64,000 bases of DNA. It comes from Sulfurimonas denitrificans DSM 1251 (GTDB taxonomy: Bacteria > Campylobacterota > Campylobacteria > Campylobacterales > Sulfurimonadaceae). The notes under the pieces are model-generated. The model worked only from the letters and a program-made list of their open reading frames with translations, was not told the DNA's origin and did no database searches. The stretch spans positions 1,178,001-1,242,000 of the forward strand of contig NC_007575.1 in NCBI RefSeq assembly GCF_000012965.1, written 5' to 3'. This document shows, piece by piece, positions 1 to 64,000 of this stretch. The position numbers and the translations under genes were made by a program. Positions within the stretch are counted from its first letter, which is position 1. Each line of letters opens with the position of its first letter.

Positions 1-112
1 TATGGCTTACTACTCAAAACAGCAGACTTTAGATGATATGGAAAACTTTATTATTGGAAAGTGGTTTGATCTGCTTGGAATTGAAAATAGTCTATATAAA
101 AGATGGGAATAA
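1..112 (+). CDS. ubiX: Flavin prenyltransferase UbiX, C-terminal fragment
   Basis: Only the last ~36 codons are in the window; the frame is open from base 2 to a TAA at 110-112. The end resembles the C-terminus of UbiX-family flavin prenyltransferases: a segment starting [19 protein letters not shown] and closing with LYKRWE. UbiX makes prenylated FMN for the UbiD decarboxylase. The identification rests on this short tail and on context: ubiX, coaD and tmk lie together in Campylobacter. The TAA overlaps the coaD ATG by one base, which implies translational coupling. Confidence 0.7.
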
Positions 113-603
113 TGAAGAAAATAGCGCTCTATCCAGGGACTTTTGACCCCATTACAAACGGACATTTTGACATTATAGAGCGAGCATTGAATCTTTTTGA
201 TGAAGTGATAGTAGCAGTTGCACTCTCTGCTGATAAAAAGCCCATGTACATGCTTGATGAGCGTATAGTGATGGTAAAAGCTGCCCTAATGGGACTAAAA
301 AACGTAACCGTTGTAGGTTTTGACAACTTAACTGTAGAGTTAGCAAAATCAAATAATGCTACTGTTTTAATTCGTGGTCTTCGTGCTGTTAGCGACTTTG
401 AGTATGAGCTTCAACTTGGATACCTAAATAACTCTTTAGACGAGGAAATTGAGACTGTCTATCTTATGCCAAAACTTCAACACGCTTTTATAAGCTCTTC
501 TATTGTTAGAAATCTTCTCAAATTTAATGCAAAAACAGAGCATTTAGTTCCAAAAGAGGTTCAAAAAATTATAGCGGAGAAAAAATCATGTATATTGCAA
601 TAG
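112..603 (+). CDS. coaD: Phosphopantetheine adenylyltransferase
   Basis: CoaD transfers AMP from ATP to 4'-phosphopantetheine, the penultimate step of coenzyme A synthesis in the cytoplasm. At 163 residues it has the usual family length. The N-terminus (KKIALYPGTFDPITNGHFD) carries the nucleotidyltransferase TxGH signature, and ISSSIVRNL near residue 125 matches the second nucleotide-binding motif. The ATG at 112 is preferred over an in-frame ATG at 103, because it starts exactly at MKKIALYPG and overlaps the upstream ubiX stop. The 3' end overlaps tmk by 16 bases, so ubiX-coaD-tmk is probably one transcript. Confidence 0.95.
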   Translation: MKKIALYPGTFDPITNGHFDIIERALNLFDEVIVAVALSADKKPMYMLDERIVMVKAALMGLKNVTVVGFDNLTVELAKSNNATVLIRGLRAVSDFEYELQLGYLNNSLDEEIETVYLMPKLQHAFISSSIVRNLLKFNAKTEHLVPKEVQKIIAEKKSCILQ

Positions 604-1163
604 AGGGGATTGATACTGCTGGGAAAAGTACACAGATAGCAAAGCTCCAAGAGCATTTTAGTGATGCAATAATCACTAAAGAGCCTGGTGGAACAGAAGC
701 TGGTAAAGAGATAAGAGAGATAGTTTTAAACGCAAAAATAAAGAGTAAAAAAGCAGAATTTTTACTATTTTTAGCTGATCGTGCAGAGCATATACAAGAG
801 GTTATTGAACCAAATCTATCTAAGATGATTATCTCTGATAGAAGTGTAGTGAGTGGTGTAGCTTATGCTTTAGTTCAAGGTGAAATCAGTGAAACGGCAA
901 TACTACACTTAAATAGATTTGCAACTGGTGGAATATATCCACAAAAGATTTTTCTACTTCAACTAACAAATGAGGAGCTCTCTCTTAGGCTTTCGCAAAA
1001 AAAATTAGATGGAATTGAGTTAAGAGGCATTGAATACCTTCTAAAAATTCAAGACGCACTCATAAAAGCGTCAAACCTCTTAAATATAGAACTTGTACTT
1101 ATTGATGCAACAAAAAATATTGACTCTATCACGCAAGAGATATTAAACAATATAAATATCTAA
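588..1163 (+). CDS. tmk: Thymidylate kinase
   Basis: Tmk phosphorylates dTMP to dTDP for DNA synthesis. The 191-residue protein has the P-loop near its N-terminus (EGIDTAGKSTQ), the substrate-binding DR of DRSVVSGVAYA at about residue 84, and an otherwise normal length. The start lies inside the end of coaD, a 16-base overlap that suggests coupled translation. The next gene is separated by 92 bases and has its own control site, so the ubiX-coaD-tmk group probably ends here. Confidence 0.95.
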   Translation: MYIAIEGIDTAGKSTQIAKLQEHFSDAIITKEPGGTEAGKEIREIVLNAKIKSKKAEFLLFLADRAEHIQEVIEPNLSKMIISDRSVVSGVAYALVQGEISETAILHLNRFATGGIYPQKIFLLQLTNEELSLRLSQKKLDGIELRGIEYLLKIQDALIKASNLLNIELVLIDATKNIDSITQEILNNINI

Positions 1164-1182
1164 CTTGTCTTTTTTTATAATG

Positions 1183-1196
1183 TTGATTTATATCAA
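1183..1196. promoter_or_regulatory. Perfect FNR/CRP-type operator half-site pair
   Basis: TTGAT, four bases, ATCAA: a perfect match to the FNR/CRP-superfamily consensus, lying 60 bases upstream of the HPP-family gene. Its position between tmk and that gene fits an activator or repressor site for the HPP gene. The identity of the regulator is inference, because no CRP/FNR regulator gene is in the window. Confidence 0.6.
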
Positions 1197-1255
1197 CACC
1201 TCCTCTTTAAAAAGTCTCTATTATTCGTCATTGTTATATAACAGATGGAGATTTT

Positions 1256-1810
1256 ATGCGTCTTAGAAACTACTTTAATAGAATGAAAACAAAAGATATT
1301 CGCCCTTCTCGCAAACCATTAACTAAGATAATATGGTCTGTTGTAGGCGCATTTATCGGTATATATGTAATGTCAATTTTTAGTAACCTATTTTCGGCAA
1401 AAGATAGTTTTTTTCTTCTTGGCTCATTTGGAGCATCTGCGGTTTTGGTATATGGTGCTCCAGAAGTACATTTTTCACAACCTAGAAACTTAATAGGCGG
1501 ACATATAATCTCTGCTTTTATATCAGTATTTTTGGTCAAGATGTTAGGAGATGTATTAAGTCTGGAAATTTTATGTTCACTTAGTGTGGCTCTTTCTGTT
1601 TTAGCTATGCATCTCACTCTCACTATGCATCCTCCAGGAGGGGCGACCGCTCTTTTATATGTAATTGGAAGTGAGCATATTCAATCACTTGGATGGCTAT
1701 ACCCTTTTACTCCGATTGGGTTAGGAACGCTTATGATGCTTGTGATAGCTCTTGTAGTTAACAATATGTCAAATAATTCAAAAAGACACTATCCTCTTTA
1801 TTGGTATTAA
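1256..1810 (+). CDS. HPP family integral membrane protein
   Basis: This is a 184-residue inner-membrane protein with about four hydrophobic helices and the family-defining HPP triplet at residues 125-127 (MHPPGGATAL). HPP proteins of cyanobacteria and chloroplasts have been linked to nitrite transport; the role of short bacterial forms is not established. A GGAG ribosome site precedes the ATG. The upstream FNR-type box suggests control by oxygen or nitrogen oxides, which would fit nitrite uptake or export in a denitrifying or nitrate-reducing organism, but that is inference. The stop codon overlaps the stop of the convergent globin gene. Confidence 0.8.
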   Translation: MRLRNYFNRMKTKDIRPSRKPLTKIIWSVVGAFIGIYVMSIFSNLFSAKDSFFLLGSFGASAVLVYGAPEVHFSQPRNLIGGHIISAFISVFLVKMLGDVLSLEILCSLSVALSVLAMHLTLTMHPPGGATALLYVIGSEHIQSLGWLYPFTPIGLGTLMMLVIALVVNNMSNNSKRHYPLYWY

Positions 1811-1815
1811 AGAGG
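1793..1815 (+). terminator. Terminator-like hairpin across convergent stop codons
   Basis: Two perfect 8-bp arms (CCTCTTTA and TAAAGAGG) flank a 7-base loop and are followed on the + strand by the T-rich stretch TGCTTTGTTTTTT. The hairpin sits inside the last codons of both the HPP gene and the opposing globin gene, so it could end the + strand transcript. There is no U-tract for the - strand. Confidence 0.55.
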
Positions 1816-2712
1816 TGCTTTGTTTTTTACATTAACCAACCAGTATGAAAAAGCCAATGCAACGATTACTACACCTATAACTAAAAGGTCATTGCCTTTC
1901 TCCGAAGAGAGCGAGTAGATAAGTACTTTTCTGATAAGTGCTGCCATGGCAAGCATTATAAAAGCGCCTATCGCAAAACCTTTGCCTTGAAGATGATTTA
2001 TCTCTTCATGAATAAGCTCTATAGCTGCCCATAAAACAAGCAAACTTCCAAGAACTGTCAAAATCCCCTTCTCTATTCCTATGTCTGAGAAAAAGAGTAG
2101 ATAAATATCATATACAAAAAGTCCAATAGCAAAAAAAGCGACAAGAGCGAGTGAACCTGCTAAAAAGAAGTTTATATATGAGTTAAATTTTTTAAGCCCG
2201 CCTAAAATTGTCTTTTCAAATTTAGAGAGTGATAAAAACTTACTTAACTCCTCTTCTCTGTATGAACTAGTAAGCGTATCAAGGTTTATATCTACAATTT
2301 TTTCAGCTGCTTGAATCGCCTTTAAACGACTCTCTTCATCTTCTATGCTCTCTTGTATATTCTTGATTATAAACGTTCTTACAAAAGTAAAAGCTGAGTT
2401 AACATAGTGGGTAGGAAGTCCTATTCTTACATGTATTTCACCAATTTTATATAGATACATAAAGTACTGTAAATCATATTTTCCGCAAAATAGGTTTATG
2501 AACCAAGCTTTTATCTTAGTTCTGTGATAATCGATAATTTTCTGATTTTTAAGAAATTTTGCAGTTGAGCCAAAGCCCCAAATATAATCATAAAACTCAT
2601 TTATAAACTTATCTGAAAGCTCACTCATTTTTGGTTGAAGAGTCGCTAAAATACGAGCTTCTTCTTCACTAAATTTATAGTCTGCTTTTAAACTATCATG
2701 TTGTTGCATCAT
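1807..2712 (-). CDS. Protoglobin domain fused to PsiE-like membrane domain
   Basis: The first ~155 residues match the sensor-globin/protoglobin fold, with the proximal heme histidine apparently H94 in the motif GEIHVRIGLPTHYV. Residues ~178-296 form four membrane helices resembling the phosphate-starvation-inducible PsiE family (IELIHEEI, AALIRKVLIYS, FSYWLVNVK). A heme globin joined directly to a membrane module, with no kinase, cyclase or methyl-accepting output, suggests a gas (O2 or NO) responsive membrane protein of unknown action. The start is ATG-ATG; the second ATG (2709) has better spacing from AAAGG. The gene has its own -10 box at 2737-2742. Neighbours are sodB and an HPP gene with an FNR box, a plausible oxygen/nitrogen-oxide setting. 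Confidence 0.8.
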   Translation of the reverse strand: MMQQHDSLKADYKFSEEEARILATLQPKMSELSDKFINEFYDYIWGFGSTAKFLKNQKIIDYHRTKIKAWFINLFCGKYDLQYFMYLYKIGEIHVRIGLPTHYVNSAFTFVRTFIIKNIQESIEDEESRLKAIQAAEKIVDINLDTLTSSYREEELSKFLSLSKFEKTILGGLKKFNSYINFFLAGSLALVAFFAIGLFVYDIYLLFFSDIGIEKGILTVLGSLLVLWAAIELIHEEINHLQGKGFAIGAFIMLAMAALIRKVLIYSLSSEKGNDLLVIGVVIVALAFSYWLVNVKNKAPL

Positions 2713-2736
2713 AAACCTTTTTGTTCATATTTTGTA

Positions 2737-2742
2737 ATTATA
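2737..2742 (-). promoter_or_regulatory. Candidate -10 box for the globin-PsiE gene
   Basis: TATAAT on the - strand, preceded by a T-run and GCG (TTTTTTGCGTATAAT), the extended -10 form typical of Campylobacterota sigma-70 promoters. It lies about 25 bases upstream of the start codon. Confidence 0.55.
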
Positions 2743-2758
2743 CGCAAAAAAATCTATT

Positions 2759-3436
2759 TTAACTAGTCACTCTATCTTGATTTTGAAGCTCATCTAAAAC
2801 TTGGCAAAATGGGTCGTGGATGTCGTTACAAGGCTCTATGCCTATAAAAACATTATTGTCTGTTTTCTCATACGCTTGTGTTGCAAACTCCCAGTTTATA
2901 TGCTCCCAAAACTCTTCTAAATACTTTTGACGCAGATTTTTATAATCCAAATAATAGGCGTGTTCCCACACATCACAAACAAAAATAGGAATCAAATTTG
3001 AAGCAAGTGGCGTATGTGCATTGCTTGTCTGCTTTAGCACCAACATCCCCTTTGGTTCTCTACATAACCACACCCACCCTGAACCAAACAGCGTCACTCC
3101 AGCTTTTATAAACTCTTCTCTCAACTTATCCAAAGAGCCAAAATCGTTGTCTATCTTCTCTTGTAGTTTTTTACTAGGTTTTGACTTTGAAGAAGCAAGT
3201 GAATTCCAGTAAAATGAGTGGTTAAACACCTGCGCCGCATTATTAAAAACCGCCCCATCAGAATCACGTATGATTGCAGATAGAGACATCTTATCAAACT
3301 CACTATCTTTTATAAGCTCATTGAGCTTATTTACGTAACCAGTATGATGCTTACCATAATGGTACTCTATTGTCTCTTTTGAAATAAACGGCTCTAACGC
3401 ATCGTGCGTAAAAGGCAACTTTGTTAACTCTATCAT
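2759..3436 (-). CDS. sodB: Superoxide dismutase, Fe type
   Basis: SodB converts superoxide to hydrogen peroxide and oxygen in the cytoplasm. The metal ligands are visible: H26 (IEYHYGKHH), H73 (FNHSFYW), D155 and H159 (DVWEHAYYLDY). The AAQVFNHSFYW context is typical of Fe enzymes. The start at 3436 is preferred to an ATG six bases upstream, because it gives a normal gap after the AGGA ribosome site. The conserved fold ends near residue 188, and about 35 further residues (to IHDPFCQVLDELQNQDRVTS) form an unusual C-terminal tail. The gene is divergent from hisS. Confidence 0.95.
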   Translation of the reverse strand: MIELTKLPFTHDALEPFISKETIEYHYGKHHTGYVNKLNELIKDSEFDKMSLSAIIRDSDGAVFNNAAQVFNHSFYWNSLASSKSKPSKKLQEKIDNDFGSLDKLREEFIKAGVTLFGSGWVWLCREPKGMLVLKQTSNAHTPLASNLIPIFVCDVWEHAYYLDYKNLRQKYLEEFWEHINWEFATQAYEKTDNNVFIGIEPCNDIHDPFCQVLDELQNQDRVTS

Positions 3437-3514
3437 GGTCATATCCTCACTTTTTTCAATTTACAATTTTTGTACAGCAACAAGATACTATTTTTAAAGT
3501 TTATTTAAAATAAA

Positions 3515-3530
3515 ATTCTATATATAGAAT
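3515..3530. promoter_or_regulatory. 16-bp perfect palindrome between sodB and hisS
   Basis: ATTCTATATATAGAAT is a perfect 16-base palindrome in the 148-base divergent intergenic region, about 80 bases from the sodB start and 55 from the hisS start. It could be an operator, for example for a Fur/PerR-type repressor of sodB, but the sequence does not match a consensus I can assert. Chance palindromy in AT-rich DNA is possible. Confidence 0.35.
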
Positions 3531-3566
3531 AAAAAAATGGTATTCTTTCAAACTTAAAAACTATGT

Positions 3567-3574
3567 TACATGTA
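3567..3574. repeat. Intergenic copy of the iterated palindrome TACATGTA
   Basis: This is one of 22 copies of TACATGTA found by eye in the window. Here it overlaps the region just upstream of the hisS ribosome site (AAGGA). Its function is unknown; see the finding on this octamer. Confidence 0.5.
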
Positions 3575-3584
3575 AAGGAATTAG

Positions 3585-4796
3585 ATGATCAGTTCACTAA
3601 GAGGGATGAATGATATTTTAAGTGAGGATTATGAGAGATTTACTCATTTCATAACTGTCGCTACAAAGATTGCTCAGAGATATGGGTTTCATTTTATTGA
3701 GACTCCTCTTTTGGAAGAGACTGCTCTTTTTAAACGCTCTGTTGGCGAATCTAGCGATATTGTTGGCAAAGAGATGTATCAGTTTGTAGATAAAGGTGAG
3801 AATGATGTCTGCCTTCGTCCAGAGGGAACAGCTGGAGTTGTGCGTGCTTTTGTACAAAAAAAGCTTGACCGTGCTGGCGGAATTCACCGCTTTTTTTATC
3901 ATGGAGCTATGTTTAGATACGAGAGACCTCAAAAGGGACGCTTAAGACAGTTTCATCAGTTTGGCGTTGAGAGTTTTGGTGAATCAAGTGTTTATGAAGA
4001 TGCCTCTATGATTATGATGGCGAGTGATATTTTAAAAGAGCTTGGCATTGGTTACAGACTTCAGTTAAACTCTCTTGGATGCAATGAGTGTATGCCACCA
4101 TATAGAGAGAAGTTGATTAACTTTGTTACAAAACACAAAGATGAGATTTGTGAAGATTGCACTAGAAGAGTAGAAACAAACCCTATTAGAGTGCTTGATT
4201 GTAAAAATGAGAAGTGTCAAAGCATTTACACAGAAGCACCAAAACTCTTGAACTGTTTATGTTCTACATGTGAGAGTGATTTTACTACACTTAAGATGAT
4301 TCTTAAACAAAACGAAATCGATTTTGAAATAGATACAAATCTAGTTCGTGGACTTGACTACTACTCCAAAACAGCTTTTGAGTTTGTAAGTGACAACATA
4401 GGAAGCCAAAGTGCGATAGCTGGTGGCGGAAGATATGACAGACTTGTAGAATTTTTAGATGGTCGCCCTACCCCAGCTGTTGGTTTTGCTATGGGAATTG
4501 AGAGATTGATGGAACTAATAATAATGCCTGAAGCGAAAAAAGATGGCTATTATTTAGGCGCAATGGACGATGAAGCTCTTGATATGATTGTAAAAATCGC
4601 ACAAAAAAAGAGAAAAAGTGATATTGTCATACTTGAGTACAAAACAAAAAACCTTAAAAATCATCTAAAGGCTGCTGATAAATCAAATGCGAAATATTGC
4701 GCAGTTATAGGCTCAAATGAGATTAAAGATGGAACTATCTGGGTAAAGAATTTAGAAGACAAAACAGAAAAAACCATCTTAAGCGAGCTATTTTAA
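3585..4796 (+). CDS. hisS: Histidine--tRNA ligase
   Basis: This is a class II aminoacyl-tRNA synthetase charging tRNA-His. Motif 2 is visible as FRYERPQKGRLRQFHQFGVE and the HisA motif as LVRGLDYYSKTAFEF; the C-terminal anticodon-binding domain follows from about residue 315. The 403-residue length is near that of the Campylobacter enzyme. A cysteine-rich insertion at about residues 166-230 has several Cys pairs (CNEC, CEDC, CLCSTC) and could bind zinc. The ATG follows a clear AAGGA site. It is the first gene of a + strand group running to cysE, and the next start is 2 bases after its stop. Confidence 0.96.
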   Translation: MISSLRGMNDILSEDYERFTHFITVATKIAQRYGFHFIETPLLEETALFKRSVGESSDIVGKEMYQFVDKGENDVCLRPEGTAGVVRAFVQKKLDRAGGIHRFFYHGAMFRYERPQKGRLRQFHQFGVESFGESSVYEDASMIMMASDILKELGIGYRLQLNSLGCNECMPPYREKLINFVTKHKDEICEDCTRRVETNPIRVLDCKNEKCQSIYTEAPKLLNCLCSTCESDFTTLKMILKQNEIDFEIDTNLVRGLDYYSKTAFEFVSDNIGSQSAIAGGGRYDRLVEFLDGRPTPAVGFAMGIERLMELIIMPEAKKDGYYLGAMDDEALDMIVKIAQKKRKSDIVILEYKTKNLKNHLKAADKSNAKYCAVIGSNEIKDGTIWVKNLEDKTEKTILSELF

Positions 4797-4798
4797 AT

Positions 4799-6526
4799 AT
4801 GGATACATTACATTTTATTTGGAGTATTTTCATAGATTTTATTGAGTTTTTTATTATACTCATAGTCTCTGGTATTATATTTTTATACATATATGACAAA
4901 TATATTCAACGCAAACATGCCCTTCTTATAAACTACCCAGTAATAGGAAGATTTAGATACTTTTTTGAGGCTCTAAGAGAACCTCTTCGTCAATACTTTG
5001 CGGATGAGACTTTTTATGAATCAAAAGATAAAGTTGATTGGGTTTATAAAGCGGCAAAAGATGTGCCAAACTATAAATCATTTTCTGTTTCACAACCATT
5101 TTCAGGCTCAAGATTTATCATAAAGCACTCATCAAGCGTACTAAATGACAACGAGGTAAGTCAAGATACTTCAGTTGTATTTGGAAAAGACAGAGAGTTT
5201 CCTTTTATTTCTCATACGCCTATTATTCGCTCTGCTATGAGTGATGGAGCACTTAGTCCTGAAGCAATTCGTGCTTTTTCAATTGCAGGTGCTACTACAA
5301 ACTTAACCATAAATACAGGAGAAGGCTCACTTACATCAAACCATCTCTTTACACATAGTCCTAATTTAAAAGATTGTGGTTATTTAGAGATAGTTAAAAG
5401 CTCTTTTTTTGCAGAAGTTGTATTTAAAATTGTAAAAAAAGTATTTAATGGCTCTTTAGCTACAAAATTATACAGAACCATACTTCTAAATAAAAAGACA
5501 CAAAATACATATATTTATGACAAAACATCACATGTTCTCTTTCGTGTAAATTGGAGTGCACCCTTAGAGAGTTTTCCAAAAAAACCTCCAGAAGATATAC
5601 CAAATATGATATTTCAGATGAGTTCAGGTCTTTATGGCGTTAGAGACGAATTTGGAGCATTTGATGCCCAAAAGTATAAAAAAGTGATGACTTTTTGTCG
5701 TATGACTGAGATAAAAATCGCTCAAGGTGCAAAACAGACAGGTGGAAAACTAGCAGGTGCTAAAGTTACTGCAGATATCGCATATTATAGAGGTGTTCCT
5801 GAGGGCAAAGATGTTTTTTCGCCAAATAGATTTCCTTATGCAGACACTACGTCTCATCTGCTTGACTTTGTTGAAACACTCCAAAAACTATCCCTAAAAC
5901 CAGTTGGCTTTAAAATAGTAATATCTGATTTAAATAGCGTTGAAGATCTAGTAAGAGAGATAGTTCAGAAAAAATCAAGGGGTGAGAACATTCCAGATTT
6001 TATATCAATAGATAGCGGTGAAGGCGGAAGCGCTACTGCACCATTAGAGCTAATGGAATCAGTTGGATTAACTACAAATAACGCCCTTTATATCTTAGAT
6101 ACAATGCTTAGAAAATATAATCTAAGAGATGAGATAAAAATAGTTGCAAGTGGAAAAATATTAACGCCTGATGATATTATTATCACTATGTGCATGGGCG
6201 CTGATGCAGTTGGAATTGCAAGAGGTTTTATGATGAGTGGAGGATGCATACGAGCTAGAATGTGTTCTGGTTTTGGCTCACATGTATGTCCTGTTGGAAT
6301 GGCAACTCAAGATGAGAAGAAAAGAGCATCTTACCTCGTTATAAAAGAGGGAAAAGAGATAGGAAACTATCATGTCAATTTAATAAAAGGGATGAAAGTT
6401 GTTCTTGCAGTTATGGGAATTAACCATATTAGCAAATTAAGTAAAGCGCATCTTACTTTTAAAAATAGAAGTGGTGAGATATATTTTGATATAGATAAAT
6501 ATTTTCATAAAAAATTAAATATATAG
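4799..6526 (+). CDS. FMN-binding glutamate-synthase-like protein, membrane-anchored
   Basis: The 575-residue protein has one N-terminal membrane helix (about residues 12-32) followed by a domain like the FMN-binding synthase domain of glutamate synthase. Recognisable parts are SPEAIRAFSIAGA, the barrel strand IDSGEGGSATAPLELME, and the late segment VPVG-like HVCPVGMATQD. It lacks the glutaminase and C-terminal domains of true GltB, so it probably acts on another donor or acceptor. The cysteines near the end are spaced C-x5-C-x7-C, unlike the C-x5-C-x4-C cluster in this window's GltB. The annotated class is FMN-binding glutamate synthase family; its substrate is unknown. It starts 2 bases after hisS and is followed 9 bases later by speA. 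Confidence 0.8.
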   Translation: MDTLHFIWSIFIDFIEFFIILIVSGIIFLYIYDKYIQRKHALLINYPVIGRFRYFFEALREPLRQYFADETFYESKDKVDWVYKAAKDVPNYKSFSVSQPFSGSRFIIKHSSSVLNDNEVSQDTSVVFGKDREFPFISHTPIIRSAMSDGALSPEAIRAFSIAGATTNLTINTGEGSLTSNHLFTHSPNLKDCGYLEIVKSSFFAEVVFKIVKKVFNGSLATKLYRTILLNKKTQNTYIYDKTSHVLFRVNWSAPLESFPKKPPEDIPNMIFQMSSGLYGVRDEFGAFDAQKYKKVMTFCRMTEIKIAQGAKQTGGKLAGAKVTADIAYYRGVPEGKDVFSPNRFPYADTTSHLLDFVETLQKLSLKPVGFKIVISDLNSVEDLVREIVQKKSRGENIPDFISIDSGEGGSATAPLELMESVGLTTNNALYILDTMLRKYNLRDEIKIVASGKILTPDDIIITMCMGADAVGIARGFMMSGGCIRARMCSGFGSHVCPVGMATQDEKKRASYLVIKEGKEIGNYHVNLIKGMKVVLAVMGINHISKLSKAHLTFKNRSGEIYFDIDKYFHKKLNI

Positions 6527-6535
6527 GATGGATAA

Positions 6536-8365
6536 ATGAATAACTTTGGTCTTGCTATCTGGTCAAATAATAACTTTATAATAGAAGATGGACAAATCAG
6601 ATTAAACTACAAATGTATGCCTTCACTTCTTCAGATTGTTGAGGAGATTCGTTCAGACGATGTTAGAGGACCAATACTTCTTAGGTTTCCACATCTAATC
6701 AAGAGTCAAATAAGAACGCTCTATAACTATTTTGACAAAGCTATACAACAAAATAATTATCAAGGCTCTTTTAATGCTGTATTTCCACTAAAGGTAAATC
6801 AGTTTCCACATGCAATTGCAGCTATAACATCTCAAGGAGCTCAATTTAACTATGGACTTGAAGCAGGAAGTAAAGCTGAGTTGATTCTTGCTATGAGTAA
6901 GACTCCAAGCGGCGCAAATATTACCGTTAATGGTTTTAAAGACAAAGAGATGATAACTCTTGGTTTTATAGCAGCTCAAAGCGGACATAATATTACTATC
7001 ACTATTGAAGGTTTAGGTGAGCTTGAGACAATCATAGAAGTAGCAAAGGAGTGTAAATTAAAAGTCCCAAATATTGGTATAAGAGTAAGGCTTCACAGCG
7101 CAGGAAGCGGCATCTGGGCTAAAAGCGGTGGAATGGATGCAAAATTTGGACTAACTTCCACAGAAATTATTGAAGCAATTACGCTACTTAGAGAAGCAGA
7201 TCTCTTAGACTATTTGAGCATGATTCACTTTCATATAGGCTCTCAAATGTCTGATATTGCTCCGCTTAAAAAAGCTCTTCGTGAAGCTGGAAACATCTAT
7301 GCTGAGCTGAAAAAAATGGGTGCAACAAAACTAAACAGCATAAATATCGGTGGAGGGCTTGCAGTTGAGTACGACCAACACACACACTCAAACTCTCGCA
7401 ACTACTCAATAGACGAGTTCTCAAGCAGTGTTGTCTTCTTGCTTGGAGAAATTATGAATGCAAAAAATGTTTCTCATCCAGATATTTTTACAGAATCGGG
7501 CAGATTTATTGTCGCTTCTCATGCAGTTTTAATTACACCTGTTTTAGAACTTTTTACACAAGATTTTCAAGAAAAACTCCTCAATTTTAAAGCTGTAAAT
7601 CCACCTCTAATAGAGGAGTTAATAGAGCTAAACAAACTCTTAAACAACACAAACTGTATAGAGTACCTTCACGATGCTCTAGACCATTTAGAGTCTATTC
7701 TTACACTTTTTGATTTAGGTTACATTGATCTTCAAGACCGCTCAAATGCAGAAATTTTAGTTCACAATATTATCAAAAGAGCACTCTATTTAAAATCATC
7801 TAATCCAACAGATGAGTTAGCGCAACTTCAAGTAAAGCTTCAAGAGCGCTACCTTATAAATGCTTCAATATTTCAAAGTTTGCCAGATTACTGGGGTTTA
7901 AATCAGCACTTTCCAGTTATGCCACTGCATCATCTAAATACAACACCTCTTAGAGCAGCATCACTTTGGGATATTACATGTGATAGTGATGGTGAAATTG
8001 GTTTTAATCCAGATAAACCTCTATATCTTCATGATGTAAATCTTGATGAAGAGGATTATTTCTTAGGCTTTTTTAATGTTGGTGCATATCAAGAGACATT
8101 GGGGATGAATCACAACCTCTTTACCCATCCAAGTGAATATACAATTATCATAGGTGAAAATGATTATGAGATTAAAAATGCTGTTGAATCAAAGAGTATT
8201 TTAGATATTTTAGACTCTCTTGGCTACGATGCAGTAGAGTTATCAAAAAAGCTTAAAAATGATTTATCAAACTCTAGCTTTATTACAGAGAAAGAAAAAA
8301 GTGATACACTTGCAAAATTAGAACTATTTTTACAACAAAACGGTTATTTAAGAACCACGAACTAG
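6536..8365 (+). CDS. speA: Biosynthetic arginine decarboxylase
   Basis: SpeA is a PLP enzyme that converts arginine to agmatine, the entry to putrescine and spermidine. The PLP lysine is K86 in AVFPLKVNQFPH, and the fold-type III features HFHIGSQ and SINIGGGLAVEYDG-like SINIGGGLAVEYD are present. The length of 609 residues is normal for the biosynthetic family. GGATGG lies just before the ATG. This window also encodes the carboxynorspermidine dehydrogenase and decarboxylase (59.9-62.3 kb) that would complete spermidine synthesis; the agmatine-to-putrescine enzymes are not in the window. The stop codon overlaps the ribosome site of cysE. Confidence 0.95.
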   Translation: MNNFGLAIWSNNNFIIEDGQIRLNYKCMPSLLQIVEEIRSDDVRGPILLRFPHLIKSQIRTLYNYFDKAIQQNNYQGSFNAVFPLKVNQFPHAIAAITSQGAQFNYGLEAGSKAELILAMSKTPSGANITVNGFKDKEMITLGFIAAQSGHNITITIEGLGELETIIEVAKECKLKVPNIGIRVRLHSAGSGIWAKSGGMDAKFGLTSTEIIEAITLLREADLLDYLSMIHFHIGSQMSDIAPLKKALREAGNIYAELKKMGATKLNSINIGGGLAVEYDQHTHSNSRNYSIDEFSSSVVFLLGEIMNAKNVSHPDIFTESGRFIVASHAVLITPVLELFTQDFQEKLLNFKAVNPPLIEELIELNKLLNNTNCIEYLHDALDHLESILTLFDLGYIDLQDRSNAEILVHNIIKRALYLKSSNPTDELAQLQVKLQERYLINASIFQSLPDYWGLNQHFPVMPLHHLNTTPLRAASLWDITCDSDGEIGFNPDKPLYLHDVNLDEEDYFLGFFNVGAYQETLGMNHNLFTHPSEYTIIIGENDYEIKNAVESKSILDILDSLGYDAVELSKKLKNDLSNSSFITEKEKSDTLAKLELFLQQNGYLRTTN

Positions 8366-8374
8366 GAGTTACCT

Positions 8375-9076
8375 TTGGGACTTTTTGCTGAAATAAAAGA
8401 GGACTTTTCAAACGCATACAAAAATGATCCTGCTTTAAATTCTAAATTGGATTTTTTGTTTAACTACCCAGGAGTCTGGGCTGTTGCATGGTATAGAGTA
8501 GCACACAAACTCTACATGTCTAATTTTAAAAGCTTAGCTAGAATCATAATGGGTTTAACTCAAATTTTAACAAATATAGATATTCACCCTGGCGCTGTTA
8601 TTGGAAAGAGAGTTTTTATAGATCATGGAACTGGTGTTGTGATTGGTCAAACTGCAGTAATAGAAGATGATGTACTTATCTATCAAGGTGTAACTCTTGG
8701 CGGAGTCTCACTTACTCAAGGGAAGAGACATCCAACAGTAAAAAAAGGTGCAGTTTTAGGCGCAGGATCAAAAATACTTGGAAATATAGTAATCGGAGAG
8801 TATGCAAAAATAGGTGCCAACTCTGTTGTAGTAAAAGCTGTTCCAGACAACGCTACTGCAATTGGAATCCCAGCACATGTAATAGAAAAAGGGCGATGCA
8901 AAGACCCTCTTATGCACAACCTTCTTCCAGATATAAACAAAGAGATGTTTGAGTATCTACTAAAACGTGTTGCAGTTTTGGAGCATATTTTAGTTGAAGA
9001 CAACAAAGAACTTCTAGAGCAAGATTTACACTTAGAAAATATTTATGAATCATTCATCAGAGCAATGAAAAATTAA
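8375..9076 (+). CDS. cysE: Serine O-acetyltransferase
   Basis: CysE acetylates L-serine with acetyl-CoA, making O-acetylserine for cysteine synthesis. The N-terminal helical domain is followed by left-handed beta-helix hexapeptide repeats, with the catalytic region DIHPGAVIGKRVFIDHGTG and QGVTLGG. At 233 residues it is the compact EpsC/CysE form. The start codon is TTG: AGGAG, overlapping the speA TAG, lies 6 bases upstream, and no in-frame ATG precedes the conserved region. A C-terminal coiled segment after residue 190 follows the repeat domain. Confidence 0.92.
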   Translation: MGLFAEIKEDFSNAYKNDPALNSKLDFLFNYPGVWAVAWYRVAHKLYMSNFKSLARIIMGLTQILTNIDIHPGAVIGKRVFIDHGTGVVIGQTAVIEDDVLIYQGVTLGGVSLTQGKRHPTVKKGAVLGAGSKILGNIVIGEYAKIGANSVVVKAVPDNATAIGIPAHVIEKGRCKDPLMHNLLPDINKEMFEYLLKRVAVLEHILVEDNKELLEQDLHLENIYESFIRAMKN

Positions 9077-9087
9077 ATATATTTCAG

Positions 9088-9093
9088 TATAAT
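9088..9093 (+). promoter_or_regulatory. Candidate -10 box for the aspartate aminotransferase gene
   Basis: TATAAT preceded by TTTCAG, 31 bases upstream of the ATG. It lies after the cysE stop and would give the aminotransferase gene its own transcript. Confidence 0.5.
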
Positions 9094-9123
9094 TCGCCCA
9101 ATATTTTCAATAAAGGGTTCTTC

Positions 9124-10287
9124 ATGCTTAGTGATCGCGTAAATACACTATCTGAATCAATTACAATTGCAATTTCAACACTCGCAGGAGAATTAAAAGC
9201 TTCTGGTAAAGACATTCTTAGCTTCTCAGCTGGCGAGCCTGATTTTGACACTCCTCAAGTTATTAAAGATGCTGCAATAGCTGCGATTAATGAAGGTTTC
9301 ACAAAATACACAGCTGTTGAGGGGATTCCTACACTTAAAGCTGCAATCGCAAATAAACTAAAAAGAGATAATGGTTTAACTTATGCGCCAAACCAAATCA
9401 TTACAAATAACGGTGCAAAGCACTCTCTTTTTAATCTTTTTGCAGCAGTTATTCAAAAAGGTGACGAGGTAATTATCCCAGCTCCATATTGGGTTACATA
9501 CCCTGAGCTTGTTCTCTATCATGGCGGAACGGTTGTCGAGATTGAAACAAATGATGAAAGTTCATTTAAAATTACACCACAGCAGTTAAAAAATGCTCTT
9601 ACTCCAAAGACTAAGATGATAGTTTTAACTTCCCCATCAAACCCAACTGGTTCAGTTTACTCAAAAGATGAATTAACTGCACTTGGTAAAGTTTTAGAAG
9701 GAACTGATGTTTTAGTTGCAAGTGATGAGATGTATGAAAAGCTAATTTATGATGGGGAGTTCACGTCTGCTGCAGCAGTTAGTGATGACATGTATAAAAG
9801 AACCATAACTATCAATGGTCTTAGCAAATCAGTGGCAATGACAGGTTGGAGATTTGGTTATATGGCTGCGCACCAAACAGAGATTATCCAAGCAACTAAA
9901 AAACTTCAGAGCCAAAGTACTTCAAACATTAACTCTATTACTCAAAAAGCAGCGATTGTTGGCTTAAATGGTGAAGCTGATGCTGATATCGAGAAGATGA
10001 GAATAGCTTTTAAAGAGCGCAGAGATGAGGCTGTAAAGCTTATAAATGCGATTGATGGACTTAGTGTTTATAAGCCTGATGGTGCATTTTATCTCTTTAT
10101 AAACATCAAAAAAGTATCTAAGGACTCCATGAAATTTTGTAAAGAGCTATTAGAAGAAAAGGGTGTAGCTTTAGTTCCAGGCGTTGGCTTTGGAAGCGAA
10201 GGTTATGCAAGATTTAGTTTTGCAACTGATATAGAGAGTATCCGCAAAGGCATCAAAAGAATCGAAGAGTTTGTATCTGCACGCTAA
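9124..10287 (+). CDS. aspB: Aspartate aminotransferase (class I, subgroup Ib)
   Basis: This PLP enzyme interconverts aspartate/2-oxoglutarate and oxaloacetate/glutamate. The Schiff-base lysine is K235 in NGLSKSVAMTGWRFGY; SPSNPTGSVY and the late RFSFA arginine are in place. The 387-residue length and the N-terminus (SAGEPDFDTP) fit the Ib subgroup found in Campylobacter and Bacillus. It is preceded by AAGGG and by its own -10 box. Its stop overlaps that of the convergent tamB by three bases. Confidence 0.93.
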   Translation: MLSDRVNTLSESITIAISTLAGELKASGKDILSFSAGEPDFDTPQVIKDAAIAAINEGFTKYTAVEGIPTLKAAIANKLKRDNGLTYAPNQIITNNGAKHSLFNLFAAVIQKGDEVIIPAPYWVTYPELVLYHGGTVVEIETNDESSFKITPQQLKNALTPKTKMIVLTSPSNPTGSVYSKDELTALGKVLEGTDVLVASDEMYEKLIYDGEFTSAAAVSDDMYKRTITINGLSKSVAMTGWRFGYMAAHQTEIIQATKKLQSQSTSNINSITQKAAIVGLNGEADADIEKMRIAFKERRDEAVKLINAIDGLSVYKPDGAFYLFINIKKVSKDSMKFCKELLEEKGVALVPGVGFGSEGYARFSFATDIESIRKGIKRIEEFVSAR

Positions 10288-12926
10288 GGTGTGTGGATAT
10301 CAAAATCTTTTATATAGATAATACTAACCCCCTGCCCCGTCTCTTTTACGTCAACATCAACTCTTAGTGATTTACTCAAAGAGTACTGTAGTATCAAACT
10401 TGAAATCTCATCATTTTTATAGACTATACGAATATTTTTGTTAAATCTGGCTCCAACTTCATAACCAAGCGTTCCCTCCTTATTTGTCAAAATATTGAGG
10501 GTATCAACCCTTAGAACTCCTGAACTATTTACTATTTTTTTAATTCCACTCCCCAGAAGAAGCGTGTTTAGAGATGTTTTTGACTCTGAGGTTGTATCAA
10601 AGAGAGAAGATGCGCTTGAATCAAAGAGTATGTAAGAGAGTATGTCGTTTTGGCTCATAGCTGGTTTTGAGGAGAAAAGCACAACTGGAGAGCTAACTCT
10701 GTTTGTAACATATATCTCTATATCTATATAATCAGTCGTATAGTAGTGCAGGTTTAGATTAAGGTATGGATCTATCTCATCACCTCCATAAAAATATATC
10801 TCACTCTCATCAAACTCAAATACTCTATCTTCAAGATTTACCACTCCACTCTTAATACTTAAAGCACCAAAAATTTCTAAGTTGGAATCCATATCTTTAT
10901 ATAGAATCAAAGATGGCTCAATTAGCAAAGAGATATCTTCTACCTCATATTTTATAGGTTTTGATGATGTTATTGCTATGTTTATAGCTCTTGCATCCTC
11001 ATTTTTTGACTCTTTCATATCTTGAATGATTATGATGTCTTTATCGCTGATGGCATAATCTTTTTTAAGTTTGTACATAATAGAACCACTCTTTATCTCA
11101 ATATCTCCACTAATATTTTCTCTTCCTTGTGCATCAATTATTGCATGTAAATCAAGTTTTAACATGACATCAGCCTCTTTTGATTTGTAATGGTAACTCT
11201 CACTAAAGAGAGAAAAATCTCCACTCATATCACTACTTTTTAAAACTCCCCTAAGAAGAATATTCTCATATATCCAAAACTCTTTAAACTCAATATCAAA
11301 ATCATCATTGAAGCTAATTTTAGATGGTTTGCTTGATGTTACTCTTTGATTTTCTACACTTACGTCATATCTATTTAAAATCAGCTCTTTATCTTTATAT
11401 ACAAAATTAAAACTATTATCTTTGCCAGAGTAGTCTCTTTTTGAATCAAGTATTAAAGTATAAAATGGAATTTTTACACTAGAAGTTACTTCTAGGGAGT
11501 CTTTAAAATTTATAATAGACTTTGCTTCTACTTTAGCATCAAAAAAAGCTTTGAATGGAGGAATTTGGAGCTCTTTTAGAAATTTATCTATGGAGTTAAT
11601 TTTACTCTCTACTACAGCTATCTTGTTTTTCAAATCAACTCTATAATCAAAAATAGCTGAACCAATATATACATAACCATCTGCCCCCTCTTCATTTGCC
11701 AACATCGAAATAGAAGCAATATCTGATTTTACAAACATAGAGATGTTAGAATTTTTTTCACGTGCCATAAGAGTTACTTTTGAGAATCTCTTTAAATCGT
11801 ACTCTTTGTAATGTAAAAACTCTTTTTTTGGATATATGTTTGATTCTAGCAAAGTCTCATTGTTTTCAAGTGAGAGATTCGCATCAAATTTAGCATAGGC
11901 TGTATCTGCGTTAATTGTATATTTTATAAAATCAAGCGTTTTAAAGTCAGCTTCAATATCTTTTGCACTAAACTTTGCATAGCTCTCATCTGGATTGTGC
12001 TCTAAATCTATCACAAATCTATCAAATGCAATATCAATATCTTTGGTAATTATCTCTGCTGCTATTTGAGAGCTTACATGTAGGTTTTTATCCATCTTAG
12101 CATCTTGTATAATTGCCACTTCAAACTCTTTATATGTGGCGCTATAGTCTGCTTTGAGCGTCAAATCTTTACTCTCAAAGAGGTATCTGAGCTTAAGTTT
12201 TATATCTTTTATCAAAAAATCTGGGAGATATTTTGGAGTTGCTTCTTTTAGAGTAGTTACGAGATTTATCTCTTGAGAGTTTATCCAAATGTCAGCTTCT
12301 ATTTTTTTTGGCTTATAAGCTAAAGTAGAAATATATTTTTTTTCTATAAAATCCACTAGAGTAAAAGAGAGAGCTCCTCTTAGAGTTTCATCTTTAAAAT
12401 AACCCAAAAATTCTGCGTCTGCATATTTTGTCTTTACATGTAAGGATATTTTTTCTATATCAAGTGCATCTCTAAAGCTAAGTTCATCTGCACTTAAATC
12501 AAATAGAACCTTCTCTTTTTGATAATTTAAAACTCCATTATTAACTTCTATTTTTGAGATATTAAATGCTATATGTGATGATTCATCGCTATTTTTCAGT
12601 GATAAAAGTAGCTTATCTAAATCTATTTTAACTCCAGATGCAGCTATATAATCAACTCTTGGTGTTGGGTTTAAAAGAGATAAAAAATTGTATTTTATAC
12701 TCAATTTATCTACATGTAAACTGTCTTCATAAATAAACCCGTAAATTTCAACCCCGCTAAATAGAGTTCCTCTTAGCTCTTTATACTCGATGTTAAACTC
12801 TTTTAAATATTTTTCAGCCAACGCAGGAGCTATATCTTTTTGAAAAAAAACAAACAGAGCCAATAATAGAGTCACTATTAAAATTAGAACTGTTATTTGC
12901 ACAAATGAGAGAAGTTTCTTTATCAA
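10284..12926 (-). CDS. tamB: TamB-like translocation/assembly and lipid-transport protein
   Basis: The 880-residue protein has an N-terminal signal-anchor helix (LLSFVQITVLILIVTLLLAL) and then long beta-rich repeats typical of AsmA-like/TamB bridge proteins. It ends in the conserved DUF490-type region: SQNDILSYILFDSS, then GYEVGARFNKNIRIVYKND. TamB spans the periplasm and works with TamA in outer-membrane protein assembly or phospholipid transport. The start overlaps the tamA stop by 4 bases (ATGA), indicating coupling. It is shorter than the enterobacterial protein (~1260 residues), as is common in this phylum. Confidence 0.88.
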   Translation of the reverse strand: MIKKLLSFVQITVLILIVTLLLALFVFFQKDIAPALAEKYLKEFNIEYKELRGTLFSGVEIYGFIYEDSLHVDKLSIKYNFLSLLNPTPRVDYIAASGVKIDLDKLLLSLKNSDESSHIAFNISKIEVNNGVLNYQKEKVLFDLSADELSFRDALDIEKISLHVKTKYADAEFLGYFKDETLRGALSFTLVDFIEKKYISTLAYKPKKIEADIWINSQEINLVTTLKEATPKYLPDFLIKDIKLKLRYLFESKDLTLKADYSATYKEFEVAIIQDAKMDKNLHVSSQIAAEIITKDIDIAFDRFVIDLEHNPDESYAKFSAKDIEADFKTLDFIKYTINADTAYAKFDANLSLENNETLLESNIYPKKEFLHYKEYDLKRFSKVTLMAREKNSNISMFVKSDIASISMLANEEGADGYVYIGSAIFDYRVDLKNKIAVVESKINSIDKFLKELQIPPFKAFFDAKVEAKSIINFKDSLEVTSSVKIPFYTLILDSKRDYSGKDNSFNFVYKDKELILNRYDVSVENQRVTSSKPSKISFNDDFDIEFKEFWIYENILLRGVLKSSDMSGDFSLFSESYHYKSKEADVMLKLDLHAIIDAQGRENISGDIEIKSGSIMYKLKKDYAISDKDIIIIQDMKESKNEDARAINIAITSSKPIKYEVEDISLLIEPSLILYKDMDSNLEIFGALSIKSGVVNLEDRVFEFDESEIYFYGGDEIDPYLNLNLHYYTTDYIDIEIYVTNRVSSPVVLFSSKPAMSQNDILSYILFDSSASSLFDTTSESKTSLNTLLLGSGIKKIVNSSGVLRVDTLNILTNKEGTLGYEVGARFNKNIRIVYKNDEISSLILQYSLSKSLRVDVDVKETGQGVSIIYIKDFDIHTP

Positions 12927-14617
12927 AATAGCTCTCCTATGTGAAAATGTATAGCATAGTGCTCTTTTGGATTTTTTGTATCAAAACCAATATCAATAGC
13001 AATAGGTCCAATTGGAGTTAGATAACGAAAACCAAAACCGACACTGTAATAACCACTACTAAAATTCGGAGTGCTATCTTGTGAGAGAAAACTATTATCA
13101 CTAAAAATCACTCCTTTAAAATCACCATAAATCTTAAAACGAAGTTCAGCAGTTGTTTCAAAAATAGAGTTAAAACCGATTGGATCACCCATGCTATTTT
13201 GTGGACCTAGTTTTCTATAGCTATATCCACGGTTGCTATACATTCCTCCAGAGAAAAATCCATAAGAAGTTGGGAGCTCTCCATCAAGAAGCTTTAAGAA
13301 TCCATAATCAGCCTTTAAGCCAAGAGTAACTTTTTCTACACTCTTAATACTCCCTATAGTTGTCTTAAACTTATAGTAGGTTGCATCAGAGACGCTTGAT
13401 TTTATTGAGCCCATAAGCTCACTTTTAACAAAATAACCACTACTTGGGTCTAATATTTTATCTCTTGTATCATAGCTATATTCTAGTTTTGAAGATAAAA
13501 CAAATAGTTGATTTATGGGAAAAAGCTCTCTGTCATTGCTTCTGTATGTATTTACTTTATCAAAAATAAGACTCTCTTTAAAAGTATGTTTATCTCGTCT
13601 TTGCTTTAAATATCCATCTAGATAAAATTTAGACTCACTAAATCCTAAAAATTCTTCATTTTCAAAACCGATTTCAAAACCTGTAAAGTTTCTATTTAAG
13701 AGTGGCATATCAAAATTTAGCTTTACGTTTTGTTTGATTTGAGCGACTCTACTCTTTAGGCTAAGTGTCTTTAGATTTCCTAAAAAGTTTCTATTCAAGA
13801 GTCCAACTGAAGCCATAACACCCTCATCACTGCTTATCCCAATACCAGATTCAAAGCGCAGCGGTTTCTCATTTTGAACTACACTAACGCTTACATCTAC
13901 AAACTCATCTTGATATATCTCTGTATCTATTATTGCTTTTGAAATGCCCTCATATGCGTATAGCTCCTCATAACTCTTAGTAATTGCACCTAAAGAGAAC
14001 TCCATGCCATCTTGGAGATATAAGACAGAGCGCACTGTTTTTTCATCTATATTTTTTGAGGTTTTTATCTCTATATTTCTAAAATAACACTTTTTATTTT
14101 TGCTCGATTCATAAGTTAGATATGCTGCATTACTATCTGTATCTATCCACGCTTTTGCATCAACTATAGGATTACAAAAATGGTTGTTTGCATAAAAGAG
14201 TTTTATATCTTTTTTGCTTTGCGTAAATCTTTGCGAATCAAAAATATCACCAATTTTAAAAAAAACAGCCTCATCAATTTTAAAATCTGAGATATTTGAT
14301 ATATCTTTTATAATAATTGGATTATTTTCTTGTATGTTTAAAAATAGGCTCTCTTTATCTATTTTTGATTCAATTACAGCATTAAAAAAACCTCTAGTTT
14401 TATAATAGTCTTTGAGCGTTTGTATGCTTAAATCAACAATTTTTGAATCAATGGAAGAAGGTAGTTTGTAAAATTCATAAAAATGCGGTTCTTGCAAATC
14501 TAGCGAAGAGTAAAGTTCACTAGATGTTATATGTTTGTTTCCATCAAAATGGAGCTCTAGCTTTTGCCCAAAAAGGAGAGTTGAGACTAAAAGAGATAAA
14601 AAAAACTTTCCTCTCAA
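12923..14617 (-). CDS. tamA: TamA-like BamA/Omp85-family outer membrane protein
   Basis: A short signal peptide (KFFLSLLVSTLLFGQ) precedes POTRA-like repeats up to about residue 245 and a C-terminal 16-strand Omp85 barrel. Barrel features include GSIKSS strands, the RGYSYRKLGP motif of loop 6 (VRGF/Y equivalent) and a terminal aromatic F. TamA pairs with TamB to assemble a subset of outer-membrane proteins. The 4-base overlap with tamB and the 564-residue length favour TamA over BamA. It sits at the end of the ilv-lpxD transcript. Confidence 0.88.
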   Translation of the reverse strand: MRGKFFLSLLVSTLLFGQKLELHFDGNKHITSSELYSSLDLQEPHFYEFYKLPSSIDSKIVDLSIQTLKDYYKTRGFFNAVIESKIDKESLFLNIQENNPIIIKDISNISDFKIDEAVFFKIGDIFDSQRFTQSKKDIKLFYANNHFCNPIVDAKAWIDTDSNAAYLTYESSKNKKCYFRNIEIKTSKNIDEKTVRSVLYLQDGMEFSLGAITKSYEELYAYEGISKAIIDTEIYQDEFVDVSVSVVQNEKPLRFESGIGISSDEGVMASVGLLNRNFLGNLKTLSLKSRVAQIKQNVKLNFDMPLLNRNFTGFEIGFENEEFLGFSESKFYLDGYLKQRRDKHTFKESLIFDKVNTYRSNDRELFPINQLFVLSSKLEYSYDTRDKILDPSSGYFVKSELMGSIKSSVSDATYYKFKTTIGSIKSVEKVTLGLKADYGFLKLLDGELPTSYGFFSGGMYSNRGYSYRKLGPQNSMGDPIGFNSIFETTAELRFKIYGDFKGVIFSDNSFLSQDSTPNFSSGYYSVGFGFRYLTPIGPIAIDIGFDTKNPKEHYAIHFHIGELF

Positions 14618-14640
14618 ACTTACTCCAATCTAAGAACTTA

Positions 14641-14844
14641 CTATTTTAAACTCTTTAATGCCTCAATAACTTCATCTAAATTCTCTAATGGAATATGAAC
14701 TTTCCACTCAGGTTCATTTGCATTTCCAGCAAGTGAAATACCTATGCTAGCAACGCTATGACTGCCAGCTCCATAAGGCTCATCTATCTTAGTTACTGAA
14801 ATAACACCTTTTTTTGTTCCATTTAATGCGATTGTTTTTGACAT
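14641..14844 (-). CDS. Small conserved protein of unknown function
   Basis: This 67-residue protein lacks membrane helices and has no motif I recognise. It is probably an alpha/beta domain (KTIALNGTKKGVISVTKI ... PLENLDEVIEALKSL). A GGAAA site precedes the ATG, and it sits 10 bases after lpxD and 23 before tamA, so it is co-transcribed with envelope genes. The compact tandem spacing makes it very likely to be a real gene. Its function cannot be read from the sequence. Confidence 0.7.
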   Translation of the reverse strand: MSKTIALNGTKKGVISVTKIDEPYGAGSHSVASIGISLAGNANEPEWKVHIPLENLDEVIEALKSLK

Positions 14845-14854
14845 ATTTTTCCTT

Positions 14855-15811
14855 TTAGTTTTGTTTTATTAGTCTAGCTATTTTAGCCTGAAGTTTCAGC
14901 CATAATCTGTGTTCAAGCAGTGGAAAACCAGCGAATGTTAAGCCGCTCTTATCAATACTCTTTGTAACTCCGCTTCTAGCAGCCATTGTAGTAAATGGAG
15001 CGATGCTGAGATGTCCAGCCGTTGCACTCTGTCCGCCCATAACAACATTTCTACCCATTGTAGTAGAGCCTGAGATTCCAGCTTGAGCAACTAAAACAGA
15101 GTGTTCTCCTATAACACAGTTATGTCCAACTTGAACAAGATTATCAATTCTTACACCATATTTTATGAGTGTTGTACCAAATACCGCTCTATCTATTGTA
15201 GTTGAGCTGCCAATTTCTACATTATCCTCTATCTCAACATTACCATTTTGATAAATTTTTCTATGTTCGCCCTGTTTGTTTGTAGCAAAACCAAAGCCAT
15301 CACTTCCAATTGTCGTGTTTGCATGTATTATACACTCACTTCCAACTCTGCAATCTCTATAGACTGTTACACTTGGATATATTATGGTATTATCTCCGAT
15401 TACAGCGTTTGTTCCAATATATACATGTGCCATGATTGTACAACCTTTACCAATTATTGCACCACGAGCTATCTCTGCTCTTGGCGAGATAGTTGTACCT
15501 TCGCCTATTTTTGGCTCTGGCAAAGTTTCATCTTCAATGCTTGGTGCAAAATATTTCGATAGTGTGGCCATTTCCCAGTATGGATTCTCAACTACTAATG
15601 CCACACATCCAGAAGGAACGAACTCTTTAGTATCTTTGCTTACTATTATTGCACCTGCATTTGAGTTTTGTATCTCTTTGATATATTTTGCATTTGCTAC
15701 AAAAGATATTTCACTCTTTGTTGCATCACGGAGCGTATTCATCTTTGTTATCTCAAAATATTCACCACTAAAATCACTATTTATTATTTTTGCAATATCT
15801 TTTAAATTCAT
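14855..15811 (-). CDS. lpxD: UDP-3-O-(3-hydroxyacyl)glucosamine N-acyltransferase, copy 1
   Basis: LpxD adds the N-linked 3-hydroxyacyl chain during lipid A synthesis. The 318-residue protein has the N-terminal uridine-binding domain and then hexapeptide repeats (about residues 100-260). The catalytic-type histidine is in VQVGHNCVIGEHS and the second conserved one in TAGHLSIAP. The start at 15811 is chosen because AGGAG lies 5 bases upstream; an open frame extends further but would overlap the previous gene. It immediately follows a paralogue (15820-16770), an unusual tandem pair, 8 bases apart. Confidence 0.93.
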   Translation of the reverse strand: MNLKDIAKIINSDFSGEYFEITKMNTLRDATKSEISFVANAKYIKEIQNSNAGAIIVSKDTKEFVPSGCVALVVENPYWEMATLSKYFAPSIEDETLPEPKIGEGTTISPRAEIARGAIIGKGCTIMAHVYIGTNAVIGDNTIIYPSVTVYRDCRVGSECIIHANTTIGSDGFGFATNKQGEHRKIYQNGNVEIEDNVEIGSSTTIDRAVFGTTLIKYGVRIDNLVQVGHNCVIGEHSVLVAQAGISGSTTMGRNVVMGGQSATAGHLSIAPFTTMAARSGVTKSIDKSGLTFAGFPLLEHRLWLKLQAKIARLIKQN

Positions 15812-15819
15812 ATTCACTC

Positions 15820-16770
15820 CTAATCGTTTAGCCTTGCTATCTTTACTTGAAGCCTTTTCCACTCTTTATGATTCATTAGTGGAAAGCCACTATAAACTCC
15901 ACCACTTTTTTCTATGCTTTTTGTAACACCACTTCTTGCGCTAAAGGTCGAAAATGGTGCAATGTTTAGATGGTCGCTAAAAGCACTCTGCCCACTGACA
16001 ACACAATTTCGCCCTAATTTTGTTGAACCACCTACTCCAGTTTGAGCCACAAAGATAGAGTGCTCGCCAATATCACAATTATGTGCAATATGTATAAAGT
16101 TATCAAGTTTTGTACCACGTCTAATTATAGTAGAGTTAAAAACTGCTCTATCAATAGCACAATTGGCACCAATTTCTACACAATCTTCTATGATAACATT
16201 TCCATTTTGATATATTTTAATATGCTCACCCTCTTTTGTATGAGAAAAACCAAAACCATCCGCTCCTATTACAACTCCTGCATGTATAATGCACTCTTTT
16301 CCTATTATAGTATCTCTGTAAATAGTTACATTTGGATATATGGTAGTATCATCTCCAATAACACAATTAGCACCGATATAAGCACCAGCCATAACTATAA
16401 CGTTTGAGCCAATACATGTACCATTTTCTACTCTTACCATGGAATCAATCATAGAGCCCTCTCCAATAGTAGCAGATGGTAGTTGTGGCTCTATTGGTCT
16501 TTTATTAAAGAGTTTTGTCGCTTGTGCCATTGATATAGAGACATCTGGACAGATTATGTACGAAGACTCTTTTGGAAGGTTCTCTACTAATGTATCTATT
16601 ATTAAAAAAGCTTTTGATTTTGAAGATTCTAGCTCTTGGGAGTATTTTTTATTTATCGCAAAAGTAAGTTGTGAAGGCAAAGATAGGGCTAATTCGTTCA
16701 TAGAATCAAGCTCTAAATCTTCGCCAAAAAATGGAAGTTTTAAGTGTTGTGCAATACTGCTAAGGAGCAT
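15820..16770 (-). CDS. lpxD: LpxD paralogue, copy 2
   Basis: This 316-residue second LpxD closely resembles its neighbour; the repeat-domain halves are well over half identical by eye. It keeps the key histidines ([14 protein letters not shown] and SDHLNIAP) and the substrate segment IGADGFGF, so it could be active. It differs in the region around GQSA (TAGHL in copy 1, SDHL here), close to the site that affects acyl-chain choice in the family. Duplicated lpxD genes are known elsewhere, for example in Francisella, where they differ in acyl length and temperature response. It follows ilvN by 4 bases. Confidence 0.88.
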
Positions 16771-16774
16771 CGCC

Positions 16775-17251
16775 TTATCTCTCTAGTGCTACAGCACCGC
16801 TTCTTACAATCTCTTTTGGATTATATCTGCTTATGATTTTTAAAAGATTATCAACTCTCTTTGGCTCATCCGCAACCATGGCAATAATAACGTTATCGCC
16901 GACATTAACTATTTTGCCATTGTATGCAGCACAAAGAGTTGCTATCTCCGTAATATTCTCAGAGACTGGAAACTTCATCAAAGCCATCTCTTTTTCTACC
17001 AAATCCGCATGTTCATAAACTCTTAAAACTGGTATGAGTTTGTGGAGCTGTTTTGTTATCTGCTCTATCACTCTAATTGATCCAGACGTTACAATTGTAA
17101 GTCTTGAGTATTTGCTCTCAGGTATAGGAGCAACTGTTAGAGACGTAATATTGTATCCACGTCCAGAGAAGAGATCTGTTATGCGAGATAGCACACTAGC
17201 TTCATTTACCACGATAACAGAGATAACTCTTCTTGCGTTTTCATCTTGCAT
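16775..17251 (-). CDS. ilvN: Acetolactate synthase small (regulatory) subunit
   Basis: The regulatory subunit gives valine feedback control to acetolactate synthase. The 158 residues contain an N-terminal ACT domain ([22 protein letters not shown], Asn-Glu signature) and the C-terminal ALS_ss_C domain. It starts one base into the stop of ilvB, indicating coupled translation, and precedes the lpxD pair as in Campylobacter (ilvI-ilvH-lpxD). Confidence 0.95.
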
Positions 17252-18948
17252 TATTTTTTCTCCTTTTTCTCTAATAGCATCATGTTAAATAAACTTCCAC
17301 CAGCTGGAACCATTGGCATAACGTTTTCTAGTCTCTCAACAACAACATCAATAAAAGTAACAATATTTTTCTCAACTGCCTCTTTTAATGCCGCATCAAA
17401 CTCCTCTTTTGTTGTTACTCTAAAACCTATTCCGCCAAAAGCTTCTGCTAGTTTTACAAAATCTGGTTGAACACTTAAATCAGTTTCGCTATGGCGCTTG
17501 TCATAAAAAAGTGTCTGCCACTGTCTAACCATTCCAAGATAGTTGTTATTTAAAATAATATTTATAACTGGCAACTTCTTCTCAACCGCTGTCATAAGCT
17601 CTTGACAATTCATTAAAATTGAACCATCTCCCGTAAAATTTATGCTGATTTTATCTGGTGAAGCAACTTTTACACCCATAGCAGCTGGAAAACCAAAGCC
17701 CATAGTTCCAAGACCGCCTGAACTAATAAACTGGCGAGGACGAGTAAATGGATAAAACTGTGCGCTCCACATCTGATGTTGCCCTACGTCTGTTGAGATA
17801 TTTGCACTATCCCCAAGAAGTTCTCCAACTCTTTGTATAACCCACTGGGGTTTCAATCTATCAGTATCTTCATGATACGTGAGAGGATGAAGCTCATCAA
17901 AATTTCTAATAGTCTCTCTCCATGAAGCATATTTTGCTGGATTTATAGAAGATGAGAGTTCAATCATCTCATTTACAACATTTTTTACATCACCAACTAT
18001 TGGATAATCTGCAATAACAAGCTTTGAGATACTTGCTGGGTCAATATCTACATGTATAACTCCAGCATTTTTTGCAAATTCTGATAGCTTTCCAGTCACC
18101 CTGTCATCAAATCTAGCACCAAGCCCGATTACTAAATCAGTTTCACTCATAGCCATATTCGCTGCGTAACTCCCGTGCATTCCAAGCATGGAGATAAGCA
18201 GCTCATCATCGTGGCTTAAAGTACCTCTTGCCATAAATGTCTCAACCGCTGGAATACCTGTTTTTTTTACAAGTTCTCTCACTTCATAAGCTGCATTTGA
18301 GTTTATAATTCCTCCACCTAGATAAAAGATAGGTCTTCTTGCCTTAGAGATTGCTTCCATTGCTTTTTTAATCTGACGTGGATTTCCCTTTGTATGAGGT
18401 TTATAAGTCTCTAAATCAAGCTCTATTGAGTAGTCAAACTCAGCTAGTTGAGCAGTCACATCTTTTGGAATATCAACATGAACTGGACCGGGACGACCGC
18501 TTGAAGCTATGTAAAACGCCTCTTTTAAGACACGTGCCAAATCTTTAGCGTCAGTAACTAAATAGTTATGTTTTGTACATGAACGACTTATTCCAACCGC
18601 ATCTATCTCTTGAAATGCATCCGTTCCGATTAAACTCATAGGAACTTGACCACTGATTACAACTAATGGAATTGAGTCCATATAAGCGTCTGCAAGTCCA
18701 GTTACAGCATTTGTAAAACCTGGACCACTCGTTATCATAGCAACACCAACTTTTCCACTCGCTTTTGAGTAGCCCTCCGCAGCATGAACAGCCGCTTGCT
18801 CATGTCTAGTCAATATATGTTTAAAGTTATTTTGTTTATAAATCTCGTCGTAGACATTCATAATTGCTCCGCCAGGGTAGCCAAAAACTGTATCTACACC
18901 CTCTGCAATTAAAGCTTCAATGACTATCTGTGCGCCACTTATCTGCAT
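17251..18948 (-). CDS. ilvB: Acetolactate synthase large (catalytic) subunit
   Basis: This ThDP/FAD/Mg enzyme condenses two pyruvates, or pyruvate with 2-oxobutyrate, for valine, leucine and isoleucine synthesis. The ThDP-activating glutamate is in TRHEQAAVHAAEGY, and the GDGS-to-NNN cofactor motif lies at about residues 430-460. Its length of 565 residues is normal. It is the first gene of a seven-gene - strand operon through tamB and has a -10 box at 18979-18984 and an AGGAG site. I see no T-box or leader peptide in the short upstream region. Confidence 0.96.
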   Translation of the reverse strand: MQISGAQIVIEALIAEGVDTVFGYPGGAIMNVYDEIYKQNNFKHILTRHEQAAVHAAEGYSKASGKVGVAMITSGPGFTNAVTGLADAYMDSIPLVVISGQVPMSLIGTDAFQEIDAVGISRSCTKHNYLVTDAKDLARVLKEAFYIASSGRPGPVHVDIPKDVTAQLAEFDYSIELDLETYKPHTKGNPRQIKKAMEAISKARRPIFYLGGGIINSNAAYEVRELVKKTGIPAVETFMARGTLSHDDELLISMLGMHGSYAANMAMSETDLVIGLGARFDDRVTGKLSEFAKNAGVIHVDIDPASISKLVIADYPIVGDVKNVVNEMIELSSSINPAKYASWRETIRNFDELHPLTYHEDTDRLKPQWVIQRVGELLGDSANISTDVGQHQMWSAQFYPFTRPRQFISSGGLGTMGFGFPAAMGVKVASPDKISINFTGDGSILMNCQELMTAVEKKLPVINIILNNNYLGMVRQWQTLFYDKRHSETDLSVQPDFVKLAEAFGGIGFRVTTKEEFDAALKEAVEKNIVTFIDVVVERLENVMPMVPAGGSLFNMMLLEKKEKK

Positions 18949-18978
18949 GAAAAGTCTCCTATATTAAAAAATTCGCCA

Positions 18979-18984
18979 ATTATA
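18979..18984 (-). promoter_or_regulatory. Candidate -10 box for the ilvB-tamB operon
   Basis: TATAAT on the - strand, preceded by a T-run, 31 bases upstream of the ilvB ATG, in the only gap (101 bases) between the WD-repeat gene and ilvB. Confidence 0.5.
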
Positions 18985-19049
18985 TAAAAAATGAACTATA
19001 TCGGAGTTTAAAAATGGTATATAAAAGATTTTACCAAGTGTTCATTTAA

Positions 19050-21173
19050 TCACAAAATCGCATCAACAGCCATAGATGGTCTCCATCTACTCATAACGCC
19101 ATACACTTGCGAATCTATGTTTAGTTTTGACTCTGGATACTCTGCTTGAAATAGTATAAAAAGCTCTTTTATCGGCTCTGTTATTCCGTAATATAATAGA
19201 TAATTTTTTAATCCATTTTCTAGTATTTTTTGATCTATTTTTTCATTTATTGCATTTTTAATTTGTGTCAAATGCAAAGTAGAGAAAATCTCTGCTATAT
19301 AACCATTTTTACTTCTTGTTTTCATATATAGAGCCAAAATTTTTCTAATATTTTCTACATTACCCTCTTTTGCATATATTTCTGCCTGAGCAAAGTCATT
19401 ATCCCACTGTTGTTGGAGTTTTACTCCATCTTCTGTATCTTTAAGTGAGGGAGATATATCTAAAATATTATAAGCTAAGGGTAAATTTTCTGCCTCAATG
19501 GCATTAAAAAACCTATGTCTGCTCTCTAAATCAAGTATGATATCTTTTACCTCATTTTTAAAATCATCAAAATCTAGTAAAATACGAAATATTTTTATAG
19601 CTCCATGCGTATCACCGCTATTGAGAAGCATTTGTGCTCTGATATATAGCGAATCAGAGTATTGAATCAATGCGTTATACTCCGAATAATTTTTTAAAAA
19701 CGGGTTTTGTTTTATAAGTTCAAAAGATACTTTAAACTCTTTTTGAATAATTGAAGCTTTAAATCTTGTATAGACTCTCATATTTAAAACTAACTCTTGA
19801 ATAGGCGCTGTTTTTTCACTTATTCCTCTATATGGCATTAATATCTCTTGCGCTTTGTAACTTAATTTTGAATCAAGTAGATATTTTTTTGCTAGTGCCA
19901 ATGTTTTCTCCCACTCCATCTCCATGTTTTTATAGGCTTTTGACTCTTTGTAGATAGGATGTGCATTTGCCAAACTATATGCAAGGGCGAGTTTATTATG
20001 CTTTATAAGCATTAAAAATTTATCATACTCTGAGTACTCTTGAATAAATTTTTGAGCAAATGCTCGCTTTGAAGGTATTGTATTAAATAGTTCAAATAAC
20101 TTTGCTGCACCTACTTTGTCATTTCTCTCAAGAAATTCTTTGGCACCCTTTAGTGTTTTTTTCCATAAAGCTTCAAAGGCGATGTAAGCTTTTGTATATT
20201 TTAATATAGGATTTTTATCTACATGTAAGAGCATAAGGTCATATTTTTTATCTCTGATAATTTTACTAAAACTCTCTTCATCATCAAAGATATTGTAAAA
20301 AAGAAGCTCTCCATTTTCTGCCGCTATGATTAACTCATTTGTCTCCTCATTAAAACAGAGTGCTGTTATAGAGTGTTCTAGCTTTATGTATCTTCTTGAG
20401 ATAAGCCCATACGTATTCAAATCATATACTAAAATATAACCAAGCTTTGTACCAAAAAAGATGAAATTATTTTTATAGCCAATTACGATTTGAGTAATAT
20501 CATCATGTACTTCTGAGAATTTAGTGATAACTCTTAGCGTGTTTATATCAGATATATAAGCATTATTATTTTTATCAAAGCTAAAGAGTCTGTTATTATC
20601 TATAAACTCTACTTTAAGAACAGGAGCTGGATGAACTTTTAACTTCGCCTTTGGTGACTTCATAACTAAATTAAAGATAGATATATTTCTATCATAACTA
20701 GCAGTTGCTACTAAATTGCCATCGCTACTAAATGCTATATCATTGACTATGTCTAAGTGCCTTGGAAGGGTAAGCGATAACTCTGCGGTTTTAATATCTA
20801 CTCCAAATATGCCCCCATCATCACCACAAGAGAACATGTATCTATCTTTGGGATCAATACTAACACATGAGACATTACCTTGATGTCTATCTATAGATGC
20901 TAGAGTTTTTTTATTTTTTAAATCATAAAGTTTTGACTCTTTTGCATCTTGGGTAATATAAGCTAAATAGAAGCCATCTGAGCTTAATGAGAGAATTTTT
21001 GTGGAGTATCTTTGATGTAAGATAGACATTCTATGCTCATCTTCAACACCTAGAGTTGTTATATTCAAGCCTCTTATTGTAGTAAAAGCATCTACACTAA
21101 GAAGAGTTTTTGAATCTAGCATTTGTAAATATATTATTGCTTCTTCAAAACTGCTTTTTTTAGTAGGTACCAT
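19050..21173 (-). CDS. Beta-propeller plus alpha-solenoid protein of unknown function
   Basis: This 707-residue protein has no signal peptide. Residues ~1-320 contain WD40-like repeats (for example DIVNDIAFSSDGNLVATASYD, then DRNISIF, and EHSITALCFNEETNELIIAA). Residues ~330-700 are helical and repetitive (AKEFLERNDKVGAAKLFELF, AQMLLNSGDTHGAIKIFRIL), like TPR or solenoid repeats. A single chain of propeller followed by solenoid is the architecture of eukaryotic vesicle-coat and IFT proteins, also reported in Planctomycetes-group bacteria; common ancestry is not implied. It starts 2 bases after the ilvA stop and should be co-transcribed. A scaffold role is inference. Confidence 0.75.
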   Translation of the reverse strand: MVPTKKSSFEEAIIYLQMLDSKTLLSVDAFTTIRGLNITTLGVEDEHRMSILHQRYSTKILSLSSDGFYLAYITQDAKESKLYDLKNKKTLASIDRHQGNVSCVSIDPKDRYMFSCGDDGGIFGVDIKTAELSLTLPRHLDIVNDIAFSSDGNLVATASYDRNISIFNLVMKSPKAKLKVHPAPVLKVEFIDNNRLFSFDKNNNAYISDINTLRVITKFSEVHDDITQIVIGYKNNFIFFGTKLGYILVYDLNTYGLISRRYIKLEHSITALCFNEETNELIIAAENGELLFYNIFDDEESFSKIIRDKKYDLMLLHVDKNPILKYTKAYIAFEALWKKTLKGAKEFLERNDKVGAAKLFELFNTIPSKRAFAQKFIQEYSEYDKFLMLIKHNKLALAYSLANAHPIYKESKAYKNMEMEWEKTLALAKKYLLDSKLSYKAQEILMPYRGISEKTAPIQELVLNMRVYTRFKASIIQKEFKVSFELIKQNPFLKNYSEYNALIQYSDSLYIRAQMLLNSGDTHGAIKIFRILLDFDDFKNEVKDIILDLESRHRFFNAIEAENLPLAYNILDISPSLKDTEDGVKLQQQWDNDFAQAEIYAKEGNVENIRKILALYMKTRSKNGYIAEIFSTLHLTQIKNAINEKIDQKILENGLKNYLLYYGITEPIKELFILFQAEYPESKLNIDSQVYGVMSRWRPSMAVDAIL

Positions 21174-21175
21174 TT

Positions 21176-22378
21176 TTAATCTCTTATGTAGTTTTCTTCT
21201 CTTAGCACTCTATATATCTGTTGCTGATGCTCTTCACCTTTTGTCTCTACATGTACCATAACATTTGCATCACCATAATCTAAAGAGATAGAAGTCCTGT
21301 CATAAGCGATATGAACTATGTTTGCATTTAGCTCTTGGAGTATCTGAGTAAAGCGCATAAGTGAGCCTGGTTTATCTACAAGTGTAACGGTTAGCTTCAT
21401 CTTTCTGCCAGACTTTAGAAGTCCTTTTTCTATAATTACAGAGAGAAGCGTTACGTCCATATTTCCGCCACTTAAAACAATGGCTACTTTTTTACCCTTT
21501 AAGTGAGAGAGCCTATCATGTAAAAGTGCAGCGACTCCAACAGCTCCAGCACCCTCAACTACAAGTTTTTGTTTCTCAAGTAAAAATAAAATAGCACTTG
21601 CAATCTCTTCATCATCAACGCTGATATATCTATCAACACTCTCTAGCATGTAGGCTAAAGTGATAGCGGAAGTATCACGAACAGCTATACCATCGGCGAT
21701 AGTTCTTACACTAAGGCTATCTATTGGTGATTTTAAATCATAAGAGTTCTTAAGAGCAGGTGCGCCCTTCGCACTTACTGCAATTACCTCGATATTAGGG
21801 TTTACACTCTTAATCGCACATGCCATTCCAGAGATAAGTCCGCCTCCACCCGCTGGTATTACAACAGCGTCAAGGTCTTGGCACTTATCTAAAATATCAA
21901 GCGCTACCGTACCTTGTCCTGCAATTACCTCTTCATCTTCAAATGGATGAACAAAAGTAAGTGAGTTTTTCTTTGCATATTCTAGTGCGTGAGCATACGC
22001 TTCATCATAATTTGCACCATGTAAAATAACTTCTGCTCCATAATTTCTAACACCATTTACCTTTGTAAGCGGTGTCGCTTCTGGCATAACTATAACCGCT
22101 TTTATCTCAAAGATTGAAGCCGATAATGCAACTCCTTGAGCATGATTTCCTGCACTTGCAGCAATTACTCCACACTCTCTTTGAGCGTCACTTAGAGTTG
22201 CTATCTTGTTGTATGCACCTCTAATTTTAAAGGCACCAGTGACTTGAAGATTCTCTTTTTTGAGATAGACTTCACATCCGCTCTCTTTACTAAGATGCGG
22301 TGCATAAGAGAGCGGAGTATCAACAACAACGCCTTTAATACGCTCTCTTGCTTCATAGATTTTTTTTACATCAAACAA
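21176..22378 (-). CDS. ilvA: Threonine ammonia-lyase
   Basis: IlvA deaminates threonine to 2-oxobutyrate, the first step of isoleucine synthesis. PLP fold-type II: K in TGAFKIRGAYNKI, the SAGNHAQG substrate loop and the GGGGLISG phosphate loop. A single C-terminal ACT domain begins near residue 325 (KLTVTLVDKPGSLMRFTQIL). At 400 residues with one ACT domain it is the short, TdcB-like class; valine/isoleucine regulation cannot be inferred with confidence. The upstream CoA-binding gene ends 9 bases before its start. Confidence 0.93.
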   Translation of the reverse strand: MFDVKKIYEARERIKGVVVDTPLSYAPHLSKESGCEVYLKKENLQVTGAFKIRGAYNKIATLSDAQRECGVIAASAGNHAQGVALSASIFEIKAVIVMPEATPLTKVNGVRNYGAEVILHGANYDEAYAHALEYAKKNSLTFVHPFEDEEVIAGQGTVALDILDKCQDLDAVVIPAGGGGLISGMACAIKSVNPNIEVIAVSAKGAPALKNSYDLKSPIDSLSVRTIADGIAVRDTSAITLAYMLESVDRYISVDDEEIASAILFLLEKQKLVVEGAGAVGVAALLHDRLSHLKGKKVAIVLSGGNMDVTLLSVIIEKGLLKSGRKMKLTVTLVDKPGSLMRFTQILQELNANIVHIAYDRTSISLDYGDANVMVHVETKGEEHQQQIYRVLREENYIRD

Positions 22379-22387
22379 AAAGAACTC

Positions 22388-22816
22388 CTAACTAAGAGCG
22401 CGATGTTCTACCATCGTACACATATTTTGTACAACTCTCATTCCATGCTCTTTTGCTTTTGCAGCAGCTTCATTATTTACTATCTCTTTTTGCGCCCAAA
22501 ATATTTTTACATCACCGCGAGTTATGCAGTCATTTGCAACATTTTCAAGCTCTTTTGGCTTTCTAAAAATATCCACCATATCAACTTCAAAAGGAATCTC
22601 AAGAAGTGAGCGATAAACTTTCTCGCCCAAAATAGTCTCCTCTTTTGGATAGATAGGAACTATCTTAAAACCCTGCTCTTGAAGATACTTTGCAACTCTA
22701 TGACTTGCCTTAGTCTCATCAGGAGAGAGTCCAATAACTGCTATAGTTTTAGCCATCTTAAATATCTCTTGTATCTCGTTCTTATTTGAATTGATTGTTG
22801 GAAATTCGCACTCCAT
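22388..22816 (-). CDS. CoA-binding domain protein (YccU-like)
   Basis: This 142-residue Rossmann-fold protein resembles the stand-alone CoA-binding family: KTIAVIGLSPDETKASHRVAKYL, then QGFKIVPIYP and FWAQKEIVNNEAAAKA. Such proteins bind CoA or acyl-CoA; their physiological role is not defined. It has its own promoter box at 22844-22849 and probably leads the ilvA-WD-repeat transcript. Confidence 0.8.
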   Translation of the reverse strand: MECEFPTINSNKNEIQEIFKMAKTIAVIGLSPDETKASHRVAKYLQEQGFKIVPIYPKEETILGEKVYRSLLEIPFEVDMVDIFRKPKELENVANDCITRGDVKIFWAQKEIVNNEAAAKAKEHGMRVVQNMCTMVEHRALS

Positions 22817-22843
22817 GCAAGACCTTTTTACTTTTTGATAGCG

Positions 22844-22849
22844 ATTATA
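22844..22849 (-). promoter_or_regulatory. Candidate -10 box for the CoA-binding protein gene
   Basis: TATAAT on the - strand within TTTTTTGCTATAATCGC, the extended form typical of this phylum, 27 bases upstream of the ATG. Confidence 0.6.
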
Positions 22850-22882
22850 GCAAAAAAGAGCTTATCGGATATAAATGATTTG

Positions 22883-24331
22883 CTACCCAAAATAGATACT
22901 AAGCCATCCAAGCACAAAAATAGGTCCAATGAGCGCAGTTACTACTCCAATAAAAAGAAAATCTTTTGATTTTACTATACCACTTGCGTAAATAATGGCA
23001 TTTGGTGGAGTCGAAACAGGAAGGCTCATTGCAAAAGAGGCGCTAAGTGCAACTGCTATAGCTGCAATTTGAGAACTATCACTTGAGAGTGTTGTGACTA
23101 TAGCTATAACAATAGGGAGCATAATATTTGTTGCTGCTGTATTGCTCATAAAGTTTGAAATAACTACAACTATATAACTAAAAACTCCTAAAACCATTAA
23201 CACAGAGAGTCCATCACTGCTTATCAAAGAAGCAAACCAAACATCAAGACCATATTTTGATACTCCCAAACCAAGGCTCAAACCTCCAATTATGAGAATG
23301 ATTACATCCCATCTAATTGAGCGAATATCATCAGCGTCGATAATTCCAAAAAGAGTAAATGCCACAATAGGCAAAAGCGATACTACAGTTGTTGGAATAT
23401 GATGAAGAGCAGATGTAAGCCAAAGAGAAATTGTGATAAAAAATATCAAGATTACAATCTGTTTTTTCCAGCTTGGTAGTAAATCTTTAGCGCTCTCTTT
23501 TGCAGTGCCATCATCATCTTCGATACCATCGAGTGCATCAAGATTTATATATGTCTGATTTGATGGGTAAAATTTTATTATCAACAGGCGCATCAAAAAA
23601 ACCATCATCACCGCTGGTGGCATCGCTATTATTATCCATTCCATAAAAGATGGAGCGTTATCTTTTAACATACCAACTGCTATGGCATTTGGAGGAGTCC
23701 CAATAATTGTCGCCATTCCACCTATATTTGCACCAATAACAACACTTAGCAAAAGAGCTTTTCTCAAAGGATTGTTACTTTTTATACTTAGAAGAAGTGG
23801 CGAGAGGACGCTCATCATCATAGCTGCTGTAGCTGTATTTGAGACAAACATGGAGAGAATAAATGTTATCGACATAATTGCTGTTATAATATTTTTGGGC
23901 TCCTCTCCTGCGAAAAAAAGCACTCTCTTTGCAAACCAAAGATCAAGTTTAGTTTTTGAAGCAGCCTCTGCCATAATAAATCCAGCTAAAAAAAGAAATA
24001 TCAACGGAGATGACCAAGGCTCTAAGTAGTACTGCCACTCTTTTGAGTTTGAGGAGAAGTTAAAATCATCAAAGCCAAGCAGAATAATCTCTAGTGCAAT
24101 GACAAGTAGCGAAACAGCAAATGCGGGAATCGCTTCGCTAGCCCATAATGCTGCTGCAAATAAAAGTATAAATAGAGTAAAAACACCCTTTTGTGATAGC
24201 TGATATGTTGGCAAAAAAGCCACGAAGTAAGCAAATAAAAACGATAACAAAAATGCTATAAAAACATAAGGAAGCGCTATTTTATATTCACCATTTATAA
24301 ATCTTTCAAGATGTCTTCTTGTATCTAACAT
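22883..24331 (-). CDS. SLC13/DASS-family anion:sodium symporter
   Basis: The 482-residue protein has about 11-12 membrane helices and two inverted-repeat SNT motifs (VSNTATAAMMMSVL and MSNTAATNIMLPI). Each repeat half also has a TPPNAI signature (IIGTPPNAIAVG and STPPNAIIYASG). The family carries dicarboxylates, citrate, phosphate or sulfate with sodium; the substrate cannot be set here. It has its own -10 box (24402-24407), and a short leader holds a terminator-like hairpin, suggesting attenuation. It ends 66 bases before the CoA-binding gene. Confidence 0.88.
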   Translation of the reverse strand: MLDTRRHLERFINGEYKIALPYVFIAFLLSFLFAYFVAFLPTYQLSQKGVFTLFILLFAAALWASEAIPAFAVSLLVIALEIILLGFDDFNFSSNSKEWQYYLEPWSSPLIFLFLAGFIMAEAASKTKLDLWFAKRVLFFAGEEPKNIITAIMSITFILSMFVSNTATAAMMMSVLSPLLLSIKSNNPLRKALLLSVVIGANIGGMATIIGTPPNAIAVGMLKDNAPSFMEWIIIAMPPAVMMVFLMRLLIIKFYPSNQTYINLDALDGIEDDDGTAKESAKDLLPSWKKQIVILIFFITISLWLTSALHHIPTTVVSLLPIVAFTLFGIIDADDIRSIRWDVIILIIGGLSLGLGVSKYGLDVWFASLISSDGLSVLMVLGVFSYIVVVISNFMSNTAATNIMLPIVIAIVTTLSSDSSQIAAIAVALSASFAMSLPVSTPPNAIIYASGIVKSKDFLFIGVVTALIGPIFVLGWLSIYFG

Positions 24332-24351
24332 GTATTCTCTCTATTTTAAAC

Positions 24352-24372
24352 AAAAAATGGCTCTCAAGAGCC
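24352..24372 (-). terminator. Terminator-like hairpin with U-run in the DASS gene leader
   Basis: On the - strand, GGCTC-TTGA-GAGCC is followed by A and six T's, ending ~20 bases before the transporter ATG. It lies just downstream of the likely transcription start (-10 at 24402-24407), and no - strand gene ends upstream that it could terminate. It therefore looks like a leader attenuator. The 5-bp stem is short, so chance is possible. Confidence 0.45.
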
Positions 24373-24401
24373 TTATTTAGCTATTGTAGTACTATTTGAG
24401 A

Positions 24402-24407
24402 ATTATA
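24402..24407 (-). promoter_or_regulatory. Candidate -10 box for the DASS transporter
   Basis: TATAAT on the - strand, preceded by TATGA, 71 bases upstream of the start codon. It places the leader hairpin about 25 bases into the transcript. Confidence 0.5.
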
Positions 24408-24432
24408 TCATAGATAAAAATTATCAATTTTA

Positions 24433-24453
24433 TTACTCCCCAAAAAGGAGTAA
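24433..24453. repeat. Inverted repeat between divergent promoters
   Basis: TTACTCC, a 7-base loop, GGAGTAA. It lies between the -10 boxes of the DASS transporter and the helicase-like gene and has no T-run on either strand, so an operator is more likely than a terminator. The function is not known. Confidence 0.35.
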
Positions 24454-24519
24454 CGCTCTGCTAAGATAAGATTATTTTAGATGTAAAATTTAATGGAGTT
24501 ATACAAAATAGACTTTAGC

Positions 24520-24525
24520 TATAAT
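24520..24525 (+). promoter_or_regulatory. Candidate -10 box for the helicase-like gene
   Basis: TATAAT in the context CTTTAGCTATAATTCGC, 31 bases upstream of the ATG at 24556. Its position argues against a longer reading frame that opens at 24493. Confidence 0.6.
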
Positions 24526-24555
24526 TCGCTTCTATATTTAAGGATACAATTACAA

Positions 24556-25203
24556 ATGAGCGAAAAAAGCATTAAAACAACTAAAAAATATTATGACTAT
24601 GTGAGTGTTGGTAACCGAACTGCGCAAATGGCATATTTTGTACAACAACATGACAAAAACAGAATGTTTGAAGAGTTACTAAAAACTCTACAAAACATGC
24701 AAATTATTGTTCTTGTAAAGAGTAAGCGAAATGCTGATGAGATCATGAGATATCTAAATACCAAAGAAATCAAATCTATATCAGTTCATGGAAACCACAG
24801 AGTTGCTCAAATAGAAGATGCACAAAAATCGTTTAATTCTAAAGAGACAAAAATATTAATAACTACAGATAGAATCTTGGAAAAACTAACACCTATGGAA
24901 GTACATGTAGTTGTAAATTATGACCTTCCACTAGAGGCATCTGATTACTTTAAAGCTCTGCTTTTAGTTGATGAAATTGGTCAATCAATATCACTAATAG
25001 ACCCAGAAGATGAGGGAATGCTAGCTACAATTGAGCTAATGATGAAGTGTGAAATGGCTGAAGTTGAGATGAAACATTTTGAGCATACAGCCCGTGAAAC
25101 AACAACTCCAAAAGAGAGAATAAACAAACCTCGTCACAAAAAAGTAGAGCAACGAGCAAAGAAAAAGGCTGAAATAAAGTCTAAATGGGTGCCAAGCAAA
25201 TAA
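24556..25203 (+). CDS. Stand-alone, degenerate DEAD-box helicase C-terminal domain
   Basis: This 215-residue protein corresponds to the second RecA-like domain of RNA helicases, without the ATP-binding first domain. Recognisable parts are motif IV-like IIVLVKSKRNADEIMRYL, SVHGNHRVAQIEDAQKSF and motif V-like TKILITTDRILEKL. The ARGLD of motif V and the HRxGRxGR of motif VI are missing, so it should not hydrolyse ATP. The tail (residues ~180-215) is very basic (NKPRHKKVEQRAKKKAE), suggesting RNA or ribosome binding. The start at 24556 follows AGGAT and the promoter. A non-catalytic RNA-binding accessory role is inference. Confidence 0.75.
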   Translation: MSEKSIKTTKKYYDYVSVGNRTAQMAYFVQQHDKNRMFEELLKTLQNMQIIVLVKSKRNADEIMRYLNTKEIKSISVHGNHRVAQIEDAQKSFNSKETKILITTDRILEKLTPMEVHVVVNYDLPLEASDYFKALLLVDEIGQSISLIDPEDEGMLATIELMMKCEMAEVEMKHFEHTARETTTPKERINKPRHKKVEQRAKKKAEIKSKWVPSK

Positions 25204-25214
25204 AGCAATCCTAT

Positions 25215-25985
25215 CTAATCTATCAAAAGTTTTTCTTGCCCGATTCGATAAAGTGCAAAATCATACTTTAGAGGGTCGCTCTCATCAAACTCTCTAAGCT
25301 TAGCAGTTAGCTCGATTGCGGCTTCTAAGTCATAACTTTTTCTATTTAGTAATCCTAGCTTTTTTGAGACATTAAAAGTGTGTGTGTCTAGTGGGATAAT
25401 AAGGTCACTTTTATCAACTCCACTCCACAACCCCATGTCAATATTGTCCTCTCTTACCATCCATCTAAGATACATCATCCAGCGCTTTAGAGCACCTGAA
25501 CCTTTTGTCTTTAACGTAATTTGCGAAATTAAAAAATTATATCCCATAGATGAATGTGGATATATCTCTTGGAGAGCTTTTATAAGTGCATTTATCCCCT
25601 CTACAACATCTCTATTGTTGTCGTAACCACTCTTAAAAATATCTCTTAGTGTACTTTTCTCTTCTACTCTCTTAAGCGCTATAAAAAGAGCTATAACATC
25701 CTCACTTTTTTGAAACCTGTAATAATGGTTTTTTAGAGCCTCATTTATCTCTTCGTCACTTTTTTTAAGCAGTTCAAAATCAAGAGAGTTTAAAAATTTC
25801 ACAATCTGCTTAACATTTCCATACGCAAAGAGTGCGCAAATAAGCGATATAGTTGGGTCTTTATACTTGTGTGCAACCATAATGGGGTCTAGTCGCTCTT
25901 CGCATATCTCGCCCTCGCAGTTGCGTTTTATAACCTCTGCGTCTAGTTTTTCTTTAATGTAAATGATAGAGTTTTTTTCGCTCAC
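25215..25985 (-). CDS. TIGR02757/DUF2400-family protein
   Basis: The 256-residue protein matches the conserved TIGR02757 family: PTISLICALFAYGNVKQI, GSGALKRWMMYLRWMVREDN and the end LDTHTFNVSKKLGLL. The pattern HTFN and the helical layout recall the HhH-GPD glycosylase fold. The biochemical role is not established. It overlaps the end of rpoN by 32 bases and is the last gene of the S4-trpD-tsaE-lptB-rpoN operon. Confidence 0.8.
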   Translation of the reverse strand: MSEKNSIIYIKEKLDAEVIKRNCEGEICEERLDPIMVAHKYKDPTISLICALFAYGNVKQIVKFLNSLDFELLKKSDEEINEALKNHYYRFQKSEDVIALFIALKRVEEKSTLRDIFKSGYDNNRDVVEGINALIKALQEIYPHSSMGYNFLISQITLKTKGSGALKRWMMYLRWMVREDNIDMGLWSGVDKSDLIIPLDTHTFNVSKKLGLLNRKSYDLEAAIELTAKLREFDESDPLKYDFALYRIGQEKLLID

Positions 25986-27222
25986 TTGAACCTGCTATGT
26001 TTAATTGTTTTCTATATTTTGCAATAGTACGGCGTACCATTTGGACTTTGAATTTATCTTGGATAAGTTCTAAGAGCTTCATATCGCTTAGTGGCTTTTT
26101 TCTATTTTCACTTTTTATTACACCTATTACAAACTCTTTTATTGCTGCATTTGACACATCTTCATCAATAGCAGTTGTGAAAAACTCTTTCATAGCGTAA
26201 ACACCTCTATCACAGGCGATATACTTGTTTGCAATAGCTCTTGATATGGTTGATGGATTATGTCCAAACTCATCCGCCAATGTCTTTAACGTGAGTGGCA
26301 TAATAGCGCCACCTGTAAAAAACTCATACTGATACTCAACTATCATAAGCCCTACTTTGTAAAGTGTCGCTTTTCTCATATCAAGGGCATCAACTAAGCT
26401 CTTTGCCTCTTTTATTTTTTGTGAGACATAGTCATGTTCTATTGAGTAGCTTGTATCTATATTTATAATCGGATAAAACGCATCATTTAGTTTTACTTCA
26501 ATTGAGTCATTGTCATTAAAAAAAATCATCAAATCAGGAATAACCTGTGCAGACTCTTCAAGATACTCAATAGCAGGAGGGTTTTTAAATGTTGTAAGCA
26601 CCCGCATAACCTCAGAAAATCCAGCCTCATTTGAATAATCATAAATATTTTCTAAATCTTTTATCACCTTTATGGCGAGTGGATAGACTTTATCACTTAT
26701 ATCTGAACTGTCTAACTGAAACAGAAATGACTCTAAGAGATTCTTAGCACATACTCCAACTGGTTCAACGTGTGCAAAACGTAAACGCACCTTTTCAAAC
26801 TCTTCTATAGTAATAGCGTTATTTTTACAAAACTCTTCACTATCTCCCTCATAATAGCCATTCTCATCAAGGTTGCAAACCACAAAAGAGGCGATTTTTT
26901 GCGAAATTGGAGTTGGAAAAAGTGGTGCTTCTATCTGCTCATCCAAAACATCATAGAGTGATTTTTTAACAAAAGTAAGTGCTTCTATCTGCTCAGTTCT
27001 TGTATTGGCAACTGAGCTATTTCCTATCTTTTTTGGAATTAATTTCTCAAAACTATCCTCAAATCCAGAGCTTATCTCTATGATTGGATTTGCATCAATG
27101 AAAGGAGACATAGCCTCACCTAAATCGCTTAGACTTGAGTGTAAAATAGGCAACCAGTTACGTAGAGTATTTGATAATTTATGTCTGTTTTCTACGCTTT
27201 GCGTCTGCCTTAGTTGAGCCAT
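25954..27222 (-). CDS. rpoN: RNA polymerase sigma-54 factor
   Basis: RpoN directs RNA polymerase to -24/-12 promoters; in this phylum it serves flagellar hook and rod genes. The C-terminal RpoN box is visible (MVRRTIAKYRKQLNI), as are the helix-turn-helix (ADEFGHNPSTISRAIANKY) and the core-binding region. The 422-residue length is typical for Campylobacterota. It follows lptB by 15 bases, a common lptB-rpoN arrangement. A candidate sigma-54 promoter lies 2.4 kb away, before the FliL-like gene. Confidence 0.95.
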   Translation of the reverse strand: MAQLRQTQSVENRHKLSNTLRNWLPILHSSLSDLGEAMSPFIDANPIIEISSGFEDSFEKLIPKKIGNSSVANTRTEQIEALTFVKKSLYDVLDEQIEAPLFPTPISQKIASFVVCNLDENGYYEGDSEEFCKNNAITIEEFEKVRLRFAHVEPVGVCAKNLLESFLFQLDSSDISDKVYPLAIKVIKDLENIYDYSNEAGFSEVMRVLTTFKNPPAIEYLEESAQVIPDLMIFFNDNDSIEVKLNDAFYPIINIDTSYSIEHDYVSQKIKEAKSLVDALDMRKATLYKVGLMIVEYQYEFFTGGAIMPLTLKTLADEFGHNPSTISRAIANKYIACDRGVYAMKEFFTTAIDEDVSNAAIKEFVIGVIKSENRKKPLSDMKLLELIQDKFKVQMVRRTIAKYRKQLNIAGSSERKKLYHLH

Positions 27223-27237
27223 GATTTTATAAGCCTC

Positions 27238-27960
27238 TTAGAGCTTAAACTCCTGACCCAAATAGTGCGTTCTAACATCAGCATTCTGCCCTATCTCATC
27301 ACTTGTTCCACTTGCTAGAAGTGAGCCAGCTTTTATAACATAAGCTCTATCGCAAACACTAAGCGTTTCACGAACATTGTGATCAGTTATTAAAACTCCT
27401 ATACCGTACGATACAAGCTGTTTTATAACTGTTTGGATATCCATAACAGCTATTGGGTCAACTCCAGCAAAAGGCTCATCAAGAAGCAAAAATTTCGGCT
27501 CATTTACAAGTGCGCGTGCTATCTCAACACGACGGCGCTCTCCACCACTTAAACTTACACCCTTACGATAACGAATCGGCTCAATGTTAAACATATCTAA
27601 AAGCTCTAAAATCCTTTTCTCTTGTGCATCTTTATCTTTTATCTTTACCTCTGCGGCTATTAAAAGATTCTCTTCAACGCTTAAATCCTTAAAGATTGAT
27701 GCCTCTTGAGGAAGGTAGCCTATGCCCTTTAGAGCTCTTTGATGCAAAGGCATTCCAGAGAGGTTTTCATCATCAAAAAACACCTCTCCTCCGCTTGATT
27801 CTACAAGTCCGCAAATCATATAAAAAGTAGTTGTTTTACCAGCTCCATTTGGTCCTAAGAGTCCTACAACTTCACCACTCTTTACCTCTAGGCTCATCCC
27901 TTTTACTATCTCTAAATCTTTTATTCTTTTTTGTAAATTTACAGCTTTTAATATATGCAT
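27238..27960 (-). CDS. lptB: LPS export ABC transporter ATPase
   Basis: LptB powers extraction of lipopolysaccharide from the inner membrane by LptFG. Walker A (GPNGAGKTTTFYM), the signature VSLSGGERRRVEIA and Walker B (KFLLLDEPFAGVDPI) are present. The 240 residues and FAGVDPIAV are diagnostic for LptB. The start lies 13 bases inside tsaE. Confidence 0.95.
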   Translation of the reverse strand: MHILKAVNLQKRIKDLEIVKGMSLEVKSGEVVGLLGPNGAGKTTTFYMICGLVESSGGEVFFDDENLSGMPLHQRALKGIGYLPQEASIFKDLSVEENLLIAAEVKIKDKDAQEKRILELLDMFNIEPIRYRKGVSLSGGERRRVEIARALVNEPKFLLLDEPFAGVDPIAVMDIQTVIKQLVSYGIGVLITDHNVRETLSVCDRAYVIKAGSLLASGTSDEIGQNADVRTHYLGQEFKL

Positions 27961-28361
27961 ACTTTATACTCTCTTTTATTATTAGAAATTTTTTCTATAT
28001 CTATACTCATCACATCAATCTCAGCTTCTCTTAAAATTTCAATAAGTCTCTCATCACCCCACTCTATAAAGTGAAGTCCATCTCTCTCAAGCTCTTCTAA
28101 CATTCCCAAAGAGATAAAATGATCAAGCCCATGATTATACATGTCATAATGAAATATATTTTTGGAGTATGCTTGTTGCAGAGAAAAAGTGGGAGAAGTC
28201 ACCTCTTCATCACTTCCCAAATATATAGCCATTTTTTTTACAAATGTTGTCTTTCCAGCTGCTAAATCACCTCGCAAAACAATTACTCCACTCTTAAACT
28301 CTTTTGCAATATCTTTAACAATAGTATCTATTTCATCAAGGGCTAAAGTATATATTTTCAT
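27948..28361 (-). CDS. tsaE: tRNA threonylcarbamoyladenosine biosynthesis ATPase
   Basis: TsaE is the small ATPase of the TsaBDE complex that makes t6A37 in ANN-decoding tRNAs. It has the P-loop LRGDLAAGKTTFVKKMA, the TSPTFSLQQAY segment and the YDMY/HFIEWGD motifs. Its 137 residues are normal. It overlaps trpD by 4 bases and lptB by 13. Confidence 0.93.
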   Translation of the reverse strand: MKIYTLALDEIDTIVKDIAKEFKSGVIVLRGDLAAGKTTFVKKMAIYLGSDEEVTSPTFSLQQAYSKNIFHYDMYNHGLDHFISLGMLEELERDGLHFIEWGDERLIEILREAEIDVMSIDIEKISNNKREYKVCIY

Positions 28362-29344
28362 AATTTATTTGATATTTCAATGATTTGTTTTAGCTTTTCT
28401 TTGGCTTTTCCTGTTTTTATAGCACTTTGTGCCATCTCCAATCCATCTTGAATATCACGAGCCAAGCCATCAACCATTAAAGCTGAAGCTGTATTTATCA
28501 TAACAATATCTCTTTGAGCATCTGTTGCTCTGCCATTAAAGATATTATGTAGTATGAGAGAGTTCTCTTTTGCATCTCCGCCAATAATTGCTTTTAATGG
28601 GACTTTTTTTATACCGTACTCTTGTGGGTCAATTATAAATTCATGCACGGCTCCGCCCTTTAATTGTGAAGCGTATGTAATATCACTTATGCTTATCTCA
28701 TCCATTCCCTCAATAGAGCTTACAACCATTGTTGAAGTTGCCCCGTTTATGCGAAGAGCTTCTGCTATTTTTGAAACAAACGATTTATGAAAAACCCCAA
28801 GAAGAGATTTTTTGCTCTCTGCTGGATTTGTAAGAGGTCCTAGTATGTTAAATATTGTCTTTTGCGGTATTTTTTTTCTAATTGGCATAATAAATTTCAT
28901 AGCTGGATGATGTGCTTGTGCAAACATAAAAGTAAAACCACTCTCTTCTAAGAGTTTTGCGCTATCTTTGAGGCTCAAATCAAGTCTAACTCCTAGCTCT
29001 TCAAACATATCTGCACTTCCAGATTTTGAAGTAACAGATCTGCTTCCATGTTTTGCAACCATACTTCCACATGATGCGCAAAGTATTGCAACGGTTGATG
29101 AGATATTAAAACTTCCTATCTTATCTCCGCCTGTTCCTACCACATCTATTACCTCAGAACAAAGTTCATCAGAGATTGGAAGTTTTATGGCAAAAGAGCG
29201 CATAACTTCAGCAGCAGCAGCGATAACCTCTGTTTGAGTCTCCTCATCTAGTTTAATGCTTAACAAAAACCTAAGCATCTCATCATCACTCATTTCATGC
29301 ATAAAAAGTGCGTTGAAAACTTTTTTTGCCTCCTCATAACTCAT
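28358..29344 (-). CDS. trpD: Anthranilate phosphoribosyltransferase
   Basis: TrpD attaches phosphoribose from PRPP to anthranilate in tryptophan synthesis. The PRPP loop VVGTGGDKIGSFNISS, KHGSRSVTSKSGSAD and the LGPLTNPA segment are clear. The 328-residue length is normal. No other trp gene is in the window, so it is separated from the rest of the pathway and sits within a housekeeping operon, with 4-base overlaps to the S4 protein gene and to tsaE. Confidence 0.94.
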   Translation of the reverse strand: MSYEEAKKVFNALFMHEMSDDEMLRFLLSIKLDEETQTEVIAAAAEVMRSFAIKLPISDELCSEVIDVVGTGGDKIGSFNISSTVAILCASCGSMVAKHGSRSVTSKSGSADMFEELGVRLDLSLKDSAKLLEESGFTFMFAQAHHPAMKFIMPIRKKIPQKTIFNILGPLTNPAESKKSLLGVFHKSFVSKIAEALRINGATSTMVVSSIEGMDEISISDITYASQLKGGAVHEFIIDPQEYGIKKVPLKAIIGGDAKENSLILHNIFNGRATDAQRDIVMINTASALMVDGLARDIQDGLEMAQSAIKTGKAKEKLKQIIEISNKL

Positions 29345-29589
29345 ACTATCTCCTCGATATACTCACTTTGTAAACTTTTTGGTGTTGATTTAGTAGTTGG
29401 AATTTTTAGAACTTTGTACTTTTTTGAAGACTCTAAGTAGTTAATTGTAATTATTGAACCAGCTTCAATATTTTTACTAGCTTTTGCAACTATTCCACCA
29501 ATTAAAACTACTCCATTTGCTATCATGTCTTGTGAAACTGAGCGTCTTTTGGTAATATTTACCGCATTTAAAAATTTATCTATTCTCAT
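29341..29589 (-). CDS. S4-domain RNA-binding protein (RqcP/HslR-like)
   Basis: This 82-residue protein is essentially one S4 domain: MRIDKFLNAVNITKRRSVSQ, then IANGVVLIGG. The family includes RqcP/YlmH-like and HslR proteins, which bind tRNA or the 50S peptidyl-tRNA complex; which of these applies is not decided. It is the first gene of the operon that runs to the TIGR02757-type gene, with a 4-base ATGA-type overlap to trpD. Confidence 0.82.
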   Translation of the reverse strand: MRIDKFLNAVNITKRRSVSQDMIANGVVLIGGIVAKASKNIEAGSIITINYLESSKKYKVLKIPTTKSTPKSLQSEYIEEIV

Positions 29590-29653
29590 TTAAGATATAC
29601 CCTGAATTTTTTCGTATATTGTAGAGTAATAAAACTGAAAATAATGTAAGAAG

Positions 29654-29668
29654 TGGAACATTTTTTGC
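29654..29668 (+). promoter_or_regulatory. Candidate sigma-54 (-24/-12) promoter
   Basis: TGGAAC-N5-TTTGC-type element in which GG (29655-29656) and GC (29667-29668) are separated by exactly the required 10 bases. The start point would be near 29680, about 55 bases before the FliL-like ATG. RpoN is encoded close by. The -24 half deviates from TGGCAC at one position. Confidence 0.5.
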
Positions 29669-29695
29669 GTAGAAGTACTTTTTTTATTTTTTGTG

Positions 29696-29701
29696 TATAA
29701 T
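29696..29701 (+). promoter_or_regulatory. Candidate sigma-70 -10 box for the FliL-like gene
   Basis: TATAAT preceded by a long T-run and TTGTG, 34 bases upstream of the ATG. It is an alternative to, or companion of, the sigma-54 element just upstream. Confidence 0.45.
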
Positions 29702-29735
29702 TAAATAATATAAAATTTCTATAATTGAGGCAAAA

Positions 29736-30242
29736 ATGAAACATACCAAAAGAGATGTGCTTAAGAATATAGTAGTCACTGTTATTTTGATTATTATTGT
29801 TTTATTATTAATTTTGGGAGTACAAAGTTCTGATTTTTCAAAAATTAAAAAATATGATTTTGGTAAATCATCAAATGGTTTTTTACAACAAGTCAGTAGT
29901 TCTAAAAGCGACTCTATGGAGGTTAGTATAGTTAACAAAAGTGAGGTTAATTTAGGAGACTTTGTTTTTAATGTTTTGGGAGATAAAAAATTAATAGCTA
30001 ATATCTCTATTATTCATAAACCAAAAAACGGTAAAACTTTTATGGATAATTCAGGAGATGAATTTATAGAAAAAGGGGCTATTCTTAGAGATGCCACCAT
30101 TAATGCCATGCTAGATAGTCAAAATTTTGATATGAGTGTTAACAATAACAAAATAAAAGATGCGATTAAAAACAGACTAAATAAAAATCTTCAAAACAGT
30201 AGTGTAGAAGAGGTATATTTCAATAAATTTATTATTCAATAA
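29736..30242 (+). CDS. FliL-like single-pass membrane protein
   Basis: The 168-residue protein has a short basic N-terminus, one membrane helix (about residues 12-31) and a periplasmic domain. The C-terminal half resembles FliL, the flagellar basal-body/stator-associated protein: GAILRDATINAMLDSQNFDM followed by KDAIKNRLNKNL and a final beta strand. The middle is divergent and the match is by eye, so the identity is moderate. The sigma-54-type promoter and the downstream c-di-GMP enzyme fit a motility role. The TAA is followed 55 bases later by the next gene. Confidence 0.6.
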   Translation: MKHTKRDVLKNIVVTVILIIIVLLLILGVQSSDFSKIKKYDFGKSSNGFLQQVSSSKSDSMEVSIVNKSEVNLGDFVFNVLGDKKLIANISIIHKPKNGKTFMDNSGDEFIEKGAILRDATINAMLDSQNFDMSVNNNKIKDAIKNRLNKNLQNSSVEEVYFNKFIIQ

Positions 30243-30259
30243 TAGGTAAAAAATTTTGC

Positions 30260-30265
30260 TATAAT
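30260..30265 (+). promoter_or_regulatory. Candidate -10 box for the GGDEF/EAL gene
   Basis: TATAAT within AATTTTGCTATAATATT, the extended -10 form of this phylum, 32 bases upstream of the ATG. Confidence 0.6.
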
Positions 30266-30297
30266 ATTGAAACAATGCAAACTAAGGGTAGCTATTG

Positions 30298-32868
30298 ATG
30301 GCAATTCATCTTAATAAAAAAATCTTCTGGATAGTCTCTTTTCTCATCATAATTTCAAATACAATTTTAACTCTCTATACATATCAGAAGACTAATGAGC
30401 GCATCCAAATAAGAGCTTTGGAGAGAGCTGAGTCACTAAAAGACTATTTTGTCGCTATGCGCTATGTTTATCATAAACAATTTATTAATAGCAACATAGA
30501 CTTAAATGACTCAACTGTAGGTTTCCTCCCAGCCCATGCTTCCACATTCATAAGCAATAAATTCTCAGAAATTTCAAAAGACAAAATTACCATTAGAAAT
30601 GTTACGGATAGACCAAGAAACCCTAAAAATATGGCTGATAATTTTGAATTAAGGGCGATGGAGTATTTCAAAAATAATCCAAAAGCAGAATCAAAAGTAG
30701 AAAAAATTATAGAGAACAATAAAGAGGTTTTTCACTACACAGTCCCACTTATTATAGAGGGTTATTGTATAGCATGCCATGGAAAAAAAGAGGATGTATT
30801 GCCATTTATAAAGAGTAGATATGACTCTGCTTATGACTATAAGATTGGTGATGTAAGGGGAGTTACAAGTATTAAAATTCCTATAGAAAATTTAGAAAAG
30901 GTGGCAATAAATAACTTTTATAGAACTACTGTTTTTAATTGGTCTATTATATTTATACTTCTTTTGATAATTTACTTTACTATTAAAAAAATGACAACTC
31001 AAGAAGTAAAGCAAAAGATATTTTTACAAAATGAAGTTAGAAAAAAAACAGCTATTTTACAAGAGCAAAAAAATCAGCTTGAAGCTGCAAACAAAAATCA
31101 AAAAGAGCTATTTTCAATATTAAGAACGGTTGCTGACTGTAATCAGATACTCATAACAGCAAGAGATATTAATGAGCTTATTCAAGATACAACAGCGTCT
31201 ATACACTCAAATAGCACTTTTAAAGCTGTAAAAATATTGGTTATTGAAAATAGCGAACTTGTTGTAAAGGCGTCTATGGGAGTAGATGTGGAGCCTATAG
31301 TCCTTCCCTATGAAAGAGTTGTGTTAAAAGAGAATGCCCCTTTGAAATTAAATGCCTTTGATGATACTCTCTCTAAGGAGTGCAGAGATGAGATGCAACA
31401 AAACAGTATAAGTGAGACATATATAACACCTCTTAGAAAAAACAGCCACTCTAAAGAGGCTATTGGTGTTCTTAGTATCAGCACTACAAAAATAGATGGC
31501 TTAAGTAAAGAAGAACAGGATATGATAAATGAACTCTCGGGCGATATAGGTTTTGCCATGAACTCATTCCATCAAAAAGAGGCAATTAACCAACTCTCTT
31601 TTTATGATTCACTCACATATCTTGCAAATCAAAAATTATTTGAAAATCATTTAGAGCAGTCACTTATGGATAGTGAAAAATATCTAAAATATGGTGCTGT
31701 TTTGTTTATAGATTTTGATAACTTTAAAGATGTAAATGACCTAATTAACAAAGGTGCAGGCGATACTGTTTTAAAAGAAATCTCTCAAAGGTTAATAAAA
31801 AAAGCTAAAACTGCCTCCCTTATTGCAAGACATGGCGGTGATAAATTTTTAATTCTTTTAGAAAATATCTCAAAAGATGAAAATCAAAGCGCCATGATAG
31901 TTAAAAAAAGTGTTATTGAAATTCAAGAGATAACAAAAGAGCCATTTATTGTAGATGAAAACTCTATGTACCTTACATGTAGTATTGGTGTTGCTCTTTT
32001 TTTAGATAATACATCCGCAAACAAGCTCTTAAATCAAGCAGAGTACGCTATGAGAACAGCAAAGAGAGACGGAAAAAATACTGTCCGTTTCTATAATGAA
32101 TCTCTTCAAGATATGACAAAACAGAGATTTCAAATGATTCAATATCTAAAAGAGTCTATCTTGAAAAATGAGCTTTTCCTAAACTACCAAAAACAGTTCG
32201 ATAAAGATAAGAATGTTGTAGGTGTTGAAGCTCTTGTAAGATGGAATCACCCTACCCTTGGACTAGTTTCTCCTGCGGAGTTTATACCTCTTGCAGAGGA
32301 GTCTGGAATCATAAAAGAGATAGGCGCTTTTGTGCTAGAGAGTGCAACATCAGAGCTTCTTCTTTGGAAGAGTGATAGAATAAAAAAAGAGTGGCGAATC
32401 TCTGTAAATGTAAGCCCGCTTCAATTTAAAGAAAGCAGTTTTGTAGATACAATAAATAAGTTGATAACTTCTAAGAATTTAGACCCTTCAAAATTAAGAA
32501 TTGAACTCACGGAGGGCGTTTTGATAGAGAACAAGGAGAAAGCCATAGATAAGATTAGAGACCTTAAAAACTTTGGAATCTCAACTTCGATAGATGATTT
32601 TGGAACAGGTTATTCAAATCTATCATATTTAAAAAATCTACAGATTGATGAGCTTAAAATAGACCAGTCATTTGTTTTTGGATTGGGTCAAAACAGCTCA
32701 GACAGAGCAATAGTAAATAGCATAATAATGCTTGGTGAAGAGTTCAACTTTGAAGTTATAGCTGAGGGTGTAGAGACGATAGAGCAGTTTGAAATCCTAA
32801 AAGAGCTTGGATGTAACTACTTTCAAGGCTATCTATTGGCTAGACCTTGCAAGGCAGAAGAGTTATAA
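30298..32868 (+). CDS. Heme-c sensor with GAF, degenerate GGDEF and intact EAL domains
   Basis: This is an inner-membrane sensor of 856 residues: helix ~8-26, a periplasmic DUF3365-like domain with C157-I-A-C160-H161 (covalent heme c motif), a helix near 208-228, coiled coil, a GAF-like domain ~265-425, GGDEF ~435-595 and EAL ~605-855. The GGDEF signature at 513-517 is GGDKF, missing the key acidic residue, so cyclase activity is unlikely. The EAL domain keeps EAL (644-646), SVNVSP, ELTEG, DDFGTGYSN, ELKIDQSF, AEGVET and the late Gln, so a c-di-GMP phosphodiesterase is expected. ATG at 30298 is used rather than TTG at 30295. Redox or gas control of c-di-GMP is inference. Confidence 0.88.
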   Translation: MAIHLNKKIFWIVSFLIIISNTILTLYTYQKTNERIQIRALERAESLKDYFVAMRYVYHKQFINSNIDLNDSTVGFLPAHASTFISNKFSEISKDKITIRNVTDRPRNPKNMADNFELRAMEYFKNNPKAESKVEKIIENNKEVFHYTVPLIIEGYCIACHGKKEDVLPFIKSRYDSAYDYKIGDVRGVTSIKIPIENLEKVAINNFYRTTVFNWSIIFILLLIIYFTIKKMTTQEVKQKIFLQNEVRKKTAILQEQKNQLEAANKNQKELFSILRTVADCNQILITARDINELIQDTTASIHSNSTFKAVKILVIENSELVVKASMGVDVEPIVLPYERVVLKENAPLKLNAFDDTLSKECRDEMQQNSISETYITPLRKNSHSKEAIGVLSISTTKIDGLSKEEQDMINELSGDIGFAMNSFHQKEAINQLSFYDSLTYLANQKLFENHLEQSLMDSEKYLKYGAVLFIDFDNFKDVNDLINKGAGDTVLKEISQRLIKKAKTASLIARHGGDKFLILLENISKDENQSAMIVKKSVIEIQEITKEPFIVDENSMYLTCSIGVALFLDNTSANKLLNQAEYAMRTAKRDGKNTVRFYNESLQDMTKQRFQMIQYLKESILKNELFLNYQKQFDKDKNVVGVEALVRWNHPTLGLVSPAEFIPLAEESGIIKEIGAFVLESATSELLLWKSDRIKKEWRISVNVSPLQFKESSFVDTINKLITSKNLDPSKLRIELTEGVLIENKEKAIDKIRDLKNFGISTSIDDFGTGYSNLSYLKNLQIDELKIDQSFVFGLGQNSSDRAIVNSIIMLGEEFNFEVIAEGVETIEQFEILKELGCNYFQGYLLARPCKAEEL

Positions 32869-32902
32869 AATAGAGGCACACCTTAGAAGATGCGTCTCTA
32901 TT
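32869..32902. terminator. Possible bidirectional terminator between convergent genes
   Basis: Arms AATAGAG and CTCTATT (7 bp, extendable by a G-U and a C-G pair) lie in the 35-base gap between the GGDEF/EAL stop and the convergent ppaC stop. On the - strand they are followed by TTTTAT. The large loop makes this a weak but well-placed candidate. Confidence 0.45.
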
Positions 32903-32903
32903 A

Positions 32904-33821
32904 TTAAAATTGCGGTTGAAGAAATGGAATAACTTGTTTCTTACGACTAAGAACTCCATCTAGCCATGCTTGATTATCTTGAAGCTTAATCTTAAATGCA
33001 GCTTCTACTTTACTTATATCATCACTAAGTGCTAAAAGCTGTGAGCCCTCTTTCATGATGTCTGTTAAGAGAATAAGTATCGTATGAAGTCCATCCTCTT
33101 CTTTCATAAGTTTCATATCAGCAAAAAGCTCGCCAACTCTACTCTCTAAAACTGAAATATCAACCATCTCAAGTTGCCCAACTCCAACTCTAGTTCCGTT
33201 CATATCAAAAGCTTTATAGTCTCTTGTGTTTAAATTTCTAGCACTAGCGCCATCAACTGCAGATTTTGCTATAAACATCTCCATAGCCAAAGCTTTATAA
33301 TCATCAATCCCGCAAATAGCAGATAACTCTTTTACAGCTTTTGTATCTGCTTTTGTACATGTAGGAGATTTGAAAATAACTGTATCACTTAAAATTGCGC
33401 ACATCATCATCCCTGCTATCTCTTTTGGGATTTCAACTTTATGATAATCATACATCTCTTTTACTATAGTGTTTGAGCATCCTATTGGACGAATCCAGCA
33501 CTCTAGAGGTGTATCGGTTGTAATGTCACCTAGCTTATGATGATCTACTATTCCCAAAATAGTCGCCTCTTTTATATCGTGAGGAGCTTGAGCGAGATCT
33601 GAGAAATCAACTAAATAAACGCTCTCACCAGCATAAGAAGTTTTAAGTTCAGGTGCTTTTATTCCAAATTTCTTAAGTATAAACTCACTCTCTGGAGAGA
33701 TTTTACCTTGTCTTGTTGCTATACAATCTTCACCAAGCTTGTTTTTCAAATACGCTAAAGAGATTGCTCCAACAATTGAGTCAGAGTCTGGGTTTGTATG
33801 ACCAAAAATATATGTTGACAT
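32904..33821 (-). CDS. ppaC: Manganese-dependent inorganic pyrophosphatase
   Basis: This family II (DHH/DHHA2) pyrophosphatase hydrolyses PPi in the cytoplasm. The metal-binding motifs IFGHTNPDSDSI, VYLVDFSD and GIVDHHKLGDI (DHH) are complete. The C-terminal DHHA2 domain has the SRKKQVIPFL substrate-binding end. The 305-residue length is standard for the non-CBS form. It is monocistronic, with its own -10 box at 33849-33854. Confidence 0.95.
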   Translation of the reverse strand: MSTYIFGHTNPDSDSIVGAISLAYLKNKLGEDCIATRQGKISPESEFILKKFGIKAPELKTSYAGESVYLVDFSDLAQAPHDIKEATILGIVDHHKLGDITTDTPLECWIRPIGCSNTIVKEMYDYHKVEIPKEIAGMMMCAILSDTVIFKSPTCTKADTKAVKELSAICGIDDYKALAMEMFIAKSAVDGASARNLNTRDYKAFDMNGTRVGVGQLEMVDISVLESRVGELFADMKLMKEEDGLHTILILLTDIMKEGSQLLALSDDISKVEAAFKIKLQDNQAWLDGVLSRKKQVIPFLQPQF

Positions 33822-33848
33822 AATTAATAACCTTTAATTTTTTATGCA

Positions 33849-33854
33849 ATTATA
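33849..33854 (-). promoter_or_regulatory. Candidate -10 box for ppaC
   Basis: TATAAT on the - strand, 27 bases upstream of the ATG, in the divergent ppaC-cls intergenic region. Confidence 0.5.
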
Positions 33855-33924
33855 CTAATATTTTTTTAGATTTTAATTTCTATTATTTAACTTACTTATT
33901 AAAATAATTTTAATTTAAAATAAC

Positions 33925-33932
33925 TACATGTA
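33925..33932. repeat. Intergenic copy of the iterated palindrome TACATGTA
   Basis: This is the second intergenic copy of TACATGTA, in the ppaC-cls divergent region about 23 bases upstream of the cls -10 box. That position is close to a -35 element, so a regulatory effect on cls is possible. Confidence 0.45.
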
Positions 33933-33954
33933 AAGATATTGTATCTATGAGTGC

Positions 33955-33960
33955 TATAAT
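33955..33960 (+). promoter_or_regulatory. Candidate -10 box for cls, only 6 bases before the ATG
   Basis: TATAAT within GAGTGCTATAATCTC. Only six bases separate it from the cls ATG, so transcription should start at or next to the A of the start codon, and no ribosome site is visible. That implies a leaderless transcript if this box is used. Confidence 0.5.
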
Positions 33961-33966
33961 CTCTTT

Positions 33967-35292
33967 ATGAAACAAGAAATTATTTTATACCATAGCTTTG
34001 TAGTTCTTGGCTCTTTACTTATATTTATAGTGCTTCTTCACATGTTGTACCGCAGACGCAACCCCAGCGCAATTATCGCTTGGATTCTCTCTATAATCGT
34101 TATACCTTATATCGCTATGCCGCTATATTTTATAATAGGGCTTAGAAAAAGAGAGAACAGATATAAAAAAAGCCCTATTTTACTAGAAAATCAAGATTTC
34201 AGCTCTCCTTTGGCAAATAAAAATTTTAAACTCTATACAGAATCAACTGAGGCATATAGAGTGCTCTTAGAGTGCATAAAAGAGGCAAAGAGTTCAATAT
34301 ATATCAGCACCTATATATTTGAATACGATGCGACTACAAAAGAGATTATGAAAGCTCTTATATCTCGTGCTAAAGATGGTGTAGAGATAAAAGTTCTTGC
34401 AGATTCTCTCGGCTCTATTTTCCTATATATTACGCAGTATAGGCTCAAAGAGCTAAGAGATGCTGGAGTGAGATTTGAATTTTTTATGCCTATATTTAAA
34501 ATGCCTCTACGAAATTATATAAATCTTAGAAACCATAGAAAAATATATCTCTTTGATAGCAAAATAGCTCTAAATAGCGGAGGAAATCTCTCAGATAATT
34601 ATCTCGGCGCAGAGTATTCTAAAGAGAGATGGAGAGACCTTCTGTTTTTGGTTGAGGGAGAGTCCGTAAAAGAGTATTTTGAACTTTTTGCTTCTGATTG
34701 GTTTTATGCTTCGAGAGAAAAGTTACAACCCGCAAAAGAGCAACATGAGAGTGGCGATTTTTTGCTACATGTAGTCCCATCTGGTCCAGATACGCAAAGA
34801 GATGTTTTTTATGAGATGCTTCTCTCCAATATCTACGAGGCAAAAAAAAGCATCTCCATAATTACTCCCTACTTCATACCAAATAGCTCTCTTATGGAAG
34901 CACTAATTATCGCTAAACATAAAGGTGTAGATATAGCTCTAATAACGCCAAAAGAGGCAAACCACACTATCATAAATCTAGCTAGAGGCTCATATATAAG
35001 AGAGCTTGAAGAAAATGGAATCAAAATATATCTACATGTAGGAGCGATGCTTCATGCAAAAGCAATTATTTTTGATAATAAGTGTGTTGTTTTGGGAAGT
35101 GCAAATTTTGACAATAGAAGTCTTTTCTTAAACTATGAAGTGGCTACTTTTGTCTATAACGATAAAGCCATAAAAGAGATACATAGTTGGAGTAAAAAAC
35201 TTATGAAAGAGTCCACTATTGGGGCTAGTGATGTATCAACCCTAAGAAGAATATTTGAAAATTTTATGCGAATTTTTGCTCCACAGCTTTAG
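33967..35292 (+). CDS. cls: Cardiolipin synthase
   Basis: This phospholipase-D-family enzyme makes cardiolipin from phosphatidylglycerol at the inner membrane. Two N-terminal membrane helices (residues ~8-26 and ~37-57) precede two HKD motifs: NHRKIYLFDSK with GGNLSD, and HAKAIIFDNK with GSANFDNRS. The 441 residues are close to the usual ~480. The start lacks a ribosome site and may be leaderless. The next gene begins 12 bases after the stop. Confidence 0.92.
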   Translation: MKQEIILYHSFVVLGSLLIFIVLLHMLYRRRNPSAIIAWILSIIVIPYIAMPLYFIIGLRKRENRYKKSPILLENQDFSSPLANKNFKLYTESTEAYRVLLECIKEAKSSIYISTYIFEYDATTKEIMKALISRAKDGVEIKVLADSLGSIFLYITQYRLKELRDAGVRFEFFMPIFKMPLRNYINLRNHRKIYLFDSKIALNSGGNLSDNYLGAEYSKERWRDLLFLVEGESVKEYFELFASDWFYASREKLQPAKEQHESGDFLLHVVPSGPDTQRDVFYEMLLSNIYEAKKSISIITPYFIPNSSLMEALIIAKHKGVDIALITPKEANHTIINLARGSYIRELEENGIKIYLHVGAMLHAKAIIFDNKCVVLGSANFDNRSLFLNYEVATFVYNDKAIKEIHSWSKKLMKESTIGASDVSTLRRIFENFMRIFAPQL

Positions 35293-35304
35293 AGGAAAAA
35301 AGAG

Positions 35305-36036
35305 ATGTTTAAACCAAAAAGTATTATAAAATCGCTTAAACATCAAGAGTTGGATTTGAGTCAAGAGTTTAATCTGCTTTGTTGGAATGTTGCAAAACTC
35401 ACACTAAAGAGTTCATACAAAGAGTTTGTAGATTCACTTATACATGAGCATAAGTTAGATATTTTACTGCTTCAAGAGGTTAAAAAACATCTCTCACATG
35501 AGATTGAACTTCAAGACTACTCTTATGTACTCTCGCCAAATATAGAGACAAAGAAGCATATATTTGGAGTTCTTAGCGCTTTTAAAACCTCATGTCACAG
35601 CGAGCGCTCTCTTCTTAGCAAAAAACAGGAACTGCGCTATGCAACCCATAAAACTTCTCTTATAACTTATCACAAAATCTCAAACGAGCAGACTCTTCTT
35701 ATTGCAAATCTACATGCTATAAATTTTGTAAAAAGCAGCGACTTTAAACATGAACTAGATGAGCTACATGTAGGCATAAAAAACCATCAAGGAGCTATGA
35801 TAGTTGCAGGTGACTTTAATACATGGAGTGCAAAAAGAGTCTCATATTTAAGGGAATTTAGTAGCTCGCTAGAGCTAAAACAGGTTGATTTTAAAAATGA
35901 AAAAGATATAAAGAGAGTTTTTTCAAACACACTTGATTATATCTTTTACAGAGGTGTTGAGCTTGTAAGCTCAATCGTAGTGGATAGCAAAAAAATTTCA
36001 GATCACAACCCAATTATTGCAAAGTTTAAACTCTAA
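35305..36036 (+). CDS. Endonuclease/exonuclease/phosphatase-fold protein
   Basis: This 243-residue protein has the EEP (DNase I/exonuclease III) fold motifs: LLCWNVAK, ILLLQEVKK (metal-binding Glu), AGDFNTW (Asp, Asn) and ISDHNPI (catalytic His). No signal peptide is present, so it probably acts in the cytoplasm. The substrate (DNA, RNA or a phosphoester) cannot be decided. It is probably co-transcribed with cls, and its stop overlaps that of the convergent nitroreductase gene. Confidence 0.83.
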   Translation: MFKPKSIIKSLKHQELDLSQEFNLLCWNVAKLTLKSSYKEFVDSLIHEHKLDILLLQEVKKHLSHEIELQDYSYVLSPNIETKKHIFGVLSAFKTSCHSERSLLSKKQELRYATHKTSLITYHKISNEQTLLIANLHAINFVKSSDFKHELDELHVGIKNHQGAMIVAGDFNTWSAKRVSYLREFSSSLELKQVDFKNEKDIKRVFSNTLDYIFYRGVELVSSIVVDSKKISDHNPIIAKFKL

Positions 36037-36662
36037 TCTATAAACTCTACAACTTCATCAAATAATAACCTTTGCTGAGTTGATTGAGGATTTACTCTGT
36101 AACCAAATGGAAGAACTAAGGCTATTTGATACTTACTAATATCAAGATTTAATAGATTTTGAAGATTTTCTCGCTCAAACCCTTCTATAGGGCAACTATC
36201 TATTTTTAGCGTTGCAGCACATGTCATCATATTTGCAGCAGCTATATATGCTTGTCTTGCACTCCAAAAATAGATATTATCATCACAAGATAAAGTATTT
36301 TCCAAATGTTTTGCATAAAGATTTACGTAAAAGTCAAATTTTTCTTGAAGCATCTCTCTTCTTTTAAATCTTTTTTGTACTACACCTGATTCTACTCTCA
36401 GGCTCTCAATTGCACTTAGGATTATGACTAAATGAGAGCATGAAGTTATCTGAGGCTGATCCCAACAATATGGTCTAATCCTTGCCTTTAGCTCCTCATT
36501 TGTTATAACTAAAAACTTCCACGGCTCCATACCAAAAGATGATGGCGACTTTCTACCAGCTTCTAAAATCTCTCTAATATCCACATCACTTATCTTTTTG
36601 TCTTCATCAAAAAGCTTACATGCATGCCTAAAATCCATCGCATCCATAAATATATTGTTCAT
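36033..36662 (-). CDS. Nitroreductase-family flavoprotein
   Basis: This 209-residue FMN-dependent NAD(P)H oxidoreductase of the NfsB/nitroreductase family shows DFRHACKLFDEDKKI, EAGRKSPSSFGMEPWKFLVI (FMN contacts) and a C-terminal region with ALVLPFGYR. Substrates in this family range from nitro-compounds to quinones and flavins. GAGG lies 7 bases before the ATG. It is divergent from the AEC permease gene. Confidence 0.85.
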   Translation of the reverse strand: MNNIFMDAMDFRHACKLFDEDKKISDVDIREILEAGRKSPSSFGMEPWKFLVITNEELKARIRPYCWDQPQITSCSHLVIILSAIESLRVESGVVQKRFKRREMLQEKFDFYVNLYAKHLENTLSCDDNIYFWSARQAYIAAANMMTCAATLKIDSCPIEGFERENLQNLLNLDISKYQIALVLPFGYRVNPQSTQQRLLFDEVVEFID

Positions 36663-36731
36663 CTTTTACCTCTCTTTATTTTATAAGATTATATACTTCC
36701 AAACCTAATAAACCAACTAATGGAGCTATGT

Positions 36732-37631
36732 ATGGATAATTTTGCACTTATATTTAGCGCTATCTTTATAGGCTATATAATTGGCAAAAAAGAGATATTT
36801 GCAGCAAACACACCACTTATCTTAAACCAGTTTATCCTCTATATCTCGGCTCCTGCACTCGTTTTGCTTAAAGTTCCACAACTCACTCTCTCACTTGAGG
36901 TTCTTATCCCAGTTTTTATCGCATGGGTTGTATTAATTACAAGTGCTATTGCTATTTTTTATCTATCAAAACTATTTAAATTTTCAAAAGAGGTAACTGG
37001 CTCTTTAATGCTTGTGGGAGTTCTTGGAAACACAACATATCTTGGAATTCCTATCATAGAAGCCTATTTTGGCACTGATGCACTTGGATATGTCTTGATG
37101 TATGATCAGCTAGGTACATTTATAGCCCTCTCTACTTATGGAACTTTTATCTCTGTTTATTACTCAAGTACGAGCAAGGTTGATAAGGGAGCACTTTTTA
37201 TAAAAATGCTCTCTTTTCCTCCTTTTATAGCTCTGCTACTTGCTTTTTTGTTAATGGGAATCTCTTTTCATCCAGTTATCTCGAGTGTTCTCTCATCTTT
37301 GGCGAGTACAATAGTTCCTCTGGCACTTGTAGCAGTTGGGCTTCAACTAAAGTTTAAACTCCCATCACATGAGCTAAAACCCTTTGGTGTGGCACTTGGT
37401 GTAAAACTACTCTTTGCTCCACTTGTTGCAATCTTGATTTGTGCTATCTTTGGCTGGGATTCTATGGCAGCAAAAGTCTCAATCATGGAGTCATCCATGG
37501 CACCTATGATAACAGCGGCCGCCATCGCTTCCATGGCTGGACTTGCCCCGCGTCTTAGCTCTGCAATTGTAGGATATGGGATTCTTATCTCTTTTGTGAG
37601 CACATGGATTGTTTATAATATAATTATTTAG
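36732..37631 (+). CDS. AEC-family transporter
   Basis: The 299-residue protein has about 10 membrane helices and the auxin-efflux-carrier family layout: FALIFSAIFIGYIIGKKEIF at the start, VLGNTTYLGIPIIEAYFG and a late EssMAP-like MESSMAPMITAAAIA. The family exports organic anions such as malate or malonate; the substrate is unknown. The second ATG (36732) is chosen, because GGAG lies 6 bases before it and overlaps the first ATG at 36720. Confidence 0.82.
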   Translation: MDNFALIFSAIFIGYIIGKKEIFAANTPLILNQFILYISAPALVLLKVPQLTLSLEVLIPVFIAWVVLITSAIAIFYLSKLFKFSKEVTGSLMLVGVLGNTTYLGIPIIEAYFGTDALGYVLMYDQLGTFIALSTYGTFISVYYSSTSKVDKGALFIKMLSFPPFIALLLAFLLMGISFHPVISSVLSSLASTIVPLALVAVGLQLKFKLPSHELKPFGVALGVKLLFAPLVAILICAIFGWDSMAAKVSIMESSMAPMITAAAIASMAGLAPRLSSAIVGYGILISFVSTWIVYNIII

Positions 37632-37641
37632 GAGAAACTAT

Positions 37642-38088
37642 ATGCTCTGTTATTGTAAAAGCAAAAAAGAGTTTAGTGAGTGCTGTGAACCATATCTAAT
37701 TGGAGAGAAAAAAGTTTCATCTCCCCTTGAGCTCATGAGAAGCAGATATAGCGCTTATGTTTTAGGCGATGGACATTACATAGTAAATAGTGCAGCAAAA
37801 GAGGCTCGTTATGAAGACGATATAGCTCTAATTGAAGAGTATGCTAGAAGTGTAAAATGGTTAGGACTTGAGATAGTAAAAGCTCAAAAAGATATAGTTG
37901 AATTTAAAGCTTACTATGAAGATAACAATGGAGTACATGTACAACATGAAAGAAGTAACTTTATCTTTGAAGATGATACATGGCTATATAAAGACGGCAA
38001 ACTATTTAACTCCAAAATAGAGCGAAACATCCTCTGTCCTTGCCAAAGTGGTAAAAAGTACAAAAAGTGTTGTCAAAAAACTTCTTAA
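37642..38088 (+). CDS. YchJ-like protein with two SEC-C zinc motifs
   Basis: The 148-residue protein has a SEC-C-type cysteine motif at each end ([13 protein letters not shown] and [13 protein letters not shown]) around a YchJ middle domain ([17 protein letters not shown] ... WLGLEIVKA). SEC-C motifs bind zinc and often occur on proteins contacting the translocase or other partners; YchJ function is not established. It is 10 bases downstream of the AEC gene and convergent with mnmH (4-base overlap). Confidence 0.85.
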
Positions 38089-39179
38089 ATATCAGAGAGT
38101 CTCTCTATATAATTTTGAACTTCTTGTGCATCTCCACGAAAAGCCACCATATGTGAGCGTTTTTGTATCTGATAATCATACATAGGGTCATAATACTCCT
38201 CCAAGAGGAACTTAGCCCACTCTTTGTATCCATCATACGAACCGCTTTTTTTTTGCTCATCTAGTGCGCTCTCAAATATAGCGGTTACTTTTGTGTATTT
38301 TTCATTTCCCAAGCGTCTTACTATTCTCTTCATTGCGTTTTGTATGCTCTGACTCCACTCTTCAAGTACAAAATCAAAACCAGCCTCTAAATAAGCCTCT
38401 TGTGCTTGAACTACATACTCATTAAGTGTTATCTCAACTCTCTTATCTATTTGAGTCTCAAGAATGATAAGAGGCGCATTAATAGCTGTAGAGATAAGAT
38501 TCTCTGGCATAAAAGCATTGCCTATATGTTTTCCCTCATCCTCAAAAACAAGAGTTTTAAACCCATCCTCTATTTTTTGAATCAACTCATAAGCCAAATT
38601 ATTTTCAAAATCTATTTGCATTGGTTGAGCGTTTAATTTGCTGCCAAAAGATGAGCCTCTGTGGTTTGCTAAACCTTCAAGATCGATTGAATTTTTCATC
38701 TTCTCAAGTACTATTGTCTTGCCTGAACCTGTTCTTCCACCTAGTATTATGGGTTTAAAGTGCTGGGTCGATTCACTTAACTTATTTATGAGATAAGTTC
38801 TAAATGCTTTATATCCGCCCTTTAGTCGCAGTATCTCTTTTCCTCTTACATGTAACCACTCTTGAGAAATTTTAGAGCGCTGTCCACCTCTAAAGCAGTA
38901 AAGCAGAGCATTCGGATTTGCATCCATAAACGCTATCCAAGCCTTTATGCGCTCCTCTTTTATATCTCCACTAACCATGCTATGCCCTAGTTCTACGGCT
39001 TTTGCATTGCCTTCATTTTTATAGCATATTCCTATTTTATGACGCTCTTCATCATTCATTATAGGCAAATTTACAGCATTTAAAAATGCACCTTTTTTAA
39101 ACTCTACGGGAGCACGAACATCAAGAAGTGGGGTTTTGTTTAAGACAATTGATTTAAAATCATCAAACAAAAGAGTCAC
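38085..39179 (-). CDS. mnmH: tRNA 2-selenouridine synthase
   Basis: MnmH (SelU) replaces sulfur by selenium at the wobble 2-thiouridine of Lys, Glu and Gln tRNAs, using selenophosphate. The N-terminal rhodanese domain has the active-site loop [11 protein letters not shown], and a C-terminal P-loop domain has [15 protein letters not shown]. The length of 364 residues is normal. It overlaps selD by one base, so selenophosphate supply and use are coupled. Confidence 0.93.
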
Positions 39180-40210
39180 TATAAAACCTCTATCACATGT
39201 TTTCTTCGTGGAGTTGTCTCACCTATTGGCTCAAGATTTAATCCAAACTCTTTGGCACTCTTATAAAACTCATCTAAGCCGCTTTTTTTGACAAAAACTA
39301 AAAGCCCACCTGATGTTTGTGCGTCACAAAGTATCTCTCTTTGTCTATCGCTTATTTGAGAGATTTTATGACCATAACTCATAAAGTTTTTACGAGAGCC
39401 ACCAGGAATACAACCTTGAGCTCTATATTTTTCAACATTTTGAAGAAGTGGAACTTTTTCAAACCAGATATTTGCACTTATGCCACTAGCTTCACAAACC
39501 TCACTCAAATGCCCCAAAAGACCAAACCCTGTAACATCTGTCATAGTTAAAACACTATCTAGTGTGGCAAAAATAGCTCCTGCTCTGTTTAATGTAGCCA
39601 TCGCTTCAATGGCTACATCAATATCGCCATCTTCTATCTTTTTTTGTTTTTGCGCTGTTGTAAGTATGCCAATTCCGATTGATTTTGTGATAAATATATA
39701 GCAATCATCTGTTGCAGAGCTGTTTTTCATAAGGTTTTTATTATCAACTATTCCAGTTACTGCAAGCCCAAAAATTGGCTCTGGAGAGTCTATGGAGTGT
39801 CCTCCAGCAAGAGGAATACCAGCATCTTCACAAGCAGCACGACCACCATCAATCACCTGACGTGCCACCTCTGATGATAGCTTCTCTATCGGCCATCCAA
39901 AGATAGATATTGCCATGAGAGGCTTCCCGCCCATAGCGTAGATATCACTAAGCGCATTTGTAGCAGCAATCCGCCCAAAAGTAAAAGCATCATCCACAAT
40001 TGGCATAAAAAAATCCGTTGTAGAGAGAACTGATGTCCCATTACCCAAATCATAAGCCGCCGCATCATCTTTATGCTCATTTCCAACAAGAAGCTGGGGA
40101 TAGAGAGTGCTTGAAATATCTGTTTTTAGTATCTCATCAAGCAGCATTGGAGATATTTTACATCCACACCCTGCCCCGTGACTATACTCTGTAAGTTTTA
40201 TCTCTTCCAC
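39179..40210 (-). CDS. selD: Selenide, water dikinase (selenophosphate synthetase)
   Basis: SelD makes selenophosphate from selenide and ATP. The N-terminal active-site stretch is [14 protein letters not shown], with Cys at the catalytic position (no in-frame UGA selenocysteine) and the essential Lys. The AIR-synthase-like ATP site is present ([13 protein letters not shown]). The start codon is GTG, preceded by AAGGAAG. It overlaps mnmH downstream and follows uvrA by 23 bases. Confidence 0.95.
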
Positions 40211-40233
40211 TATCTTCCTTTTATTTTGTTGTT

Positions 40234-43062
40234 TTATTTATGAAGCAGAAGCTCTTTAGCTAAGTACTCGCCAGTATAACTTCCTGATTTTTTATGGTTT
40301 TTAGCAACCTCTTCAGGGTTACCCTCCGCTATAATCAAGCCGCCGCCGCTTCCGCCTTCTGGACCCATATCTATGATGTAATCAGCATTTTTTATCATAT
40401 CTAAGTTATGCTCTATTATTAAAACACTGTTTCCTAGCTCTACAAACTTGTGTAAAACTCCTGTAAGCCTATCAACATCTGCGAAATGAAGCCCAGTTGT
40501 TGGCTCATCAAGGATATATAGCGTTTTGCCTGTATCTTTACGGCTTAACTCTTTACTTAGCTTGATTCTTTGTGCTTCACCGCCTGAGAGTGTTACTGCA
40601 TTTTGTCCTAAAGTAATATAACCAAGACCTACATCAACTAAAGTTGAGAGGATTTGATTTAGTTTTGGTATCGCTTTAAAAAACTCATAAGCCTCTTCAA
40701 CACTCATATTTAAGACATCTGAGATATTTTTACCTTTGTAGTAAACCTCTAGCGTCTGCTGATTGTATCTTGTGCCATTACATGTATCGCACTTAACCAT
40801 AATATCTGGCAAGAAGTGCATCTCTATCTTATTTTCGCCCTCTCCTTGACACTTCTCACATCGTCCGCCTCGAACATTAAAACTAAATCTTGAGCTTGTA
40901 TATCCTCTGATTTGTGCCTCTTTTGTCTGCTCAAAAAGATTTCGTATCTCATCCATTAAACCAGTATAAGTTGCTGGATTTGAGCGTGGAGTTCGTCCTA
41001 TTGGGCTTTGATCAAGATATATTACTTTATCAACATGTTCAAGCCCATTTATCTCTACACCAGCTACTTTATTTACTTTTCTTGCATGATTTAAGAGCTC
41101 TCTTGCAGTTGGAAGGAGTGTTTGAAGCATAAGAGAACTCTTTCCGCTCCCACTTACTCCTGTTATGCAGACGAAATTATTTAGAGGTATTTTTACATTT
41201 AAATTATTGATATTATTTAATGTAACATTTTTTATCTCTATAAACTTATCTTGCGCTCTTCTATAAAAATACTCTATCTTTTTTCTGCCATAAAGATAAT
41301 CAGCCGTTAGTGTTTTAGCCTTTTTGAGCTTATCTAGTGTCCCTGCAAAAACAACCTCTCCACCAAATTTTCCTGCACCTGAACCAATATCTACTATAAA
41401 ATCAGCATTTTCAATAGTCTCTTTATCATGTTCAACAACAATTACGCTGTTTCCCTTCTCTTGAAGACTTCTAAGGGTGCGTATGAGCTTAAGAGTATCT
41501 CTCTCATGAAGCCCAATACTTGGCTCATCAAGGACATATAAAACACCAGTTAAACCGCTTCCTATTTGTGAAGCTATACGGATTCTTTGAGCTTCTCCGC
41601 CACTTATAGTTCTAGCATCACGCCCTAGAGTTATATAACCAAGCCCAACATCAAACAAAAAGTACAATCTCTCTCTTATCTCATTTAAAATAGGGGCAGA
41701 AACTTGTGCACTTTGATCTGTAAAATAGTTAAAATTACTCTTCTCTTTAAACCACTCATAGCTTTTAGAGATTGGCATATCTAAAATATCTGCAATTCCC
41801 TTACCAGCAACTCTAACAGAGAGGGATTCTCTTTTTAGTCTATGCGATGAGCAGACACTACACTTCTTCTCGCTCATATAGTCTGCCAACTCTTTTTCAT
41901 CTTTAAACATGTCGTATGCTATTTTTATGATTCCAGGCCAAACTCGCTTTACTTCATGTCCTTTCCAAAGAAAACTCGCTTCATCTATTCCACCATGTAA
42001 AATAGCTTTCTTCTGATACTCCTCTAGCTCTGAATATGGTATGGTTGTATCTATCTTGTTTTGAGCACAAAAACCTTTTAAGAAAGTAAAATAGTAGCCT
42101 TTGTTAAAGCCATAAATTATCTTAATGGCACCTTTTTCAACTGAAAGATCAATATCTATAATTTTATCTTGATCAAGTGCATAACGAAGCCCTAAACCAT
42201 CACACTCCTTACACGCACCCTTTGGAGAGTTAAAAGAGAAAGACAGCGGCTCTAAGGGCTCAAAGCTAACCTTACAATCAAAACATGCATTGTGTTCGCT
42301 ATAGTGCATATGTGAGCGTCCAAGTCCAAGCTCTTCATGATTTAGTATCTCTATTTCAAGCTCGCCATAGCTCTCCTTTAGAGCTTTTTCAACATCTGCC
42401 GCTATTCGTTCTTTATTTTGCTCATTTACTACAACTCTATCTATTACAACTTTTATAGTATGTTTTTTTGTTTTGCTTAACTCTATCTCTTCATCAAGCC
42501 TTACCATCACACCATCTATCATAGCACGAACATAACCTTTATGTACAAGAGATTCTAAAACATCAGCGTATGTACCCTTTTTCTCATTTACAATTGGAGC
42601 CAAGAGAACAAGCTTTGCACCTTGTGGGAGTTTTGCAACTTCACCTATGATATCTGAAGCACTCATTTGAGAAATCTCTTTGCCACAATTATGGCAGTGT
42701 TGAATACCTACACGGGCGTAAAGAAGCCTTAAGTAATCATATATCTCTGTGATTGTTCCAACTGTTGAGCGTGGATTTTTACTTGTAGTTTTCTGATCTA
42801 TTGCAATAGCTGGAGTAAGCCCTTCTATCTTGTCAACATCAGGTTTTCCAACTCTGTCTAAAAACTGTCTTGCATAAGATGATAAAGACTCCATGTAACG
42901 TCTTTGTCCCTCTGCATACAGTGTATCAAACGCTAAAGTCGATTTTCCGCTTCCACTAAGACCTGTAAAGACAACAAGCTGATTTTTTGGAATCTCTAAG
43001 GATATATTTTTTAAATTATTCTCTCTTGCACCAACTATTTTTATAACATCTCTATTTTTCAT
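40234..43062 (-). CDS. uvrA: Excinuclease ABC subunit A
   Basis: UvrA recognises DNA damage in nucleotide excision repair, as a dimer with UvrB. The 942 residues contain two ABC ATPase modules (GLSGSGKSTLAFD and GVSGSGKSSLM; signatures ISGGEAQRIRIA and LSGGEAQRIKL) and the zinc-finger cysteines (CHNC, CFDC, CKEC, CEKC, CDTC). It is 6 bases after the TSUP permease gene and 23 before selD. Confidence 0.97.
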   Translation of the reverse strand: MKNRDVIKIVGARENNLKNISLEIPKNQLVVFTGLSGSGKSTLAFDTLYAEGQRRYMESLSSYARQFLDRVGKPDVDKIEGLTPAIAIDQKTTSKNPRSTVGTITEIYDYLRLLYARVGIQHCHNCGKEISQMSASDIIGEVAKLPQGAKLVLLAPIVNEKKGTYADVLESLVHKGYVRAMIDGVMVRLDEEIELSKTKKHTIKVVIDRVVVNEQNKERIAADVEKALKESYGELEIEILNHEELGLGRSHMHYSEHNACFDCKVSFEPLEPLSFSFNSPKGACKECDGLGLRYALDQDKIIDIDLSVEKGAIKIIYGFNKGYYFTFLKGFCAQNKIDTTIPYSELEEYQKKAILHGGIDEASFLWKGHEVKRVWPGIIKIAYDMFKDEKELADYMSEKKCSVCSSHRLKRESLSVRVAGKGIADILDMPISKSYEWFKEKSNFNYFTDQSAQVSAPILNEIRERLYFLFDVGLGYITLGRDARTISGGEAQRIRIASQIGSGLTGVLYVLDEPSIGLHERDTLKLIRTLRSLQEKGNSVIVVEHDKETIENADFIVDIGSGAGKFGGEVVFAGTLDKLKKAKTLTADYLYGRKKIEYFYRRAQDKFIEIKNVTLNNINNLNVKIPLNNFVCITGVSGSGKSSLMLQTLLPTARELLNHARKVNKVAGVEINGLEHVDKVIYLDQSPIGRTPRSNPATYTGLMDEIRNLFEQTKEAQIRGYTSSRFSFNVRGGRCEKCQGEGENKIEMHFLPDIMVKCDTCNGTRYNQQTLEVYYKGKNISDVLNMSVEEAYEFFKAIPKLNQILSTLVDVGLGYITLGQNAVTLSGGEAQRIKLSKELSRKDTGKTLYILDEPTTGLHFADVDRLTGVLHKFVELGNSVLIIEHNLDMIKNADYIIDMGPEGGSGGGLIIAEGNPEEVAKNHKKSGSYTGEYLAKELLLHK

Positions 43063-43068
43063 ATATTA

Positions 43069-43809
43069 TTAATTCCCTCTAAAAAATATTCTCTGAGCCA
43101 GATATAGTACTACTAAAAGGTAAAAGAGCACTAATAGTTTTTTTTGTACCCAAACGTCAACTCTGTCCTTAAGATAGACTCCAATATAAACACCAATCAA
43201 TGAAGCCAATCCTATTATAATTCCACTAAAAAAATCTATCTCTCTGCTTAGAGAGTGAGATATCAAACCAGCAACAGAAGAGAAAACTACAAAAAAAAGT
43301 CCAGCCGATATGGCACGCTTAAGGTCAACATGTAAGAAACCTACCAATATGGGAACTAAAAGTATGCTCCCGCCAACGCCAATTAACATACTAAATGTAC
43401 CTAAAATGACTCCTATAACAAGCAGAAGCACTCTATTTACACTTCTTGGGGTCTGATTTATGACTGTTTTTGCAAAGAGTCTGTATAGCGCAAAAGAAGC
43501 AAATGCCAAGAAGATAATCTCTAAAAATTTATCATTGATACTTGAGACTATAAAACCACTTAAAAATGCACCACAAAATCCACCAATTCCGATGGTAACA
43601 ACCATGGCAACATCAAGATTTTTATTTTTATTATTTAAATAACTTCCATAAATTGAACTAAAAACCATCTGCACAACTGAAATTCCAATAGCATCTTTTA
43701 TCTGATAACCTAAAAAAAGAAGCAGAGGAACAAGAATTGTTCCACCTCCAATTCCAAAAAAACCAGATAAAGTACCAACACCAACACCCAACAAGAGTAA
43801 TTCAACCAT
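43069..43809 (-). CDS. TSUP (TauE/SafE) family permease
   Basis: This 246-residue membrane protein has about eight helices and the family's paired glycine-rich repeats (GFFGIGGGTILVPLLLFLGY and MLIGVGGSILLVPILVGFLH). TSUP proteins move sulfite, sulfoacetate, thiosulfate or other sulfur anions; the substrate is not determined. It leads the transcript into uvrA-selD-mnmH, with a -10 box at 43831-43836. Confidence 0.87.
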   Translation of the reverse strand: MVELLLLGVGVGTLSGFFGIGGGTILVPLLLFLGYQIKDAIGISVVQMVFSSIYGSYLNNKNKNLDVAMVVTIGIGGFCGAFLSGFIVSSINDKFLEIIFLAFASFALYRLFAKTVINQTPRSVNRVLLLVIGVILGTFSMLIGVGGSILLVPILVGFLHVDLKRAISAGLFFVVFSSVAGLISHSLSREIDFFSGIIIGLASLIGVYIGVYLKDRVDVWVQKKLLVLFYLLVVLYLAQRIFFRGN

Positions 43810-43830
43810 TTCTTAAAACTTTTTTTGGAA

Positions 43831-43836
43831 ATTATA
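43831..43836 (-). promoter_or_regulatory. Candidate -10 box for the TSUP-uvrA-selD-mnmH transcript
   Basis: TATAAT on the - strand, 21 bases upstream of the TSUP permease ATG, giving a very short leader. Confidence 0.45.
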
Positions 43837-43913
43837 TCATCTTATCCAAAATCAAAGTTATCTCAACACGCTCAACATAAGGCAGTTTAATTTTACTTTG
43901 AGATTCAATCAAG

Positions 43914-43919
43914 TATAAT
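43914..43919 (+). promoter_or_regulatory. Candidate -10 box for the cheX-fliN-fliO-like group
   Basis: TATAAT following TTCAATCAAG, 22 bases upstream of the cheX-like ATG, which itself follows an AAGGGG ribosome site. Confidence 0.5.
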
Positions 43920-43941
43920 CATCCCTCTTAAGGGGTATAAA

Positions 43942-44364
43942 ATGTTAAATATAATTCTAGAAGCTTCCCAAAATTTTTGTATCCATCAAATTAGAGAACC
44001 ACATGTTGTGCTTGACTATACAAATAAAATGAGAACAGTTATTGCTTATGTCGATATAACTATGATTAGCGGGAAAAAGCATAGAGTTTATGTTGGCGCA
44101 ACACTAGATTTTGCTCAAAGAGTCACAACTACTCTTCTAGAAGAGGACGATAGTGATGAAGAGACTTTGATTGATATGGTGCTAGAACTGACAAATCTAA
44201 TCGTTGGTAGCGCTAAAGTTATTGCGCAAAATATGCCTGAGTGCTCCTATACAATGGCGACTCCTTGTTTTGAAAAAATTGATACTTTTGACATAAAGCA
44301 CAATGAAGCAAAAACTATAAAAGTAGGAAATGATGAGATGATTATTGCCATCAAGGAAATTTAA
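43942..44364 (+). CDS. CheX-like chemotaxis phosphatase
   Basis: The 140-residue protein resembles the CheC/CheX/FliY phosphatase family. The helix VLELTNLIVGSAKVIAQNM carries the family E-x2-N active-site pair, and the rest has the alternating beta/alpha pattern of CheX. Such proteins dephosphorylate CheY-P and reset the flagellar motor. The stop codon abuts the TTG start of fliN, which supports a motor-related role. Only one phosphatase motif is visible, as in CheX. Confidence 0.7.
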   Translation: MLNIILEASQNFCIHQIREPHVVLDYTNKMRTVIAYVDITMISGKKHRVYVGATLDFAQRVTTTLLEEDDSDEETLIDMVLELTNLIVGSAKVIAQNMPECSYTMATPCFEKIDTFDIKHNEAKTIKVGNDEMIIAIKEI

Positions 44365-44700
44365 TTGAAAAAAAGAAGACATACCTATGGAGCAAAAGAG
44401 GAGATTTTTGATTCAGAAAGTGAACTTTCATGGATGGATTACTCTGGTCTTTTAGATATGGAAGTTGAATTCATATCTGATTTAGGTGAAACTGAATTAA
44501 GCGTAGGTGAAATATTGCAACTCAAAAAAGGTTCTATAATTGACCTTAAAAAACCAGCTGGAGAGAGCGTTGAAACATACGTAAATGGACGTATTTTAGG
44601 TAGAGGAGAAGTTATGGTATATGAAAAAAACCTTGCAATCCGTATCAATGAAGTCTTAGACTCAAGTGCTGTTTTATACCACCTCTCAAAAGAGAAATAA
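44365..44700 (+). CDS. fliN: Flagellar motor switch protein
   Basis: FliN forms the lower C-ring of the flagellar switch and binds the export apparatus. The 111 residues contain a SpoA domain (about 35-105), including GETELSVGEILQLKKGSIIDL and VNGRILGRGEVMVY. The start codon is TTG at 44365, directly after the cheX-like stop, with AAGGA 7 bases upstream; the extended basic N-terminus KKRRH is unusual. The stop overlaps the ATG of the next gene by one base. Confidence 0.92.
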   Translation: MKKRRHTYGAKEEIFDSESELSWMDYSGLLDMEVEFISDLGETELSVGEILQLKKGSIIDLKKPAGESVETYVNGRILGRGEVMVYEKNLAIRINEVLDSSAVLYHLSKEK

Positions 44701-45587
44701 TGATTAAATTTTTACTTCTTCTATCACTCCCTTTTTTACTTAGTGCTTCAAAAATATTGAGCTATAACATTTATGACAGAACAGACAGAGTAGATGTTAT
44801 GATTACTTTTGATACTCCTTACAGTGGTGTCATAAAACAGAACAACAGCAACTCTATAATCACTATAAAACTTGAAGGTTCTTCAATAGAATCATCTAAA
44901 ATTAAACAACTCTCCTCAAAATATATACGCTCCATCTCTATAACACCAATGAATGAGTACACTCAGATAGTTGCAGAAGTTCCTCCATCAGTAACGCTCC
45001 AAGCGTCAAAAACATCTGATTCTTATGGACTTAGACTTCGTTTTACAGCACCTGAAGCTTTAACACAAAACGGTGCTGAACAAAAAGAGATTTCAAAAGA
45101 TGAGTTTGCGTCTCTTCCAACAAAAAAAGGTGATGACTTATCACAAAGCTATTATATAGTTTTTATAATTCTTGTTGTTGGTATAGCTGTTTTATTTTAT
45201 ATTAAAAAAAGAGTCTCTCTTCCACAAACAAAACAGAAGCAATCACCTTGGCTTTTTCAGCAAAACAGTACTGAAGAGGATAAAAAAGAGGTAACAGTAC
45301 CAGCAGACTCAGCTAATGTTTCCATTAGGTTTCAAAAAGCATTAAATAGCAGTAACAGTGTAATAATGCTTGATTTTGCAGATCAGAGCTATCTTGTATT
45401 GATGGGAAAGAGCAATATACTTTTAGATAAATTTACAGAAAATAAACCATCTTCACAGAGTGAGTTTGAACATATTCTACAAAACAGACATAAAGAGCTT
45501 GATAATTTTTTAAACAGTGATGACGACTATAAAGAGTCGTTGAGAATATACAAAGAGAAAGCAGCTTCAATCTCATATGAGGTTTAA
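44700..45587 (+). CDS. FliO-like protein with an N-terminal periplasmic domain
   Basis: The 295-residue protein has a signal peptide (1-17), a periplasmic beta-rich domain (~18-118) with an AMIN-like look, a membrane helix at 151-168, and a cytoplasmic part. The cytoplasmic segment NSVIMLDFADQSYLVLMGKS resembles the FliO core (VLVDV-x-YLLG pattern). FliO helps assemble the FliPQR export gate. Helicobacter also has fliO beside fliN. The identity is moderate, because the similarity is short. It starts in the fliN stop and ends 4 bases inside the convergent gene. Confidence 0.6.
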   Translation: MIKFLLLLSLPFLLSASKILSYNIYDRTDRVDVMITFDTPYSGVIKQNNSNSIITIKLEGSSIESSKIKQLSSKYIRSISITPMNEYTQIVAEVPPSVTLQASKTSDSYGLRLRFTAPEALTQNGAEQKEISKDEFASLPTKKGDDLSQSYYIVFIILVVGIAVLFYIKKRVSLPQTKQKQSPWLFQQNSTEEDKKEVTVPADSANVSIRFQKALNSSNSVIMLDFADQSYLVLMGKSNILLDKFTENKPSSQSEFEHILQNRHKELDNFLNSDDDYKESLRIYKEKAASISYEV

Positions 45588-46720
45588 TCTTCTAGCTGCA
45601 CCTTAGTATTTAGAAGATTTTTAATTGTAGATAGATTTTCAACACTCAGTTTATATTTCTCATCCATCATCTTGCTTACATGATAAACCTCTGTTATAGT
45701 TATACCGTATGGATCTTTTTTCTCTCTAATTACTTTAGAACACTCATCATAAGAGTAGAGATATAAAACTTTGCGAGTCTGCTGTATGTAGTACGTTAGT
45801 GTAATCTCATCAGAGTGTTTTTTCTCGATTGCAACAACAACGCTTTGGTTATCTTTAAAACTCTTATCAAGCCCCAACTCATCTCTAAGGAGTGCAGCTT
45901 CAATGTAGCCTATATAAAATTTATTATATAAGTCATGATATCTCTGTACTTTTGGACTCATTAAAAAATTCATATCAATAATATATTTCTTATGACTTCT
46001 AATCGTCTTTGTAATCCATGAGATTGTATTGTAATATCTAAATGGAAATAGTTTTAACGAGTGAGCCTCAACCATCTTTGGTGATTTAATTCTCTTTTTT
46101 GGTTGGAGTCTTTTGCTATCAGTATCTACAATATAGTCAAGCACACTCTTGGCAGAGAACTCATTTGTTAGCCAAACATTACAGTACGATGGCAACTGTC
46201 TAACTCCCGAGGCACCATCATTTAAAATAATTAGTGATTTAATCTCATAGTCTGGAAATATAGTCTCTAAGAGTGCTTTTTTCTTTCTAAGTCTTTTTCT
46301 AAGTTTTAAGACTGATTTTACAAGTGTCATCTCTACAAAGTATAATTCTCTGTTTTTTGTTATAAACATAGCATCAAATTCGCTAATTTCTCTGCTTTTT
46401 GTTCTATAAACAATCTGCTGTTTCTCACTTATTGAGAGGGTATTTGCATGAGATTTTATTTTATCTTGATGAAAACCTTTTAAGATAAATTTTTCTATCT
46501 CATCATTTTGTGCAGCATACATAAGAAGCTTTTCATAAATAAAATTCTCAAAAACTTCACCCTCAAAAGAGCGATATGAGCTTAGATAATGTTGATCATC
46601 TTGAGCTATTCCGCGTCTTATTAAAGAGAGCAAATACTTTACATTATAGTCATAGTGAAGTAGATTATCTCCTATATCACTCTCATCTAATGTTTTAATT
46701 GATTTGCTGATTTTTAACAA
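45584..46720 (-). CDS. Unknown protein with PD-(D/E)xK nuclease-like core
   Basis: I do not recognise this 378-residue family. Residues 51-66 (SFEGEVFENFIYEKLL) look like the first helix of restriction-nuclease folds, and D116 plus E130 in EFDAMFITKNRELYFVEMT match the acidic pair of a PD-(D/E)xK core. The usual lysine is a threonine (E130-M-T132), with K135 close by, so catalysis is uncertain. A basic stretch follows (RKRLRKKKA, 141-149). It overlaps dusB by 7 bases and is probably co-transcribed with it. No phage or defence genes are nearby. Confidence 0.6.
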   Translation of the reverse strand: MLKISKSIKTLDESDIGDNLLHYDYNVKYLLSLIRRGIAQDDQHYLSSYRSFEGEVFENFIYEKLLMYAAQNDEIEKFILKGFHQDKIKSHANTLSISEKQQIVYRTKSREISEFDAMFITKNRELYFVEMTLVKSVLKLRKRLRKKKALLETIFPDYEIKSLIILNDGASGVRQLPSYCNVWLTNEFSAKSVLDYIVDTDSKRLQPKKRIKSPKMVEAHSLKLFPFRYYNTISWITKTIRSHKKYIIDMNFLMSPKVQRYHDLYNKFYIGYIEAALLRDELGLDKSFKDNQSVVVAIEKKHSDEITLTYYIQQTRKVLYLYSYDECSKVIREKKDPYGITITEVYHVSKMMDEKYKLSVENLSTIKNLLNTKVQLED

Positions 46721-47670
46721 ACTGTCTCACTATTTTTCAAAAAATTTTCTATCAACTCTCTACACTTATCAGGGTCAGAAATATGGTTAATCCCATCTCG
46801 AAGAGCTGAAGCACCACGATAACCCTTTGAGTAAGTGTGCATATGCTTTCTAAACATAATAACACCATGAGCACCATGAAATTCAATCATCTTATCATAA
46901 TGTTCTAATATTATGGCATGTTTGATATTCTCATCAATATCTTTAGTGCCATATTTCAACTGATGAAAAATCCACGGAGCACCAACTGCACCCCTGCCTA
47001 TCATTACACCATCAGCGCCTGTGTGCTCTAAAACCCACTCTGCTTTCTCATAAGAGTCTATATCTCCATTAGCAATTACTGGAATATTAATTGCCTCTTT
47101 TATCTCTCTTATTGCATCATAATCAACTGGCGCTTTAAATTTTCCAGCGCGCGTTCTTCCATGAACAGCTATAAAATCAGCACCACTATCTTCAACCATT
47201 TTTGCTATATCGACATGATTCTTTTTCTCAAATCCAAGTCTTATTTTAACGCTTGTGAGGTTTTTATTTGAAGTATTTTTAATTGTTCTTATAATCTCGC
47301 CCATAAGAGGTAGGTTTAAAAGCAGAGAGCTTCCGCTTCCATGTCCTACAATTTTAGGAACAGGGCATCCACAGTTTAAATCGATAATATCTATTCCATC
47401 TTGCTCATTTAGTATCTCAACAGCTCTTCTAATAACATTAACCTCTGCTCCAGCAATTTGAACAGAGTAAGGGTCTTCATTAGGGCTTTTTTCTATCATG
47501 CCTAAGGTTTTTGAAGAGCCGTGAACAAGAGCATTGGAGCTAAGCATCTCACTAACTGTGAGATCTGCTCCAAACTTTTTAACTACACTTCTAAAAGGTA
47601 AATCTGTATAACCAGCAAGCGGCGCTAAAACATAGACTGGTTTATCAAAAGTGAGTTTTTTTAAAGTCAT
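46714..47670 (-). CDS. dusB: tRNA-dihydrouridine synthase
   Basis: This FMN enzyme reduces uridines in the tRNA D-loop. It has the TIM-barrel motif DLNCGCPVPKIVGHGSGSS (active-site Cys near residue 100) and FIAVHGRTRAGKF, plus the FMN loop IANGDID. At 318 residues it matches the DusB group. The order accD-...-dksA-like-membrane protein-dus is the same as in Campylobacter. It is 6 bases downstream of the membrane protein gene. Confidence 0.93.
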   Translation of the reverse strand: MTLKKLTFDKPVYVLAPLAGYTDLPFRSVVKKFGADLTVSEMLSSNALVHGSSKTLGMIEKSPNEDPYSVQIAGAEVNVIRRAVEILNEQDGIDIIDLNCGCPVPKIVGHGSGSSLLLNLPLMGEIIRTIKNTSNKNLTSVKIRLGFEKKNHVDIAKMVEDSGADFIAVHGRTRAGKFKAPVDYDAIREIKEAINIPVIANGDIDSYEKAEWVLEHTGADGVMIGRGAVGAPWIFHQLKYGTKDIDENIKHAIILEHYDKMIEFHGAHGVIMFRKHMHTYSKGYRGASALRDGINHISDPDKCRELIENFLKNSETVC

Positions 47671-47676
47671 TTAATG

Positions 47677-48693
47677 TTAAATAAAAAGATTAATATCAAA
47701 GTGCTTACCACACTCTCTTAGTGAGCTATATGCTTTAAATTGTCTATAATCATCAGCTTGAGAAGCATCTAGCACCTCTTTTGCAAGAGTTAACATCTCC
47801 AAATCAAAAAGAGTAAATAGATATGCTTCCATTGTTGGTTCACTATCATTGCTTAGGGTTTCAAATAGTTTCATTCTCTGCTCAGGCAACATAGATTTTG
47901 ATAATTTCTTAGATGCCTCTATGTACTCTTTTGATGAAAATTTCAACTCTTTAAAAAGAGTTATTAGAGATTCATTAGACGCAACCAAAGTGTTTGAATC
48001 AGCATTAATTCTTGATAGAATTTCAAAAAGGGCCTCTTTTGTAAGTGCTTGTTTATACTTTTCAATAGCATTAAATGGTGCTTTTTTTACAAAATCAATA
48101 TAAACTTCTTTTTGTAAAGAGATATCGTATTTGTTTGGTGAATTTAATATATCTTCTGCACTTAAGGCACCTTTTTTATATCTATTTCTATCATTTTGAA
48201 TAACAAGTGCATTTGAAGATGAAAGTGAATACTTTCTCAAATCAACAACTTCACCATTTCTAATTCCATTAATTATTGCAAGAACATCATTTATCTTTTT
48301 ATTTTCAACATCAGCAGTAAATCCTGCGATTGGAAAAATTGTTGCATTATCAACCAAAGAGCCCAATAGCTTATACTTTTTTGTTTTAAATAGGTGTGAA
48401 CGATTCTCTTTTGCTAAATATGCATCAACAATAGAATCAACCATTTTTTCATAATCTTTTTCATATTTGCGAAGCTTTAGCATTCCCATAAATGAGTAAA
48501 AAAGCATATGAAGCATACTTGCAATATATAAAAGAATCATTGGTAAAACTACCAATAATGCAATAGACAAAGGCGGTAACACTATTGAAAAAAGTTCAAT
48601 ACTCATACTATCTTGTGTTACAAATGCGTAAACATACCACCCAACTACTACTATTAATATAAATGCTGCTATCGAATATTTTTTAAGATGCAT
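47677..48693 (-). CDS. Conserved membrane protein of unknown function
   Basis: The 338-residue protein has two N-terminal membrane helices (about residues 5-24 and 36-67) and a long, mostly helical cytoplasmic part. No known motif is apparent. It occupies the same position between dksA-like and dus genes as a membrane protein in Campylobacter. The start is the ATG at 48693, because GGGAG lies 5 bases before it; an upstream GTG would overlap that site. Confidence 0.72.
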   Translation of the reverse strand: MHLKKYSIAAFILIVVVGWYVYAFVTQDSMSIELFSIVLPPLSIALLVVLPMILLYIASMLHMLFYSFMGMLKLRKYEKDYEKMVDSIVDAYLAKENRSHLFKTKKYKLLGSLVDNATIFPIAGFTADVENKKINDVLAIINGIRNGEVVDLRKYSLSSSNALVIQNDRNRYKKGALSAEDILNSPNKYDISLQKEVYIDFVKKAPFNAIEKYKQALTKEALFEILSRINADSNTLVASNESLITLFKELKFSSKEYIEASKKLSKSMLPEQRMKLFETLSNDSEPTMEAYLFTLFDLEMLTLAKEVLDASQADDYRQFKAYSSLRECGKHFDINLFI

Positions 48694-48702
48694 AACCACT
48701 CC

Positions 48703-49053
48703 CTATCTAGATTTTTCTACTATTTCTCTACAATCAATGCAGTATATCGCATGAGGCTTAACTTTAAGTCTTTGAAAACCAATAGGGTCTTCACACATCT
48801 CGCAGATTCCATAATCACCTGTTGCAATTTTTCCAAGCGTAACGTTTATCTCTCTTAATTCTTGTTCTTGTTGATGAACTATTGCGCTCTCAATCATTGA
48901 GCTATTGTCCACAGATGCATGGTCGCCCTCATCTTTTAACTCTAGAGAGCTTAATTGGCTTAGCTCTTCATTAACGCCTCTAATATTTTTTATTATCTGT
49001 TCTTTTCTGCTCTCAAGAATCTCTTTAAAATATTTTAACTCGCTCTCTTGCAC
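48703..49053 (-). CDS. DksA/TraR-type zinc-finger regulator
   Basis: This 116-residue DksA-like protein has an N-terminal coiled coil (about 1-75) and a C4 zinc finger (CEMC ... CIDC, about residues 82-110). DksA proteins insert into the RNA polymerase secondary channel and work with ppGpp. The coiled-coil tip contains LKDEGDHASVDNSS, with acidic residues, and the finger is complete. It is separated by 16 bases from rlmH. Confidence 0.87.
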   Translation of the reverse strand: MQESELKYFKEILESRKEQIIKNIRGVNEELSQLSSLELKDEGDHASVDNSSMIESAIVHQQEQELREINVTLGKIATGDYGICEMCEDPIGFQRLKVKPHAIYCIDCREIVEKSR

Positions 49054-49069
49054 ATCTCTTCCTTGTTAG

Positions 49070-49528
49070 TTATTTATGATATGGATGGTTACTTAAAATT
49101 GAAAATCCTCTATAAATCTGCTCTAGTAAAACAACTTTTGCAATTTTATGACTCATAGTAATATTCCCTAAACTTATAATAGAATCACCCTTCTTCAAGA
49201 ACTCATCTTCAAAGCCATAAGCACCGCCTATGAAAAATTTAACCGCAATTTTACCATCTAATAGCTTACTAAATTCATAACTATCAATTAATTTTCCATC
49301 AGGGTGTAATATTACGTTAAAACTCTTAACTACATGTGGCGCAAAAAGTTTTGAATAAGCCTCTCTTGAGGCTTCTGGGGAGATGGTGTGTGCTTTTGTT
49401 ACATCTTTATTAAATAATTCTATATCTTCTATTTTTGCAAAGCGAGAAATCATCTTTGATAGCTCTTTACAAAGAGGATCGTAGATAGATCTCTCTTTTT
49501 TTGCAATTGATAGAATTTCTATATTCAC
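49070..49528 (-). CDS. rlmH: 23S rRNA pseudouridine-1915 N3-methyltransferase
   Basis: RlmH is a SPOUT methyltransferase acting on helix 69 of 23S rRNA in the assembled ribosome. It has the knot region [15 protein letters not shown] and [22 protein letters not shown], and the C-terminal NHPYHK. The 152 residues are normal. It overlaps thiE by one base. Confidence 0.94.
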
Positions 49529-50088
49529 TAAAGCAATCCACTCCCAACTACATGATACGTTACATGTGAGAATTTATCACTCTCTTTTACACCGCCAATT
49601 GCGGCTACATAATGTTTTGAGAGTGATGCAAGAGAGTCTAGTTTTTCACCAAGAACTGTTGTTACATTATTTTTTGTATCTGTATTTCTATATGCACCCA
49701 AACCAATGTAGTTTAAATCCATCTGATTAGCTTCTAAAATCTCTTTTTCATTATGAGTTGAAATGCCTAAAATCTTATCTTTTTTAATAACTTCTCTGAT
49801 AATTTTTACTGCAGCAAAGATATCTTTATCTATTGCCATTAAATCCTCTTGCCCAACATGAACTCCATCACAAAACTCTATAAGTTCATAAGCATCATTG
49901 ACGATTAAAAAGCCATCATACATTTTTCTGATTTTAATAAGTTGCTGTTTTATAAATGCAATGTCTGCATTTTTATTTCGATATTGGATAATTTCTGCAT
50001 TTTTCTCTTTTGCAGTAGAGATAAAATCTTCAAGAGAGAGACCTTTTTTATCTAAAAGGTCTTGATCGCAAAGAGCATAAAGTCGCAT
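49528..50088 (-). CDS. thiE: Thiamine-phosphate synthase-like protein
   Basis: ThiE joins the thiazole and pyrimidine halves of thiamine. The 186-residue TIM barrel keeps [39 protein letters not shown] and the AIGGV phosphate loop. The usual GPVFPT-type loop reads [14 protein letters not shown], so it is a somewhat divergent member, and TenI-like regulation is an alternative. It is locked between accD and rlmH by one-base overlaps. Confidence 0.8.
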
Positions 50089-50933
50089 TACGCAACTTTA
50101 AAGAGTGTTAACATGTCTGAGAGTGTTTTTTTAAGGTCATTTCTATTTACAATCATATCAATAGAACCTTTTTCAAGCAGAAATTCTGCACGTTGAAAAC
50201 CATCTGGAAGAGCCGAACCAATTGTCTGTTCTATAACTCTTTGTCCAGCGAAACCAACTAATGCACCTGGCTCTGCTATGATAATATCCCCCAATGTGGC
50301 AAAAGAGGCACTAACACCTCCCATTGTAGGATCTGTTAATACTGAGATATAAAGAAGTTTGTGTTGTGCCAATTTTGCTAAAGCTGCTGAAGTTTTACTC
50401 ATCTGAAGCAGTGAGAAAGTGCTCTCTTGCATTCTAGCTCCACCACTTGCGCTAAGTATAATCAACCCTTGTCTCTTCTCAATAGCGCGGTTAACCGCAC
50501 GAACTATTTTCTCTCCCTCAACAGAGCCAAGCGAGCCACCCATAAATGCGAAGTCAAATATAACCATTTGAGCACTTACACCATTCATTTTACACTCACC
50601 GCTTACCACAGATGAATTTTTGCCAGTTTTTGAATAAGCCTCTTCAAGTCTTTTTTTATATGATATTTTATCTGTAAAATTGAGTGGATCAATAGGCTTT
50701 AAGTTATCATCATACTCTACAAAAGTACCCTCATCTGCTAAGAGCTCTATTCTCTCTTTTACACCTATTCTGATGTGATAACCACATTTTGGACATACAT
50801 GCTTTTGATTCTCTACCTCTTTGTAGTACATAAGAGATTGACATGATTTACACTTTACCCAATGCGCTGGCGCCTCACTTTTAACAGGTTGGTTTTTATC
50901 TGTGTTTCTAGAAAAAAAGCTAAGTAAATTCAA
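50088..50933 (-). CDS. accD: Acetyl-CoA carboxylase carboxyltransferase subunit beta
   Basis: AccD is the zinc-containing half of carboxyltransferase, which makes malonyl-CoA for fatty acids. It has the zinc ribbon [15 protein letters not shown] with [10 protein letters not shown], then crotonase-fold motifs such as [12 protein letters not shown] and [12 protein letters not shown]. Its 281 residues are normal. It is the first gene of the transcript down to the nuclease-like gene, with a promoter box at 50963-50968. Confidence 0.95.
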
Positions 50934-50962
50934 AAAAAATCCTTCAATATATAATGGCGGAA

Positions 50963-50968
50963 ATTATA
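50963..50968 (-). promoter_or_regulatory. Candidate -10 box for the accD operon
   Basis: TATAAT on the - strand within TTTTGATATAATTTC, 29 bases upstream of the accD ATG. Confidence 0.55.
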
Positions 50969-51039
50969 TCAAAATAATACTTGTTTTCCATAAAATTTAA
51001 AAAATGGAATGCTTCTATTTGTTACAAATATGAGCAATT

Positions 51040-51072
51040 TTTTCTACATCTACTAATATTAGATGTAGAAAA
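51040..51072. repeat. 13-bp inverted repeat just after gltD
   Basis: Perfect 13-base arms (TTTTCTACATCTA and TAGATGTAGAAAA) surround a 7-base loop, 6 bases beyond the gltD stop. On the gltD strand the arm ends in A's rather than U's, so it is not a standard intrinsic terminator. An mRNA 3' end stabiliser, or a terminator with its U-tract inside the stem, is possible. Confidence 0.5.
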
Positions 51073-51078
51073 GTAACA

Positions 51079-52464
51079 CTATTTAAGAATCACTTTTAGC
51101 ATACTTCTTGCGGCTTCACGACCATCATATGCTGCACTTACAACCAAATCAGCACCCCTATAACAGTCGCCACCTGCATATATTCCAGCTGTGCTTGTCT
51201 CATGAGTCTCTTCATTAATAATTATTCCGCCCCATTTGTTTGTCTCTATTCCGTTTTCTGCTAAAAATGATGGAACTTCTGGATCAAAACCTAGAGACAT
51301 AATGAAAACATCAGCATTTACTCTAAACTCACTTCCTCTTATCTCTTCTATTTTTTGACGTCCGTTTTCATCTTTTACTCCTAAAGTTGTTTTTATCATC
51401 TCTATGGCTATTGCATTGCCTTTATCGTTTAATATAATCTCTTTTGGAGAGGTAAAAAATGAAAAATCAACACCCTCTTCCATCGCATTTTTATACTCTT
51501 TTTGACTTCCTGGCATGTTGTGTGCATCACGACGGTATAGACATATTACGCTCTTTGCGCCTTCTCTCTTTGCAGTTCTTAAACAATCCATTGCTGTATC
51601 TCCGCCACCAACTACAACTACATTTTTATCTTTAAAATCAAATTTTTTATCATAACTGAGTTTAAATATTTTTCTCTGAATTGCAGTTAGATAATCCATG
51701 GCCTTATAAACATTTGGTGCTTTTTCACCATTAATAGATGCTTTCTTTGCTTTTGTGGCACCCACTCCTATAAACATCGCATCATGTTTATCTGCTATCT
51801 CTTCAAAAGTAATATCACGTCCTACTTCACACTCTAAAATAAGCTCCATACCAGCTTCTTTAAGATATTTTATTCGACGTTCTACTATCTTTTTGTCGAG
51901 TTTAAAGTTTGGAATTCCGTATGTTAAAAGCCCACCTGCTCTATCACTTCTCTCATACATTGTAACAGCTACTCCAGAGCGCAGAAGGTATGTTGCACAT
52001 GAAAGCCCTGCTGGACCGCTTCCTATAATTGCAACTTTTTTATCGGTTGTAATTCCAGGAAAATCTGGTTTATATCCAGCTCTAAATCCCTCTTCAGTGA
52101 TAAATGTCTCAACGGAGCCAATAGTTATGGCTCCATGTCCGTCATTTAGCGTACAATCTCCTTCGCAAAGCCTATCATGAGGACAAACTCTTCCCATTAC
52201 TTCAGGAAAAGGAGAAGGTTCATTTGAGAGTTTAAATGCGAACTCCAAATCTTTCTCACTTACAGCCTTAAGCCACTGTGGGACATAGTTATGCAAAGGG
52301 CATTTATTTAAACAAAATGGGTCTCCACACTGGATACATCTCTCACTTTGAGTTGCTGCTTCGCTCTTATCGAAAACTTCGTAAATTTCACCAAAATCTT
52401 TTGTTCTCTCAACAACCAACCTTTTTTTAGCTTCAACTCTATCAATTGTTAAATATTCTCTCAT
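51079..52464 (-). CDS. gltD: Glutamate synthase small subunit
   Basis: GltD passes NAD(P)H electrons through FAD and Fe-S clusters to GltB. The N-terminal cysteine cluster (CIQCGDPFCLNKCPLHN and VCPHDRLCEGDC) and two dinucleotide folds (VAIIGSGPAGLSCA, VVVVGGGDTAMDCL) are clear. Its 461 residues are typical. It starts 2 bases after the gltB stop. A strong inverted repeat follows its stop. Confidence 0.95.
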   Translation of the reverse strand: MREYLTIDRVEAKKRLVVERTKDFGEIYEVFDKSEAATQSERCIQCGDPFCLNKCPLHNYVPQWLKAVSEKDLEFAFKLSNEPSPFPEVMGRVCPHDRLCEGDCTLNDGHGAITIGSVETFITEEGFRAGYKPDFPGITTDKKVAIIGSGPAGLSCATYLLRSGVAVTMYERSDRAGGLLTYGIPNFKLDKKIVERRIKYLKEAGMELILECEVGRDITFEEIADKHDAMFIGVGATKAKKASINGEKAPNVYKAMDYLTAIQRKIFKLSYDKKFDFKDKNVVVVGGGDTAMDCLRTAKREGAKSVICLYRRDAHNMPGSQKEYKNAMEEGVDFSFFTSPKEIILNDKGNAIAIEMIKTTLGVKDENGRQKIEEIRGSEFRVNADVFIMSLGFDPEVPSFLAENGIETNKWGGIIINEETHETSTAGIYAGGDCYRGADLVVSAAYDGREAARSMLKVILK

Positions 52465-52466
52465 GA

Positions 52467-55400
52467 TTAATCTCCTATCTCTAAATTCATTGGTAATTTA
52501 GTTAAGTTTTTAGGTTTTACAAGCCAAAAATTTCTCACTTCAACTCTAAAATTATCTAGTAGTTTTTGTGCTTTTTTACTCTGCGTCTCTGTAAGATAAT
52601 CTTTTAACAGTTGCTTGAGATAGTGTCTTGCTTCATCTCCATCATCAGTATCTATTCGTATTGGCTCAACTAACTCACGATTTACACTCTCTATAAAAGT
52701 GTGCTCAAAGTCATATACAAAGCTTATTCCGCCAGTCATTCCAGCACCAAAGTTGATTCCAGTGCGCCCTAAAATCACAACAACACCGCCAGTCATATAC
52801 TCGCATGCGTTATCGCCAGTTCCCTCAACAATTGCAAGTGCGCCAGAGTTACGAACAGCGAATCGCTCTCCTACACTTCCAGAGATATAAAGTTTTCCAC
52901 CAGTTGCACCATAAAGACAGGTATTGCCTCCAGCAGCAAACTCTTCGCCTTCATTAATTGACTTGATAATAATTTTACCGCCATGCATGCCTTTCCCTAT
53001 ATAATCATTTGCAATACCACTTAAATATATTGAAATTCCTGGGACTAAAAATGCCCCAAGTGCCTGACCTGATATTCCGCTAAGATTTATTCTAATAGTA
53101 TCACTTGCTAAGCCTTTGTCTCCATAATATTCTGCTATCTCTCCACTAAGAAGTGCTCCAAAACTTCTGTTTACATTTGTAATCTCTCTTGTTATTCGAA
53201 CCCTGTTCTTTGGATGTTTGATAGAGTTCATAGCCTCTTTTAAAACATCTTTTTCAAAATTATTATCATCAAATGTAGGATTGGAGTTTTGTGTTGAATG
53301 ATTTACACCATCTTCTTGATGAAGAAGTGAACTAAAATCAAACTTTTTAGCAAACTCATCTTCTACAACTTTTAAAATATCGCTTCTTCCTATCATCTCT
53401 TGCATAGTTTTAAATCCAAGTTGCGCCATGATAGAGCGAATATCTTCAGCTAAAAGTGTAAAATAGTTTACAAGTTGATGAACATGCCCTTTAAAAAATT
53501 CTTGACGAAGCATCTCATTTTGTGTCGCAATACCAACGCTACATTTATTTACATGACAAATTCTAAGCATTTTACAGCCAACAATTGTTAAAACTCCTGT
53601 ACCAAATGCGTAACTCTCAGCTCCAAAGAGTGCGGCTTTTATTACATCAAGACCTGTTTTTAGTCCACCGTCTGCTTGAAGTTCTACTAAACCTCTTAAA
53701 TTGTTTGCTTTTAGCGCATTGTGTGCTTCACTAAGTCCCAACTCCCACGGATTTCCTGCAAATTTTATAGAAGTAAGCGGAGCTGCTCCAGTTCCGCCAT
53801 CGCCTCCAGAGATAATTATCTTATCAGCATAAGCTTTTGCAACACCTGCTGCAATTGTTCCAACTCCAATAGCTGAAACCAATTTTACAGCTACTTTAGC
53901 CTTTGGATTTACCTGTTTTACATCAAATATAAGTTGTGCCAAATCCTCAATAGAGTAGATGTCATGATGAGGAGGTGGAGAGATTAGTGTAACCCCAGGA
54001 ACTGTATGGCGCAGTTTTCCAATAAGAGGCGATACTTTATGACCTGGGAGTTGACCGCCTTCACCTGGCTTTGCACCTTGTGCGACTTTAATCTGAATCT
54101 CCTCTGCACTTCTTAAATATGCAGCAGTTACACCAAATCGTCCACTTGCAACTTGCTTAATCTTTGAGTTTCTATTGGTTCCGAAACGCTCAGAATCCTC
54201 TCCGCCCTCTCCTGAATTTGATTGTGCACCTATTTGATTCATCGCCATAGCAATTGTCTCATGTGCTTCTGGAGAGATTGATCCCAAACTCATAGCAGCT
54301 GAAGAAAATCTCTTAAATATCTCCTCTTTTGGCTCAACTTCTGAAATATCAATAGAGCTCCTATCTGATTTTATATCAAAGAAATCTCTGATAAATTTCA
54401 AACCTCTACTATTTACAATATCTCTTAACTTATCGTAATCTTTTTTTAAACCGCTATTAGCTGTTGCGTGGATAGCATGAATTACGGCTGGAGCAAAATC
54501 ATGATGCTCAGCTCCATTATAAAATTTATAATATCCCCCAATATTTAGAGGAAAAATTCTATTAAACCCGCCATCTTCAAAAGCATCTCTATGATACTTA
54601 GAGAGTCTCTCGTCTATCTCCTTGTAGCACAATCCATTAAGCGCTGAGGAAGAAGTTTCAAAACACTCATTTACTATGTCGCGGCTTAATCCCATAATGT
54701 CAAAAAGACCTGAATTTCTATATGAAGCGACAGTTGAAATCCCCATTTTTGACATTATTTTTAAGATACCCGCATTTAAAGATACATGTACAGACTTTAA
54801 CGCTGTATTACAATCTACTTTAATAGCATTAGAGCTTTTAGCATGTGCAATTGCACTCTCAGCTAAGAGTTTTGGATGGATGGCATTTGCACCATATCCT
54901 AAAAGTACAGCTGCGCTATGAGAATCATAAACCTCACTGGTAACAGCAACCATTGATGCTAAATGGCGAACTTTAGACTTTAACAAGGCTGTATTTAAAC
55001 GACCAATCACCATAGCCATAGGTATAATTTTTTTCTCTTTACTAAATTCATAATCATCTAGTATAATTATTCTTGTTCCCTCATTTTTAACAGAAGAGAC
55101 AACCCTCTCAACAAGAGCATCAAGTGATTTTTTAAGCTCTGACTCATAAGCTGTTGAGAATGTTTTATTACGATAAAAATCTTGATAACTTGGTGATTTT
55201 TTATCTCCAAATGATTTCAATATCACTAACTTCTCACTTGTAATAATGGGAGAGATAGATTTAAGACGATGCGCATGAAATGGAGCTTCATCTAGAATAT
55301 TGTGAACTTCTCCAAAGCCTGTATTTAAACTCATTACAACTTTTTCTCTGATTGGATCAATTGGAGGATTTGTAACTTGTGCAAACTTTTGCTTAAAAAA

Positions 55401-56906
55401 GTCACTAAAAGCTCTTTGTTTGTTGGAAAATGCAGCAAGTGGAGTGTCATCACCCATAGAGCCCACAGCCTCTTTACCCTCTATCATCATAGGCTCTATA
55501 ACTTGCTCTATCACCTCATGAGTGATGTTAAAATATCTCTGTCTAGCGACAAGCTCCTCTTTTGTATATTCTGGCTCTGACATGTACTGATCTACAACAT
55601 GCTCTTGAAGATAAATCATATGCTCATTTAGCCACTTCATATATGGATTTGAACTCTTTAAATAATCATTAATCTCGCTATTTTTAAATATTTTTCCAAA
55701 CTTTAAATCAAGTCCTATCATCTCTCCAGATTGCAGACGACCTCTCTCTTTGATGTTATCTTGCGCAATATCTACTACTCCATACTCGCTTGCAATTAAG
55801 AGTGTGTCATCTTTTGTAATTATATACTTTGCTGGACGAAGACCGTTCCTATCTAAAACACATCCTACATATCTTCCATCCGTTACAGAAAATGCTGCTG
55901 GACCATCCCATGCTTCAAAAACAGTAGAGTGATACTCATAAAATGCACGAAGCTCAGGATCCATATGTGGAGCATTTTGCCAAGCTGCTGGAATAACTGC
56001 ACGAACAGCTTTGAAAAAATCCATACCATTTATAAGCAAAAATTCAAAAAAGTTGTCTGCTGAAGCACTATCAGATGATTTTGGTTGCAAAATTGGCAAT
56101 ATTCTTTGTATCTCTTCATCTGTAAAAACTTCACTCTTTATAGATTCTGATTTTATCTCAACATTGAAGCGATTTCCCTCAACCGAATTTATTTCACCAT
56201 TGTGTGCAACTGCACGAAAAGGTTGTGCTAGTTTCCACTCTGGAAGCGTATTTGTTGAAAATCTTTGATGAAATAGTGAAAAAGAGATTTTAAAACTCTC
56301 ATCTTGCAAATCTTTATAAAACTCTTTTATATGCGTAGGCATAACAAGCCCTTTATACGAGAGAACCCTTGAACTCATGGAAGATATATAAAAATTTTTA
56401 TCCTCCTCTAATTTATGCTCACTCTCTTTACGAGACAGATACAGCAGTGCTTCAAATCTATTTGTAGCCATTATTGAGTTTGGAATTATATAGAGTTGAA
56501 CTATATTTGGTAGTGATGAGAGAGCTTGTTCACCTAAGGCATTAATGTTTATTGGAACATCTCGTCTTAAGATAACTTTTAAGTCATTCTTCGCACAAAT
56601 CTCTTCTACAACCAAGAGATTTTTAATATCTTTTGTAAAAATAGAAGCTATCGCAAACTGTGTTGGCAGCTCAATACCACTCTTAGAGGCTTCATTACGA
56701 AGAAACTCCTCAGGTAAAGAGAGAAGTAGTCCACTTCCATCACCAGTTTTTCCATCAGCTGCTACGGCACCACGGTGCATCATTCTCTCTAATGCAGTTA
56801 TAGCATCATCTAAAACTTTATGTGATGCTATATTTTTAATATTTGCTACAAGGCCAAATCCGCAATTATCCTTAAACGACCTTAACAAATCCTTATATTC
56901 AACCAT
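52467..56906 (-). CDS. gltB: Glutamate synthase large subunit
   Basis: GltB converts glutamine plus 2-oxoglutarate to two glutamates. The 1479-residue protein has the class II amidotransferase domain, whose catalytic Cys is C15 (DNCGFGLVAN) after a short propeptide; the FMN synthase domain; the 3Fe-4S cysteines in CKMLRICHVNKCSVG; and the C-terminal glycine-rich beta-helix (AAGGNTCLYGATGGKLYISG). No disruption is seen over 4.4 kb. A -10 box lies at 56997-57002, and gltD follows in the same transcript. Confidence 0.97.
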   Translation of the reverse strand: MVEYKDLLRSFKDNCGFGLVANIKNIASHKVLDDAITALERMMHRGAVAADGKTGDGSGLLLSLPEEFLRNEASKSGIELPTQFAIASIFTKDIKNLLVVEEICAKNDLKVILRRDVPININALGEQALSSLPNIVQLYIIPNSIMATNRFEALLYLSRKESEHKLEEDKNFYISSMSSRVLSYKGLVMPTHIKEFYKDLQDESFKISFSLFHQRFSTNTLPEWKLAQPFRAVAHNGEINSVEGNRFNVEIKSESIKSEVFTDEEIQRILPILQPKSSDSASADNFFEFLLINGMDFFKAVRAVIPAAWQNAPHMDPELRAFYEYHSTVFEAWDGPAAFSVTDGRYVGCVLDRNGLRPAKYIITKDDTLLIASEYGVVDIAQDNIKERGRLQSGEMIGLDLKFGKIFKNSEINDYLKSSNPYMKWLNEHMIYLQEHVVDQYMSEPEYTKEELVARQRYFNITHEVIEQVIEPMMIEGKEAVGSMGDDTPLAAFSNKQRAFSDFFKQKFAQVTNPPIDPIREKVVMSLNTGFGEVHNILDEAPFHAHRLKSISPIITSEKLVILKSFGDKKSPSYQDFYRNKTFSTAYESELKKSLDALVERVVSSVKNEGTRIIILDDYEFSKEKKIIPMAMVIGRLNTALLKSKVRHLASMVAVTSEVYDSHSAAVLLGYGANAIHPKLLAESAIAHAKSSNAIKVDCNTALKSVHVSLNAGILKIMSKMGISTVASYRNSGLFDIMGLSRDIVNECFETSSSALNGLCYKEIDERLSKYHRDAFEDGGFNRIFPLNIGGYYKFYNGAEHHDFAPAVIHAIHATANSGLKKDYDKLRDIVNSRGLKFIRDFFDIKSDRSSIDISEVEPKEEIFKRFSSAAMSLGSISPEAHETIAMAMNQIGAQSNSGEGGEDSERFGTNRNSKIKQVASGRFGVTAAYLRSAEEIQIKVAQGAKPGEGGQLPGHKVSPLIGKLRHTVPGVTLISPPPHHDIYSIEDLAQLIFDVKQVNPKAKVAVKLVSAIGVGTIAAGVAKAYADKIIISGGDGGTGAAPLTSIKFAGNPWELGLSEAHNALKANNLRGLVELQADGGLKTGLDVIKAALFGAESYAFGTGVLTIVGCKMLRICHVNKCSVGIATQNEMLRQEFFKGHVHQLVNYFTLLAEDIRSIMAQLGFKTMQEMIGRSDILKVVEDEFAKKFDFSSLLHQEDGVNHSTQNSNPTFDDNNFEKDVLKEAMNSIKHPKNRVRITREITNVNRSFGALLSGEIAEYYGDKGLASDTIRINLSGISGQALGAFLVPGISIYLSGIANDYIGKGMHGGKIIIKSINEGEEFAAGGNTCLYGATGGKLYISGSVGERFAVRNSGALAIVEGTGDNACEYMTGGVVVILGRTGINFGAGMTGGISFVYDFEHTFIESVNRELVEPIRIDTDDGDEARHYLKQLLKDYLTETQSKKAQKLLDNFRVEVRNFWLVKPKNLTKLPMNLEIGD

Positions 56907-56996
56907 ATTAACTCCTAAATCTTGCTTTTTTATAATTTTATTTAAAAATTTAACCTCTTTTTAAAGAAACTTGTTCTATTTAGAGGCGAGTGGTGC

Positions 56997-57002
56997 ATTA
57001 TA
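56997..57002 (-). promoter_or_regulatory. Candidate -10 box for gltBD
   Basis: TATAAT on the - strand (TTAAAATATATAATGC), about 90 bases upstream of the gltB ATG, in the 177-base divergent region with recO. It would give a leader of about 85 bases, in which I see no clear structure. Confidence 0.45.
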
Positions 57003-57083
57003 TATTTTAAAGGTTTAAGAAAATATAATAGCAATATGATTTTTAAATAAAAAAATAAATATGTGTATAAAAGAAGCAAAAAG

Positions 57084-57704
57084 ATGCAGGGATTTATATT
57101 AGCACTAAATAAAGTTAAAGATGAAGACCTTATTGTAACAATTTTATCGAGAGAAAACTTAGATACTCTTTATAGGTTTTATGGTGCAAGACATGGCGTG
57201 ATAAATTTAGGTTTTAAAATAGACTATGAAAAAGAGCCCTCTTCTAAAACAACTATTCATAGATTAAAAGATGTTATTCATATAGGCTATAAGTGGATAA
57301 ATGATTATAAACTACTAAAACTGTGGCAAGAGTTTTGTGCTCTTTTTTATAAGCATCTAAAAGATGCCGAACAACTTGACTCTTTTTACTTTGATCTTCT
57401 TGAGAGTGCTTCAAAAAACTGGAATAGACAAAACCCAAAAAGGGTTGCAATAGAGTCTTATGTAAAACTTCTTGAGCATGAGGGCAGACTGCATAAAGAG
57501 TTTGAGTGTTTTTTATGCTCTGAACATATTTATGAAGATGAAATTTCTCTGCTTCGTGCATACTTGCCAGCGCATAAAAGTTGTGCTAATTCTCATTCTA
57601 TAAAGAAAAGTGCAGCTACTGAGCTTTTTGAAAATCACTATACTCTTTTTCTAGACGATGATGATATTGATAAACTTTGGTATATACTTTTAGAAGGTCT
57701 TTAA
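57084..57704 (+). CDS. recO: DNA repair protein RecO
   Basis: RecO anneals SSB-coated single strands and loads RecA with RecR. The 206-residue protein starts MQGFILALNKVKDEDLIVTI, the usual RecO N-terminal OB-fold beginning; the helical middle and a CFLCSE...KSC cysteine pair follow, probably for zinc. An in-frame GTG at 57063 would add seven residues, but the MQG start is preferred by family similarity. The ribosome site is weak (AGAAG). Confidence 0.82.
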   Translation: MQGFILALNKVKDEDLIVTILSRENLDTLYRFYGARHGVINLGFKIDYEKEPSSKTTIHRLKDVIHIGYKWINDYKLLKLWQEFCALFYKHLKDAEQLDSFYFDLLESASKNWNRQNPKRVAIESYVKLLEHEGRLHKEFECFLCSEHIYEDEISLLRAYLPAHKSCANSHSIKKSAATELFENHYTLFLDDDDIDKLWYILLEGL

Positions 57705-57738
57705 AGCTATATGAAACATTGTTATGATAGACTATTTT

Positions 57739-57744
57739 TATAAT
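57739..57744 (+). promoter_or_regulatory. Candidate -10 box for the chemoreceptor gene
   Basis: TATAAT within ATTTTTATAATTTA, 19 bases upstream of the ATG, close to a GGAG ribosome site. A second weaker box (TATGAT) lies 17 bases further upstream. Confidence 0.4.
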
Positions 57745-57763
57745 TTATTTATGGAGTTGTTAT

Positions 57764-59356
57764 ATGTTATCTACTATTAAATCTCGTATAATTATTACGA
57801 TATTGCTCTTTGGAACACTCGCAGTTGGTTTGATGTATTTTTATATATCTTATACCTTTAATGATTTTTCAAACAAAACTGCAAATAAGTCCCTTGATAT
57901 GCTTAGTCAATCAATCTTTCAGACTGTTACGCAAAGTATGTTGGCAGGTGATCCTAAAGTTGTTCAAAATACTGTGCAAGAGGCAAAAAAGATTCATGGT
58001 ATTGAAGCGCTTGATGTTTCAAAATCAAAACTGACCCTTGAGCTTTATGCAAGAGAGAATGAGACTTTTACAAACGATGCAATGATTAGAGAAGTGCTTG
58101 AGAGTAAAAAAGCAAAAATAATTGAAAAAACAGAGAGTTCTCACCACACAATAGAGCTACTAAAACCAATGGTAGCAGAGCAAAACTGCATTGCGTGTCA
58201 TGCAAACGCAAAAGAGGGGGATGCTCTTGGTGTTATGAGTCTTACTGTATCACTTGATGCAAATGATACAGAAATAAGAGATACAAAAAATATTTTACTT
58301 ATAACACTTAGCACTGTATTTATCATCTTTATATTAATTATAAATACTTTTTTCAAAAAAGAGGTAATTGCCCCAATAGATGAGTTGAGAAAAAGAATCA
58401 GAGCGCTTGTTGATGGAGACAAAGATTTAACAAGACGCATTGAAGTTTTACGTAAAAATGAGTTTGCAGCTTCTGCTTATGCAGTAAATGATTTTGTAAC
58501 AACTGTTCAAGATACTGTAAATGAAGTAAAAAGCTTAGGTCGTGAAAATGTCTCTATTGCCGATAAAATTACAAAATCTTCATCTTCTATATTTCAAACT
58601 ATTCAAGAAGAGAGCGCTATAGTTTTAGAGACAACTCACAAAAGCAAATCTATAAAAGATATTTTAGACAACTCTATCTTAATAGCAAAAGAGACCCAAG
58701 AAAAAGTTTTACAAGCAGATAGAAATCTAGAATCTTCAAAAGAGGCACTAAGTGAGTTAGTACATGAAGTAGATACGTTTATAGAGATAGAAAATGATTT
58801 ATCATTAAAACTCCTTGGCTTAAAACATGATGCTGATCAAGTTAAGAGTGTTTTACTTGTTATAAAAGATATAGCAGAGCAGACAAATCTTCTTGCACTT
58901 AATGCTGCGATAGAGGCTGCTCGTGCTGGTGAACATGGAAGAGGCTTTGCTGTTGTTGCTGATGAAGTACGTAAACTAGCAGAGAGAACCCAGAGGTCTC
59001 TTGTAGAAATCGAGATGAGTGTAAGTACAATTGTACAGTCAATAAACGACGTAAGTGATAAGATGCATGAAAATGCTAAAGGTATGGAAAAACTTACAAA
59101 TATATCTCATAATGTTGAGGATAAAATTAACGACACCTCTTATGAGATGAAAAATTCAGTTGCAGTAGCTAGACGATCTGTTGAAGATTCTCAAATGATG
59201 GTAAAACATACAGATGAGATAATTTTCCAAATCAATGAGATAAATAATCACTCATCCCTAAATAAACAGAGAGTCACAAGTATAACAGATGAATCTAAGC
59301 GTCTGCTAGAAGTAGCAAACTCTCTTGAGTCAAGAATAAACGAGTTTAAAAGCTAA
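57764..59356 (+). CDS. Methyl-accepting chemotaxis protein with heme-c sensor domain
   Basis: This 530-residue transducer has a membrane helix (~8-28), a periplasmic domain with C142-I-A-C145-H146 (covalent heme c motif), a second helix (~177-196), a HAMP domain (~197-250) and a cytoplasmic signalling domain. The hairpin tip is conserved ([20 protein letters not shown], about 373-392), followed by [18 protein letters not shown]. The heme motif suggests redox, O2 or NO taxis. No CheB/CheR pentapeptide tether is visible at the C-terminus. It is monocistronic, ending in a hairpin shared with the convergent tehB-like gene. Confidence 0.92.
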
Positions 59357-59377
59357 AAAGTCTAAGACTTTTTAGCT
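59351..59377. terminator. Bidirectional terminator spanning both convergent stop codons
   Basis: Perfect 12-base arms (AGCTAAAAAGTC and GACTTTTTAGCT) with a 3-base loop cover the TAA of the chemoreceptor gene and the TAG of the tehB-like gene. The A-tract/T-tract arrangement is the same on both strands, as in bidirectional intrinsic terminators, and the two protein ends (KS and KKS) are written in the same stem. Confidence 0.7.
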
Positions 59378-59916
59378 ACAAGTGAAGCTACTTTTATTCT
59401 CTCACCTTTTAAATTAACATCTATTTTCTCTTCATAATAGATAACTTCAAGCCCAATAAACGAGTGCAAAAGCTCATTTTTTCTAAGAAGGTAGTCAAGA
59501 TTTGTTGTTGGCATATTGAAGTCTCCATGCGCCACAATAAATGTTTCAAATATTAACACTCCACCGCTCTTTAGTGCATCTTTCATCTGAGAGACAAGGC
59601 GACGATTTAGATAGTTTACATTTACAATCAAATCATATCTGTTTGGAGTTAGGTTGTATTTATCCAAATCAGCGTCTATTTTTTTAATCATAGAACTATT
59701 TTTTACAGACCCTAGTGCATAATCAGATATATCAACAGCATCAACCATAAAACCTTTTTCTGCTAAGTAGTGAGTATTTCTACCTGTTCCACAAGCCACA
59801 TCTATAGCTTGTCCAATTTTTACATGTTCTATATATCGCTCAAGTAGTGGAGAAACAGCCTGCGGCATAGGATTCTCCAAATATCGCTCATTCCATCTTT
59901 GCTTATCTTCTTGCAT
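59362..59916 (-). CDS. TehB-like SAM-dependent methyltransferase
   Basis: This 184-residue class I methyltransferase has the SAM-binding motif AIDVACGTGRNTHYLAEKGF followed by VDAVDISDYAL, with the layout of TehB/thiopurine-type enzymes. The substrate is unknown; tellurite or selenium compounds, or a small metabolite, are possible. The start at 59916 is chosen because AAAGGGGA lies 5 bases upstream; a longer frame would overlap nspC. It is 10 bases downstream of nspC and so is part of the polyamine operon. Confidence 0.8.
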   Translation of the reverse strand: MQEDKQRWNERYLENPMPQAVSPLLERYIEHVKIGQAIDVACGTGRNTHYLAEKGFMVDAVDISDYALGSVKNSSMIKKIDADLDKYNLTPNRYDLIVNVNYLNRRLVSQMKDALKSGGVLIFETFIVAHGDFNMPTTNLDYLLRKNELLHSFIGLEVIYYEEKIDVNLKGERIKVASLVAKKS

Positions 59917-59926
59917 ATAATCCCCT

Positions 59927-61075
59927 TTAAGATAATCTATTTCTATAATCTTGATATCCAAACTCTTTTATAACATCAAGAGTTTTATCCTCTCTTAGTA
60001 TAACCAATGAGGGTAACTTTATACCGTTGAATGTAGTGTTTTTTACAAAAGTGTAATGAATTTGATCTTCAAATATAACTTTATCGCCTACATATAGAGG
60101 TTTATCAAAAGAGTAATCACCCATGATGTCTCCCGCTAAACAAGTATTTCCACCAAAACGGTATGTGTGCTTTTTCTCTCCAGCCTCGCCGCTTCTTCTA
60201 ACCATAGCTCGATATGGCATTGCTAAAGTATCTGGCATATGAGCTTCAGCTGAAGTATCTAAAATGGCTATATCTATGCCGTTGTGAACAATATCCAAAA
60301 CACTACTTACAAGTACACCTGTTTGCCAACCAACTGCTTCCCCAGGTTCCAAATAGACTTCAACGTCATATTTTGTTATAAACTCTTTTATTATTTTTAT
60401 AAGCTTATCAACATCATAACCTTTTTTTGTTATGTGGTGTCCACCGCCAAAATTTATATATTTCATATTTTTAAAGTACTTGGAAAATTTCTCTTCAAAA
60501 GCTACTAAAACATCCTCTAAGGCATCAACATCTTGCTCACAAAGTGCGTGAAAATTCAGTCCATCTATATGTTCTAAAACTCTCTCATCAAAATTTGCTA
60601 AAGTTGTTCCAAGCCTGCTGTAAAGCCCGCAAGGATTGTAAATGTCTTTTGGAGAAGATGACTGTTCTGGATTTATTCTAAGTGATAGATTAACATGTGG
60701 ATTTATCTTTTTTACTCTATCGCAATATTTAAAGAGTTGAGTTGGTGAGTTAAAAACTATGTGATTAGATATGCGTGCAATCTCATCAATGTCTTCATCT
60801 TTAAAAGCTGGCGAGTAGGTATGAACTTCAAGATTTTTATCCTCTTTTGCAAACTCTTCTCTAGCCAAAAGTGCTTCATGAAGTCCACTACATGTACAAC
60901 CTCTTAAGTACTGCTTTACAAGCGGAAATGTACTCCACATGGCAAAACCTTTTAGAGCTAAAATTATCTTAGCTCCACTCTGCTTTTGCACATAATCTAA
61001 TATCTCAAGATTTGCACGAAGAAGTGACTCATCACACATGTAGTATGGTGTAGAAATGCTCTCTTGAGTATTCAT
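59927..61075 (-). CDS. nspC: Carboxynorspermidine/carboxyspermidine decarboxylase
   Basis: This PLP fold-type III enzyme decarboxylates carboxy(nor)spermidine to (nor)spermidine. The PLP lysine is in IILALKGFAMWS; NPCGLYSRLG, YINFGGGHHITKKGYD and the EPGEAVGWQTG loop are typical. The 382 residues fit NspC. In Campylobacter this enzyme makes spermidine through carboxyspermidine. It lies 3 bases after the dehydrogenase gene. Confidence 0.94.
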   Translation of the reverse strand: MNTQESISTPYYMCDESLLRANLEILDYVQKQSGAKIILALKGFAMWSTFPLVKQYLRGCTCSGLHEALLAREEFAKEDKNLEVHTYSPAFKDEDIDEIARISNHIVFNSPTQLFKYCDRVKKINPHVNLSLRINPEQSSSPKDIYNPCGLYSRLGTTLANFDERVLEHIDGLNFHALCEQDVDALEDVLVAFEEKFSKYFKNMKYINFGGGHHITKKGYDVDKLIKIIKEFITKYDVEVYLEPGEAVGWQTGVLVSSVLDIVHNGIDIAILDTSAEAHMPDTLAMPYRAMVRRSGEAGEKKHTYRFGGNTCLAGDIMGDYSFDKPLYVGDKVIFEDQIHYTFVKNTTFNGIKLPSLVILREDKTLDVIKEFGYQDYRNRLS

Positions 61076-61078
61076 CTA

Positions 61079-62263
61079 CTATACCTCTAACTCTTTTATC
61101 TGCCAAGGAAGACCTTGTGTGTTCATCTCCTCCATAAACGGATCTGGATTCATCTGTTCCATATTAAAGACTCCAACTCCATTCCAGATACCTTTTAGCA
61201 TAAGTTTTGCACCTATCATGGCTGGAACACCTGTTGTGTATGAAACTCCTTGAGAGTTAGTCTCAGCAAAGCACTCTTCATGCTCTTTTACTTGATAGAT
61301 ATAGATTTTTCTTTTTTTGCCATCTTTAATGCCCTCTGCAACAATGCCGATATTTGTTTTACCTTTTGTGCGAGGACCAAGTGACGCAGGGTCAGGCAGA
61401 AGTGTTTTTAAAAATTCTATCGGGGTTATCATCATACCCTTATGCTCAACAGGTTCAATTCCAAGCATCCCTACATTTTGTAAAACTTCCATATGTTTTA
61501 TGTAACTCTGTCCAAATGTCATAAAAAATCTAATTCTTTTTAGACCTTTTATGTGTTTTACAAGTGATTCCATCTCTTCATGGTAGAGCAGATAACTATC
61601 TTTTGGGCCGACTTCAGGATAGTCCCAAACTTGCATAATTTCAAGCGGTGCAGTCTCTATCCATTTTCCATTTTCCCAATATCTGCCGTTTGCACTAACT
61701 TCACGAAGATTTATCTCAGGGTTGAAATTTGTTGCAAAAGCGTAACCGTGATCCCCTGCATTACAATCCAAAATATCTATAGTATGAATCTCATCAAAGT
61801 AGTGTTTCTGAGCATAAGCACAAAATACGTTTGTAGCCCCTGGGTCAAAACCACTTCCCAAAAGTCCCATAATTCCAGCTTCTTTAAACTTCTCATCTCT
61901 TGCCCATTGAAGTTTATACTCAAACTTAGCCTCATCTGGATGCTCATAGTTTGCAGTATCAAGATATGGTGTTTTTGTTGCGATACAAGCATCCATAATA
62001 GTTAAATCTTGGTATGGAAGAGCAACATTTATAACTATGCTCGGCTTACATGAGTTTATAAGTTTTATTACCTCTTCTGTGGAGTCAGCATTAACAGAAG
62101 CCACCTCAATATCTGCATTTGGCAGTTCATCTTTTATATCTTGACACTTTTTAAGTGTTCTACTTGCCAAAACTATTTTTCCAAAAACATCCGCGTTTTG
62201 TACACATTTATATACAACAACGCGACTTACTCCGCCTGCGCCTATTATTAATGTTGTTCTCAA
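61079..62263 (-). CDS. Carboxynorspermidine/carboxyspermidine dehydrogenase
   Basis: This NADPH-dependent enzyme of the saccharopine-dehydrogenase fold condenses aspartate semialdehyde with putrescine or diaminopropane to give carboxyspermidine. The 394 residues begin RTTLIIGAGGVSRVVVYKC (dinucleotide fold) and contain GLLGSGFDPGATNVFCAYA. The start is TTG at 62263, because AAGGA lies 7 bases upstream and the chain then starts at the fold; a longer frame to 62299 also opens with TTG but would run through the palindromic leader. It is followed by nspC after 3 bases. Confidence 0.9.
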   Translation of the reverse strand: MRTTLIIGAGGVSRVVVYKCVQNADVFGKIVLASRTLKKCQDIKDELPNADIEVASVNADSTEEVIKLINSCKPSIVINVALPYQDLTIMDACIATKTPYLDTANYEHPDEAKFEYKLQWARDEKFKEAGIMGLLGSGFDPGATNVFCAYAQKHYFDEIHTIDILDCNAGDHGYAFATNFNPEINLREVSANGRYWENGKWIETAPLEIMQVWDYPEVGPKDSYLLYHEEMESLVKHIKGLKRIRFFMTFGQSYIKHMEVLQNVGMLGIEPVEHKGMMITPIEFLKTLLPDPASLGPRTKGKTNIGIVAEGIKDGKKRKIYIYQVKEHEECFAETNSQGVSYTTGVPAMIGAKLMLKGIWNGVGVFNMEQMNPDPFMEEMNTQGLPWQIKELEV

Positions 62264-62292
62264 ATCTACATCCTTTTTTACTAATATCACGC

Positions 62293-62314
62293 CAATCAAA
62301 ACGAGTTTTGATTG
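62293..62314. repeat. Perfect 10-bp palindrome upstream of the polyamine operon
   Basis: Arms CAATCAAAAC and GTTTTGATTG are separated by two bases, about 30 bases upstream of the dehydrogenase TTG. The 2-base gap makes it a better DNA operator than an RNA hairpin. The binding factor is unknown. Confidence 0.45.
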
Positions 62315-62343
62315 ACTACGCTAGCCGCTATGGCACTAAAGCT

Positions 62344-62360
62344 TGACGCATAAAGCGTCA
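62344..62360. terminator. Hairpin after the MFS-acyltransferase gene
   Basis: TGACGC-ATAAA-GCGTCA lies 7 bases downstream of the stop of the - strand acyltransferase gene. On that strand it is followed by AAGCTTTAG, a poor U-tract, so termination would be weak and read-through into the polyamine genes is plausible. Confidence 0.4.
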
Positions 62361-62366
62361 GATTAA

Positions 62367-64000
62367 TTAACATTTTAAATTTACTACCATCTCTCTAAGC
62401 TCTTCTGGGGTTATCGTCCCAGTTATTGGCTCTCCAAAATAGAGAGTTATCTCTCTTTTTTTCAAAAAACATCTTCTTGCATCGCCTTTATGTCTTGCAA
62501 AAAGACTGCCAAAAACTCCATCGATATAAAAAGGAACTATTACACTTCCACTTCTATCGATAAACTCATAACCTCTATAAAATTTTGATACATCAGAACT
62601 TCTAGATATTTCACCCTCTGGAAATATGGCTACTATTTTACCATTTTTTAATTTCATTGAGGTTTCAACAAACGAATTTTTTGACGCTCTTTGCGATACA
62701 GGAATAAGTTCTGCCAACTTAAATGCCCAGTTTAAAAGTTTATGCTTATAGATATCTTTGTCTATAATGTAGCTAATACGTCTCTCAAGCGGAAGCTGTA
62801 ATATAAACCAGTCAATCCAACTTACATGATTGCCTATAAGCATAATAGCTCCACTAGGCTCAACATTTTCAAGTCCGACATAGTTAAACTTATATCTAAT
62901 CCTAAAAAGAAGTTCAAAAAATGCCCAAAAACTCATAACAAAGTATCTTTTAAATAGTTTAATACTTAGATAAACTCCAGTTATCATCATCAGATAAAAA
63001 AGAGATGTTGCATCTACTCCAAAATAGGCGAAAATTGTTGTTAACATCAAAAAAGCAAACATAAAAAGAGTCTGTATAAAATTATTTCCTGCCAAAATTG
63101 TACCTAAATGTATGTTTGGAGATAAGAGTTGTATTTTTGCGTTTAGCGGAACTATCAAGACTCCACTGAAGAGTCCAAAAAATATAAACTCTAAGGATAA
63201 AAGAGTTATGGATGAAGTATGTGGAATAAAAAATAGCACCACAGCTATACCAAAAGCGCTAAGAGCCGATAAGCCCATATTTACATAATACTTTGATAAA
63301 TTTGCTGCAATTACTGAGCCAAAAACTATACCCAAAACAGCCAGTGCCATAACACCTTGAACTGTTATGGCATTTGTAATACCGAGCTTACCCTTTGCAT
63401 ACTCTCCAAAAATTGCTAAAACAACTTGAGAAATAGACCAAAAAAGACTAAGCGCTATGATTGCATCAAAAATCTCTTTTTTTCTCATTATCATAATCAT
63501 ATTTTTCTTGAGATATTCGCCTCTAATATATCTCTTAAAGACAAACTCTCTCTTAGTCGCTTCTATCATCTTATTTGGCAGTTTTGAAGCCAAAATATAC
63601 TCAACAACCGAGCCAAGAACTAAAAGCCATCCAAGCGGTGCAATTACATGTAAAATATCTTCTTTGGTAGAAAAATTATCCCCTAAGAGCATCTCAAATA
63701 AAACGGTATAAAAAATGATTCCAAGCAAAATTGCGGCGGTGGTTGTGGCTTGAATGGCACCATTTCCAGCACTTATATATTTAACGCCAACTAGTTCTTT
63801 TATATAGCCATATTTTGCTGGTCCATAGATTGCGCTTTGAAGTGCAAGTAAAAATGTCAGAGCAAAAGCTGTAAAAAACCAACCTTGATAATATGAGTAT
63901 GTAATTAAAAGTGTTATAAATACAGCTAGAAGCGCTGAGTACTTCATGATGATATTTTTTGCAAATCTATCTGCTAAAAATCCAGAGGGAGAAAAGGCAA
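62367..64000 (-). CDS. MFS transporter fused to 1-acylglycerol-phosphate acyltransferase (Aas-like), partial
   Basis: The gene is cut by the window end; 544 residues are visible, and the frame is open to base 64000 with no start. The first part is a major facilitator (about 10 membrane helices; PSGFLADRFAKN at the visible N-terminal edge is an MFS loop). It is followed at about residues 345-540 by a PlsC-type acyltransferase with the HxxxxD motif (IGNHVSWIDWFIL) and FPEGEIS. This layout matches lysophospholipid transporter/acyltransferase proteins such as LplT-Aas, which recycle lysophospholipids at the inner membrane. An additional AMP-ligase domain is absent, because the gene ends after the acyltransferase. 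Confidence 0.85.
   Translation of the reverse strand, partial: AFSPSGFLADRFAKNIIMKYSALLAVFITLLITYSYYQGWFFTAFALTFLLALQSAIYGPAKYGYIKELVGVKYISAGNGAIQATTTAAILLGIIFYTVLFEMLLGDNFSTKEDILHVIAPLGWLLVLGSVVEYILASKLPNKMIEATKREFVFKRYIRGEYLKKNMIMIMRKKEIFDAIIALSLFWSISQVVLAIFGEYAKGKLGITNAITVQGVMALAVLGIVFGSVIAANLSKYYVNMGLSALSAFGIAVVLFFIPHTSSITLLSLEFIFFGLFSGVLIVPLNAKIQLLSPNIHLGTILAGNNFIQTLFMFAFLMLTTIFAYFGVDATSLFYLMMITGVYLSIKLFKRYFVMSFWAFFELLFRIRYKFNYVGLENVEPSGAIMLIGNHVSWIDWFILQLPLERRISYIIDKDIYKHKLLNWAFKLAELIPVSQRASKNSFVETSMKLKNGKIVAIFPEGEISRSSDVSKFYRGYEFIDRSGSVIVPFYIDGVFGSLFARHKGDARRCFLKKREITLYFGEPITGTITPEELREMVVNLKC

Follow-up and report, generated by a model that had tools for sequence, protein, structure and literature searches.

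The 64,000-nucleotide stretch of Sulfurimonas denitrificans DNA analysed here (64 kb; the window) carries a gene for a 301-residue protein in which a protoglobin domain is joined to a PsiE membrane domain. We read this protein as a globin-coupled sensor that is bound to the membrane and belongs to the GsGCS family, with the PsiE module as its output, and put the probability of this reading at roughly 60%. Judging from its globin family, the fusion probably senses gas or redox. The protein is placed by sequence comparison as a branch of the GsGCS family, and the architecture itself is not new.

Domain architecture

The globin-PsiE gene is a real fusion, as seen from the ORF call, the Pfam domains and the relatives. 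It begins with ATG and occupies positions 1807–2712 on the minus strand. The initial annotation had proposed a protoglobin half and a PsiE-like half, and both were recovered when the profiles were run. Residues 3–155 (2248–2706, minus strand) matched Pfam Protoglobin (PF11563) with 97.4 bits and E = 1e-27 against a gathering cut-off of 25; the domain is also delimited by a gapless alignment to 2w31 and by the tally of pocket residues. Residues 180–297 (1822–2175, minus strand) matched PsiE (PF06146) with 76.5 bits and E = 3e-21 against a cut-off of 23.9. An AIP3 domain at residues 110–168 scored below its Pfam cut-off and was rejected. The 301 residues contain no known output domain, as had been claimed.

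The membrane half is strongly hydrophobic, and the AlphaFold2 model of this half alone gave four helices with a mean pLDDT of 81.6, in agreement with the four-helix membrane module described earlier. Between the domains lies a conserved helical linker (residues ~156–181; 2170–2247, minus strand) running from globin helix H to TM1, with helices predicted at residues 126–161 and 164–208 with middling confidence. Many of positions 149–181 were invariant in the alignment of 48 full-length proteins. The full-length model was of middling confidence (pLDDT 69.4, pTM 0.47; globins matched over residues 1–159), and for that reason the linker geometry is only predicted.

Heme pocket of the globin

The gapless alignment with GsGCS places H94 on the proximal HisF8, which bears out the earlier proposal of H94 as the heme-binding residue. 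This histidine was invariant among the 48 aligned full-length proteins. The other pocket residues are Y41 (TyrB10), H63 (HisE7) and I67 (IleE11). HisF8, TyrB10 and HisE7 were invariant in 67/67 Campylobacterota-type proteins, and position E11 was Ile, Leu or Val in the same 67. The distal ligand of the GsGCS branch, HisE11, was absent from every one of these 67 proteins, which have His at E7 instead. Among the Geobacterales proteins (n = 35), E7 was mostly Leu and E11 was His in 32, the remaining three likewise lacking HisE11. HisE11 is therefore a branch feature and does not define globin-coupled sensors.

The GsGCS heme is described in PMC4476040, which cites Pesce et al. 2009, as bis-His (E11/F8) with HisE11 as a ligand. 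The resting heme state of the Campylobacterota branch is expected to differ, because a HisE7/TyrB10/IleE11 pocket takes the place of the LeuE7/HisE11 of Geobacter. The TyrB10/HisE7/IleE11 pocket was also present in globins joined to EAL domains in related Campylobacterota, and this globin type thus serves as a sensor module elsewhere.

Distribution and phylogeny

A total of 47 full-length relatives of the 301-residue fusion were found, at ~70–94% identity. In the public genome set, 53 loci encoded relatives; almost all bore the label Sulfurimonas, Sulfurovum or kin, and one was labelled Desulfuromonas. In the phylum sample, the full-length fusion was present in 20 of 397 genomes, scattered across several families, and a few others had pieces. 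Short or stop-interrupted pieces were seen in G220, G280, G369 and G732, and these suggest repeated loss of the gene. When the class of the Desulfuromonas genome was searched with the GsGCS globin, 112 of 277 genomes were positive, mostly with open frames of ~300 residues. Within the Geobacter lineage the fusion occurs widely; in Sulfurimonas/Sulfurovum its occurrence is patchy.

The Geobacterales-type proteins that were fetched showed ~36–41% identity to the 301-residue fusion and aligned across both halves. Protoglobin and PsiE both scored over cut-off in all six proteins scanned from this wider set (L119, L122, L123, L108, L132 and L147), with the longer frames used for L132 and L147. These two had appeared to be triple fusions of 795 residues, a candidate architecture that was rejected: the extra 500 residues are antisense to an AAA ATPase gene and a 658-residue gene. 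Five loci from the Desulfuromonas order (L100, L105, L106, L107 and L118) carried Campylobacterota-type fusions with HisE7 at 70–72% identity, pointing to transfer between phyla or, for MAGs, to misbinning.

The closest solved structure was the GsGCS globin (2w31, E = 7e-39), which was also the top structural match of the full-length predicted model, and GsGCS was placed inside the Geobacterales-type fusion clade in the globin tree. The full-length proteins of that clade carry Protoglobin and PsiE with GsGCS nested among them, from which we infer that GsGCS-family proteins have PsiE as their membrane half, for the G. sulfurreducens protein by way of its clade. To our knowledge, the globin of GsGCS has been crystallised and its membrane half has been left unexplained. 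The gas-sensing PsiE proposed in the initial annotation is not singular; it falls within the GsGCS family as one branch, and that family is widespread in the Geobacter lineage and has a globin domain that is already solved. No report treating protoglobin and PsiE together was found in the open literature, where the sole co-mention of a globin and PsiE was unrelated; the combination may already be visible in subscription papers or database architectures.

The PsiE halves of all fusions formed one clade (support 97/93) separate from stand-alone PsiE, a pattern that fits one lasting fusion event. The EAL-linked globins were placed beside the Campylobacterota branch in the globin tree with moderate support, and because of this position the globin type has probably been reused with other outputs as well.

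Conservation and structure of the PsiE half

PsiE is the product of a phosphate-starvation gene, and its link with phosphate reaches beyond E. coli. We know of no function for it. In the fusions, mean pairwise identity was higher in the PsiE half than in the globin half, at 84.7% versus 74.3% in the Campylobacterota branch and 82.6% versus 58.5% in the Geobacterales branch. Since the PsiE half is better conserved than the globin and many linker positions are invariant, the PsiE half is probably not a passive anchor.

The only near-universal PsiE residues were E232 (22/22) and R261 (21/22), in an alignment (n = 22) that took in 15 stand-alone members of the family besides E. coli PsiE. E232 lies in predicted TM2 and R261 in predicted TM3. 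H240 was the sole invariant histidine of the PsiE half in the Campylobacterota branch and is not retained in the Geobacter branch. A Foldseek structure search with the PsiE half gave a best E-value of 0.49, and the PsiE profile had zero matches to the sequences of solved structures. Fold kinship to Orai (Z 10.7), the VTC polyphosphate complex (Z 9.6) and DgkA (Z 9.4), the best VIA rows for the PsiE half, was rejected, as these scores fall within the range of unrelated helical bundles.

Neighbouring genes and the FNR-type box

The two neighbours named in the initial annotation were confirmed by Pfam. The Fe/Mn superoxide dismutase gene sodB (2759–3442, minus strand) lies upstream of the fusion gene on the same strand, and the 46-bp gap between them (2713–2758, minus strand) contains TGCGTATAAT, which may be a promoter of the fusion gene's own. 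On the other side, the gene for a TM_HPP membrane protein (1256–1810, plus strand) is convergent with the fusion gene, and their 3' ends overlap by 4 bp. The sodB and HPP genes and the hisS region adjoin the fusion mainly in the closest Sulfurimonas group; among the relatives, sodB is directly beside it only there, and L009 and L020 also have HPP close to the fusion.

At other loci the fusion lies beside a COX1-type/VWA/NorQ-like/COX3-like cluster or beside hemerythrin, single-domain globin or Crp/Fnr genes. No constant immediate neighbour was found across the loci, and because the immediate neighbours vary, they do not point to a target protein. In Geobacterales, with neighbour families named from one member each, a convergent ferrochelatase cluster recurred at 11 of 27 loci and a divergent AAA ATPase cluster at 10 of 27. 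At one locus (L149:2267–6184) the fusion gene is convergent with ferrochelatase, which follows uroporphyrinogen decarboxylase. Stand-alone PsiE genes were also seen in other surroundings: in a Campylobacterota genome one lies between phoU and a phoB-like regulator gene (L063:727–2512), and in L103 and L102 PsiE is, by eye, near phosphate-type regulator or permease genes.

Upstream of HPP there is an FNR-type box, TTGAT-N4-ATCAA, at 1183–1196 (TTGATTTATATCAA). It was the sole exact FNR-type site in the window; one such box per 64 kb is not rare by chance (30 of 100 shuffles). The genome contained 11 boxes versus 12 in the reversed control, with no overall enrichment. The box was invariant in six Sulfurimonas HPP upstream regions with diverged flanks. 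Two further boxes elsewhere in the genome lie before a cytochrome c/NorB-like/cytochrome cd1 gene set and before a siroheme-decarboxylase-like gene. Because the box is invariant amid diverged flanks, and because of the gene context of these other boxes, HPP plausibly belongs to a denitrification regulon. HPP-family proteins of cyanobacteria and plants are able to transport nitrite. The box that had been reported with HPP is thus real and upstream of that gene, but it does not belong to the fusion gene. Control of the fusion by this box was rejected, as it faces HPP, which is convergent with the fusion, and FNR-type boxes upstream of 49 fusion genes were in no excess over chance (1 seen versus 1.1 expected).

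Proposed mechanism and alternative explanations

In the sensor reading, the globin heme would bind O2 or NO, or change its redox state. The change at the heme would move the H helices of a globin dimer, the dimer being assumed by analogy with other globin-coupled sensors; the shift would reach TM1 by way of the linker, and the bundle of PsiE helices, with its conserved Glu (TM2) and Arg (TM3), would switch state. Since the fusion lacks both an enzymatic or DNA-binding output and a constant partner gene, PsiE is most likely a regulated small membrane protein, serving as a gate, as a transporter modulator or as a docking partner. A more specific and tentative proposal is that PsiE is a gated module, be it a channel, a modulator of a transporter or a docking protein, with its state under the control of heme ligation and with the distal His for the switch having evolved at E7 in one branch and at E11 in the other. 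If this proposal is true, the globin-PsiE protein would be the first ligand-switchable handle on the role of PsiE proteins. With GsGCS and PsiE in one family, PsiE would gain a controllable sensor domain and GsGCS a named output, and PsiE function would become testable through light absorption and simple gas shifts.

A dedicated NO sensor in denitrifiers, linked to denitrification genes as well as to FNR/DNR control, would account for the NO-related neighbours at several fusion loci and for the presence of a NorB-like gene in 20/20 fusion-bearing genomes versus 74/377 others in the 397-genome phylum sample. That co-occurrence, tested without picking neighbours, was very strong unstratified and had p = 0.04 within genus, but it was not significant within one more fully sampled family (11/16 versus 42/78, p = 0.21), so the phylum-wide figure is mostly ancestry and was rejected as support for NO dedication. 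Nor was the count of NO-related neighbours near versus far (31 matches in 259 kb versus 5 in 196 kb) accepted as proof, since the tally is biased by queries chosen from the near neighbours. With the fusion widespread in Geobacterales without a denitrification context, and with the upstream box counts given above, we consider such dedication improbable. It is somewhat less improbable, though still unlikely, that the protein is a membrane-tethered globin enzyme that detoxifies NO or O2-derived species, with PsiE as an anchor that would also give quinol or a membrane reductase access to the heme for its reduction. The TyrB10 and HisE7 pocket could stabilise a bound ligand, sodB adjoins the fusion gene in the window, and several loci place the fusion beside single-domain globins, hemerythrins, Crp/Fnr regulators or the COX1-type/VWA/NorQ-like/COX3-like cluster. 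However, the fusion has no reductase domain, its PsiE half has no conserved His pair to hold a transmembrane heme, and the higher conservation of PsiE is contrary to what an anchor would lead one to expect.

Signalling could also run in reverse, with PsiE sensing a membrane condition and the globin responding in its redox or ligand-holding state, or the protein could buffer heme at the membrane; there is little chance of either. Some stand-alone PsiE genes lie among pst/pho-type genes, and PsiE may therefore answer a membrane nutrient condition elsewhere; the convergent ferrochelatase cluster at 11/27 Geobacterales loci and the uroporphyrinogen decarboxylase gene before ferrochelatase in L149 also count in favour. 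The ferrochelatase neighbour, however, is convergent, shares no operon with the fusion gene and did not appear in Campylobacterota, and related globins are the N-terminal partners of EAL domains, the usual position of a sensor.

Comparison with known systems

The closest system to the proposed sensor is GsGCS, which has the same globin type, with 43% identity to the globin of the Sulfurimonas fusion, and whose clade contains full-length proteins with the same domain order and a PsiE membrane half. The two branches share ~40% identity in either half and differ in the distal pocket, which is LeuE7/HisE11 in GsGCS and HisE7 with mostly IleE11 in the Campylobacterota branch. E. coli PsiE and the stand-alone members of PF06146 have the PsiE domain with its near-universal Glu and Arg. 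Unlike the fusions, whose PsiE halves are a clade of their own, the stand-alone proteins have no globin, and some of their genes lie among pst/pho-type genes, a setting not observed around the fusion gene. Globin-coupled sensors with EAL or other soluble outputs (L088 and its relatives, AfGcHK and HemAT) also begin with a protoglobin-type N-terminal domain, and the EAL-linked type (L088 and relatives) has TyrB10/HisE7/IleE11 in common with the fusion globin. In these proteins, however, a soluble domain, enzymatic or signalling, is the output, whereas in the fusion it would be the PsiE membrane module.
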